Positions 1-36,949 of a DNA stretch of 36,949 nucleotides are shown here, one piece after another. The stretch is from a virus: IMG/VR virus record IMGVR_UViG_3300023223_001813, positions 1-36,949 of that record; one strand, given 5' to 3'. Position numbers and translations under genes: made by a program. The notes under the pieces are model-generated. The model was not told the DNA's origin, searched no databases, and was given only the letters and a program-made list of their open reading frames with translations. The first letter of the stretch is position 1. Every line of letters starts with the position of its first letter.

Positions 1-1344
1 GTTATCAAAACTTTCATTTATACTGGCTCCAGTATCAACGCCCGTCTCATCCTCGAACTCATCGACAAAGCCATCGACCATATTTAAAAGAGATAATCCC
101 CCGTTGATCGCAATTCTAAAGGCATTCAACATTATATTTTTTTGTACAGTCGGGTCTGCTGAAGCGCCTTCCGGTCCTTGTACTCCTTCTATTCCTGACA
201 CCCGAATCGTCCAATCAGAAAGAGTCCCAGACCCTTTAACACGATCAATATTCATGGTCAGCGTTGTTCCGATATAACTGGTTACAACTCCAAACATAGA
301 ATTAACCGTCGGGTTTGCGTCTGAGGTGATATTCAAGCTACTTCCAGCATCAAAAAATTTTCCAGCTTGGGTAGTAAAAACCTTTGTCCCAAGTCCAATC
401 GTTATTGAGGTCGTACTCGTTCCTTCAAGCTGGGCTGCCGAAGCCGCCGCTGCCACTTCAGAAGCCGCAGCATTCGTTTCAGAAATCCCTGCAGCTGTCT
501 CTGAATTACCCGAATTCGTCTCTGAAGTCTCCGCATTCGCTTCAGCAATCTGCGCATTCGATTCAGAAATCCCGGCAGCCGTCGCAAAAATCCCGGCAGA
601 CGTCTCTGAATTCCCGGCGTTGGTCTCTGAAATCCCGGCAGCTGTCTCTGAATTAGCCGCATTCGTTTCAGAAAGCCCTGCATTCGTTTCAGAAATCCCG
701 GCATTCGTTTCAGAAATCCCGGCAGCTGTCTCCGAATTAGCTGCCGCCGTCTCAGAAATAGCCGCTGCCTGTTCACTCGCTAAAGCCGCCGCTGCGGACG
801 CCGCTGCGTCATTGGCCTGCGAGTCAGGGTCATTGTCAGACATGATCATTTCAAAATTGCCACCGCCTTTATCCGAAAATAATAAAGCTCTCCGGTCTAC
901 GGGTTGAGGAATTAAGGGATCAAGAGTATTTCCTACGGCTGGGTCTTTTCGGACAGCATTACTAGAATCTCGGTCACTGTCTTGAGCAAGTCGAGTGAGT
1001 TTATCCAACTGGTTATTAACAGTTTCTGAGTCAAAATTCCCCTTAAAAGGAAAATCAGGACTACGATCAATCGTCGTGTCCCTTGATAAAGTCCACACGT
1101 CCCCAGCGGTTACGGGGGATTCGCTCCCGATAGGGGTAATATCTCCGCCGCTTTGGTTGCCTAAATCATTTGCTTCAACGGTGTAATCGGTATCGAGGAC
1201 AAGGATGTCTATGAGCCCAGTGGATGCACGTTTGACATTTACTATAATTTCAGCTTGGTTCGCTAAATACCAGGTCCAGCCAATTGTTAGCTCACCACCG
1301 ACAATCACAACTTGGTTGATGGGGTCTTGTACTGGAACTGTCAT
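1..1344 (-). CDS. Tail fibre protein, N-terminal part (T7 gp17-like), runs off the left edge
   Basis: Open frame of 448 codons from the ATG at 1344 to the window edge, with an AAGGA Shine-Dalgarno 8 bases upstream. Residues 1-150 (start MTVPVQDPINQVVIVGG, later VWTLSRDTTIDRSPDF) look like the T7 gp17 N-terminal domain that fixes the fibre to the tail tube. Residues 190-301 are sixteen uninterrupted 7-residue repeats of the SETxAGI type, expected to form a trimeric coiled-coil shaft. A short GVQGPEG collagen-like turn follows. The C-terminal receptor-binding part is missing here. The discoidin-like piece entering at the right edge (36174-36949) very probably completes the gene in the circular genome. 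It is the last large gene of the late operon, 33 bases after the gp16-like gene. Family call is from motif and position; the join is inference. Confidence 0.88.
   Translation of the reverse strand, partial: MTVPVQDPINQVVIVGGELTIGWTWYLANQAEIIVNVKRASTGLIDILVLDTDYTVEANDLGNQSGGDITPIGSESPVTAGDVWTLSRDTTIDRSPDFPFKGNFDSETVNNQLDKLTRLAQDSDRDSSNAVRKDPAVGNTLDPLIPQPVDRRALLFSDKGGGNFEMIMSDNDPDSQANDAAASAAAALASEQAAAISETAAANSETAAGISETNAGISETNAGLSETNAANSETAAGISETNAGNSETSAGIFATAAGISESNAQIAEANAETSETNSGNSETAAGISETNAAASEVAAAASAAQLEGTSTTSITIGLGTKVFTTQAGKFFDAGSSLNITSDANPTVNSMFGVVTSYIGTTLTMNIDRVKGSGTLSDWTIRVSGIEGVQGPEGASADPTVQKNIMLNAFRIAINGGLSLLNMVDGFVDEFEDETGVDTGASINESFDN
442..777 (-). repeat. 21-bp coding repeats encoding 16 heptads of the fibre shaft
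   Basis: Sixteen in-phase 21-base units encode heptads such as SETNAGI, SETAAGI, SESNAQI and AEANAET. Several copies are almost identical in DNA (unit close to TCTGAAACGAATGCCGGGAT), so copy number could change by slippage or recombination. The antisense strand is also open because of the repeat, which produces false reading frames. Confidence 0.9.
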
Positions 1345-1377
1345 GGCTTTATCCTTTTTTCAAAATAAAAATAATAT

Positions 1378-4300
1378 TTATTTTCCACTTAATTGGTCTT
1401 GAATAGATTGATTAGAGCGGTCGCCTCTTTGCATCGGCAAAGCGGGCGTCCCTGGAGTGGGATCGGAAACGGGCCCTTCTGTAAGCAATCGCACTCTTTC
1501 TTTTTCATTATCTATTATCCTATTTTTAAGCCGTGGGAAAGCTTCGATCATTTTAAAACTGGCAACTTTTCTATGTCGCCGGACTTTATCTAAAATAACC
1601 GCAGCTTTTCCTCCATCAGGGCCATCCGTTAATTTTTGGAACGCAGGATTCTTAACAGTTTTGTTTAGATCCTCCTTCAAAGATTCTCCCGCTAATTTTT
1701 GAAATTCGCTCAACTCTTCACCAGTCAACTTTACTTCTCGTATAGTTTTAGGAACATGCGTTATCGGGATTTTATTGTCTATGATAATTTTTTCCACTGC
1801 GTCCGGGTTCGATGCGCTTGCATATATGGGTGAAAGCAGATCCCAGGCGGTCCCGTAGCCGCTCGCTTGAGTAATCGTTTTTCCCCAAAGATCACGCCGC
1901 AAAGGAAGGTCATCAGAAAATCCTGGTATTCTGGATGCAACGCGGTCCAGAGTTTCCCGCAAAAAACCTTGCGTACTCTCGGAGATTCTTACTTCAGGGT
2001 CAACAGATTTTTCAATGGTGGCCAACAAACTGGAAAAAGGCACAAATCCACCGGCTATATTTTGCAAAACCTTTCCAGGAGTGGCGCTGAAATTCGCCGG
2101 GTCCATAGCCCCGATGACCGCGAATGCCCCCGACAGGTAAGATTTGCTACCAAGGACCTCACTGAATCCAACAATTCCGGCATTGAGAGTAAAGTCCGCA
2201 TCCTCTGCATCCATATTGTTGACCATTTCCCCGTACGTGGCTCCAAACGCAAGCAAGCTCCCTATAGGGTCCAATCGGTTATAAGGAAAATACGTTCCAT
2301 CCTGAGTTCTGATCGAGAAAGGACGCCAACCGGTAGCCTTCAAGTTGGAAAGCAATATTGGGTTTTTAGGTCCGGCTCCTGTGATCGTTCCCTCCGTGTT
2401 CATATCGGCAATCGTCAGCAATAACATTGAGCCCGTGGTGATCCGACCCAACGCCTGGGCCGCCCGAGTGCCGCCAGCAGCGATATCCGCCCTAATTTTC
2501 CTAGAAAATAGGGCCAATGGAGTGCGCTCGAGGGGATAACTAAAGAGGTTTATCGGAGTTCGTTTGAATGGGAAAACAAATCTCATACCAGGAATCCTCC
2601 GAATAGCAGTGATAACCGACCCAGCCGTCCCTTTTATCGTCCCTTCTAATAAAGGATCTGTGAATGTCTGATAATGAGCAATTTCTAACGCATCCGCTTT
2701 CAGGTTTGCCGGAGGATTGTTGACGATATCATTGATCCTGGTTGCTAAAGCTTGTTTTTCAAGTCCCTCTGAAAGTCCCTGGCGCATAGCGAGAGCATTG
2801 AGTTCCATCCTGTACCCAATGGCCTTAAAGAATTTATCTTCTGTTTGCAGGGCCGTTGTTGGAAGGTTCAAGATACGTCCCATGTAATCGATGCCAGCGC
2901 CAATCTTGCTCGTAGATTGAGCCCCAAAAATCTCAGCGGTAATCAGATTCCCTGAAAGACCCTCAATTTTACTAAATTGTTCAAATTGGGTGGATAGACC
3001 TTCCAAACCCTTAGCCTTATCGCCTTTTGCCACCAACCTGACTCCATCTCGGATGCCCTTTACCAACCCATATGCGCGACTAGTGCCCTCAAGATAAGAA
3101 ATTTCTCCCTTATAAAAGGTTTTGGAAATAGCCGCGTTAACCATACTTTCCGGGATACTCCAGACAGCAACAAAACTATTCGATAAAACATTGACCATGT
3201 GAGTATGCGGACCGGATAATATATTATTCACCCAGAATTGATAAAGGGCATCAAATCTTTTGGCTCGCATCAAATCCCTGGCCTGCAAATTGATTCCCAA
3301 TAGGTTTTCGCCCAATTCGGCAATTGTCTTCGCCATAGCACTAGAGCTGTTTGCCCCGCCAGATTTTTCCAGTAATTCAACCACTGCTTGTCCGCGTTCT
3401 TTATCTGTACCCGCTGTAATTCCCCATGATCTTAAAGCTCGTGCAGTTTCCGTCCTGGCGGCCACCACTTCAGACTGGATAGCATAATGAACGGCCATTC
3501 CACGCCTGAACGCCACCAAATCTTCAGGGGTATTTGAAGAATGTGCCTTTTTTGCAAGAACAGATAACTGCTCTGCGGAAGCCAATAAAATTTTTCGGGC
3601 GGCTATTGCTTGAGCCGCTGTCATTGGGCCCGGATCCCGTCCGATTAAATCTTTAATATCAAGAAATTCTTGGTCGGATTCTTCAACCATCTGGGCCAAT
3701 CTTTTTGTAGGCCCACCTCGTTTCCTGTTAATGGCAGCGGCGTCCGCATCCGCTACATCCTGAATGAGGTTTCTAACATCATCAGGAGTATCAATCTTGG
3801 CCATATTGATAAAAATATCATCCTTGGCGACAGGTACAACTCTGATATCGCCAACTCGACTTTCTGCTTCCGCTATCCTTCTGGTAAATAATTTATCGCT
3901 GGCAGGATCGCCCAAAAGGTCGAAAGATTCAGCTGAGATCTCCGGAGCGTTCTTGGTGGAATCCTCTCTGGCTTTTATTTTCCGTTCTTCACGGCTCAAA
4001 GGATCTGCTTGTTCTTTTTTTGTCTGCCGTGACAACTTATAAAATTTAAAAGTACGAATCAATCCTTCAGCAAAAACCCCGATACCAGCGTCTTCAATCG
4101 CGTTCTTCAGCCGACCTTCCCATTCGCTTTCATTTTCAGGATCATTATCAGCTAAATAATCTGGAACAATCGCAGAAAGAATAGGGACTGTGTTGAGGTA
4201 GGTCAAAAGACGATCTTCATGCGGATCAATGGCAATAGCAGAAGCAATCGCACTCCCTGCGGCCGCCTCTTTGAAAGTTGTCTTTAAGCCTGCGGTTCCA

Positions 4301-4827
4301 AGTAAAATTTTCGTCCCACGCACAGCTGGGATCATCCCTGCTAAAAATTTCGTCGTTGATTTTACAAAGACACCCGTCGCAGTTTCGGGTTCAGCAAAAT
4401 TTGGAAGTTGCGGAATAGTCAATGCCCCAATTATTTCTGCCGCCTCTTTTTCTTCTGGGGACAAAAATCTCACATCAAACTCACCTTCAGGATCTGTCAC
4501 TTGCAAAAATGATGAAGGCAACCCAAGTTCAGTCAAATCATCACCAAGTCTGTCCCCCATCATTAAAAGTTCATTTGCCAGTCCTATGATGCCTCCTCCG
4601 GCCGATGGAGGAATCTCGGCAATATTCTTCGCCGTACTTTTTAAAAATATTGTAATGTCTGGAGATTTCTCAGGATTAACTATCTCGGTCGTGGTGTTGA
4701 CCGCATTTTGAGGGGAATCTATCTGGCCTATGAAATCGTTGAACCCAATCGCTTCCTGTTTCTCTTCCACGGTTTCACGGTATTCCATGTACTCAATGGC
4801 GGCATTGTCTTCATTATCTATTGGCAT
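1378..4827 (-). CDS. Large internal virion / DNA-ejection protein (T7 gp16 position)
   Basis: Encodes 1149 residues (T7 gp16 has 1318). By position, directly after the gp14- and gp15-type genes and before the tail fibre, it should be the giant ejection protein stored in the capsid core and inserted into the envelope at infection. The sequence alternates polar helical stretches with short hydrophobic, glycine-rich segments (for example around residues 75-95 and 160-215). I see no lytic transglycosylase motif like that at the N-terminus of T7 gp16, so any peptidoglycan-cleaving role is not supported. The start ATG overlaps the end of the gp15-like gene by 14 bases, suggesting translational coupling. 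Assignment rests on synteny and length more than on motifs. Confidence 0.75.
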   Translation of the reverse strand: MPIDNEDNAAIEYMEYRETVEEKQEAIGFNDFIGQIDSPQNAVNTTTEIVNPEKSPDITIFLKSTAKNIAEIPPSAGGGIIGLANELLMMGDRLGDDLTELGLPSSFLQVTDPEGEFDVRFLSPEEKEAAEIIGALTIPQLPNFAEPETATGVFVKSTTKFLAGMIPAVRGTKILLGTAGLKTTFKEAAAGSAIASAIAIDPHEDRLLTYLNTVPILSAIVPDYLADNDPENESEWEGRLKNAIEDAGIGVFAEGLIRTFKFYKLSRQTKKEQADPLSREERKIKAREDSTKNAPEISAESFDLLGDPASDKLFTRRIAEAESRVGDIRVVPVAKDDIFINMAKIDTPDDVRNLIQDVADADAAAINRKRGGPTKRLAQMVEESDQEFLDIKDLIGRDPGPMTAAQAIAARKILLASAEQLSVLAKKAHSSNTPEDLVAFRRGMAVHYAIQSEVVAARTETARALRSWGITAGTDKERGQAVVELLEKSGGANSSSAMAKTIAELGENLLGINLQARDLMRAKRFDALYQFWVNNILSGPHTHMVNVLSNSFVAVWSIPESMVNAAISKTFYKGEISYLEGTSRAYGLVKGIRDGVRLVAKGDKAKGLEGLSTQFEQFSKIEGLSGNLITAEIFGAQSTSKIGAGIDYMGRILNLPTTALQTEDKFFKAIGYRMELNALAMRQGLSEGLEKQALATRINDIVNNPPANLKADALEIAHYQTFTDPLLEGTIKGTAGSVITAIRRIPGMRFVFPFKRTPINLFSYPLERTPLALFSRKIRADIAAGGTRAAQALGRITTGSMLLLTIADMNTEGTITGAGPKNPILLSNLKATGWRPFSIRTQDGTYFPYNRLDPIGSLLAFGATYGEMVNNMDAEDADFTLNAGIVGFSEVLGSKSYLSGAFAVIGAMDPANFSATPGKVLQNIAGGFVPFSSLLATIEKSVDPEVRISESTQGFLRETLDRVASRIPGFSDDLPLRRDLWGKTITQASGYGTAWDLLSPIYASASNPDAVEKIIIDNKIPITHVPKTIREVKLTGEELSEFQKLAGESLKEDLNKTVKNPAFQKLTDGPDGGKAAVILDKVRRHRKVASFKMIEAFPRLKNRIIDNEKERVRLLTEGPVSDPTPGTPALPMQRGDRSNQSIQDQLSGK

Positions 4828-6574
4828 CTTGGCTCCTTGGCGGTCCAGGCTGTCGCGTTACGTCCACTATGGCTGTCTCAAGAAATCCCAAAGTCCTCAA
4901 CCATGTGAATATGAACCTCCGTTGTATCTTGTATTCCTGTTCGCTGATATTCCCGGCCGTAAATCTCTGTGAAAGATTCTTTGCGGCATCTTTTAAAATC
5001 TGGTCATCTCCGGCCTGCAGAGATTCGATAAACTTCTGCCGAGTTACACGCACTCCCATCGGCAATGGAAGCGTATTGAGTCTTTTTGCATCATCAATGG
5101 TGTCAATCCTGCCACGCTCACTCAGTTCAAGTTGAACTGCTACGGGGTCAACTTCAGGGTCTTCCGTTCGACGATTAAACTCGGTCATCATCTGGCTTGT
5201 CCGGCGAGCACCTGCCGGGTCAGACTTGCCATTTAGAATAAAAGCATAGTCGGCCTGGGTTTTAAGGTTCCGACTTAAATTCTGGCGCTCTTGATCTACC
5301 AATGTTTTTCTCGGCCCTTTAGTCACACCTAAATCTCTTTCTATATTTGCCTCATTTTCTGTGCCAAAGGAACGAGCGCTTTTTCCTGTTAACAATCCTT
5401 GTGCCCGAGCAAGGCTAATTTCGCTGGTAGCATCTTCGTTTCTTTCGAGTTTTTCAGAAATCATATTAAAAATATTTTGATCGTCAATAATAACTTCAGG
5501 AGCCAATGTCGCTTTCAACAGTTCAAGGCCGCCTGCCGGGGTAAAAGTTTCATTCGTAATGCCCACCACAATTGCATCAACGCTTAATGGAGGATGGTTG
5601 GGGATAACACTATCTAAACGAGCCCACGCTGTCGCAATGTTCGCGCCTTGGTCTATCGTTTTTTGCTCATCAGCAGCGTCTTCCTGGTTTTGAATGATTC
5701 CATTTTTAAAATTAAGTTCATTTTCCAGATTTTGTAGAAATGCTTTTGGGTCCTTCAATTTTCTGATCGCAAAAACCTCGGTTTCCTTGAAAGATTCTTC
5801 AGATATGCCTGTTTCAGGATCAACGCTGAATTCTTCATCTTTTTCTACTATCTCTTTAGGCCCCTTCCCCTCAAGCAAATCCATGTAATCCTCAGCAGTG
5901 CTCCCGCGTTCGCGCCACCATCCTGCGACCGCAGCTTCCGTGCCAATGCGTTGAAAATCTTTGACCCGTTCAGTAGCCACTTTGGGCGATATTATTACAT
6001 TCCCGTCTTGGTCCAGCGCCTTTTCTGAAATGTCACGATAGAAATCTCCTAAAATAATTTCGGTTCTAAATTTAGAAGAATTTGCCGTTTCTGGATTTTC
6101 AGAAAAAAGTCCTTCATTCACTGTTTTCCATTCGGCTAAAGAGTTTCCTTGAGAAATCTCGTCATCGGCGGCTATTCCTTCATTCTGGATTATAGTTAAA
6201 TTTTTGTTCGCCTGAGCTATCCCGACATTTCCGGCGGAATCAATACGCACCGCAGCAACAAGCCTGCTAGATTCAGGAAGATTTTCGAGCAGCCCCTTTT
6301 TAAAAGCATCCAATTTCTTTTTTATCTGGGCCGGATCGTTTTCGCTCTCAAGAATTATTCTTTCTGTATTTGATTCGATATGCAGTTTTAACGCCGTATT
6401 AAAACTTTTAGCCTGCGCTATTTCCCTTTCGGCTTTGCCTTTTGTAAAGATATCAAGGAAACCCTTCACATCACGCGCAATTCCGCCAGAGACGACTTTC
6501 TCAGGCGTCACGCTCGGAACCGGCGCGCTAGAAATAGCGGATTCACGGAAATCTGAAATTAATTTTGGAGGCAT
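4814..6574 (-). CDS. Internal virion protein (T7 gp15 position)
   Basis: A 586-residue, largely helical and charged protein with no cysteine-rich or catalytic motif I can recognise. It starts MPPKLISDFRESAISS. Its place between the small gp14-like protein and the giant gp16-like protein matches the second ejection protein of T7-type podoviruses (T7 gp15, 747 residues), which helps form the transperiplasmic ejection channel. Many acidic residues and Glu/Asn-rich helices fit that class. Function is inferred from gene order. Confidence 0.7.
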   Translation of the reverse strand: MPPKLISDFRESAISSAPVPSVTPEKVVSGGIARDVKGFLDIFTKGKAEREIAQAKSFNTALKLHIESNTERIILESENDPAQIKKKLDAFKKGLLENLPESSRLVAAVRIDSAGNVGIAQANKNLTIIQNEGIAADDEISQGNSLAEWKTVNEGLFSENPETANSSKFRTEIILGDFYRDISEKALDQDGNVIISPKVATERVKDFQRIGTEAAVAGWWRERGSTAEDYMDLLEGKGPKEIVEKDEEFSVDPETGISEESFKETEVFAIRKLKDPKAFLQNLENELNFKNGIIQNQEDAADEQKTIDQGANIATAWARLDSVIPNHPPLSVDAIVVGITNETFTPAGGLELLKATLAPEVIIDDQNIFNMISEKLERNEDATSEISLARAQGLLTGKSARSFGTENEANIERDLGVTKGPRKTLVDQERQNLSRNLKTQADYAFILNGKSDPAGARRTSQMMTEFNRRTEDPEVDPVAVQLELSERGRIDTIDDAKRLNTLPLPMGVRVTRQKFIESLQAGDDQILKDAAKNLSQRFTAGNISEQEYKIQRRFIFTWLRTLGFLETAIVDVTRQPGPPRSQDANR

Positions 6575-6598
6575 TTTTTTATTTTTTAATATTGGTTT

Positions 6599-7174
6599 TT
6601 AACCACCATAAGTAGCCCACGCTAAAGCAACACCAGCTACAATTTTAATAGGTCCTACAACTTTTTGCCATTTTGCTACGGCTCTTAAATACTTGGCTTG
6701 CCTTTCCAAGGCCAAAGTCTTTAATCTTTGGTCCAACTTTACTATCCGTGTGGCACGCGCAGCTTTTAAACCCAGTTCCTGGCGGATCGAAACCACCGAG
6801 CCCGTTAACTGTCTACCCTGGGCAAACGCAATCACAATATTCGAGGCTTGAATATTATTGAGTTTATCTAAAAAATTCCCAGCAATCTGAGTGCCTTTTA
6901 TTTCTTCCTGTCTTGCGGCGAATTCAATATTTCTCGCTTGAACTTTTTTGGCACCCGCCGTTGTTATATCGGTTATCCCCTCTGCAATCAGTTCAAGCGC
7001 ACCCGACGCTTCGGCATTAGATAGCCCCTCTGAAAATGATGTACCGGAACTTTGCGCGCCCGTGCCGCTGTGAAAAGAATTGTCCGTTTCTACCGCAAAA
7101 TTAGAGCCTGAACGAGAAGCTAGTTTAAAAGTTGCCGGCTGGTTAAACAAATTATCGTTATGTGAATGTGCCAT
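6599..7174 (-). CDS. Small internal virion protein (T7 gp14 position)
   Basis: Encodes 191 residues (T7 gp14 has 196). The N-terminal part is polar and Ser/Gly rich; residues 60-160 are helical and Ala/Gln/Arg rich (FAARQEEIKGTQIAGNFLDK); the C-terminus ends in a short hydrophobic segment (IKIVAGVALAWATYGG) that could enter a membrane. T7 gp14 goes to the host outer membrane during ejection. The start codon overlaps the stop of the gp12-like gene (TAATG). Role is inferred from size, composition and position. Confidence 0.7.
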   Translation of the reverse strand: MAHSHNDNLFNQPATFKLASRSGSNFAVETDNSFHSGTGAQSSGTSFSEGLSNAEASGALELIAEGITDITTAGAKKVQARNIEFAARQEEIKGTQIAGNFLDKLNNIQASNIVIAFAQGRQLTGSVVSIRQELGLKAARATRIVKLDQRLKTLALERQAKYLRAVAKWQKVVGPIKIVAGVALAWATYGG

Positions 7175-9480
7175 TATCTTCCTACGCTCACGTCATAGGC
7201 TAAACCCAGGACCGTCATGGCCTGAGGTTCTATCTGCCCAAATTCAACAATCCCAAAGTCATCCCACCCCAGGAACCCTTTAATTTTTTTATCTCCAGTC
7301 AGTTTCGGAATAGGGACATCCAAAACAGCTGGCAAACGTTGAAACGGCACCGCAATTCCTTGCAGGTAAAATCCCTGAGTTTCGGCAAACCTGACATTGC
7401 AATTAACGACTCTCTTTTTTATTCCCATTGTTGATTTTGAACCACCATCGACAAGAACATCGACCGGCAAAGTTCTAACAAGCGCATTAAACCCCGTGTC
7501 CTCTCCAGTCTCATCATCGATAATATTCGGGAAATTCAAACCTAACTGATACGACTCTGTTGCCGGGACATCAAATGTGATTATTCCACCAACAACCGTC
7601 TGGTTAGCGTACAAAATTTCGTCCACGATTATTCCGATTGACTCTCCTTCCAGGTGATCTAACCCAGAAGCCCCTGTAGCTGGAGGCCCTCCTCCTAATC
7701 CCGTCACGATAAACCCTGAATCAAACAACAAGTCAGGATTGAAAAATTCTATATAATCAACGTCTTCGCCATCAATATTTCTAACAATATGAAAGTACGT
7801 AGTCTGATCCAAGACTGCGACATGGTGAAAATCCCCGTCGGTGTTTTGGAGCGTCCAGGCATTGATCAACTCCGAGCGTAATAGACTAAAAACCGCAAGA
7901 GATCCATCATCCCCGTTTACCAACCAAATATAATTACCATCTTCTGTGCTCAAAGATTTCTTAAATGCCGCGTCTCTAGGGTTCCTGATTAAATGACTGG
8001 AAAAAAGGGAAACAATATCTGCCGAATAGGCTTCTTCGCCATCTTCAAAAACAAACTGACGCATAGATTTCCCACCACGTTGAATAAAATAAACAACTCC
8101 ATCCACTTCAAAAACCGGAATACCAGGAACAGAGCCGACCGACGTGGTGCGCCTTAATGCCGCTGTCTTAGGAGTCATAGGCTCCCGCTCAGTTATAGGA
8201 ATATAAAATTCTGCGTTATCGGAATATAATTGCAAATGCCTCCCAGGATAAATATTTTGGAATGTAGAAACATTTCCAGTGTCGGAAGTTATAGAAATCC
8301 CCAAGTCATCCGCAGAACCACCGTTATTGAAATCAGTAATGTCTCCAGCCCGAGATGCCCAAAAAGTATTTGGACGTTCTCGTGATCCGGCCACACATAA
8401 ACGCCCTTGAAAAAAAGTGCCGCACCTTGGATAGCCACGAGCAAAAGACCATTCAGGCTCCTCTTTCAACCATTGATCGCCGTTAACTGTAAAAGAATCT
8501 GTTACGATTGGGGCAACTAGAATTTTGGCTGAGACCTCTGTTGGACTAGTGAAAGCTGTTATTTTATAATAAGAAGAATTGTTTAATCCTTCTTCGTCTG
8601 GGTTCCCAAATATCCGAATATAGTTTCCAACATCATTAGCCGAAAAAACACTTCCACCCGCGACCATTGTTTTTACATCACCGACCTTAAATGTTGTAGT
8701 AACCTGAGCATTCATTGTCACCGTCTGCCTTAACCCAAAAGCAAAAGAAGGAACATTGGTTACTAAAAATGTATCCCATGTCCAAGCCGTCTCACCCGTT
8801 CTGGTGAGTTGGAAAATGGGATGATTTTTATGAAAAACCAGCATCACATCCAAACTTTGAGTCCAGGTGATTTCTTCTAATTCCTCATTGCTATAGGGAT
8901 GCAAACCCTGATCAACTAATAGGTTTTCTCCTGACCCTGTGTCCTCTTTACGGAATATATAAAAACGGGAAACCGTAAAAACAATTAAATAATTCTGATC
9001 CACAGAAAACGTGAAATCGACCGGGAAAACAATATCATGCGCCTGAATATCAAAATTGAAAGAGGCACCTGTCCCAGCCCCTCCGGTTGCCCCTGAGGGC
9101 GAAGTAGGAGCGACTGTATAATCTCCGGATTCGATTAAAATAATCCCGGTGATCACACCAGCTGAAACCGATTCCACCCTGATTTTTGCAGACGTTCCAG
9201 TTCCCCCTGAGAGTGTTAAATCGTCATCAACCACATAACCGGTTCCACCAGAGTTGATCGAAATGTTTACTGCTCCAATGGGTTTTAATTGAGAAACGGG
9301 GGGAATAATAGTCATGAACACCAAACCATCGCGGCGACGAAATCCGCCTTGAGGGAAGGCGATAACATTGCGCATTTTAGATGCGCCGTTTACGAAAATC
9401 TGCAAGTCGGAACGAGCCCCCATAAGAGGGTCTAATTCGCCGTTAGTGAAGTTGGTTTTTATTGGACGCAGTTGGGCCAT
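7174..9480 (-). CDS. Tail tubular protein B / nozzle (T7 gp12-like)
   Basis: 768 residues (T7 gp12 has 794). The N-terminus, with FTNGELDPLMGARSDL followed by RNVIAFPQGGFRRRDG, is the hallmark of podovirus nozzle proteins: 'F..GElsP' then 'N....P.GG...R.G'. Most of the protein is beta-rich, as expected for the propeller that closes the short tail and contacts the fibres. The start codon overlaps the stop of the gp11-like gene (TAATG) and its stop overlaps the next start. This is one of the clearest family assignments in the window. Confidence 0.92.
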   Translation of the reverse strand: MAQLRPIKTNFTNGELDPLMGARSDLQIFVNGASKMRNVIAFPQGGFRRRDGLVFMTIIPPVSQLKPIGAVNISINSGGTGYVVDDDLTLSGGTGTSAKIRVESVSAGVITGIILIESGDYTVAPTSPSGATGGAGTGASFNFDIQAHDIVFPVDFTFSVDQNYLIVFTVSRFYIFRKEDTGSGENLLVDQGLHPYSNEELEEITWTQSLDVMLVFHKNHPIFQLTRTGETAWTWDTFLVTNVPSFAFGLRQTVTMNAQVTTTFKVGDVKTMVAGGSVFSANDVGNYIRIFGNPDEEGLNNSSYYKITAFTSPTEVSAKILVAPIVTDSFTVNGDQWLKEEPEWSFARGYPRCGTFFQGRLCVAGSRERPNTFWASRAGDITDFNNGGSADDLGISITSDTGNVSTFQNIYPGRHLQLYSDNAEFYIPITEREPMTPKTAALRRTTSVGSVPGIPVFEVDGVVYFIQRGGKSMRQFVFEDGEEAYSADIVSLFSSHLIRNPRDAAFKKSLSTEDGNYIWLVNGDDGSLAVFSLLRSELINAWTLQNTDGDFHHVAVLDQTTYFHIVRNIDGEDVDYIEFFNPDLLFDSGFIVTGLGGGPPATGASGLDHLEGESIGIIVDEILYANQTVVGGIITFDVPATESYQLGLNFPNIIDDETGEDTGFNALVRTLPVDVLVDGGSKSTMGIKKRVVNCNVRFAETQGFYLQGIAVPFQRLPAVLDVPIPKLTGDKKIKGFLGWDDFGIVEFGQIEPQAMTVLGLAYDVSVGR

Positions 9481-10103
9481 TAGAGCCCACCATGCCGAAC
9501 CGCAATCAAAGGATAATTTTTAATACTTTGAGAAGGATGTCCTTGAGAATCTATTCTTCGCGCTACCCTGGAATAACCACCGCGCCCCATTTCATCCGGC
9601 CTTCCCCAGGCTGATAAAAAAGCGGCATCTGCGGCATTTTGCTGGTCTGTCACAGGAAATGCAAGAACCACCATCATGGCCAGTATGGTTAACTCGGTAA
9701 TATGGGTAGGAAATTCGTCAGTAACCTTTTCAATTTGATAATCGATCAATATTTGTTCAGCCGAAGTTAAAAGTTTGTCTTCAAAAATATCAAAATTTGT
9801 GAAAGGGGTTGACTTCCCCTGGTTAAAAGGCGAGTTCCAAGCAGTTCTAATAAGTTTATTGAGCATTTTTGCGGGAAGCAGGTAAGCGTATTTATATTGA
9901 GTGGGAGGAGTTATCAGAGTCCGATTCAATAATTGAGATTTGATAGTATTGAATCGCCATGGAGCAGACGTTTCTACATTCAATTTGATCTGAGGATATA
10001 AATTGGCACAAAGTGGACCATTATTCCCCTCGGTAAACGAGGTTATAGGTTCAGCACCAAGTCTTTGGAGCGATTGAGAGCAAACTTCAACATCGGAAGC
10101 CAT
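9480..10103 (-). CDS. Tail tubular protein A / adaptor (T7 gp11-like)
   Basis: 207 residues (T7 gp11 has 196). The N-terminus has the family pattern of a short helix, LQRLGAEPITSF, then a conserved block with SAPWRFNT, where the Trp-Arg pair is typical. This protein forms the ring between portal and nozzle in T7-type tails. It sits directly upstream of, and overlaps by one base with, the nozzle gene. Confidence 0.88.
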   Translation of the reverse strand: MASDVEVCSQSLQRLGAEPITSFTEGNNGPLCANLYPQIKLNVETSAPWRFNTIKSQLLNRTLITPPTQYKYAYLLPAKMLNKLIRTAWNSPFNQGKSTPFTNFDIFEDKLLTSAEQILIDYQIEKVTDEFPTHITELTILAMMVVLAFPVTDQQNAADAAFLSAWGRPDEMGRGGYSRVARRIDSQGHPSQSIKNYPLIAVRHGGL

Positions 10104-10106
10104 AAT

Positions 10107-10457
10107 TTACCCCGCATTGGCAAGTTTAGCTTTATCTTCGTCTGCCTTAATTTGATCCTTTGTACGCCTCGGACGCACGGATTTCATTTGTTCCTTATAA
10201 GGATCGGTGGCACGCAAAAACTCATCTTTCATGGTCACATTGCCTATATTGGTCTCAACCACAAGTTCAACAATGGCATCTTTACAAATAACCTTTATGA
10301 ATGAATTAGGTCGCACGATCATTTTTTTATCGTTAAAATAACCGGGTGCCAAGATTTCACTCAAAAGGTCTTCGGTGTTGCAATAAGAAAATATCCGGGG
10401 TGCCTCTGGTCCTGCGTTGACATGCACCGGACTGAATCCTTTTTTATCAAAAGACAT
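10107..10457 (-). CDS. Capsid-surface protein paralogue 1
   Basis: 116 residues. The first half (MSF..xGFSPV, FSY, LAPGYFND) matches the N-terminal parts of the products at 10509-10808 and 12736-13467, so the three genes form a paralogous set around the capsid gene. The shared motifs are MSF, FSPv, a Tyr about 25 residues in, then a GYF motif about 15 residues later. The C-terminal 35 residues are charged and Lys rich. Position next to the capsid gene suggests a decoration or head-fibre protein. Family and role are inference. Confidence 0.7.
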   Translation of the reverse strand: MSFDKKGFSPVHVNAGPEAPRIFSYCNTEDLLSEILAPGYFNDKKMIVRPNSFIKVICKDAIVELVVETNIGNVTMKDEFLRATDPYKEQMKSVRPRRTKDQIKADEDKAKLANAG

Positions 10458-10475
10458 AAATTCCTTTCCTAAAAC

Positions 10476-10499
10476 TCCCCCACAAGAAACTGTGGGGGA
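10476..10499 (-). terminator. Strong hairpin between capsid-surface genes
   Basis: TCCCCCACA (10476-10484) and TGTGGGGGA (10491-10499) form a 9-bp GC-rich stem with a 6-base loop. Read on the minus strand it is followed by GTTTTAGG, a short U tract, 20 bases before the next start. It may be a weak terminator or an RNA processing or stability site that sets relative expression of the two genes. Confidence 0.5.
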
Positions 10500-10508
10500 A
10501 TCCGAGAA

Positions 10509-10808
10509 TTAAGCTGCGTTGATATCCACCGTCTGGGTGGTGATCGCGTTGCCATCACTGCCATCATTGAGGATGAAAATGATGCTAAACCCAATGGTTC
10601 CCCCCGTGTCATGAGTGACCATGATCCAATCTGTTGATTTGAATATCCCCAACATATTCAGTTTAGGATCGACTGAATTTATTGGGAAATAGCCAGACCC
10701 CTTAATTGTCGCCAGACTATCCACTGAGACATAAGCAAAAACCTGAGGGACGACACCGGCCCTTGCCTGAGCCCCTACGGGACTAAAATCAGTTCTGATA
10801 AATGACAT
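10509..10808 (-). CDS. Capsid-surface protein paralogue 2
   Basis: 99 residues, first gene after the major capsid gene. It shares the MSF, FSPVGAQAR, FAYVS and GYF pattern with the products at 10107-10457 and 12736-13467. The rest is beta-rich with a short NDGSDGNA turn. Its position right behind the capsid terminator suggests a capsid decoration protein needed in many copies. Function is inferred from context. Confidence 0.72.
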   Translation of the reverse strand: MSFIRTDFSPVGAQARAGVVPQVFAYVSVDSLATIKGSGYFPINSVDPKLNMLGIFKSTDWIMVTHDTGGTIGFSIIFILNDGSDGNAITTQTVDINAA

Positions 10809-10827
10809 TTTAATTTCCTTTTATTAA

Positions 10828-10860
10828 AATTTAGCCCCCCGCGAGGTGGGAGGCTAAATT
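10828..10860 (-). terminator. Terminator-like hairpin after the major capsid gene
   Basis: AATTTAGCC (10828-10836) pairs with GGCTAAATT (10852-10860), with more pairing inside the loop (CCC with GGG). Read on the minus strand, a TTAATAAAA stretch follows. The place, just after the capsid gene, is that of the partial terminator Tphi of T7, which raises capsid over downstream tail transcripts. Equivalence is inference. Confidence 0.55.
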
Positions 10861-10865
10861 AGTTT

Positions 10866-11708
10866 TTAAGTTTCGTCAACGACTACGGAAACGATACCCA
10901 GGGGATCGATTACAACCGACCCAGCAGAGAAAAGACCATTGGACAACCAAGAAGTTTTCTCGGCAATCCAATCAACCGTAGCTCTGAAATCAATACCGAC
11001 CGCAAGACCGGTTGAGCCTCGTTGTCCACCATGAAAACCGAAACAAAAGCGATCACTTGCAGATAGAACCAGACCACCTTCAACACGGGTCTCAATCATG
11101 TGAAACGTAAAACCCATATATTCGCTAAACTGGCCATTGACTAAAACTTTTATGGCATTGAAATCCGCGCTCGTCGCCTTTTCATCGGCTAAGATTTGCT
11201 TTTTCGCACGCGGGCTCCAAATGATATTGCGTTCTGATTCAGGAACACCCTGATCATCGAAAAACTCAGCGATATCTGTCAACTTGGCTAGAGTCATGAC
11301 AGACGATGCAGACGTTCCGGCAATGCCACCAGCGGTTACGGCAGCGGTGAGAGCATCTAAAATAAGCTGGTCTTGACGACGACCAATCGCCATAGCAATT
11401 GTCATTGCCAACTCTGCTCGCTCGGAATAATTCACCTTTTGCTGATCGAAAATATCCGTGTATTCCGGAGCATTCCAATCCTCAAGAGTGGCGATAACGT
11501 GATCCTGCTGGATATTCATGGGAATGACATCGGTCTGGGGGATTCTTGGCGTTGCCAGACCTTTCCCAAAGGTGGGGAATTGATGCGTTGCGCCCACAAC
11601 TCCAGTTTTTACCCGGATCGCTCCGCGCAAAATACTGGACTTCTGGTATGCCTGTTTGACTTCCGCGTCAAACTGGGCGACTTCATTATTTGTTAGTGAA
11701 CGGGCCAT
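10866..11708 (-). CDS. Major capsid protein
   Basis: 280 residues (T7 gp10A has 345). It follows the scaffold block and precedes the tail tube genes. Blocks such as TPRIPQTDVIPMNIQ, EDWNAPEYTDIFDQQKV and AIGRRQDQLILDAL are features I associate with the HK97-fold capsid proteins of many marine and environmental podoviruses. The start has a clear GGAGG Shine-Dalgarno. No cleavable delta domain is obvious. A long upstream untranslated region (11709-11986) and a terminator after the gene suggest separate, strong expression. Confidence 0.88.
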   Translation of the reverse strand: MARSLTNNEVAQFDAEVKQAYQKSSILRGAIRVKTGVVGATHQFPTFGKGLATPRIPQTDVIPMNIQQDHVIATLEDWNAPEYTDIFDQQKVNYSERAELAMTIAMAIGRRQDQLILDALTAAVTAGGIAGTSASSVMTLAKLTDIAEFFDDQGVPESERNIIWSPRAKKQILADEKATSADFNAIKVLVNGQFSEYMGFTFHMIETRVEGGLVLSASDRFCFGFHGGQRGSTGLAVGIDFRATVDWIAEKTSWLSNGLFSAGSVVIDPLGIVSVVVDET

Positions 11709-11986
11709 TTGACAGCCTCCAAATTAAGATTAAAAAATACTTAAACTTAATCGAGTGCCAAATGGTATTTGGAGGGTCCCGAATACTAATTTTCTACTAA
11801 AATCTACTAAATTAGTATTTAGGAGTGCCACCGACTCATGAGGGTCGATGAAAAAAAGATAAATCTTTGCATTACTACCAGAGGATTGCAGAGAATTTTA
11901 TCCACTCCGGTCCTCATTTATAAAAATTTACTACATTTTATGATTTAGTGCAACTATTTTTATATTTCCTGAACGGATGTTTGACG
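11709..11986 (-). promoter_or_regulatory. Gene-free leader of the capsid gene with nested inverted repeats
   Basis: I find no convincing gene in these 278 bases. They hold an 11-bp inverted repeat (AATACTAATTT at 11782-11792, AAATTAGTATT at 11809-11819, loop 16), a shorter dyad CCAAATGGTATTTGG just upstream of the capsid Shine-Dalgarno, and direct copies of GAGTGCCA on both sides. The spacing suggests a structured 5' leader or promoter region for the capsid transcript. No phage-type promoter can be named, and no long U tract marks a terminator. Confidence 0.45.
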
Positions 11987-12739
11987 TTATGAAAGAGGGA
12001 TTCCCCATTTTCCGGATAAATAGGTTTGTACCTGATCAGATTTCTGTGATAGAAGATCCCGCCGACATAAAATAATTTCAGCCACATTCCCAACGAGCAA
12101 TTGGATAACCCCGTAATAAGAAAATAAGGACCCTTCGTTGACCTCAGTACCATCATTTGCCCTTAGATTTGTCACAGGGGTTCCTCCATTGACCGCAAGG
12201 GAGTGCTCAGTTCCGCTTCGCCGTCCACGGATAATCTGGTAGTCAGTATTGGTATTTCCCTTTGAATAAACGCCCCCATAATTAGAAGAATTTTGAAAAC
12301 TCATCTCTCCCGCCGAACTCGAATAATCCAAGTGATAGCGCAGACTTGCCGTTTTCGTGAGAGAAAAGATTCTCACCGCTTTCTGCGTTTCCGTAGTCCG
12401 CCGAGAAACAACAAAAATTGTATTATTCCCCATCGGCACATCATAAAGCCCAGCGGGAATGACCATCCTCTGGGCTCCATTGAGTGTGAGCACATTCAAA
12501 CCATTCAGCTTATCTACTCCTGTCTGCGGACGCTTGACGTGCGTGTTTTCCTTGATCATATGAGCCTCAGGGCCCTTGTCCGCCCAAACACTCACGCGTC
12601 CTGAAATGACTGTTTGAGTAGTCATATCAGCGCCATCCAACCAAAGACCAAGATTGGGCAAAATAGTAGGAATAAAATCGGAAATGGGAGGGGGAGGTGG
12701 CGAAGAGGAAAAATCTTGGGACTCCGTAATCCCAATCAT
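11987..12739 (-). CDS. LamG/concanavalin-like lectin domain protein, head-associated
   Basis: 250 residues from the ATG at 12739, chosen because it overlaps the stop of the preceding gene (ATGA) and has GGAG seven bases upstream. After a Pro-rich linker (SSPPPPPISDF) comes a beta-sandwich pattern: LPNLGLWLDGADM, then VSVWADKG, then LNGAQRM, NNTIFVVSRR and a terminal strand LSGKWGIPLS. This order is typical of LamG/ConA-like glycan-binding domains in phage particles. Co-translation with the collagen-stalk protein and location next to the capsid gene suggest a head-surface adhesin rather than a tail part. Ligand unknown. Confidence 0.7.
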   Translation of the reverse strand: MIGITESQDFSSSPPPPPISDFIPTILPNLGLWLDGADMTTQTVISGRVSVWADKGPEAHMIKENTHVKRPQTGVDKLNGLNVLTLNGAQRMVIPAGLYDVPMGNNTIFVVSRRTTETQKAVRIFSLTKTASLRYHLDYSSSAGEMSFQNSSNYGGVYSKGNTNTDYQIIRGRRSGTEHSLAVNGGTPVTNLRANDGTEVNEGSLFSYYGVIQLLVGNVAEIILCRRDLLSQKSDQVQTYLSGKWGIPLS

Positions 12740-13467
12740 GCTAGGGCTCCAAGTAAACTCCACTCATTGGTATCGATTTTTTTTAAAGTGGCCCCAGAAT
12801 TTTTGGCGCTAATTTTTTTAAAATCTTCTCTAGAGATAATTTTAACAGTTGAGGAAGAACTAAAGGTAACGGTTCCTCTTCCTTTCCTTAAAAAATCTAT
12901 TTCTGCTCCAATCGGAAAGGGCTGGGAGGCATTCGATGGAATATTGATGGTTTGAGGCAACCCGTTATCCATAACCCAAAATTTTTCATTATCGGAAACA
13001 ACCAAATTTTTGGTCCCTCCGGTAAATTCTCTTTTAGGGAAAGATCTCCAACCGACACCATCTTTGCCATCTGCACCCCTTAGACCCCTTAGACCCCTTG
13101 CACCCGTTGCACCCGTTGCACCGTCTGAGCCATCGGAACCCGCCGGACCTCGCAGTCCTTGAGCACCATCTTTACCATCTTTGCCATCTACAACCTTTAC
13201 ACTACTAGGAGAAATAACACCTGAATCAATAACGACGGTAGGGGGTCTAAGAAAAGTGCTGGCAACGGTGATAATCGCTTTACCATCTAAGAGAAAAACA
13301 TCGATAAAATCTCCCGGCAAAACCCGAGTACCGACTTCATTAAAATAGCCCGGAGCAAGGACCGTTTCTAAATCATCAGTGAGACTTTTATAAGACCAAT
13401 GTGTGGGGGATTTTCCTCTTCGGGTCTGGCCGCCAATAGGAGAGAAATTATTAACATCAAATGACAT
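12736..13467 (-). CDS. Head-fibre-like protein with collagen-like stalk
   Basis: 243 residues in three parts. Residues 1-75 match the two small paralogues at 10107-10457 and 10509-10808 (MSF, FSPIGGQTRRG, SYKSLTD, APGYFNE). Residues about 93-138 are uninterrupted Gly-X-Y triplets (GKDGKDGAQGLRG, GATGATGARGLRG). The last 100 residues form a beta-rich knob. A capsid-anchoring base, collagen-like trimer stalk and knob is the plan of phage head fibres. The stop codon overlaps the start of the lectin gene, so the two are probably made together. The anchor role of the N-terminal domain is inferred from its paralogues. Confidence 0.75.
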   Translation of the reverse strand: MSFDVNNFSPIGGQTRRGKSPTHWSYKSLTDDLETVLAPGYFNEVGTRVLPGDFIDVFLLDGKAIITVASTFLRPPTVVIDSGVISPSSVKVVDGKDGKDGAQGLRGPAGSDGSDGATGATGARGLRGLRGADGKDGVGWRSFPKREFTGGTKNLVVSDNEKFWVMDNGLPQTINIPSNASQPFPIGAEIDFLRKGRGTVTFSSSSTVKIISREDFKKISAKNSGATLKKIDTNEWSLLGALA

Positions 13468-13512
13468 GGAGTCCGATTCCTTTTCATTTGCAATTTTTGA
13501 GACAAATCTTTT

Positions 13513-14439
13513 TTAGTCAGATTTGGTTCCATAGGTGTCTGCAAAGGCTTTATCTACCTCGGCACGATAAGTGTCTCCGGCGGCACCATCTTCATAATAC
13601 CGTGGATCCGCCATCATGGCTTGGCACTCATCCGGTGTTTTGCGCCCGGTATTGGCATTGCCGTTGAGTTTTATCGGGATGGGTTTTTCGCCGCTGTTCA
13701 AACGTAATTTATTTGTGAGTTGGACACCCAAAGCCGAGCCGCCAAAACCCAACAAAAGATTGAATTCATCTTCATTGACAACACCATTTCGCATCAAAGT
13801 ATCGATCCAATCTCTATTGGTTTCGATAATTTTATCCGCGCCTTCGCCTAAAATGGCTTTTTCGCTCTCAGCGTCAAAAGGTTCGGGAAGAATGGGATGC
13901 AATTCTTCCATAAGAGTTTGCATTCCTTCTTCAAAATTTGCCTTACTCATGTCTCCCTTTTTCGCAAAATTCGCCAGTGCCACGAAAGCGGGATCAGAGG
14001 AATCCAATTCTCCATACCTGTCCAACGCATCGCCATCCTTTTGGCCTTCGGCTGGGCGTGAGCGATGCGGCGGTTTGTAATCGGTTAAATAATCTTCAGC
14101 TTTCTCCGGAGCACCGCCGCCTTTTTCTTGCTGGAGTTTGTTATACTCTGCCCTGAGTTTAGTATATCCTTCTCCCAAATCTTTGTCCCGTCCTTCACCT
14201 TTTTCCTCATCCCAATAATTTTTGGGATACCAATCTGGTCTTTCGGCTGGAGTTCCCGGAACTTCGGTTTTTAAAGGATCAGTCTCAGACGGAGTTTCAG
14301 AAGCAGGAGTTTCTTCTTTTTTGGTAGCATTGGCAAGCAAACCGGCCGCCGGATCTACTTTCGGAGTTTCGGTGGTCTCTGCCGCCGGAGTTTCAGTGGC
14401 CGGTTTTTCTTCTTGTGCTGGCGTGGTTACTTCATTCAT
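13513..14439 (-). CDS. Capsid assembly scaffolding protein
   Basis: 308 residues (T7 gp9 has 307), strongly acidic, with a low-complexity Thr/Pro/Glu N-terminal 60 residues (TPAAETTETPKVDPAAG) and helical C-terminal half with few hydrophobic residues. Composition, size and place between portal and capsid genes match podovirus scaffolds, which fill the procapsid and leave before packaging. No protease motif is seen, so release would be by exit, as in T7. Confidence 0.8.
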   Translation of the reverse strand: MNEVTTPAQEEKPATETPAAETTETPKVDPAAGLLANATKKEETPASETPSETDPLKTEVPGTPAERPDWYPKNYWDEEKGEGRDKDLGEGYTKLRAEYNKLQQEKGGGAPEKAEDYLTDYKPPHRSRPAEGQKDGDALDRYGELDSSDPAFVALANFAKKGDMSKANFEEGMQTLMEELHPILPEPFDAESEKAILGEGADKIIETNRDWIDTLMRNGVVNEDEFNLLLGFGGSALGVQLTNKLRLNSGEKPIPIKLNGNANTGRKTPDECQAMMADPRYYEDGAAGDTYRAEVDKAFADTYGTKSD

Positions 14440-14450
14440 AAATTATCTCC

Positions 14451-14849
14451 TTAATAATAATCCCACATTACATTTTGCGGTTTTTCTGAATCAAAATCAC
14501 AATGGATAAAATCTTTGCCAATTCCAATACGTTTGAAACCCGCCCCACTTATGGCTCGAATAAGAAAAAAACGATAATTTGAATTGTTGCAGCGGATATC
14601 GGCCGCCAATCCTCTCGTGTGTGCCGAATTTTCGACCCCTCCCACTGCTTTATTATGTTTTTCACATCGATAGGCTGAGTTGATAACAATCGAGCTACCA
14701 GCTGGAAGTGAATCGCGGGCTATTTGAAGTTTTAAAACCAAATCTTGCTCAATCCCTTCCTCATTGCAACAAGGGCAAACAAATTCCCGAGCGATAAAAT
14801 TTTGACTTAAATGCCTATTTAAATGATCGACCTCATCTTGAGTTGGCAC
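14451..14849 (-). CDS. Peptidase M15-type endolysin
   Basis: 132 residues starting at a GTG that overlaps the preceding gene by 17 bases. The zinc-binding pattern of the M15 family (Peptidase_M15_3-like) is visible: His77 in SAHTRGLAAD, Asp84 and His116 in HCDFD. A CPCC cluster at 25-28 may add a zinc knuckle. These enzymes cut peptide cross-links of peptidoglycan (L-Ala-D-Glu or D-Ala-D-Ala type). No signal peptide is present, so release would need the holin, for which 35421-35648 is the best candidate. An endolysin inside the head module instead of beside the holin is unusual but occurs in environmental podoviruses. Confidence 0.88.
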   Translation of the reverse strand: MPTQDEVDHLNRHLSQNFIAREFVCPCCNEEGIEQDLVLKLQIARDSLPAGSSIVINSAYRCEKHNKAVGGVENSAHTRGLAADIRCNNSNYRFFLIRAISGAGFKRIGIGKDFIHCDFDSEKPQNVMWDYY

Positions 14850-15126
14850 GTTTCATTCTCATTTCAAGATTTTTAATCACAATTTTTTGACCTTCGCGTT
14901 GATACATTTGAAATGTAGTGGCATCGGCATTTATAGCGCCGTTTCGATCCACAACATAACCTTCGACCGGGTTTTCTACATATTGTTGCCGCAACCAATC
15001 CAAAACCTTTTTACCCGCATGAGTACTAAAAGTTTTTGCAATCAGCACATCCATATCGAGAATTTTTTGGCTAATCCCCTGAGGGACACCTTTTTTTGGT
15101 TCGTTGAGATCACCGACTCCCATCAC
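14833..15126 (-). CDS. Bbp19-like small virion-module protein
   Basis: 97 residues. The block VLIAKTFSTHAGKKVLDWLRQQYVE and the ending with FQMYQREGQK and a basic helix resemble the Bbp19-type domain found beside podovirus portal genes. Molecular role is not known. It overlaps genes on both sides by a few bases, so it is part of one coupled block from portal to scaffold. Confidence 0.6.
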   Translation of the reverse strand: MMGVGDLNEPKKGVPQGISQKILDMDVLIAKTFSTHAGKKVLDWLRQQYVENPVEGYVVDRNGAINADATTFQMYQREGQKIVIKNLEMRMKRANSR

Positions 15127-15371
15127 ATGATCTCCAATTGACTGATAGGAATTGAACCCGCATCGCCGATCTTACCTTCTTCCTGTAAAACCTGAACCAT
15201 TTCACCAAATCCCTGCAATTGTTCGCGGGAAAATCCTACCGGCGAATTGACAATATTGATTTCGGTATTGCCGTGAATTTTATTAAATACAATTTTGCCC
15301 ACCGGAGGCTTTCGGGTTTTTACTTTAACCGAGCTATGATTCAAGGCTGCCCTATCTAACGCACTGTCCAT
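15123..15371 (-). CDS. Conserved small protein downstream of the portal gene
   Basis: 82 residues, starting MDSALDRAALNHSSVKV, with a Val/Asn-rich middle (NTEINIVNSP) and an acidic helix at the end. I do not recognise a domain. It begins 8 bases after the portal stop and overlaps the next start by 4 bases (ATGA), which supports it as a real gene. It may act in head assembly, on position alone. Confidence 0.6.
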   Translation of the reverse strand: MDSALDRAALNHSSVKVKTRKPPVGKIVFNKIHGNTEINIVNSPVGFSREQLQGFGEMVQVLQEEGKIGDAGSIPISQLEIM

Positions 15372-15379
15372 AAAATCTC

Positions 15380-16981
15380 CTATGCTGTAGATTGTGGAGC
15401 CTGTTCCGCCTGTGCGGCTTGAGCTGCGGCCAGTAATTGAGCGACTTGTTCCTGTAAATTTGCTCTTTCGGCTTCATCGCGTGCAAGATTAGGATCCACT
15501 CCAAGTTTATCAGCCGACCACTGGGCAAAATCCTCAACCTTGATCGACCCAAAAAGAACTTCCGGCCCTAAGGATTGAACAATCTGCAACCACTGAACCG
15601 CAGATTCCAAATCGTTAATATTTTGTTCTCTTGCCAAGGGAGAGGTGGGAACAACTTTAACGGCGCGGCCATTAAATTTTAACGGAAATTCTAAAAGCCC
15701 TCGTTTGACCATGATGTTGGTCACACGAGTGGCTAAAGGTTTTAGCAGTTCTGCATAAATACGGGAAAAGGGGGCACCAATATCTTGCGCGAGTTCGCGC
15801 ACTCTTTCGATAATTTCAGTGGGCGAGCGTACAGCGCCCGTGGGATCAGGCAAAGAACGATCAAATAATGCGGCGCGAATATTATTTTCAAGTTTTTCTG
15901 CCACCGCTTCGCCAACGTTAAAGTCTCCGGGGACATCCAACCTTTTAATATCGTCTATTCTGTCCAATGGTAAAAAAGTTCCAGCCGCAAGTTCCACCAT
16001 GTCCAAATTGGCAATAGAATCATTGGCAACACCCCATAAGCCGCTTATGGCCATTGAGGCATTTTGCAACATCAATTCAGTCGTTTTATTTAGAGTTTTA
16101 ATATCAGGAAGAGCAAAAAGCAAAGGACCACGGCCGAAAACTTCACCGGCCACCTTTATCCACCGGGTTATGATCCAAGGGCTTTCATCGAGTCGCCGTT
16201 CAACCAAGAGAGTGGAACCACCCGTGTCTAAATTTTGCACCTGAGTCGGTTGCGATATATTGGAATTATCCTGAGTGCCTTTTAGAATTACCTGATACCA
16301 AAAAACTTTTTCCTTAAAATCAAAATAGGTGGCTTCAAGAATATTTACCTTACTATCTTTTTTTAATTTATTGGCTTCAGCGATGAGTTGGCTAATTTTT
16401 GCTTTACCTTGGGCGGTGAGATCGTCCCAAGTGGTTTCAATATTTCTAGCAGCTATCGTATGTTGCCTGAAAACCCCATCAACGGAACTCAAGGGGCCTT
16501 CATCCAAACTCAACTGCGCATTGGGAACGGCGGTAAATATAATTGGGTTGTCGTCGTCTCCCTCCATAACCAACATGGCGGCCGTTCCCACCGCTAAATC
16601 TAAATAATATTCGGTGATCACGGTATCAAAATTTGAGTTACCAAGAATGGCAAAAAACTTTTTCTGAGCTTCCTTTAAAATTTTTCGAGCCTGGTCCTTA
16701 TCTTGATCTAAAATTTCAGAACCTGGGACAAAATCAAGCCACTCCTGATTGGGAGGGGTGAGATTGGATTGCAGTCGAGATGCGAATTTTTGAGTGGAAA
16801 TGATTTGGGTGGAATTAAAAACGCGGTTCATTTTATCCGCGCCGGGTTGGAACGTTGAGTAAAGGTTGCGCATTGGCAGGGCAAACTCATAAGCGTCGCG
16901 GTACTGGGAAACCCAATTTTGTTTTTCCTGATCTGCGGAATTGCCGCGGATGATCACATCTTCGGGCTTTAAAGCGGGCAT
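15380..16981 (-). CDS. Portal / head-tail connector protein (T7 gp8-like)
   Basis: 533 residues (T7 gp8 has 536). N-terminal blocks YEFALPMRN, NRVFNSTQIISTQKFAS and LQSNLTPPNQEWLDF are typical of the podovirus head-tail connector family (Pfam Head_tail_con). The SLDEGPLSSVDGVFRQH block and the late SPTEIIERVRELAQDIG helix also fit. The C-terminal 60 residues are Ala/Gln rich. The protein forms the dodecameric ring through which DNA is packed and ejected. Clear family call. Confidence 0.93.
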   Translation of the reverse strand: MPALKPEDVIIRGNSADQEKQNWVSQYRDAYEFALPMRNLYSTFQPGADKMNRVFNSTQIISTQKFASRLQSNLTPPNQEWLDFVPGSEILDQDKDQARKILKEAQKKFFAILGNSNFDTVITEYYLDLAVGTAAMLVMEGDDDNPIIFTAVPNAQLSLDEGPLSSVDGVFRQHTIAARNIETTWDDLTAQGKAKISQLIAEANKLKKDSKVNILEATYFDFKEKVFWYQVILKGTQDNSNISQPTQVQNLDTGGSTLLVERRLDESPWIITRWIKVAGEVFGRGPLLFALPDIKTLNKTTELMLQNASMAISGLWGVANDSIANLDMVELAAGTFLPLDRIDDIKRLDVPGDFNVGEAVAEKLENNIRAALFDRSLPDPTGAVRSPTEIIERVRELAQDIGAPFSRIYAELLKPLATRVTNIMVKRGLLEFPLKFNGRAVKVVPTSPLAREQNINDLESAVQWLQIVQSLGPEVLFGSIKVEDFAQWSADKLGVDPNLARDEAERANLQEQVAQLLAAAQAAQAEQAPQSTA

Positions 16982-16984
16982 AGG

Positions 16985-17230
16985 CTATGCCCTCTGGCCG
17001 CCGCCAAGTTTAATTGGGCGCGGGATCTGACCTGGACGTGTGAATAATGTTTGCGGACCGGCGGCGCGTGCTGTCGCGACTTTTGTTCTTTCAACGCCCC
17101 TAGCTTTTGCAAGCGCGGCTTTTTTGTCTGCTTGCTCTTTTAACCTTTTCTGTTCAGCCAATTCTTCTGCAGATGGACCTTTTGGTTTAGGTTTTGTTGC
17201 CCCGATAATAGCACTAATTACTGAGCCCAT
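16985..17230 (-). CDS. Small basic protein between terminase and portal
   Basis: 81 residues. Glycine-rich start (MGSVISAIIGATKPKPKG), an Ala/Lys/Glu helix (residues 20-55) and an Arg/Pro/Gly tail. Small proteins of this design occupy the same place upstream of the portal in many environmental podoviruses. No domain name or function is secure. It ends 3 bases before the portal start and overlaps the preceding gene by 17 bases. Confidence 0.6.
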   Translation of the reverse strand: MGSVISAIIGATKPKPKGPSAEELAEQKRLKEQADKKAALAKARGVERTKVATARAAGPQTLFTRPGQIPRPIKLGGGQRA

Positions 17231-17672
17231 TTTTCAAACTCCTTCCACCGATTCGTAAAAGATACCGGCGTAGTTGTTGAGGTGTCATTACGAACCATTT
17301 GAACAGTCCCATGACAGATTTAACTGTAGTCACACAGTTCATCAATCCGCGTATATTATAAGACACAGTTTTAGGCAAAGGCAATGAAATTTTAACCACA
17401 TCAAGGATATGGTTTTCTTTTATGAACTCTGAAGCGAGTTCTTCGGGATTATATGGCCAATGGTCGACGTCTAAAAATGTAGAAAGTGGCTCAACTTTGA
17501 TGGTGGTTTGGCGGGTCATGAGGCCCGGAGGCCCCATGTATTTAGGAAAGAAAACCCATACGTGCTGGTAGCCGTTCCAGGTAAAAATGTTCCAAGGACG
17601 ATGGTAGGGACTATTTTGAAATACTACATAATAAACACGGTGCTCTCTTTTAACTGCTTGAGACACAAACAT
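17214..17672 (-). CDS. Conserved podovirus hypothetical protein
   Basis: 152 residues, with aromatic-rich N-terminal half (PWNIFTWNGYQHVWVFFPKY) and a C-terminal MNCVTTVKSVMGL block followed by TPQQLRRYL. I have the impression of a widespread unnamed family near podovirus terminases, and Cys/His residues (YQHVW, MNCV) could suggest a hydrolase fold, but I cannot support an activity. The start is only 8 bases downstream of a perfect TATAAT, so its transcript may be nearly leaderless. Confidence 0.6.
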   Translation of the reverse strand: MFVSQAVKREHRVYYVVFQNSPYHRPWNIFTWNGYQHVWVFFPKYMGPPGLMTRQTTIKVEPLSTFLDVDHWPYNPEELASEFIKENHILDVVKISLPLPKTVSYNIRGLMNCVTTVKSVMGLFKWFVMTPQQLRRYLLRIGGRSLKNGLSN

Positions 17673-17680
17673 AGAGGTGT

Positions 17681-17705
17681 ATTATAAATTGTTCCATATG
17701 GAACA
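17681..17705 (-). promoter_or_regulatory. Minus-strand promoter with a perfect 16-bp palindromic operator
   Basis: TATAAT on the minus strand (plus 17681-17686) lies 8 bases before the start codon at 17672. Immediately upstream is the perfect palindrome TGTTCCATATGGAACA (17690-17705), filling the -10/-35 spacer, where a bound repressor would block polymerase. No good -35 is visible. Further upstream is a second, AT-rich dyad TGATAAT (17733-17739) / ATTATCA (17746-17752). Confidence 0.55.
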
Positions 17706-17769
17706 TATTTTATTCTTTTTATCACACTTTATTGATAATGTAATAATTATCATACAATTAAAACAATAT

Positions 17770-18060
17770 TTAATTAAAAATAACCGATTCTTTTAAAAGA
17801 AATTTTGGTCCAGGGACTCCGATCTTATATTTTCTGGGTTTCCCATTCACGATATCGAACTCAGCTACCACCATCCAACTCAAATCCCGCTTGGTCATTT
17901 TGGACAAAATCTTTAATACTTCGATCTTTGAAGTGCAGACAGCTACGTAACTTATTGGATTCACATGAACGCCGAACTCGGACTCCATCTTGTTTCGGTC
18001 CACTATGACCCAATTGGTTTCTTTGGAATTTTCTACTTTTTTGGACAGTATTTTTTTCAT
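17770..18060 (-). CDS. Hypothetical protein
   Basis: 96 residues from the ATG at 18060, chosen because AGGAG lies 5 bases upstream; a GTG 6 bases earlier is possible. Starts MKKILSKKVENSKET and contains a beta-alpha pattern (YVAVCTSKIEVLKILS, LSWMVVAEFDIV). No family recognised. Located between terminase and the palindromic promoter, in the early part of the late operon. Confidence 0.5.
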   Translation of the reverse strand: MKKILSKKVENSKETNWVIVDRNKMESEFGVHVNPISYVAVCTSKIEVLKILSKMTKRDLSWMVVAEFDIVNGKPRKYKIGVPGPKFLLKESVIFN

Positions 18061-18068
18061 AAACACTC

Positions 18069-18236
18069 CTAAGAAACAAAATTTTTAAAAACTTCCGGAA
18101 AACGCCAGAGCTTGTATCCGTGGATTGGATCGCAGGCATAAAATCTTCCGGTATGCCACCATGGGAAAGGGCTCGCGTGTCCGGCAATAACTGTTTGCCC
18201 ACAGATTCTACATGCCCTGATCAAGAGCACCTTCAT
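18069..18236 (-). CDS. Small protein with a CRICG zinc-like motif
   Basis: 55 residues from the ATG at 18236 (a longer version would overlap the terminase gene). CRICG near the start followed by one more Cys (FYACD) and His residues could bind zinc, but a full four-ligand set is not clear. Aromatic rich (FPWWHTGRFY). Not recognised; supported mainly by tight packing between neighbours. Confidence 0.45.
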   Translation of the reverse strand: MKVLLIRACRICGQTVIAGHASPFPWWHTGRFYACDPIHGYKLWRFPEVFKNFVS

Positions 18237-18262
18237 TTTGGAAATTTTCTCAATTGAAATCA

Positions 18263-19787
18263 CTATTTTAACGGGTCCCAACTGGTCTTAACTTTGACCG
18301 GTTTCCGATTTTTCCGTTTATTTCTACCCTGAATGGCCTGATATTCGCCGGAACCAAGGCACAAATATCCAAGAGCATCACAGACATGGGAATATTTCCC
18401 TTTGTCGGGTTTGTCGGCGTATCTTTCGGACCCAACTACCTGCAGGCGTCTATAAACCCATTTCCCCGCTAAACCAGCTCTCAAAACCTTGCACCGCTTA
18501 TTGATCAAAATGCCTGGCTTCCCATCGATCAATCGCGTCATGGGCAACCGTGTACCCTCAATTCTTACTCCAATGGCATTCGTCTGCGCGCCCCTGATCG
18601 GAATTCCCTTTGATTTCATGTGGTTAAAGACCACAGTCTCATATATTTCATCCCTCTTAGATCCAGCCGGGTCCCCCCACCCGTGCTCAATTTCACGTTT
18701 CGGGAACAATTCCGCCATGGTCTTATTGATCTGATTGGTAAATTCTTCGACGCCCATTTCAAAACAAACAATTTCCGCATGGATAAGAATAACTCCCCGC
18801 GGATGACGCTGATAAATTAACGCAGACGGCGATAAAGTGCCGCCGCCAACATCTGCACCGATTCCTAAAGGAACGTTTTTCAATACAGGCAACTCTTCCA
18901 CCGACATCAAATCATCCTTATATTCAGGAATGACAGGCTTTCCATGGCCAACAACACCATATTTGGATTCGTAATAAACCCGAATACGTTCTCTGGTATT
19001 GAACGGCAATTTCTTTTCGTAATAGCGGGTAGGAAGGTTGGGGATATTCTCAGCCACAGGATTGACAACGTACTGTCTGCCTGCGGCTTGAATCACATCT
19101 TTAAATTGATGCGCATTTTTGGAAACATCTACAACAGCGCCCGGCTGGTTAAAAAACTTCAAAGACTTCATGATTTTTTCGCCAGAGGCATCTTCAGGAC
19201 CCCCAAATTCCCAACGATACATCCAATGATCCTCGTCCGGCGGGTTCGTATCCCCAAACATACACGGGCGCGAACACTCCACCCCATGCTTGTCCTCGGC
19301 ACGGTTCGGAAACCGACCCACACGATCCCAACCCGCTAAAATAATGTCCTCTTGAAACTCCCGCATCTCATTCCAAAAAAATATGCGAAACGTTCAACGA
19401 CAAAAGTTTCCTCACATCTTTCGGCTGGTCCATTGCCAAAAAAAATACTTCGCAATCCAACTCTCCAGGAATTTTAATGTGCTGCGATATCGGAGGCGTC
19501 CCGCCAATCAAACCAAAAACACCCTCAGGAAAATTCTCCTTCCAAGTCTGAATAGTCGTTGTCTTCAGCTCAGCATACGTGTTCCGCAAAACCACAGGCC
19601 GCGTATACCTAACACCATCATTAGGAGACCGCTCCTGTGCCATAGCAATTTGAAGAACTTTGAAAACTGAAGCGGTCGTCTTCCCAGACCCCACTGGACC
19701 CTTCACAATACAAACATCCGACAGGTCAAACATATAGTCAGCCAAAGTCGGAACATACTTGAAATCTAATGTCGGCATCCTAGCCAT
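18263..19787 (-). CDS. terL: Large terminase subunit, interrupted by a one-base frameshift
   Basis: Two frames, 19368-19787 and 18263-19366, give one terminase if one base of the T7 run (plus A run 19375-19381) is removed; the joined product is about 507 residues (T7 gp19 has 586) and reads SHIFWNEMREFQEDI across the joint. Residues 30-37 (GPVGSGKT) are the Walker A motif of the packaging ATPase. The C-terminal part has ADVGGGTLSPSALIYQ, fitting the first acidic residue of the RNaseH-fold nuclease, followed by other Asp-containing blocks (GWGDPAGSKRDE, SHVCDALGYL). Either a sequencing or replication slip in the homopolymer or a real +1 shift. A -1 shift at the U run would not reach the second frame. 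Confidence 0.88.
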
Positions 19788-19818
19788 AAAAAAATCCTAA
19801 AAAATATAATAAAAAACT

Positions 19819-20058
19819 TTAAAACAATATTTTAGCCAGGTTATCGCTGATTGCGATCAACTGAAAATATAATAAAAAATATCTACAAAAATAATGTAAA
19901 AAGCAACCTGCGAAAAAACTGAAATATTTGAGGGCTTGGGATATACGTACATAACGATCGCGAACTTCGGGGGGCCCTTTTCCTGAGAACGTTCTTGGAG
20001 AGAATTCGCGCATCCTTCTTAAGGATTTCTTAATCAATATCTTAGACAGGGAGCACAT
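19819..20058 (-). CDS. Possible small membrane protein between the terminase genes
   Basis: 79 codons starting one base after the small-terminase stop. The N-terminal half is basic (KILIKKSLRRMREF) and the C-terminal half very hydrophobic and aromatic (FAGCFLHYFCRYFLLYFQL). No homologue recognised, and the last third sits over a conserved hairpin (19836-19863), so the frame may be fortuitous. If it is not a gene, the 272 bases between the terminase genes hold only this hairpin and AT-rich sequence. Confidence 0.3.
   Translation of the reverse strand: MCSLSKILIKKSLRRMREFSPRTFSGKGPPEVRDRYVRISQALKYFSFFAGCFLHYFCRYFLLYFQLIAISDNLAKILF
19836..19863 (-). repeat. 28-nt hairpin element, copy 1
   Basis: Read on the minus strand, CAGTTGATCGCAATCAGCGA and the following 8 bases match 24 of 28 positions of an element at 24563-24590 on the plus strand. 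Two of the four differences keep a base pair (A-T here, C-G there), so the fold (5-bp ATCGC/GCGAT stem, AATCA loop, outer pairs) is conserved. Confidence 0.55.
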
Positions 20059-20059
20059 A

Positions 20060-20647
20060 CTATGCGTCGGCATTTTCCTGCGGGATTGCTTCTTTAAGAT
20101 GATGGTTAGGAATATCTTTAAGATGTTGTTTAAGTTTACCTTCGAGCTTGTCAGGCACACCCTTAAACATGATGCCTATGTAGGTATCACCCTTATCCTC
20201 GCCCGTATCCTTGAACAGTCCTCCAAGTTTGGCGAGCAACTCATTGCCCTTCAGAGCTTCAGATGCTTGGAAAGTATACGCAGGGACAATGTCACCGCTC
20301 GGTGTCTCAATCCAAACTTGATTACCTTTCTTATCCAAAACTTTAGCTTTTTGCATACACCTTAAGATAATCTCGCGCGTATTCTTAACAATTTCGTCCA
20401 GCTTAATGCCATTCCTATCGGCTGTCTCAGCCTGTCTATAGGCGATGTAAGTCTTGATCGCCTCATTTTTCATCAGTCTATTACCCTGATTATAAGCACT
20501 TCTAGAGCTGTATCCTGCGTTGCTTGCGGCTTCTGCTGAGCTTTTATTTTCAAGAATAGCATCAGCGAAACTTTGTCTTTTTGGAGAGAGCTTAGGTATT
20601 TTTGGAGCTTTTTTAGTCAATTCATTCATAATACCGAGCATTTTCAC
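20060..20647 (-). CDS. terS: Small terminase subunit
   Basis: 195 residues. N-terminal helix-turn-helix region LSPKRQSFADAILENKSS, AASNAGYSSRSAYNQGNRL is the classic small-terminase (Terminase_2-like) DNA-binding pattern. Then an oligomerisation helix and a mixed C-terminal tail. It recognises the packaging site and recruits the large subunit. Start uncertain: GTG at 20647 or the in-frame ATGs at 20641 and 20629, none with a strong Shine-Dalgarno. First gene of the late block. Confidence 0.85.
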   Translation of the reverse strand: MKMLGIMNELTKKAPKIPKLSPKRQSFADAILENKSSAEAASNAGYSSRSAYNQGNRLMKNEAIKTYIAYRQAETADRNGIKLDEIVKNTREIILRCMQKAKVLDKKGNQVWIETPSGDIVPAYTFQASEALKGNELLAKLGGLFKDTGEDKGDTYIGIMFKGVPDKLEGKLKQHLKDIPNHHLKEAIPQENADA

Positions 20648-20933
20648 TCATTTATTATGAATAATCAACCTCAAAAGAATGTTGGTGAGCAGTTTAGGAT
20701 AATCTTAGGATTTTATGTTATGAATTATCTTTGGGACTGAATGCAGTGGGCTATGATAAAGCTGGCGCTTTACAAGCCCTTAAACCTTCCTATGTTTTAC
20801 CATAGTTTTGAATAAAAGATTTGTGATTTTGTTAAATCATTGATATTAGGTTAGTTAAGCGCGAAGATTTTACTTGACACGTGGTTTTAAAAAGTACGGT
20901 TTTTTGACCATTTTGTGAAAGTTGTGGATTAAA
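20648..20933. promoter_or_regulatory. Gene-free region upstream of the late block
   Basis: No gene seen. It contains a two-tier hairpin (GGGCT 20748-20752 with AGCCC 20775-20779; inner AAAGC 20758-20762 with GCTTT 20767-20771), tandem TTAGGATAATC and TTAGGATTTTA units near 20690-20710, and a plus-strand TTGACA at 20874. A late promoter for the minus-strand terminase block is expected here but I cannot pin one down. Packaging (cos/pac) sites often lie near terS, so this is also a candidate for that. Confidence 0.4.
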
Positions 20934-21149
20934 TCAGACAGAGATTATCTTAATATTTTTTTCCATTTCTTTTTTCATTTTCACCAAAGTTTTTGGATCT
21001 GTGATTGTTTTCATAATTTCTTCCATTTCATTTCTATAATTCGCCGCCGCTTTCAAATTTTTAGCACGCCCTTCAGCCCGCAACTTTACAAATTTTTCAG
21101 CTAGTTCGACCAATTCATTCGTCATACTCATTACTTGAATGTTTTCCAT
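20934..21149 (-). CDS. Small coiled-coil protein
   Basis: 71 residues, almost all helical and charged (LVELAEKFVKLRAEGRAKNL). AAGGAG lies 7 bases before the start. No family recognised; it may bind a partner protein or nucleic acid. It is the last gene before the late block in the accessory operon. Confidence 0.55.
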   Translation of the reverse strand: MENIQVMSMTNELVELAEKFVKLRAEGRAKNLKAAANYRNEMEEIMKTITDPKTLVKMKKEMEKNIKIISV

Positions 21150-21193
21150 GATGTTCTCCTTTGTTAAATTTTGACCATTTTATCAATTTCGTT

Positions 21194-21604
21194 CTAATCG
21201 TGGCATGGGAAGGCTTCCGTTAATGCTGAAACTATCAAACCCGGTGAAGTTTTATGTAAATCATTCGGATTGGCAAATAAATGTTTTTCAATTATCATTA
21301 CCATTTGAACCGTCGTAACGGTTTTGGGGATACAATAATGGTCTAGATAGGGTAAATATTTAGCATGCGTTTCTAGCCCAAGAAACTCAAAAGATTTATC
21401 AATATACCATTGTTGGTAGGCTATGCCAGAAAACACTCCAGTAATATAACTTACGCACGCATTTTGATCGCTGATCACTTTACTACTACAAATATTCAAT
21501 AACCCGTTTCCTGTGTGTAGATTATACCCCTCAGCGGGTGCTTTTCCACTCCCTAGCCAAAAGACAAAAAAGCAAATCGCAGAGATGGCCATCTTTTTAT
21601 TCAT
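21194..21604 (-). CDS. Rap1a/Tai-like secreted protein
   Basis: 136 residues with a signal peptide (KK, then AISAICFFVFWLGSG, cut near APA-EG). The mature part has the Rap1a/Tai plan: NGLLNIC, then ACVSYITGVFSG, then YCIPKTVTTVQMVMIIEKHL, NPNDLH, and a final ALTEAFPC. Cysteines are spaced as in that family, whose founders (Serratia) neutralise T6SS amidase effectors in the periplasm. On a prophage it could protect the lysogen from rival bacteria or modulate a cell-wall amidase. Family resemblance is good; the substrate is unknown. GGAGG precedes the ATG. Confidence 0.75.
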   Translation of the reverse strand: MNKKMAISAICFFVFWLGSGKAPAEGYNLHTGNGLLNICSSKVISDQNACVSYITGVFSGIAYQQWYIDKSFEFLGLETHAKYLPYLDHYCIPKTVTTVQMVMIIEKHLFANPNDLHKTSPGLIVSALTEAFPCHD

Positions 21605-21605
21605 T

Positions 21606-21815
21606 TTATTTGCCTCCTTTTACATATAAATGGAATGATGGATCATCATATTGCATGCAAGCCTGGATAAATCCAAGCCAGTCGCAATCGCACGCCGATT
21701 CATAGCAGAGCTTAGAAACTATCAACTTCCAAGTAAATTGAAAGTTTTTATCTTCGCGGATTTTGTTTCCGCATTCCAAAAGCCACGCCTTAACCTCCGG
21801 CTCGTCAATGATCAT
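21606..21815 (-). CDS. Small Cys/Trp-rich hypothetical protein
   Basis: 69 residues with a CDCDW cluster and acidic N-terminus (MIIDEPEVKAWLLECG). Overlaps the Arc-like regulator gene by 11 bases and is followed after one base by the Rap1a-like gene, so all three are co-transcribed from the 22.1 kb promoter. Not recognised. Confidence 0.5.
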   Translation of the reverse strand: MIIDEPEVKAWLLECGNKIREDKNFQFTWKLIVSKLCYESACDCDWLGFIQACMQYDDPSFHLYVKGGK

Positions 21816-22032
21816 CTGACTTTAATCCCTCCATTTTTTCGTAGCCTCCAACGATTTCATATAGAAAATCAATAATTTGTGCGTTCCTGTTGCGCCTCTC
21901 TGCTGTCGCTATCCTGTTAATTCTTTCCAACAATGGGAGAGGGATTTCAAGCTGCACTCTAAATTTCCCCACAGACTCTAAATGTTGTGCTGTTCTATCC
22001 CTGACAATAGTTTTTACTTCATTGTTTTCCAT
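21805..22032 (-). CDS. Arc/MetJ-type ribbon-helix-helix regulator
   Basis: 75 residues from the ATG at 22032, which has AAGGA 7 bases upstream. KFRVQLEIPLPLLERINRIA followed by ERRNRNAQIIDFLYEIV is the ribbon (alternating polar residues) and two helices of Arc-type repressors, with RN..Q..I as in phage Arc. It sits next to a divergent promoter with paired TAGTAATTT half-sites, so autorepression and control of the plus-strand genes at 22255-22740 is likely. Confidence 0.78.
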   Translation of the reverse strand: MENNEVKTIVRDRTAQHLESVGKFRVQLEIPLPLLERINRIATAERRNRNAQIIDFLYEIVGGYEKMEGLKSDDH

Positions 22033-22049
22033 AACGTTATCCTTCAAAC

Positions 22050-22123
22050 ACTAATCCGTTAGTAATTTATTATTGTCATTTTAGTGTTTTCCTATTGACA
22101 AGTCAATAAGAAATTACTATATT
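22050..22123. promoter_or_regulatory. Back-to-back sigma70 promoters with paired operators
   Basis: Plus strand: TTGACA (22095-22100), 17 bases, TATATT (22118-22123). Minus strand: TTGACT (plus 22101-22106), 17 bases, TAAAAT (plus 22078-22083). The two -35 boxes abut. TAGTAATTT (22060-22068) and its inverse AAATTACTA (22111-22119) lie downstream of one -10 and over the other, and ACTAA-TCCG-TTAGT (22050-22063) is a further dyad, all suited to a ribbon-helix-helix repressor. Confidence 0.8.
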
Positions 22124-22130
22124 GCTCTTA

Positions 22131-22240
22131 CCATGAGCGGACACTCAATACTACATTCATACTCGTCCATCCTTCGCAGCCAGAGCTTGTCCGCTCATGG
22201 CGTGTCATTTATTTGGCACTGCGGAGGGTGGGCTTTTTTT
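22131..22240 (+). ncRNA. Leader RNA with two interlocked helices ending in a U7 tract
   Basis: Begins at the expected start of the 22118 promoter. Helix a: CCATGAGCGGACA (22131-22143) with TGTCCGCTCATGG (22188-22200), 13 perfect pairs. Helix b: GTCCATCCTTCGCAG (22165-22179) with CTGCGGAGGGTGGGC (22219-22233), 15 pairs including three G-U, followed at once by T7 (22234-22240). The arms alternate a, b, a', b', so the helices form a pseudoknot or exclude each other. Helix b plus U7 looks like an intrinsic terminator just before the Shine-Dalgarno of the next gene. It may be an attenuator or a stand-alone small RNA. Confidence 0.6.
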
Positions 22241-22254
22241 ATTGGAGAAATATC

Positions 22255-22413
22255 ATGAACGAGTTAGAAAGTTTGGCGTCATCACTTGAGACAGACTATA
22301 CGCCAACCGACAACGACCTAGATGATATCGAAAGAATGATCGAACAAGGATTTTTAGAAGGCGAAGTAGATTCCTACTGGGATGAAAAAGAATTCGCTTT
22401 AGAACTCGTTTAA
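22255..22413 (+). CDS. Very acidic small protein, possible DNA mimic
   Basis: 52 residues from the ATG with GGAGAAA upstream. Contains 17 Asp/Glu and only 2 basic residues (net about -15), for example DNDLDDIERMIEQGF. First gene after a strong promoter and structured leader. Size and charge recall early phage proteins that mimic DNA or block host nucleases, such as T7 Ocr or some anti-CRISPRs, but there is no sequence match I can name. An antitoxin-like role is another option. Confidence 0.6.
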   Translation: MNELESLASSLETDYTPTDNDLDDIERMIEQGFLEGEVDSYWDEKEFALELV

Positions 22414-22430
22414 ATAAAAGGGGGTGTTGA

Positions 22431-22631
22431 ATGAAGAAGTTTAAAATTCTACATAAAGGAACTTTTAAAGGCGCTCAACCTGTACTCAGTAACATTGAGG
22501 CTTCATCTTGGTTCGATGCAATATTTTCACTTCAAATGGATCACGGCAAACACAGAGAAATATTAAAAATAAGTCCACTGATTAAAAAGAAAAGACTAGA
22601 ACACTATGAAAGGGGATTTTCTAATGAATAA
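22431..22631 (+). CDS. Small hypothetical protein
   Basis: 66 residues, basic, with ASSWFDAIFSLQMDHG in the middle and a KKKRLEHYERG end. GGGGGTG lies 7 bases before the start. Second gene of the plus-strand trio; its stop overlaps the next start. Not recognised. Confidence 0.5.
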   Translation: MKKFKILHKGTFKGAQPVLSNIEASSWFDAIFSLQMDHGKHREILKISPLIKKKRLEHYERGFSNE

Positions 22632-22740
22632 AAAAACAAGATTATGCAAAGAAATCTTTTCACAGCTTCGACTGCTCTATTGGATGGTCACATTTAATTT
22701 AGCCTTTACAATCGGGCTCTTATGGAAAATATTTTCCTAG
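22624..22740 (+). CDS. 38-residue single-span membrane protein
   Basis: Starts inside the end of the preceding gene (8-base overlap). Basic N-terminus (MNKKTRLCKEIFSQLR) followed by one hydrophobic span (LLYWMVTFNLAFTIGLLW). The coupling supports expression. Candidates for its role are superinfection exclusion or membrane signalling, but this is a guess from topology. Confidence 0.45.
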   Translation: MNKKTRLCKEIFSQLRLLYWMVTFNLAFTIGLLWKIFS

Positions 22741-22750
22741 TTAAGGGGTC

Positions 22751-22792
22751 CTTTTTGCACCTCCAGGCGGTCTTTTAGCACCTCCAGGCGGT
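22751..22792. repeat. Two tandem 21-bp repeats
   Basis: GCACCTCCAGGCGGTCTT occurs at 22757-22774 and 22778-22795, within units of 21 bases. Each carries CACCTCC, identical to part of the 16S rRNA anti-Shine-Dalgarno tail, and T-rich stretches precede each unit. They close the plus-strand trio and may act in termination or translation control. Confidence 0.5.
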
Positions 22793-22808
22793 CTTAAATC
22801 GAATAGGG

Positions 22809-23016
22809 TTTAGCGAAGCCGTCAACTTGTTATTAATGAATGGTTTAAGGTTATTTGACGCTAAAAATTGTGGTAGTTTACGAAATGGCTTCCCCAGTTG
22901 TGCGTGTACCAAAGACCCGACCCTAGGACGTGGCCGTGTCACTTCACTAGAAGTGCCTTTATCGCCACGGTGCGTAGGGAGAAAGGTCTACGCAGTCCCC
23001 GAAGGGCCACACGTCC
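22809..23016 (-). ncRNA. Candidate structured RNA, strand uncertain (minus favoured)
   Basis: About 210 bases with no convincing gene and dense complementarity. Part A: TTTAG (22809) with CTAAA (22861) and CGTCAA (22820) with TTGACG (22855). Part B is a closed domain: GGACGT (22926-22931) with ACGTCC (23011-23016), CACTTC (22940) with GAAGTG (22950), TGCGTAG (22971-22977) with CTACGCA (22988-22994), and a CCC/GGG hairpin at 22998-23006 that on the minus strand reads C(UUCG)G, an extra-stable tetraloop. It matches no RNA class I know. Confidence 0.45.
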
Positions 23017-23078
23017 GTAATATTTAATTCAGGCCGGGCCTCCTGCTCTGGGTTCCCTCCACGCAAATCCAATCTGCT

Positions 23079-23444
23079 TTACCGCGAATCCGTAATTATC
23101 TCAAATTGTTTACCAGATTTTTTAATTTTTTCAACCGTATCCATGCATCCGCGAGATTTTCCATCCCAAAAACAAAATAGAAATTCACTCTCACGAGCAA
23201 TGATGGTATTTCTTAAAAATCCTGCCGTTTTGCCGTGAAGCTCCCAGTCTGGGAGATAGACCTCTATAGCTATTTTTTTCCATTGAGCGAATTCTTCTGC
23301 AAGCTTGTCTGCCCCTTTCGCGCCACCGCTTATTAAAATAATATCCTCCCATTTTAATCGGTGCTTAGAGACATACGACTCTATAGTTCTAGCCATGAGC
23401 TTCGCATTGGTCCAAGTTCTGCTTCCAACAATTCCTATTTTCAT
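23079..23444 (-). CDS. SLOG-domain protein (YspA/DprA-like Rossmann fold)
   Basis: 121 residues. MKIGIVGSRTWTN at the start, then ILISGGAKGADKLAEEFA, then the LHGKTAGFLRNTIIA helix region. The GSR...SGG.KGAD pattern is the signature of cpYpsA-related SLOG proteins, which bind nucleotides or nucleotide-derived ligands. They are common on phages; roles in NAD/ADP-ribose signalling or defence have been proposed for relatives, but none is demonstrable here. Four bases separate it from the DUF1353 gene. Confidence 0.82.
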   Translation of the reverse strand: MKIGIVGSRTWTNAKLMARTIESYVSKHRLKWEDIILISGGAKGADKLAEEFAQWKKIAIEVYLPDWELHGKTAGFLRNTIIARESEFLFCFWDGKSRGCMDTVEKIKKSGKQFEIITDSR

Positions 23445-23448
23445 AATT

Positions 23449-23886
23449 TTATGGAGCCTCTATCAATTTCCTTGGAGTATGGGCGGACGCACCGCCAAAC
23501 CATCGTACAGATTTATAAACGTACCACGCTCTCAACCTGCTCATACCATCCTCTAAACAAATTTCTCTCAACAAGTCATCCGAATACTTCCTCCACTCAT
23601 CTTCGGCTAAATACCCTTCTCTGATGAGCTGGTACAAGGCATCGTGGAGCAAGGAGCCGCGCATAAAGTTTTTAGTGTCAATCGTAGGACCACTCGGTCC
23701 ATCCCAGCAATAACCGCAGCGAATACGCAATAACCCATTTTTAGACAAAGACAAATACCGGCCTTTACAAATTCTTTTTAGTGGAAATTTCTTTAACTGG
23801 TATTTGCCGAGCCCGATAGAATACTCTTTATAAAGCTGGTATTTAAAACCACTTTTGTATTTAATAATATGACGAAACTGGTTCAT
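23449..23886 (-). CDS. DUF1353 family protein
   Basis: 145 residues. YCWDGPSGPTIDTKNFMRGS followed by LLHDALYQLIREG is the central DUF1353 motif: Trp-Asp-Gly, then Asp and a His-Asp pair. The conserved polar residues suggest an enzyme, possibly metal-dependent, of unknown substrate. It is often carried by phages near lysis or accessory genes. A TM-less, cytoplasmic protein by appearance. Confidence 0.8.
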   Translation of the reverse strand: MNQFRHIIKYKSGFKYQLYKEYSIGLGKYQLKKFPLKRICKGRYLSLSKNGLLRIRCGYCWDGPSGPTIDTKNFMRGSLLHDALYQLIREGYLAEDEWRKYSDDLLREICLEDGMSRLRAWYVYKSVRWFGGASAHTPRKLIEAP

Positions 23887-23905
23887 TTTTCCTTAAAATT
23901 AAAAA

Positions 23906-24001
23906 TTATGGGGTGTAGAAATCAATAACTGTAGAAATTAGAGAACCAACCAGAAATAATCCAACCCCCACAAATATTAAATTTTTAACATTCATTCCCA
24001 T
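23906..24001 (-). CDS. 31-residue membrane peptide
   Basis: Reads MGMNVKNLIFVGVGLFLVGS then LISTVIDFYTP. GGAGAATTGAG precedes the ATG, a good Shine-Dalgarno. One transmembrane span with almost no soluble part. Sits between the tRNA and the DUF1353 gene. Not recognised. Confidence 0.45.
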   Translation of the reverse strand: MGMNVKNLIFVGVGLFLVGSLISTVIDFYTP

Positions 24002-24024
24002 CTCAATTCTCCTTTTCCGGTTAA

Positions 24025-24099
24025 TACGCCTGGCGGGACTCGAACCCGCAACCATACGGAGTAGAAATCCGATAAGCTATCCAGTTGCTTCACAGGCGT
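24025..24099 (-). tRNA. tRNA-Arg (anticodon UCU)
   Basis: A cloverleaf folds on the minus strand: acceptor ACGCCTG/CAGGCGT (7 bp), D stem AAGC/GCTT, anticodon loop TTTCTAC giving UCU, T stem and loop GCGGG-TTCGAGT-CCCGC. The anticodon stem has one T-T mismatch at its base. CCA is not encoded. UCU decodes AGA, a codon often rare in hosts, so it may aid phage translation. It is 560 bases from the attP but is complete and distinct from the tRNA-Asp fragment there. Confidence 0.88.
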
Positions 24100-24126
24100 T
24101 CATTTCTCCCTTAAAAACTTTTACCA

Positions 24127-24242
24127 CATTTTAAACCACATTCGACCATGACGCCTACCGGGCGGAAAACGACTTGTCGAAGCCCATTTAAACCACTTTA
24201 AACCATGATGTCCACCGGGCGGAAAACAGATTCGTCGAACCC
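24127..24242. repeat. Two-copy 58-bp tandem repeat
   Basis: Copies at 24127-24184 and 24185-24242 share CATTTTAAACCAC-like starts, ACCATGA, then CACCGGGCGGAAAAC/TACCGGGCGGAAAAC and GTCGAA near the end. No gene covers them. They lie between the tRNA and the lipoprotein gene; could be protein-binding iterons, a relic of duplication, or part of an origin. Confidence 0.6.
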
Positions 24243-24258
24243 GCTCGAATAGGTCATT

Positions 24259-24507
24259 TCACACTTGCGGCTCTTTATCAAAGCATTGAAGTCCTACTGC
24301 TGCAAGGTTATCCAAGGCAAATAATACACAGGTTTTCCCTTTATGAGATTTTGGAGTAAATTCATAAATTTCACTGTTTGCTCCCCAGGTATCAATCTCA
24401 TAAGCATAGTCTGGCGTCACAAGAGGATTCGTTGTTGGAGTGGTCATTGCACCATCCCTACAGCCTATTAATAAAAAAATAGTGGCAACAATAAATATAT
24501 ATTTCAT
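24259..24507 (-). CDS. Small lipoprotein
   Basis: 82 residues with a lipoprotein signal: MKYIFIVATIFLLIGC, lipobox LIGC, Cys16 as the acylated residue. The mature part has two more cysteines that could pair (KTCVLFA and LQCFD). GGAGAAATGGA precedes the start. A lysogeny-expressed or lysis-associated surface lipoprotein is likely; nothing identifies it further. Confidence 0.6.
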   Translation of the reverse strand: MKYIFIVATIFLLIGCRDGAMTTPTTNPLVTPDYAYEIDTWGANSEIYEFTPKSHKGKTCVLFALDNLAAVGLQCFDKEPQV

Positions 24508-24528
24508 TCCATTTCTCCATTCAAAAAG

Positions 24529-24550
24529 TTAGAGGATTCTTAGAGGGTTC
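24529..24550 (+). promoter_or_regulatory. Arm-type integrase site, left copy
   Basis: Two tandem 11-mers, TTAGAGGATTC and TTAGAGGGTTC. The same 20-base pattern TTAGAGGRTTCTTAGAGGGT recurs in the same orientation at 24756-24775 on the other side of the tRNA-Asp fragment. Paired arm sites flanking a core are expected for tyrosine integrases. Confidence 0.6.
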
Positions 24551-24558
24551 GCCCTCCA

Positions 24559-24593
24559 TATCCAGTTGCTCGCAATCAGCGAGGAACTGGATA
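24559..24593 (+). repeat. 28-nt hairpin element, copy 2 (in a 35-nt stem-loop)
   Basis: TATCCAGTT (24559-24567) pairs with AACTGGATA (24585-24593), then a G-G mismatch, then CTCGC/GCGAG around an AATCA loop. Positions 24563-24590 match the minus-strand element at 19836-19863. Its first 12 bases (TATCCAGTTGCT) also occur in the D arm region of the tRNA-Arg gene (24078-24089). Confidence 0.55.
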
Positions 24594-24661
24594 CCATCTT
24601 GTTTTTAAAGTGTTTTACGCAAAACACAGGGCACTCAAACCGGTTATTATTCGTTTTTCCT

Positions 24662-24711
24662 CCCGCCTGTCACGCCGGAGGTCGCGAGTTCGAGTCTCGT
24701 CGACCCCGCCA
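24662..24711 (+). other. attP: attP core: 3' half of a tRNA-Asp(GUC) gene
   Basis: From the anticodon arm onward the plus strand reads as the 3' half of tRNA-Asp: anticodon loop CTGTCAC (GUC), T stem and loop GCGAG-TTCGAGT-CTCGT, acceptor 3' strand CGACCCC, discriminator G and CCA at 24709-24711. The 5' half is absent. Temperate phages use this design so that integration rebuilds the host tRNA. It lies 593 bases from the end of the integrase gene and between two arm-type repeats. The host site should be a tRNA-Asp gene ending in this sequence. Confidence 0.85.
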
Positions 24712-25065
24712 TCACTCTACCTTTGAGGGTGACTCCCCCTCATTGGTAGGGATTTTTAGAGGGTTCTTAGAGGGTAGCTTCACTTTTACCCTTTCAACCA
24801 TAGCTTCATGGCCAACCTCCGCTTCTTCCCATGTTGGATATCTCTCCATTTCACCGTCCAACAGCCCACCAAATACCAAAGTCTCAAATAATAGCGGTGT
24901 ACCATTTCCAAAACTATGATCTAGGCCAAGAAAAACCGTTGATATTTCTACGTCCTGAAGCTCCGTTTTTTTAACTTTCCGGTCAGCAGTTTCCATCCAT
25001 TTCGCCCAAGTCATCAAATCGGCTTCAACGATATTTTTGCCTTCAAGAATATATTTATCATCCAC
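24712..25065 (-). CDS. Conserved phage hypothetical protein
   Basis: 117 residues from a GTG at 25065, preceded by GGAGGGAAAAGA. The block VFLGLDHSFGNGTPLLFETL followed by VFGG is one I associate with many unnamed phage proteins. The C-terminus (after about residue 100) is encoded over the right arm-type repeat and the stop abuts the attP, so integration would occur right behind it. Function unknown. Confidence 0.6.
   Translation of the reverse strand: MDDKYILEGKNIVEADLMTWAKWMETADRKVKKTELQDVEISTVFLGLDHSFGNGTPLLFETLVFGGLLDGEMERYPTWEEAEVGHEAMVERVKVKLPSKNPLKIPTNEGESPSKVE
24756..24775 (+). promoter_or_regulatory. Arm-type integrase site, right copy
   Basis: TTAGAGGGTTCTTAGAGGGT, matching 19 of 20 bases of 24529-24548 in the same orientation. 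Lies inside the 3' end of the gene at 24712-25065. See the attP entry. Confidence 0.6.
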
Positions 25066-25095
25066 TCTTTTCCCTCCTCCCAAAGTTAAAGGTTC

Positions 25096-25299
25096 TTATT
25101 TGAGTTCTTCAAGTAGTTCCTTGTATTTTAGTGTGATATTCCTATAATAAATGGCGGTTTCTTTCCAATGCTTCTCCGCTTTCCTAGCACGGTCAGATTC
25201 GTTCCAGTTTTTATTCCAACCAGCTTCGATATCTGCAAGCGCAAAATTGGTTATATCTTTATAAATTTGAAATTCATCGTCATCCATTCGCTCTTCCAA
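25096..25299 (-). CDS. Small acidic/aromatic hypothetical protein, coupled to integrase
   Basis: 67 residues from a TTG at 25299, with AGGAGG seven bases upstream; that Shine-Dalgarno is made of the last Arg codons and stop region of the integrase gene, so the two are coupled. Helical, with WNKNWNESDRARKAEKHW in the middle. The place next to integrase would suit an excisionase-like helper, but it lacks a recognisable winged-helix pattern, so this is only a possibility. Confidence 0.5.
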   Translation of the reverse strand: MEERMDDDEFQIYKDITNFALADIEAGWNKNWNESDRARKAEKHWKETAIYYRNITLKYKELLEELK

Positions 25300-25303
25300 T
25301 TTT

Positions 25304-26389
25304 TCACCTCCTCCTTGAATTTAAATTATCAAGAACTTCTTGAGCCTGCGCCAAATCCTGGTCATCGGTCATCAGGTACGTTTGAATTGACCGTACATCC
25401 TTCTGACCCATCATCTTTTGAATCACTTTAACGGGCACTCCGTTCCTGTGAGCGAGCGTTGCACCATAATCCCTAAACGAGCGAAAAGTAACCCAGTCAT
25501 ACCCAGAGACCCGATCAAACTTTTTCCGCACTGTGCTGGTCATATTGTCCGCCACCAGATCCAGGAAAAAGGGCTGATTGACATCCAATGGACGCGGGAT
25601 TTGTTTTAATATTTCCTCGAATTCCCGGCCAATTTTAAATTGGATGAGTGTCCCGCTTTTGTTCCTCTTTTTCCGAAAAAAACCGTTCGGCTGGATATGG
25701 CACGGCGCAAATCCTTTTGGCCCCACAATGTCATTAGCGCTCAACATCGTAGTCGCCCCAATCCGACAAGGAATCTGATATTTCTGCGGTGCAAGGGCAA
25801 TCAACATTGAAACCTGCTCCGAACGTAAAACTCGGTCGACCTTCCCCCCGATATGCTTAAACCCCATTCGATCCGAGGTCTTGACAGTCGGGAATTTGAA
25901 TCGCGGGTCGGCAATCCACAGAAGTTTTTTAAGCGTGGCGAATTCCTTCTGTAAAGTCGACCTGGTTATCTTTTTCCTTTCCCGCCATTCCTTGTACTCG
26001 ACAATGGATTTTTGACCCTCCTGGCCCGATGGCAGCGCCGTGATGTCGATAACCCGCAAACCACCAAAGAACTCCAGCAGGGTAGGGATCACACTTTCAA
26101 TCCTTTCCACCAGAGTATCTGTGAACGTTTCGGGATCATCTTTCATCTTCGCCCGGAGCTTCGGAATCAGGTCATTAAATATTGTCTTGTGTCTAGCAAA
26201 TTCCCCCCTTCCTATAGTGTCCTTCAACCGCGCCAGGGCTCGTTCGGCCCACTCTCGACCAGCTCCTTTTTCCTGGTAAGGAATACCCGTCGGGAACTCC
26301 TCACAAGTCAATCGTTCCTGGTAATGAACACCCTTGACCCAAAAATCAGAATAAGACCACCCACCCCGCGCTGAGATATGTTTGGGCAT
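25304..26389 (-). CDS. int: Tyrosine recombinase / phage integrase (divergent active site)
   Basis: 361 residues from the ATG at 26389, chosen for AAGGAGG 7 bases upstream. N-terminal SAM-like DNA-binding region followed by a catalytic domain. FRSFRDYGATLAHRNGVPVK then VIQKMMGQKD and Tyr338 in QTYL match the second half of the family (HxxR ... LGH ... Y). Arg306 and Tyr338 are kept, but the His of HxxR appears as Arg, the His of LGH as Gln329, and the first catalytic Arg is not obvious (TTMLSANDI aligns where TGLR-SEI is usual). The neighbouring attP implies activity, so this may be a divergent subfamily. Confidence 0.85.
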   Translation of the reverse strand: MPKHISARGGWSYSDFWVKGVHYQERLTCEEFPTGIPYQEKGAGREWAERALARLKDTIGRGEFARHKTIFNDLIPKLRAKMKDDPETFTDTLVERIESVIPTLLEFFGGLRVIDITALPSGQEGQKSIVEYKEWRERKKITRSTLQKEFATLKKLLWIADPRFKFPTVKTSDRMGFKHIGGKVDRVLRSEQVSMLIALAPQKYQIPCRIGATTMLSANDIVGPKGFAPCHIQPNGFFRKKRNKSGTLIQFKIGREFEEILKQIPRPLDVNQPFFLDLVADNMTSTVRKKFDRVSGYDWVTFRSFRDYGATLAHRNGVPVKVIQKMMGQKDVRSIQTYLMTDDQDLAQAQEVLDNLNSRRR

Positions 26390-26485
26390 TATAACCTCCT
26401 TAAAAAAGAAGGCTCGAATACCCCTATGTTTGCGTGGGGGCGATAATACCACACTCTGAATTTTGGCTGGACGGCTCATTTCTAT

Positions 26486-26773
26486 TTAAGTTTTTTCGTA
26501 TGAATCAGGTTTTTCCCAAAAACGACAGGCCGGTGATCTTAATTTAATATCGGTTGCCAAATGGCCATCAATTTCACAAAGTTCGCATTTGTACCAAGAT
26601 TTATGCCCGGATGAATGGCGCACTTTATGATCACATGATCGGCAAGTTTTTTCCTTGGGTCCGGTTCCCGGTTTTGCGGGATAACCCGTTTTTAATTTCC
26701 TACCTTTTAACGGGCTTTCTTTAAAACTTTTCAAAGGAAATTTCACTTCGTCCCCAAATAAATCCTTCATCAC
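26486..26773 (-). CDS. Small zinc-binding phage protein
   Basis: 95 residues. CRSC and CELC pairs separated by about 20 residues, plus a late Cys-Arg (SPACRFW) and His residues, form a treble-clef-like zinc site. Lys/Pro-rich N-terminus (LKGRKLKTGYPAKPGTG). Small proteins of this kind are common in phage replication operons; DNA binding is plausible but not shown. Confidence 0.6.
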   Translation of the reverse strand: MMKDLFGDEVKFPLKSFKESPLKGRKLKTGYPAKPGTGPKEKTCRSCDHKVRHSSGHKSWYKCELCEIDGHLATDIKLRSPACRFWEKPDSYEKT

Positions 26774-26808
26774 TCACCGCTCTTTTAAATGTGTTAATCT
26801 TTTGCCCA

Positions 26809-26825
26809 GGAGAGACCGGTTCTCC
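26809..26825. promoter_or_regulatory. 17-bp near-palindrome, candidate operator
   Basis: GGAGAGACCGGTTCTCC is symmetric except for one base each side of a central ACCGGT. It lies in the 110-base gap between a minus-strand gene and the plus-strand gene at 26884, next to a second inverted repeat ACAGCT-CCTGA-AGCTGT (26831-26847). Likely regulates the plus-strand moron; no clean -35/-10 seen. Confidence 0.4.
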
Positions 26826-26883
26826 CCTATACAGCTCCTGAAGCTGTCGTTTCACAAACCTCATCAGGAGAAATAATATCTGT

Positions 26884-27309
26884 ATGCTGAATGTTTTCAT
26901 TCAAATAATAACTATCTTGACTTTCGTTATTCTGTGTATGAGCGTCCTCCCACCATGGATCAGGCGATGGAGAAAAAAAGTCGAAATCAGAGTTGTTCCT
27001 ACCCCTTCTGAATATAAAATAATGATTAATTATTTTGAACCCTTCGTTATTAAAAAAATTCATTCACATATCCATCCATCCTTGTCTCAATCTTTTTTCG
27101 ATAAATATAATTACCTGTTCCAACTACGGACATGTGATGAAATCACAAGGGAACATTTCATCGTGGTCAAAAAGGGAAATATTAAAGAAAAAATCAACCA
27201 AAACTCAATCGTTGTCCCACCTGACGGAATACTAATCTTCGAGATTGAGATTTCCTCTGGGAACACAAAGAACCGCATTGGATGTTTTAAGCTCCAGATG
27301 AATAATTAA
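26884..27309 (+). CDS. Membrane-anchored moron protein
   Basis: 141 residues. One N-terminal membrane span (VFIQIITILTFVILCMSVL) followed by WIRRWRKKVEIRV, a positive-inside anchor, then a beta-rich domain ending PDGILIFEIEISSGN. It is the only plus-strand gene inside the minus-strand early operon, with convergent and divergent neighbours. AGGAG lies about 14 bases before the ATG, rather far. A lysogenic-conversion gene expressed on its own is likely. The antisense frame at 26827-27063 is shorter and less protein-like. Confidence 0.6.
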   Translation: MLNVFIQIITILTFVILCMSVLPPWIRRWRKKVEIRVVPTPSEYKIMINYFEPFVIKKIHSHIHPSLSQSFFDKYNYLFQLRTCDEITREHFIVVKKGNIKEKINQNSIVVPPDGILIFEIEISSGNTKNRIGCFKLQMNN

Positions 27310-27327
27310 AACAAAAAATCGCCTAAA

Positions 27328-27588
27328 CTAGTTGCGCCTTGAAAATACATCGTTCTCCAGTTCATCCGGCGATATCGGTTCGTGCTGTAAACGTAACAAA
27401 CGATTTTTTTCACTGAGATTAGTATTCGTTTTATGCTGGAACCTTATGAATTTTTTTAGCTCTTGAACCTGGCCATCAAACACAGAAAGAAGTTCGTTCT
27501 GGGATTTTGCGTCTTTTTGAAGTTCTTTAACCCTTCGCCCTAAGACCCAGGAGTTAAAAACTAGAAATATAATAATTATAAATTCCAT
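27328..27588 (-). CDS. Small membrane protein with coiled coil
   Basis: 86 residues: an N-terminal span (MEFIIIIFLVFNSWVLG) then a long charged helix with heptad character (LLSVFDGQVQELKKFIRF) and a polar tail. This topology resembles i-spanins (Rz) and other phage membrane coiled-coil proteins, but the location in the early operon argues against a lysis role. Follows a 43-residue membrane protein after 11 bases. Confidence 0.5.
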   Translation of the reverse strand: MEFIIIIFLVFNSWVLGRRVKELQKDAKSQNELLSVFDGQVQELKKFIRFQHKTNTNLSEKNRLLRLQHEPISPDELENDVFSRRN

Positions 27589-27599
27589 GACCTAATCCC

Positions 27600-27731
27600 C
27601 TACCCAAAAAATCGATCAGCCAAAAACTGGCTGGCCATATGCGCGCCAAGAAAAACTATAAGACACACACCTAAAATGTCGCACAAGAATAAATACTCGG
27701 TTAATATTTCAAACGTTGATGGTGTGATCAT
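27600..27731 (-). CDS. 43-residue membrane protein
   Basis: Starts MITPSTFEILTEYLFLCDIL, then a hydrophobic stretch GVCLIVFLGAHMASQF. Its ATG overlaps the TGA of the preceding gene (ATGA), which supports translation. Single span. Not recognised. Confidence 0.5.
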   Translation of the reverse strand: MITPSTFEILTEYLFLCDILGVCLIVFLGAHMASQFLADRFFG

Positions 27732-28078
27732 AATTCTTTGTACCATTTAGGTTTTTTGCCCATATAAACGGCAGGCATTTTTTTGCCGCCCTCATGATTA
27801 AACTGACTCGCCGTAGGATCAAGGATGCTTCCATCTTCAAATTTCAGCCAGACATGGCGGTAGAAACAACCATTAAATACGAGTTCACCCTCAACTATTT
27901 CAAGTGAAAGGTCATGCGACCAAGAAAGATAACCCTGCAATGGCAAGCAAACTAAGAGACACATATCAATCGGATTCCCTTTTTTACCAAGGATCTCCTT
28001 TCTAATTTGTGTAGCAATTACTTTGATTTCATTTTCTGGAATGACCATTTTATTTGCAACCTCTGCCGCGTTTGCCAT
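27728..28078 (-). CDS. Hypothetical protein with transglutaminase-like motif order
   Basis: 116 residues. The order Cys (DMCLLVC), then RHVWLKFEDGSILDPTASQF, then MPAVYMG is that of small papain/transglutaminase-like domains, where Cys, His and Asp form a triad. The His-Trp...Asp-Pro-Thr block is the stronger part; the catalytic Cys is uncertain. Such proteins occur in phage replication operons without known role. Overlaps the RusA gene by 29 bases. Confidence 0.55.
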   Translation of the reverse strand: MANAAEVANKMVIPENEIKVIATQIRKEILGKKGNPIDMCLLVCLPLQGYLSWSHDLSLEIVEGELVFNGCFYRHVWLKFEDGSILDPTASQFNHEGGKKMPAVYMGKKPKWYKEL

Positions 28079-28496
28079 CAAACGGCTTCGTTTTTAATAA
28101 ATGGCTGGGCTTAATATTTCGGATGGTTACATTCACGCGCCCAGACTCTTCACTCCAGCAACGAATAAAAAATAGTCCATCAATTTGTGAATCGTTCTCG
28201 TAGACACCCGCTTTTTCCAATCCGTCCAAAAGCAGTTTGCCTAGATTGTCTAAATCCCTTCTGCGCTCATCGGGAGGATAGACAAAGACTGTAACCCTCA
28301 AACGATCCTTGCCAAACTCAACAACGTCACTCTTTCGTTTAAATAACGCCCAAATTATGTTGATTCCCTTTTGATATTTCCGCCCAGTTTCGCTTAACAA
28401 TATCCTTCCGTTCCAAACTCGATATGCGTTATTAACTGACGGGGGATACGGGAGGTCGATGGATAACTTTTTAAAGATAAATTTTTCTTTAGGCAT
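28050..28496 (-). CDS. rusA: RusA-family Holliday junction resolvase
   Basis: 148 residues. LPYPPSVNNAYRVWNGR at the start and RRRDLDNLGKLLLDGLEKAG with YENDSQIDGL are the RusA core: the three Asp residues that bind metal sit in DLDN and DSQID. The enzyme resolves four-way junctions made during replication or recombination before packaging. Overlaps the primase-helicase gene by 8 bases. Confidence 0.9.
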   Translation of the reverse strand: MPKEKFIFKKLSIDLPYPPSVNNAYRVWNGRILLSETGRKYQKGINIIWALFKRKSDVVEFGKDRLRVTVFVYPPDERRRDLDNLGKLLLDGLEKAGVYENDSQIDGLFFIRCWSEESGRVNVTIRNIKPSHLLKTKPFDGKRGRGCK

Positions 28497-30162
28497 CGAA
28501 ATATCTTCCCGTTGAATATTCGTATTTTAATTTCCCCATTCCCAGTTTTCCTAAATACTTTTTTTTAATTTTTTGGATATGAATTTCAACTAAATATTCT
28601 TTGTTCTTTGGGGAAACATCCCGCCATACTGCTATACAATTATCAGCCTTATTTCGCCAATGAGCGGAACCAGAAATGTCATAAGGAGAGGGAACTGGGT
28701 ATTTATTACTGGAGTCTTTTTGAAGTTTGGTCGGATGGGCGACCAACCAAACATGGACAAAATGGTTTCTTGCAAATCTCCGAATTTTTGTCAATGCCTG
28801 ACTGATATATTCAGTTTCAGTGAGACCTTGGGGCCTCGCATGGTCGAGTTCATTCCACGGATCAATTACAAGGCCTTTTATTCCTTTTCGATAAACGAGA
28901 ACTTTTGCAAGTTCCAGGATGGATTCCACGGTTAAAGAATCTTCTTTTGGAAATACAAAACTGAAATATTCTGATAACCATTGTCTCCCTTCCATCATTT
29001 GTTGTTCTGTCATGCGCCTATTAAATTCATCCCGAAAAGGTAGCCCTATGTGTTTTTCAATTAACTTTGAAGCATGACCTTGAAGAGGATAATTTTCCGG
29101 GGAAAATATTCCGAAACTCCATCCTTCAGATTCAGCCAACCGGACAATCATGGCGTCTATAAATTCAGATTTCCCGTGACCAGGGATTCCGGTAACAATA
29201 TGAAGCTCACCACTGTCTTGCGAGATCGTATAAAGGCGGTCTATAGCCACCCATCCAATTTCTATACCGGGTTTTGATCCATGCTTATAAAGCCCCTCAA
29301 TATCTAAATCTTCCACCCAGTAAATTCCATCAACCGGATAGGGTTTTGCGGAATCGATTACTTCTTTAATTTTCGCAGCACCAAATTTTATGAGACATTC
29401 GTTGGCATCCTTACATCCTTCCGGCCATTCCACCCGGAAACACCGATACAATCCCAACCGGCGGGATAATTCATTCTCAAGGGTTTTCCCGGGCGCGTCA
29501 TTGTCCACAGCGATGATAAATTTTTTGACCTCATCAAATCTATTTTTACAATTTTCTAAAAATGAAAACTTTGTGGAATAATTTTTTGTGTTGGGACTTG
29601 GCGCTCCATCCGGGATACTGATGGAATTTTCAAATCCTGCGGTTTCAACGGAGAGCTTATCTATCTCGCCTTCTGTGATGATGGTTGTTTCCGCAATATC
29701 GTCATATCCGTAAACCGTTTTTTCAGCATTTTTACATTGACGAAATTGTTTTTCATTATTTCGGTATTTGATATTTACCACTTCGCCTGATTTGACATAC
29801 GGAAACAATACCCATCCCTGTTCATATCCGATTTTATTTTTTTCTAACACGGCTTCCGAAATTCCACGATCCTCTGTCAAATAGTTAAAAGCCCGTTCCG
29901 ATAATTCCTGTGGCCATTGATATTTTGGTTTGACAAAATCACTTTCCGATTTTGGTATCGGACTTGCCGTGTGCCCATTATTCCGACCTAACCCACCATT
30001 CTCTCCGCAATGATGGCAATGCCATGTCCCTTTTTCCACATTCACCGATAAATCTTTCAAGAATTTTTTCTTTCGATCGGGTGTACAAAATGGACAGCTA
30101 ACATCAATCTCTCCTGTCGCGCCTGAAGGAATTTGAATATTAAAATCAGGAAATGTTTTCAC
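28489..30162 (-). CDS. Primase-helicase (T7 gp4 / Twinkle type)
   Basis: 557 residues (T7 gp4 has 566). A zinc finger at Cys23, Cys26, Cys49 and Cys52 (CPFC ... CHHC) reads the template. TOPRIM primase follows (TTIITEGEIDKLSVETAG, then IIAVDNDAPGKTLENEL, with the Glu and Asp metal ligands). A RecA/DnaB-type helicase begins near residue 325 with GIPGHGKS, and KGLVIDPWNELDH fits Walker B. One hexamer would unwind DNA and lay primers. With no phage DNA polymerase in the window, it must work with the host polymerase. Confidence 0.92.
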   Translation of the reverse strand: MKTFPDFNIQIPSGATGEIDVSCPFCTPDRKKKFLKDLSVNVEKGTWHCHHCGENGGLGRNNGHTASPIPKSESDFVKPKYQWPQELSERAFNYLTEDRGISEAVLEKNKIGYEQGWVLFPYVKSGEVVNIKYRNNEKQFRQCKNAEKTVYGYDDIAETTIITEGEIDKLSVETAGFENSISIPDGAPSPNTKNYSTKFSFLENCKNRFDEVKKFIIAVDNDAPGKTLENELSRRLGLYRCFRVEWPEGCKDANECLIKFGAAKIKEVIDSAKPYPVDGIYWVEDLDIEGLYKHGSKPGIEIGWVAIDRLYTISQDSGELHIVTGIPGHGKSEFIDAMIVRLAESEGWSFGIFSPENYPLQGHASKLIEKHIGLPFRDEFNRRMTEQQMMEGRQWLSEYFSFVFPKEDSLTVESILELAKVLVYRKGIKGLVIDPWNELDHARPQGLTETEYISQALTKIRRFARNHFVHVWLVAHPTKLQKDSSNKYPVPSPYDISGSAHWRNKADNCIAVWRDVSPKNKEYLVEIHIQKIKKKYLGKLGMGKLKYEYSTGRYFDA

Positions 30163-30171
30163 TGAATTCTC

Positions 30172-30783
30172 CTAGTAAACAAAACCTCGTTCGGTAACTT
30201 CTTTGTCAAATTTCAAATCCTGCCACTGATGAAAAAATGTCGATGCGTAGGGAAGATATTTTTTATCCGGTGTCGCATTCACCTGCTCATCCATTTTTGC
30301 GTGAAACTCTGGACGCCGTTTCTCCACATTCCCGCCTACAGTTTTCATCCACGATTTTTTCGCCTTAGCTTTGTTTCCCTCCTTCCTTGGATATCGAAGC
30401 CAATCCTCCTCAAATAAAATATCCAAATCATCAGGCGCATTGTTTATATCTTCTATTCTCTTCTCTTCTCTTCTAGAGGGACAGTCCTCGTTTTTTTCGG
30501 ATCCAATTATCTCTATAAGCCCTTTAGATTCAAAGTTTGCAAAAATCCACTGGGCGTCGACTTGGAGTCGAGTACGCATCCACTTAGGGTCGAGTGGGAA
30601 CCGATTAGACACCGAGTCGGCCATCAGTAGCATATGGATGAACATCAACTGCTCACTCGCTCGGAGTTCACCGTACCCCCAATCGTTCGGCAATTTTTTA
30701 TGAAGCTTGATCCAGGGCATAGAATTTCTGTCCTTTTTTTTCTCCTGATATTTTTCATAATTTTTAATTCTGAAGAATTCCAT
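30172..30783 (-). CDS. Replication initiator-like protein with N-terminal winged helix
   Basis: 203 residues. The first 100 (IKLHKKLPNDWGYGELRASE, then MFIHMLLMADSVSNRFPLD and a short wing) match the N-terminal domain of phage replisome organisers. The C-terminal WLRYPRKEGNKAKAKKSW followed by LPYASTFFHQWQ is the tail typical of phage O/DnaD-type replication proteins. It would bind the origin and load the helicase made from the adjacent gene. The origin itself is often inside such a gene; short repeats here are not clear enough to call. Confidence 0.75.
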   Translation of the reverse strand: MEFFRIKNYEKYQEKKKDRNSMPWIKLHKKLPNDWGYGELRASEQLMFIHMLLMADSVSNRFPLDPKWMRTRLQVDAQWIFANFESKGLIEIIGSEKNEDCPSRREEKRIEDINNAPDDLDILFEEDWLRYPRKEGNKAKAKKSWMKTVGGNVEKRRPEFHAKMDEQVNATPDKKYLPYASTFFHQWQDLKFDKEVTERGFVY

Positions 30784-30835
30784 CGTCTCGTTTTGCCCAG
30801 ATACTGGGCGAATAAGTGAAATTATTTTTGCGTAT

Positions 30836-30985
30836 TCACTTCTTTTTTTTCCATCTTCTTAAATTTTCTTCCCTAGAAACTTTAATCTTTTCTAGTTTTT
30901 TCCAATGGATTTTGAGTAGTTCTTCACGAGAAATAATTTTTTTTAGATCTCCTTGGGCATCGTAGACTTTTACTTCGTGGAACAT
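30836..30985 (-). CDS. 49-residue basic protein
   Basis: Starts MFHEVKVYDAQGDLKKIISR and ends in a Lys/Arg helix (RREENLRRWKKKK-like tail). GGTGAG precedes the ATG, which lies 2 bases after the stop of the upstream gene. Basic and helical, possibly nucleic-acid binding. Not recognised. Confidence 0.5.
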   Translation of the reverse strand: MFHEVKVYDAQGDLKKIISREELLKIHWKKLEKIKVSREENLRRWKKKK

Positions 30986-30986
30986 C

Positions 30987-31289
30987 TCACCCCTCGATCT
31001 TATATTCATAAATTCTCACGCCTTTGCGATACCGACCGGAAATATTCCATGAACCAAACCGGGACTTACGCAAATTCCTGATCTGTGCGGAAATTGAAGG
31101 CTCTGGGAATTGTTCATCGTGTTCCAATAAACAGCGCCGACGAATCTGCTCCACCGTCAACCACCTTGCCGAAAGAGAAGATTGTTTCAGCACTTCCAGG
31201 ACAACCCTGATCTGCCCGGACAATCGCTCATAATCCTTTTCAGCCTCGTATGCAGGGCCGTCAAAGTTCATTTCTATTTGGGTATTCAT
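30987..31289 (-). CDS. Small winged-helix-like protein
   Basis: 100 residues. LSARWLTVEQIRRRCLLEHD, then EPSISAQIRNLRKSRFGSWN, then a strand RIYEYKIEG give helix-turn-helix plus wing. Typical of small phage regulators or replication helpers. Preceded by a 150-base leader with two 9-bp inverted repeats. Confidence 0.55.
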   Translation of the reverse strand: MNTQIEMNFDGPAYEAEKDYERLSGQIRVVLEVLKQSSLSARWLTVEQIRRRCLLEHDEQFPEPSISAQIRNLRKSRFGSWNISGRYRKGVRIYEYKIEG

Positions 31290-31328
31290 AGAACCACCAA
31301 ATTAAATTTAGAGATGCTAGCGGACGGC

Positions 31329-31427
31329 CTTGGGTGGTTGGAGGAGAAGAAGTTCCCACCCAAGTCCTCGGTTCTATAGAGCGATGAGTTTCGCCACCCA
31401 AAGGGAGGGTTTAAATCGATAGAACCG
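31329..31427 (-). promoter_or_regulatory. Leader with two 9-bp inverted repeats in the early operon
   Basis: CTTGGGTGG (31329-31337) pairs with CCACCCAAG (31356-31364); CGGTTCTAT (31369-31377) pairs with ATAGAACCG (31419-31427). The motif ATAGAACC(A/G)CC also occurs at 31288-31298, next to the downstream start. The gene-free stretch 31290-31440 thus holds nested pairing options, suggesting a control point (attenuation or processing) between the ssDNA-binding and replication gene groups. Confidence 0.45.
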
Positions 31428-31440
31428 CCGCGATTAAAAT

Positions 31441-32139
31441 TCACAAAGTTTTCTTCCTAGTTTTAAAGGTCTCGAAAATACGAACGCCAGGGATTTTAAT
31501 ATCTCCCTTTGACGCTTTAACCGCCGTCCTTATAGCTACTTCATTAACAGTTTTGTAAGAATCAGGGACTAAGGCTTTGTCGAGTATCTCGATACCCCAG
31601 CTTGGCGTGAAGCTGGTTCTTGACCTTAATTCATCAACAGGTTGGGTGATTTGAACGGGGGTATTGGCCATGTTTAAAACAGCATCCACCGCTTCTTGAG
31701 GAGCCCCTTCTTTTTCCAACTCGGCGGCCTGAGAAAAGGCTGCCTCCTTCTGCTCTTTCTGGGCTTGTTCGGCTTTTTCTTCTTGTTCCTCGGCGATACG
31801 TCTTCCTTCCAATATTTTGAAATTTCCCATGCCTTTTGAAAGGATGTCACAAGCTTGTTTGACGGGATCGATTAATTTTTTGCGCGTACCGGTGGCCAGT
31901 TTATGAGCCGTGTTTGTCGCCACACAAATAGGATCATGGATGAGCTTGATCCCTTTGATAAGCGCCGCACCCTCGGAGACGATACCATCGGCTAATTTAA
32001 AATCTTCACGATTGCGGATGGTAAAAGTTTGGGCTTTTTCGAGAATTTGAGCCGCTCTAGCATCCAGCTTTTCATCCACTGGTTTGGAAACGACCAGAGG
32101 CGATTCATCTTTAAAACCATAGTCAAGTGCAGTATTCAT
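31441..32139 (-). CDS. Early phage protein with central coiled coil
   Basis: 232 residues. A helical N-terminal half (ICVATNTAHKLATGTRKKLI) then a Glu/Gln-rich coiled coil (EEQEEKAEQAQKEQKEAAF), then a small beta domain (FTPSWGIEILDKALVPDSY, IPGVRIFE). I associate this architecture with phage recombination or replication accessory genes next to ssDNA-binding proteins, but I cannot name the activity. GGAGG precedes the start. Confidence 0.55.
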   Translation of the reverse strand: MNTALDYGFKDESPLVVSKPVDEKLDARAAQILEKAQTFTIRNREDFKLADGIVSEGAALIKGIKLIHDPICVATNTAHKLATGTRKKLIDPVKQACDILSKGMGNFKILEGRRIAEEQEEKAEQAQKEQKEAAFSQAAELEKEGAPQEAVDAVLNMANTPVQITQPVDELRSRTSFTPSWGIEILDKALVPDSYKTVNEVAIRTAVKASKGDIKIPGVRIFETFKTRKKTL

Positions 32140-32151
32140 GGGCCACCTCCT

Positions 32152-32829
32152 CTAAAATGGAACGCTGGGTTCGACAGGACCTTTGTCATAATCTTTATAA
32201 GGAAACTCAGATTTACTTTCTTCCTTAGGCTTTTCTTGAACAGCATCTGCCCCAAACTTCGCTTGCGCCCCATTGCCATTGGCCCCACCCATATCAACGC
32301 CATCTTCTTCTTCAAAGCCGTAGGTTTTTTCCTCTGCCTCGTAAGGGACATGATCGATGATCTGAACGGCTTTTAAGCGGAGGGTAATCCCTACGCCGCC
32401 ACGGGCAGCCACATTCCACGGGTATAATGAAAAACAAACTTTAACTATGCTGCCGTTGCCGATCAGGACATCTTTTGGCCAGTGATTCATTTTGGCATCG
32501 AAAACATCCACCTTTATGTCAAAGGGTTCTCCTTTATGTGGCCGACCGATGGCAGATTGACGGTATTTAAAACAATAAATACCTGTTTTTTCATCCTTGA
32601 TGAAAGGAGGAGGTGCGTAAGCTGCTGCATCATCCAGTTCTGCCTTCTTTTGAGCAACAACTCGGAGAACCTCAATAATCTTTTGAGCGGGGTCGCTTTC
32701 AAGATAATGGTCAATGGAATAGGTGCCATCCTTGTCATATTTGTAATCAGGTTTTAAAATTTTGGCCCATTCCGCCTTCCCTGAAGGCGTGTTGTGCAAT
32801 TCGTTGGCTAAATCATCTAAAACGCTCAT
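32152..32829 (-). CDS. Single-stranded DNA-binding-like protein
   Basis: 225 residues. Beta-rich core (YCFKYRQSA, GEPFDIKVDVFDAKMNHWP, NGSIVKVCFSLYPWNVAARG, GVGITLRLKAVQII) followed by an acidic, disordered tail ending in Phe. An OB-fold core with acidic tail and terminal aromatic residue is the T7 gp2.5 / phage SSB plan (DUF2815-like). It would coat ssDNA at the fork and contact the helicase. AAGGAGG precedes the ATG. Confidence 0.65.
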   Translation of the reverse strand: MSVLDDLANELHNTPSGKAEWAKILKPDYKYDKDGTYSIDHYLESDPAQKIIEVLRVVAQKKAELDDAAAYAPPPFIKDEKTGIYCFKYRQSAIGRPHKGEPFDIKVDVFDAKMNHWPKDVLIGNGSIVKVCFSLYPWNVAARGGVGITLRLKAVQIIDHVPYEAEEKTYGFEEEDGVDMGGANGNGAQAKFGADAVQEKPKEESKSEFPYKDYDKGPVEPSVPF

Positions 32830-32848
32830 AAAACCTCCTTTATCAAAA

Positions 32849-33247
32849 TTAAAAATCAGTTTCTTTGTGGCCAGCGTCAGACAGTTTGTCGCGGTATGAC
32901 GAAGCTAAACCTAACTCGTCCTGCCTCCTGTCGAATGCCTGTTCAACCTGGGACCCGACCATCAGGCTTGCTGCTATGTCGGCACCCTGACTGAAAAGAT
33001 CGTAAAGGGCATCCGCATATCGATTAACCGCCTCAACCTCATCCTCAGTTTCCGGGTTATCAAGATCATCAGGAAGTCCCTCAACATCCGTCAGAGCCAC
33101 CACAAGCCTGGACATGATGATCTCTTTGTCGTTGAGATCGAGATCTTTAGCCCCTCTCTTTCCTTCCAATAAATCCAGATTATCTTTCCAAACCTTATCG
33201 ATACTCTCTTCTTCACTCTTTTTTGGTTGATGTATTACATTGTTCAT
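32849..33247 (-). CDS. First early gene, acidic helical protein (longer start possible)
   Basis: 132 residues from the ATG at 33247, which has GAGG nine bases upstream. Acidic, helical, with EGLPDDLDNPETEDEVEAV in the middle. Not recognised. The frame stays open upstream for another 71 codons to 33460, where the predicted early transcript begins with GAGG and ATGs at 33460 and 33454. Read from there the N-terminus would be very basic (TRSKLNKKIQSRALGNQ). So there may be two products, or a leader peptide read into the gene. Confidence 0.6.
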   Translation of the reverse strand: MNNVIHQPKKSEEESIDKVWKDNLDLLEGKRGAKDLDLNDKEIIMSRLVVALTDVEGLPDDLDNPETEDEVEAVNRYADALYDLFSQGADIAASLMVGSQVEQAFDRRQDELGLASSYRDKLSDAGHKETDF

Positions 33248-33327
33248 TTTTTGTACCTCAATGTCATATTGTTGTTGACAGATGTTGTTGACATATGCGA
33301 TAAGTCCTGTACCCTCCAATCGGAAAC

Positions 33328-33374
33328 AAAAAAAGGCCAACCGTAGAACCCTTGCAGAGGAATTCCGGGTGACC
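33328..33374 (-). terminator. Terminator-like hairpin in the early leader
   Basis: On the minus strand GGTCACCCG (plus 33366-33374) pairs with CGGTTGGCC (plus 33335-33343), 8 of 9 positions, followed by T7 (plus 33328-33334). On the plus strand six T follow as well, so it may work both ways. It lies about 100 bases into the early transcript. Its 5' flank includes ATTCCTCTGCAA-type sequence complementary to the transcript start. Confidence 0.6.
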
Positions 33375-33458
33375 TTTTTTCTTTGCCATAATGTGTTCTG
33401 GTTTCCCAGTGCACGGCTCTGAATTTTTTTATTAAGTTTTGAACGGGTTCTCATAACC

Positions 33459-33506
33459 ATTCCTCTGCAATATTAAGCAATATACGCATTATGTCGTAAA
33501 AGTCAA
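33459..33506 (-). promoter_or_regulatory. Early leftward promoter with operator dyad
   Basis: Minus strand: TTGACT (plus 33501-33506), 16 bases, TATATT (plus 33479-33484). The dyad TACG-N8-CGTA (33483-33498) lies in the spacer, where a repressor would block. GCAATAT repeats at 33467 and 33477, one helical turn apart. Transcription should begin near 33472, giving a very short leader before GAGG. Confidence 0.7.
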
Positions 33507-33536
33507 GTAAAATTAAGATTCCTATAAATTATTCTT
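33507..33536 (+). promoter_or_regulatory. Repressor maintenance promoter, probably leaderless
   Basis: TATAAA (33523-33528) is 8 bases before the repressor ATG at 33537, and no Shine-Dalgarno is visible. As with the lambda PRM transcript of cI, the message could start at or next to the ATG. The -35 is weak, so activation by the repressor bound at the adjacent dyad is plausible. Inference from spacing. Confidence 0.45.
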
Positions 33537-33920
33537 ATGGCCAACGTGAAAAATAGAAAACAAAGTGAAGTGTTTTTTAGGCGTGTATTGGAGCTAGGAA
33601 TAGGAACGGATACTGAACTTTCTCAAATCGTAGGAACAACTCCGAGCGCAATTTCAGACGCAAGGAGAAGAAAAAAAATTCCAAAACGGTGGATCTCGAT
33701 AATTTCTGGGCTTTACGATATAAGCCCAGAACGGCTATTAGGAATAGAAGCCCCGCCAGATCAAATTTTTGGACAAAGGGATAAAAAGGGGATCACTCAA
33801 ATTTTTAAGGACATCCAAATTTTGAAGAACAAAGTGGTCAGATTAGAGCAGGAAGTTTCATTTCTGAAAAACCCAAAGGTTTCAAAGAGGGCAAACAAAA
33901 TTGGCAGGGGGATAACTTGA
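33537..33920 (+). CDS. CI-type phage repressor
   Basis: 127 residues. ELGIGTDTELSQIVGTTPSA then ISDARRRKKIPKRWISII is the helix-turn-helix of the CI repressor family (Phage_CI_repr), with ISPERLLG closing the domain. A coiled coil (LKNKVVRLEQEVSFLKN) follows in place of an S24 autoprotease domain, so RecA-driven cleavage is not expected and induction must work another way. It is divergent from the early operon, with the operator dyad between. Confidence 0.85.
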   Translation: MANVKNRKQSEVFFRRVLELGIGTDTELSQIVGTTPSAISDARRRKKIPKRWISIISGLYDISPERLLGIEAPPDQIFGQRDKKGITQIFKDIQILKNKVVRLEQEVSFLKNPKVSKRANKIGRGIT

Positions 33921-33928
33921 GAAAGCCG

Positions 33929-34225
33929 ATGAAAATTCTTATTTACATTTTCGTTTTTTTATTTCTAGGGAGTTGTGCCGCAAATAAGGAATATAACTAC
34001 TGGCAGGCTACAGAATACGCAAAGACTGATGTAGACCAAGCGCACAGAGAATGTGTTTTTGAAAAGAATAAAAGTTATATGAATAGTGGCATGGCAAAAG
34101 GTAGTTTTTTACGTGCAAAAAACTTAGACCGGCAAGCTAAGAATGTATACTTGTCTTGTATGGGCGCTAAAGGTTGGGTCGAGGTAGACCCACCAACGGA
34201 AGAAGAAGTGGCGCGAGACCAATAA
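33929..34225 (+). CDS. Small lipoprotein downstream of the repressor
   Basis: 98 residues from the ATG at 33929 (a TTG at 33917 overlaps the repressor stop). Signal MKILIYIFVFLFLGSC with lipobox LGSC. The mature part is charged and ends EEEVARDQ; two further Cys residues may form a disulfide. Co-transcribed with the repressor, so expressed in the lysogen: a surface or periplasmic conversion protein, possibly superinfection exclusion. Confidence 0.6.
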   Translation: MKILIYIFVFLFLGSCAANKEYNYWQATEYAKTDVDQAHRECVFEKNKSYMNSGMAKGSFLRAKNLDRQAKNVYLSCMGAKGWVEVDPPTEEEVARDQ

Positions 34226-34281
34226 TGATCTAGCAGAAGCTATAAGCAAGCTGTAAATAGTTAGATTGTCTTTTAATTTAT

Positions 34282-34356
34282 AACCGTCGTCGCCGTAAGG
34301 CCGCAGGGATGTTGACTACTGCGCTTGTAAATCTACAGGGGACAGGGGCGGCGGTT
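34282..34356 (+). ncRNA. Cloverleaf-like folded RNA candidate 1
   Basis: AACCGTCGTC (34282-34291) pairs with GGCGGCGGTT (34347-34356), 10 bp with two G-U. Inside are three hairpins: GCC-GTAA-GGC (GNRA loop), CGCAG...CTGCG and TGTA-AATC-TACA. Sits in a 159-base gene-free gap, ending 29 bases before the next start, so a 5' regulatory element is as likely as a tRNA-like RNA. No known riboswitch pattern. Confidence 0.45.
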
Positions 34357-34384
34357 GTTTATTCTCGTGGCTGAGAGGAAAAAT

Positions 34385-34906
34385 ATGAAGAAGTGGGATG
34401 ATTTTATTTTGTTTGCGCGCGAGTTGCCTGTTTGGATGTATTGTTTCCTAAGCCTGGCATTTATCACGGTGGGAATAATGTTTCTTGGTTCCCCTTATTC
34501 AAGCCTTGAAAATCCAGAAATCGTTATATCTGAAGAAGAGATTTGGGAACCTGAAAAACTAATAGAAATTACTATTTTAGATGCGGATGAGAACCATCCC
34601 CCTAGCGAAGAATTATTAAAGAATATTGAGGAATTAAAATTCCTTTATAAAGAGCTTCAAGGATTTAAAGATGATCCAGAATTTCATAAGGTGGGTTTCG
34701 GATTGTGCTGTAAATTTAACTTGTGGCTGCAAAAAGTAGACTCTTTCCAGTCAAAAAAAACAAACCAAGATATTTTAAATTATGTTGGATTCTTACCAGG
34801 AGAGCTTAGTTTACTTGGAATGGAATATATGCGAAATAAAGGGCATCCTGCATCACACAGTGAATTGGAAAACATTATTTCTGCAGGCTTAAGCCGGCAA
34901 GGATAA
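34385..34906 (+). CDS. Membrane-anchored hypothetical protein
   Basis: 173 residues from the ATG at 34385 with GAGAGG upstream. One N-terminal span (LPVWMYCFLSLAFITVGIMF) and a soluble, acidic, helical domain (ENHPPSEELLKNIEELKFLY). Not recognised. In the rightward lysogeny block; exclusion or surface modification is possible. Confidence 0.55.
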   Translation: MKKWDDFILFARELPVWMYCFLSLAFITVGIMFLGSPYSSLENPEIVISEEEIWEPEKLIEITILDADENHPPSEELLKNIEELKFLYKELQGFKDDPEFHKVGFGLCCKFNLWLQKVDSFQSKKTNQDILNYVGFLPGELSLLGMEYMRNKGHPASHSELENIISAGLSRQG

Positions 34907-34907
34907 T

Positions 34908-34987
34908 CAAAGCGGACATCTGTCTGGGTTTTCTCCTGCGCCGATGCCTGGGTATTTTCTTCTACTCATCCCAGGTCGCCCGCTTTG
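34908..34987 (+). terminator. Branched hairpin with T-rich tail
   Basis: CAAAGCGG (34908-34915) pairs with CCGCTTTG (34980-34987); inside, CCTGGG (34947-34952) pairs with CCCAGG (34970-34975). GTTTTGTTCCTTTT follows, so it could end the transcript of the preceding gene, which stops at 34906. The loop size is larger than a normal terminator. Confidence 0.45.
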
Positions 34988-35042
34988 GTTTTGTTCCTTT
35001 TAAACTCAAAAACTATTAGGAGAAGATTAGGATTCCATACTT

Positions 35043-35396
35043 ATGAAAATAAATTTAGATTTGTTGCGAGATATATTACTAGAAGCCGAGGGAGCTGAAA
35101 ATTTCTACGACATGGATTATCCATGTGCCCATAAATTTGAATTTAAACCAGACTCAAAAAATCAATCAATATATATACCATACATTCATCACCTAAATTA
35201 TTTAGTGAATCTTGGGTTTGTCGATCTAAAGACAAACAATACTATGAGTTCCATATCTGGTTTTTTCTGCCTCACCATTGATGGACATGAATTTCTAAAA
35301 GTATCTAGGATGCCAATTATTAAAGACGAATATAAAGCCATATTTTCAAATTCAATATTGACGGATCTATCAAAACGGATCTATCAAAAAAGATAA
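35043..35396 (+). CDS. DUF2513-like protein
   Basis: 117 residues. INLDLLRDILLEAEGAENFY at the start, IHHLNYLVNLGFVDL in the middle and LTIDGHEFLKVSR near the end match DUF2513: 'D.dliR.IL', a winged helix and 'LT..GHeFLd'. These phage and mobile-element proteins are thought to be small regulators. No Shine-Dalgarno of strength is seen. Confidence 0.7.
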   Translation: MKINLDLLRDILLEAEGAENFYDMDYPCAHKFEFKPDSKNQSIYIPYIHHLNYLVNLGFVDLKTNNTMSSISGFFCLTIDGHEFLKVSRMPIIKDEYKAIFSNSILTDLSKRIYQKR

Positions 35397-35420
35397 AAAA
35401 ATCTTAACCCTTTTTGGTTT

Positions 35421-35648
35421 TCACAAAATAAAAATTTTATGAATCAAAATACCAATTACGGTGGTGATCAAGCCAGAGGCCCATTGAAGAATAATAACGG
35501 TCCGAGCCATACCATTGGAACCTGTTTTCCCGAATACTGTTTTGTTAAGAGTGTTAACGTCCTTCTTTACGGGAGCAAGTAAAAGGCCGATATGTTCTTT
35601 TATATCTTCGGTATGTTGCTTCAAGTCTTCTTTATCGATGTCGCCCAT
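35421..35648 (-). CDS. Holin-like / XhlA-like membrane protein
   Basis: 75 residues from the ATG at 35648, preceded by GGGGGGTG; a further in-frame start lies 12 codons upstream. Charged N-terminal helix (MGDIDKEDLKQHTEDIKEHI), then one C-terminal span (VIILQWASGLITTVIGILIH) and a short end. This is the XhlA-type plan and suits a small holin. It would be the last gene of the late operon after the tail fibre, as in many phages, and pairs with the M15 endolysin. Topology-based assignment. Confidence 0.6.
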   Translation of the reverse strand: MGDIDKEDLKQHTEDIKEHIGLLLAPVKKDVNTLNKTVFGKTGSNGMARTVIILQWASGLITTVIGILIHKIFIL

Positions 35649-35701
35649 TAAGGCACCCCCCACGAAGAAGGTTTTTATAGACACCCTGGACTTTCGATGC
35701 T

Positions 35702-35771
35702 GGGCAGTCGGTTATCCGATGGGCGTGGTGAGACACGTTCGGTGCCGGGGGTCCGATCCCCGGTGCTGCTC
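35702..35771 (+). ncRNA. Cloverleaf-like folded RNA candidate 2 (tRNA-like)
   Basis: GGGCAGT (35702-35708) pairs with GCTGCTC (35765-35771), 7 bp with two G-U. Inside: TCGG-TTAT-CCGA, CGTG-GTGAGA-CACG, and CCGGGG-GTCCGAT-CCCCGG, then TTTTAATTATT. The last hairpin resembles a tRNA T arm, and the acceptor-like stem has tRNA length, but D and T loop consensus and a proper anticodon loop are missing. A degenerate tRNA or a terminator-tailed small RNA. Confidence 0.4.
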
Positions 35772-35807
35772 TTTTAATTATTCCTTAAATCGAGTAAGGT
35801 TGTTATT

Positions 35808-35900
35808 ATGACAACAACGATATTGGATATTTTATTTCTATTTCTTGCATATATAGGTGGATTTGCCTCAGGATTTTTTTCCTTGGGTTCATGGCATTAA
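35808..35900 (+). CDS. 30-residue membrane peptide
   Basis: Reads MTTTILDILFLFLAYIGGF then ASGFFSLGSWH. One hydrophobic span. AAGG lies 9 bases upstream. Follows the tRNA-like element on the plus strand. Could be a small toxin-like or exclusion peptide; nothing more can be said. Confidence 0.4.
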   Translation: MTTTILDILFLFLAYIGGFASGFFSLGSWH

Positions 35901-35982
35901 CGGACAATACAAATAATTGGCAAAATAGAAAATAAATCAAAGCCCATGTGAGGGTGATGCCTAATCACGGTAATCAAAGACC

Positions 35983-36001
35983 AACGGGAAACGTGCCCGT
36001 T
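35983..36001. terminator. Small hairpin between convergent genes
   Basis: AACGGG (35983-35988) pairs with CCCGTT (35996-36001), loop AAACGTG. It lies downstream of the 30-residue plus-strand gene and the 51-residue minus-strand gene. No long T run on either side; weak candidate. Confidence 0.3.
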
Positions 36002-36018
36002 CCTCGTATGGGGTTTTC

Positions 36019-36174
36019 TCATTGTTCATTCGGGGTTCTATCTTTTTCTGGTCGGCGCTCTTTCGCCACGAGCTTATCCCAATCAGTTTTATCGCCTTTT
36101 TGCTGTTTATCAAGAGCTAGAACAATATCCCGAACACTGGTGTCCTTTTTTTTAACAAATCTTTTAATAGTCAT
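36019..36174 (-). CDS. 51-residue protein downstream of the tail fibre
   Basis: Starts MTIKRFVKKKDTSVRDIVLA and ends in a charged region (WDKLVAKERRPEKDRTPNEQ). Its ATG overlaps the TAA of the tail fibre gene (TAATG), strong support for coupling. Highly charged. Might be a tail assembly helper; unknown. Confidence 0.5.
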   Translation of the reverse strand: MTIKRFVKKKDTSVRDIVLALDKQQKGDKTDWDKLVAKERRPEKDRTPNEQ

Positions 36175-36949
36175 TAACTCCACTCCAACGAGACACCATG
36201 AAGTTTTAATTCCATGGTGTTTAAGGTTTCAACTTTATACCGCATATTTGTTCCAGAAGGTTGACCGGATATATCGGCACTCCCCGAAAGAATTCTCTGG
36301 CCAGCTTGATAATCCCCATCATCAGATAATGTAATTTGGGTGAAGGTTGTCCCCCCGTCTCTGCTGGCAAAGCCTTTTAAATCCGTATTTAAAATCTGAG
36401 CATCGACATCTTCCTCAAATAAAATAATTCTTCCTTCTGTGGGAATATTTTCAGCGACTTGTGAATTTGAAATCAGAGTCATATCAGCGACAGCCGCGTC
36501 TAAAAATTCAACTTCGCGAACTCGAACAGTACCACCACCATCGAGAGCAGTTATGTCCACACGATAATATTGAAAGGACCCGGTTGTGGTAAAATCAAAA
36601 GTTCTTTTTTCATCGGTTACCCAACCTGTCTCATTAGTTTTTGTGACAAGAATTGTCTCTTCCCCACCAAAGGCACCCGTATTACTCCCTTCTACCGTAA
36701 AATCCTTGGCCATTTGAGTTGCATTACTACCAGCTTGTAATCTAACCGCAAAAGCGACTTGTGCAGATGTGAATTGATATTGTACCCAACCGGTATTAAC
36801 AGCATTTTGAGCCGTCCATTCTCCACTGGTTAAATCATCAAAAGCCTTGAAGGCTTCACTACCCCCTCCAAAAATTGTACTGGCAGAAGGGAGTAATACG
36901 GGTGCCTTTGGTGGGGAAGAGACAATTCTTGTCACAAAAACTAATGAGA
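36174..36949 (-). CDS. Tail fibre C-terminal part with discoidin-like domain, open at the right edge
   Basis: Open to the window edge. The reliable part begins at SASTIFGGG (about 36884) and forms a galactose-binding-like F5/8 type C (discoidin) domain: EAFKAFDDLTSGEWTAQN, GWVQYQFTSAQVAFAVRLQA, FTVEGSNTGAFGGEETILV and YYRVDITALDGGGTVRVREV. Then a tail-fibre C-terminal beta domain (MTLISNSQVAENIPTEGRII, SRDGGTTFTQITL, SADISGQPSGTNMRYKVET). The first codons past 36884 read antisense to 36629-36693 and are not trustworthy. Most likely the same gene as 1-1344, forming the receptor-binding end; any missing middle is unknown. Confidence 0.75.
   Translation of the reverse strand, partial: SLVFVTRIVSSPPKAPVLLPSASTIFGGGSEAFKAFDDLTSGEWTAQNAVNTGWVQYQFTSAQVAFAVRLQAGSNATQMAKDFTVEGSNTGAFGGEETILVTKTNETGWVTDEKRTFDFTTTGSFQYYRVDITALDGGGTVRVREVEFLDAAVADMTLISNSQVAENIPTEGRIILFEEDVDAQILNTDLKGFASRDGGTTFTQITLSDDGDYQAGQRILSGSADISGQPSGTNMRYKVETLNTMELKLHGVSLEWS
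36629..36693 (+). repeat. 65-bp inverted repeat, inner copy
   Basis: Identical over 65 bases to the reverse complement of 36885-36949. This copy encodes in-frame protein on the minus strand (TGAFGGEETILVTKTNE), so it is the original. Confidence 0.95.
36885..36949 (-). repeat. 65-bp inverted repeat, terminal copy (likely foldback artefact)
   Basis: The last 65 bases of the window are the exact reverse complement of 36629-36693, 191 bases away. Translation here is antisense to the real gene. This is the pattern of a contig end extended by a chimeric inverted read (as in multiple displacement amplification), or less likely a real invertible segment. Confidence 0.9.

Follow-up and report, generated by a model that had tools for sequence, protein, structure and literature searches.

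Does a phage leader in which two long helices interlock directly behind a divergent promoter, the second of them followed by a run of uridines just ahead of a ribosome site, serve as a regulated attenuator of the genes behind it, or is it the body of a small RNA with a separate function? The locus that raises this question lies in a virus record of 36,949 bases, the whole of which is referred to below as the window. The phage is temperate and podovirus-like, with portal, terminase, primase-helicase and integrase genes found, and the switch region is located at the point where leftward and rightward transcription part, with the terminase small subunit region on one side and the integrase on the other. 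The interlocked-helix leader stands there next to a divergent promoter that is likely protein-controlled and, should the RNA act as the sequence leads one to expect, would offer a compact case of RNA topology controlling termination in a phage switch.

The two promoters of the switch are sigma70-like, both have spacers of 17 nucleotides, and their -35 boxes abut exactly at 22100/22101. The rightward promoter (TTGACA-17-TATATT, 22095-22123, + strand; -35 box 22095-22100, -10 box 22118-22123) matches the consensus at 11 of 12 positions, and the leftward one (TTGACT-17-TAAAAT, 22078-22106, - strand; -35 box 22106-22101, -10 box 22083-22078) at 10 of 12, in agreement with the first-pass annotation of this DNA, which had proposed two consensus-like promoters in this arrangement. 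Because the -35 boxes abut, simultaneous binding by two polymerases would hardly be possible, and the promoters are unlikely to be occupied together. A promoter scan of the AT-rich 3 kb returned 16 sites against 7.7 expected, and the weight is therefore carried by the promoter pair and by neither promoter singly. From the normal promoter spacing we infer that the rightward RNA starts at A22130, one base before the first helix of the leader.

A good candidate for the operator is an inverted repeat spanning 22060-22119, whose 16-nt arms TAGTAATTTATTATTG (22060-22075) and CAATAAGAAATTACTA (22104-22119) are complementary at 15 of 16 positions; when the 100-bp intergenic region was shuffled 1000 times with its dinucleotides preserved, one shuffle held a repeat as good. 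Inside it lie the inverted TAGTAATTT sites that had been noticed earlier at or near both -10 boxes and that are indeed there: the copy at 22060-22068 is found about 10 nt downstream of the -10 box of the leftward promoter, at the expected leftward start, and the inverted copy at 22111-22119 overlaps the -10 box of the rightward promoter by 2 nt. A second inverted repeat, AAACACTAA (22046-22054) and TTAGTGTTT (22081-22089), extends over 22046-22089 around the -10 box and start of the leftward promoter. The proposal of a second switch, with divergent promoters and operator-like repeats, is supported; the coordinates first given for it needed a shift of a base or two and are otherwise right.

The leftward gene of the switch (ORF 21805-22047, - strand, opening at TTG) encodes a putative ribbon-helix-helix (RHH) regulator of 75 aa when read from its ATG (21808-22032), with a codon score of 0.148 that is typical of the genes of this phage. 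Its residues 25-51 match RHH_1 at E 0.038, which is sub-threshold (14.4 bits against the Pfam cut-off of 20.5), and the match is placed where the strand-helix-helix is expected. A single-sequence model of the protein contains helices at residues 32-43 and 46-68 and a strand without confidence (mean pLDDT 63), and the model had no fold match at E up to 0.001. An RHH identity is likely, if weakly supported by these data; of the Arc-type repressor that had been proposed here, the small leftward ORF stands and the family assignment is weak.

On the rightward side, the transcript would begin with a structured leader, a candidate small RNA of about 111 nt (22130-22240, + strand). Helix a joins CCATGAGCGGACA (22131-22143) to TGTCCGCTCATGG (22188-22200) through 13 Watson-Crick pairs, and helix b joins GTCCATCCTTCGCAG (22165-22179) to CTGCGGAGGGTGGGC (22219-22233) through 15 pairs, of which 9 are G-C and 3 are G.U. 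Read from the presumed start, the leader consists of the 5' arm of helix a from +2, 21 nt, the 5' arm of helix b, 8 nt, the 3' arm of helix a, 18 nt with a 6-bp hairpin, the 3' arm of helix b, the U7 tract (22234-22240), AUU, GGAG and AUG. The arms of the two helices are disjoint and interlocked. The alternating 13-bp and 15-bp arms described by the first-pass annotation were recovered, as was the U7 tract after the second helix and ahead of the ribosome site; alternating here means interlocked rather than mutually exclusive, since the arms share no base.

No other uninterrupted helix on the + strand of the window is as low in energy as helices a and b. With the energy of the weaker helix in the best interlocked pair as the statistic, the leader reaches -24.4 kcal/mol against a best value of -12.8 kcal/mol in 2000 shuffles of the 112-nt RNA, and the next-best interlocked pair in the window also reaches -12.8 kcal/mol (2632 segments of 112 nt, both strands). 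The fold of 22130-22241 (112 nt) has a z-score of -6.1, none of 200 shuffles being equally stable. The interlocked structure of the leader is real and far beyond chance; at other loci, interlocked helices were mostly in GC-rich DNA and had no U tail. Helix b departs from Watson-Crick pairing at three positions, each a U.G wobble in the + strand RNA that would be an A-C mismatch on the opposite strand; we estimate the chance of this outcome at about 1 in 200 if imperfections are spread evenly over the 12 mismatch types. Because they are all G.U on that strand, selection probably acts on the + strand RNA rather than on the DNA. No Rfam family (C4, isrK and riboswitches where included) matched at its gathering threshold or, for the leader, when E was relaxed to 5, which agrees with the earlier statement that no named RNA has this arrangement.

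Since their arms do not overlap, helices a and b can, as modelled, coexist as an H-type pseudoknot with stems of 13 and 15 bp and loops of 21, 8 and 18 nt, or b can form without a. The minimum-energy nested fold brings helix b (14 pairs) together with two hairpins in a three-way junction that has no unpaired base: P2 (22179-22201), which has 8 bp, a bulged A22197 and the loop TTGTCC, lies inside b and uses the 3' strand of helix a (a'), and P3 (22202-22219), the 6-bp hairpin GTGTCA/TGGCAC, completes the junction. This nested fold has -46.3 kcal/mol, compared with about -45 kcal/mol for the pseudoknot of a and b by a rough Dirks-Pierce-type estimate in which P3 is uncounted. When the growing transcript is folded step by step, helix a is favoured up to about 22226, and from about 22230 onward the b fold takes over, which suggests an element built for a to close first and for b to be completed as the polymerase reaches the U tract. 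Helix a and P2 compete for the a' strand, and the models indicate that a could hinder b only by topology or by holding this strand of P2. The earlier idea that helix a may block or shape helix b is possible in either of these forms and fails as base-pair exclusion.

Helix b and the U7 tract together have the form of an intrinsic (Rho-independent) terminator, a 15-bp stem with its 9 G-C pairs being followed by U7 from the next base, and the terminator score d is positive at about +36. A mechanical terminator scan, whose model allows only short loops, reported none at helix b. The loop of helix b has 39 nt and is itself folded, and a simple scanner misses the helix because this loop is too long. 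The initial description of a strongly structured leader, ending in a terminator-like helix and U7 just upstream of the first ribosome site, is borne out by these features.

Three small genes follow on the + strand, and none of their products belongs to a recognised family. The first (22255-22413; ATG at 22255, GGAG at 22244-22247) encodes an acidic protein of 52 aa and has a codon score of 0.20, like true genes; the second (22431-22631) encodes a protein of 66 aa; the third (22624-22740) is an ORF for a hydrophobic peptide of 38 aa (44 aa from an upstream ATG), which looks by its sequence like a single membrane helix and has a weak codon score. When the read-through mRNA was folded, the ribosome site was not clearly sequestered by the leader. 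The ends of the 52-aa ORF are complementary to each other (22258-22271 and 22397-22410, 12 of 14 positions, predicted pairing probability about 0.98), and the domain closed by this pairing is no more stable than shuffles (z -0.3); this pairing of the ORF ends, if it forms as predicted, could reduce translation. The small operon is closely followed, at 22744-22803, by a tandem repeat of about 21 nt that contains the octamer GCACCTCC, which resembles an anti-Shine-Dalgarno sequence. Further on, at 22925-23015, a GC-rich non-coding stretch has the potential for a branched fold in which GGACGUG.../CACACGUCC enclose two inner hairpins; its overall z is only -0.8, and it has no Rfam match.

How far does this anatomy fit a regulated attenuator, in which one and the same leader would switch between termination and read-through, with helix a or some factor delaying or blocking helix b? 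The terminator-like helix b stands immediately before the ribosome site of the first gene of the operon, helix a is the first to form, and its 3' strand is also needed by P2 within the nested b fold. The factor might be a phage or host protein, a small molecule, a translating ribosome or a second RNA on a free a arm. The leader matches no riboswitch or leader family of Rfam, and neither a ligand nor a protein is evident. A leaderless leader peptide was considered in the form of a 41-aa ORF (22133-22258) that overlaps the first gene by ATGA; its codon score of -0.18 is below every true coding stretch tested (percentile 0), and a leader peptide is unlikely because this ORF is non-coding by codon use. 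A classical attenuator is rejected because helices a and b share no strand: the arms 22131-22143/22188-22200 and 22165-22179/22219-22233 have no overlap, exclude no base pair of each other and can form together, and only P2 shares a'. We consider the regulated attenuation proposed by the first-pass annotation, taken in the wider sense, unlikely, albeit a serious contender; the alternative that the annotation also offered, a pseudoknotted small RNA, is no worse a match to the anatomy.

A simpler possibility is that helix b and U7, as a plain strong terminator, keep rightward transcription out of the small genes in the prophage by stopping transcripts from this promoter or from upstream, with helix a serving as a 5' stabiliser. 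The strong stem and the U7 tract are what such a terminator would have. Its position right after its own strong promoter and before the ribosome site would silence its own operon, however, and helix a, with 13 perfect pairs from +2 that interlock with b, far exceeds the needs of a terminator, so that this explanation appears quite improbable to us.

It is also conceivable that the inverted repeats are binding or recombination sites at the DNA level rather than RNA structure. Arm a (GAGCGGACA...TGTCCGCTC) forms a perfect inverted repeat, of which a nine-base form is present in 9 viral contigs and many times in one of them, L092. By our estimate, nine such contigs are about what chance would give, and within the window the motif is not repeated elsewhere (6 one-mismatch matches against 5.0 expected). 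Moreover, helix b is imperfect only through wobble pairs, which exist on a single strand, and the element runs from the position where transcription is expected to start as far as U7; a DNA element is very improbable. A type III toxin-antitoxin-like locus, in which a pseudoknot RNA and a terminator precede a toxin gene, would share the order of promoter, pseudoknotted RNA, terminator and gene, and is hardly credible for a leader that has no tandem repeats of an RNA unit and is followed by proteins of 52, 66 and 38 aa that match no family.

The explanation that we favour, and to which we give about an even chance, is a terminated and stable leader RNA with leaky read-through into the three small genes and with an RNA role of its own, in a layout most like that of IsrK. 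According to this explanation, the small leftward DNA-binding protein, probably of the RHH type, would bind the TAGTAATTT inverted repeat and, once bound, would set the balance of the two divergent promoters. Rightward transcription would begin at A22130, and the nascent RNA would first close helix a with the 5' end inside. The 3' arm of helix b would emerge next and pair with the b arm held in the loop of helix a, and helix b with U7 would then act as an intrinsic terminator. Most transcripts would end at about 22234-22240 and leave a very stable RNA of about 105-111 nt, whose ends would either be locked in the interlocked helices of the pseudoknot or, in a three-way junction, include an unpaired 5' tail. 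The remaining, less numerous transcripts would read through and express the three small genes. By analogy with IsrK, the short RNA is probably functional in itself, with a target in trans or in its read-through mRNA, although it may do no more than set the level of read-through. No complement of the leader was found in the downstream genes, and a search for a trans target in the phage genome gave nothing better than chance, with one perfect complement of 12 nt (18104-18115, - strand) lying inside an ORF.

At the isrK-orf45-anrP locus of Gifsy-1, a promoter is followed by a structured short RNA, a Rho-independent terminator and read-through into a 45-aa ORF and further genes, and the short RNA pairs with the 3' part of orf45, acts on its own read-through mRNA and activates it (PMC4825925). 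The present prophage locus likewise has a promoter directly followed by a structured RNA with a terminator-like end, a tiny first ORF (45 aa there, 52 aa here), alternative leader structures and further genes after read-through, here by sequence anatomy only. In contrast to IsrK, which pairs with the 3' part of orf45, the long helices of our leader interlock within the short RNA; there is neither a sequence nor an Rfam match between the two, and no antirepressor-like gene was recognised downstream.

Other phage systems combine some of the same elements. The C4 antisense immunity RNA of P1 is an untranslated leader that contains segments complementary to one another and whose operon is terminated prematurely. 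The CI RNA of P4 is a phage leader of the same kind (PMC4825925). The leader described here resembles both in its internal complementary segments and putative premature termination, whereas each of its arms has a single partner, its helices have 13-15 bp, and C4 does not match it in Rfam at E up to 5. In immI of P22 (Arc/Mnt, ant, sar RNA), an RHH repressor, divergent promoters and a small RNA share one control region, as do the regulator gene, divergent promoters and candidate small RNA here, with the regulator being RHH by a sub-threshold match; sar is antisense to ant, whereas the RNA here is in sense with its operon. In terminator riboswitches with pseudoknots, such as fluoride and preQ1-I, a helix or pseudoknot on the 5' side forms ahead of an intrinsic terminator located downstream and affects it, and here, too, an early 5' helix is predicted to form before the terminator helix. 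Unlike in those riboswitches, helix a and the terminator helix share no strand, the leader has no Rfam match, and the operon consists of unknown phage proteins that give no ligand.

No homologues of the RNA, the regulator or the downstream proteins were found in the phage, plasmid and viral-contig collections searched; the queries that returned no relatives of the module were the regulator, the 52-aa and 66-aa proteins, the gene at 21194-21604, the integrase and the DNA. Patterns of both helices found no homologue at the DNA level, and a covariance model of the nested fold matched the window itself and otherwise gave only chance-level matches. A borderline match in the plasmid collection (E 0.3) covers 41% of the RNA. 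The number of matches to the arm a pattern was about that expected by chance, and the one locus caught by the pattern of the 3' arm of helix b (L095, 6598-6617) is an ordinary short terminator before a ribosome site. Relatives of the phage were sought by its terminase and primase-helicase, and the genome collection was searched with the terminase alone. The nearest relatives by large terminase (L002 and L003, 84 and 80%) end before the switch region; L004 (58%), which reaches that region, does not have the module, and neither of two distant terminase relatives from the genome collection has the RNA. In the collections searched, the interlocked-helix module appears to be an orphan. In the L092 contig, TTGAGCGGACA recurs many times and in either orientation over some 250 bp (650-890); as far as seen, this striking cluster is unrelated to the leader RNA.

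If the favoured explanation is true, the leader would add to the few phage leaders that double as small RNAs, which are mainly enterobacterial (P4, P1, Gifsy-1). A stronger claim, which we regard as rather unlikely, would be that it represents a new RNA class: a self-interlocking RNA of about 110 nt that would serve as a stable small regulatory RNA and at the same time terminate its own operon, and in which closure of the 5' helix would set read-through by topology and strand competition, with no shared terminator strand.

Several further features of this genome were observed. The large terminase gene (18263-19787, - strand) is present as two ORFs, 19368-19787 and 18263-19366, with a frame change at the HIFLE/MREF junction, across which L002 and L003 have one uninterrupted frame; an assembly or sequencing error is the likeliest cause, with a programmed frameshift as a less probable alternative. 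Upstream of the major capsid gene, at 11784-11819, there is an inverted repeat TACTAATTT/AAATTAGTA with repeated CTACTAAAATCTACTAAA, and a similar element is located in L003 at 2831-2870, directly after TerL. Near the integrase, the stretch 24025-24240 holds a tRNA-Arg(TCT) gene on the - strand with two copies of a TTTTCCGCCCGGTRGRCRTCATGG-like repeat just upstream, and these are possibly related to the attachment site.
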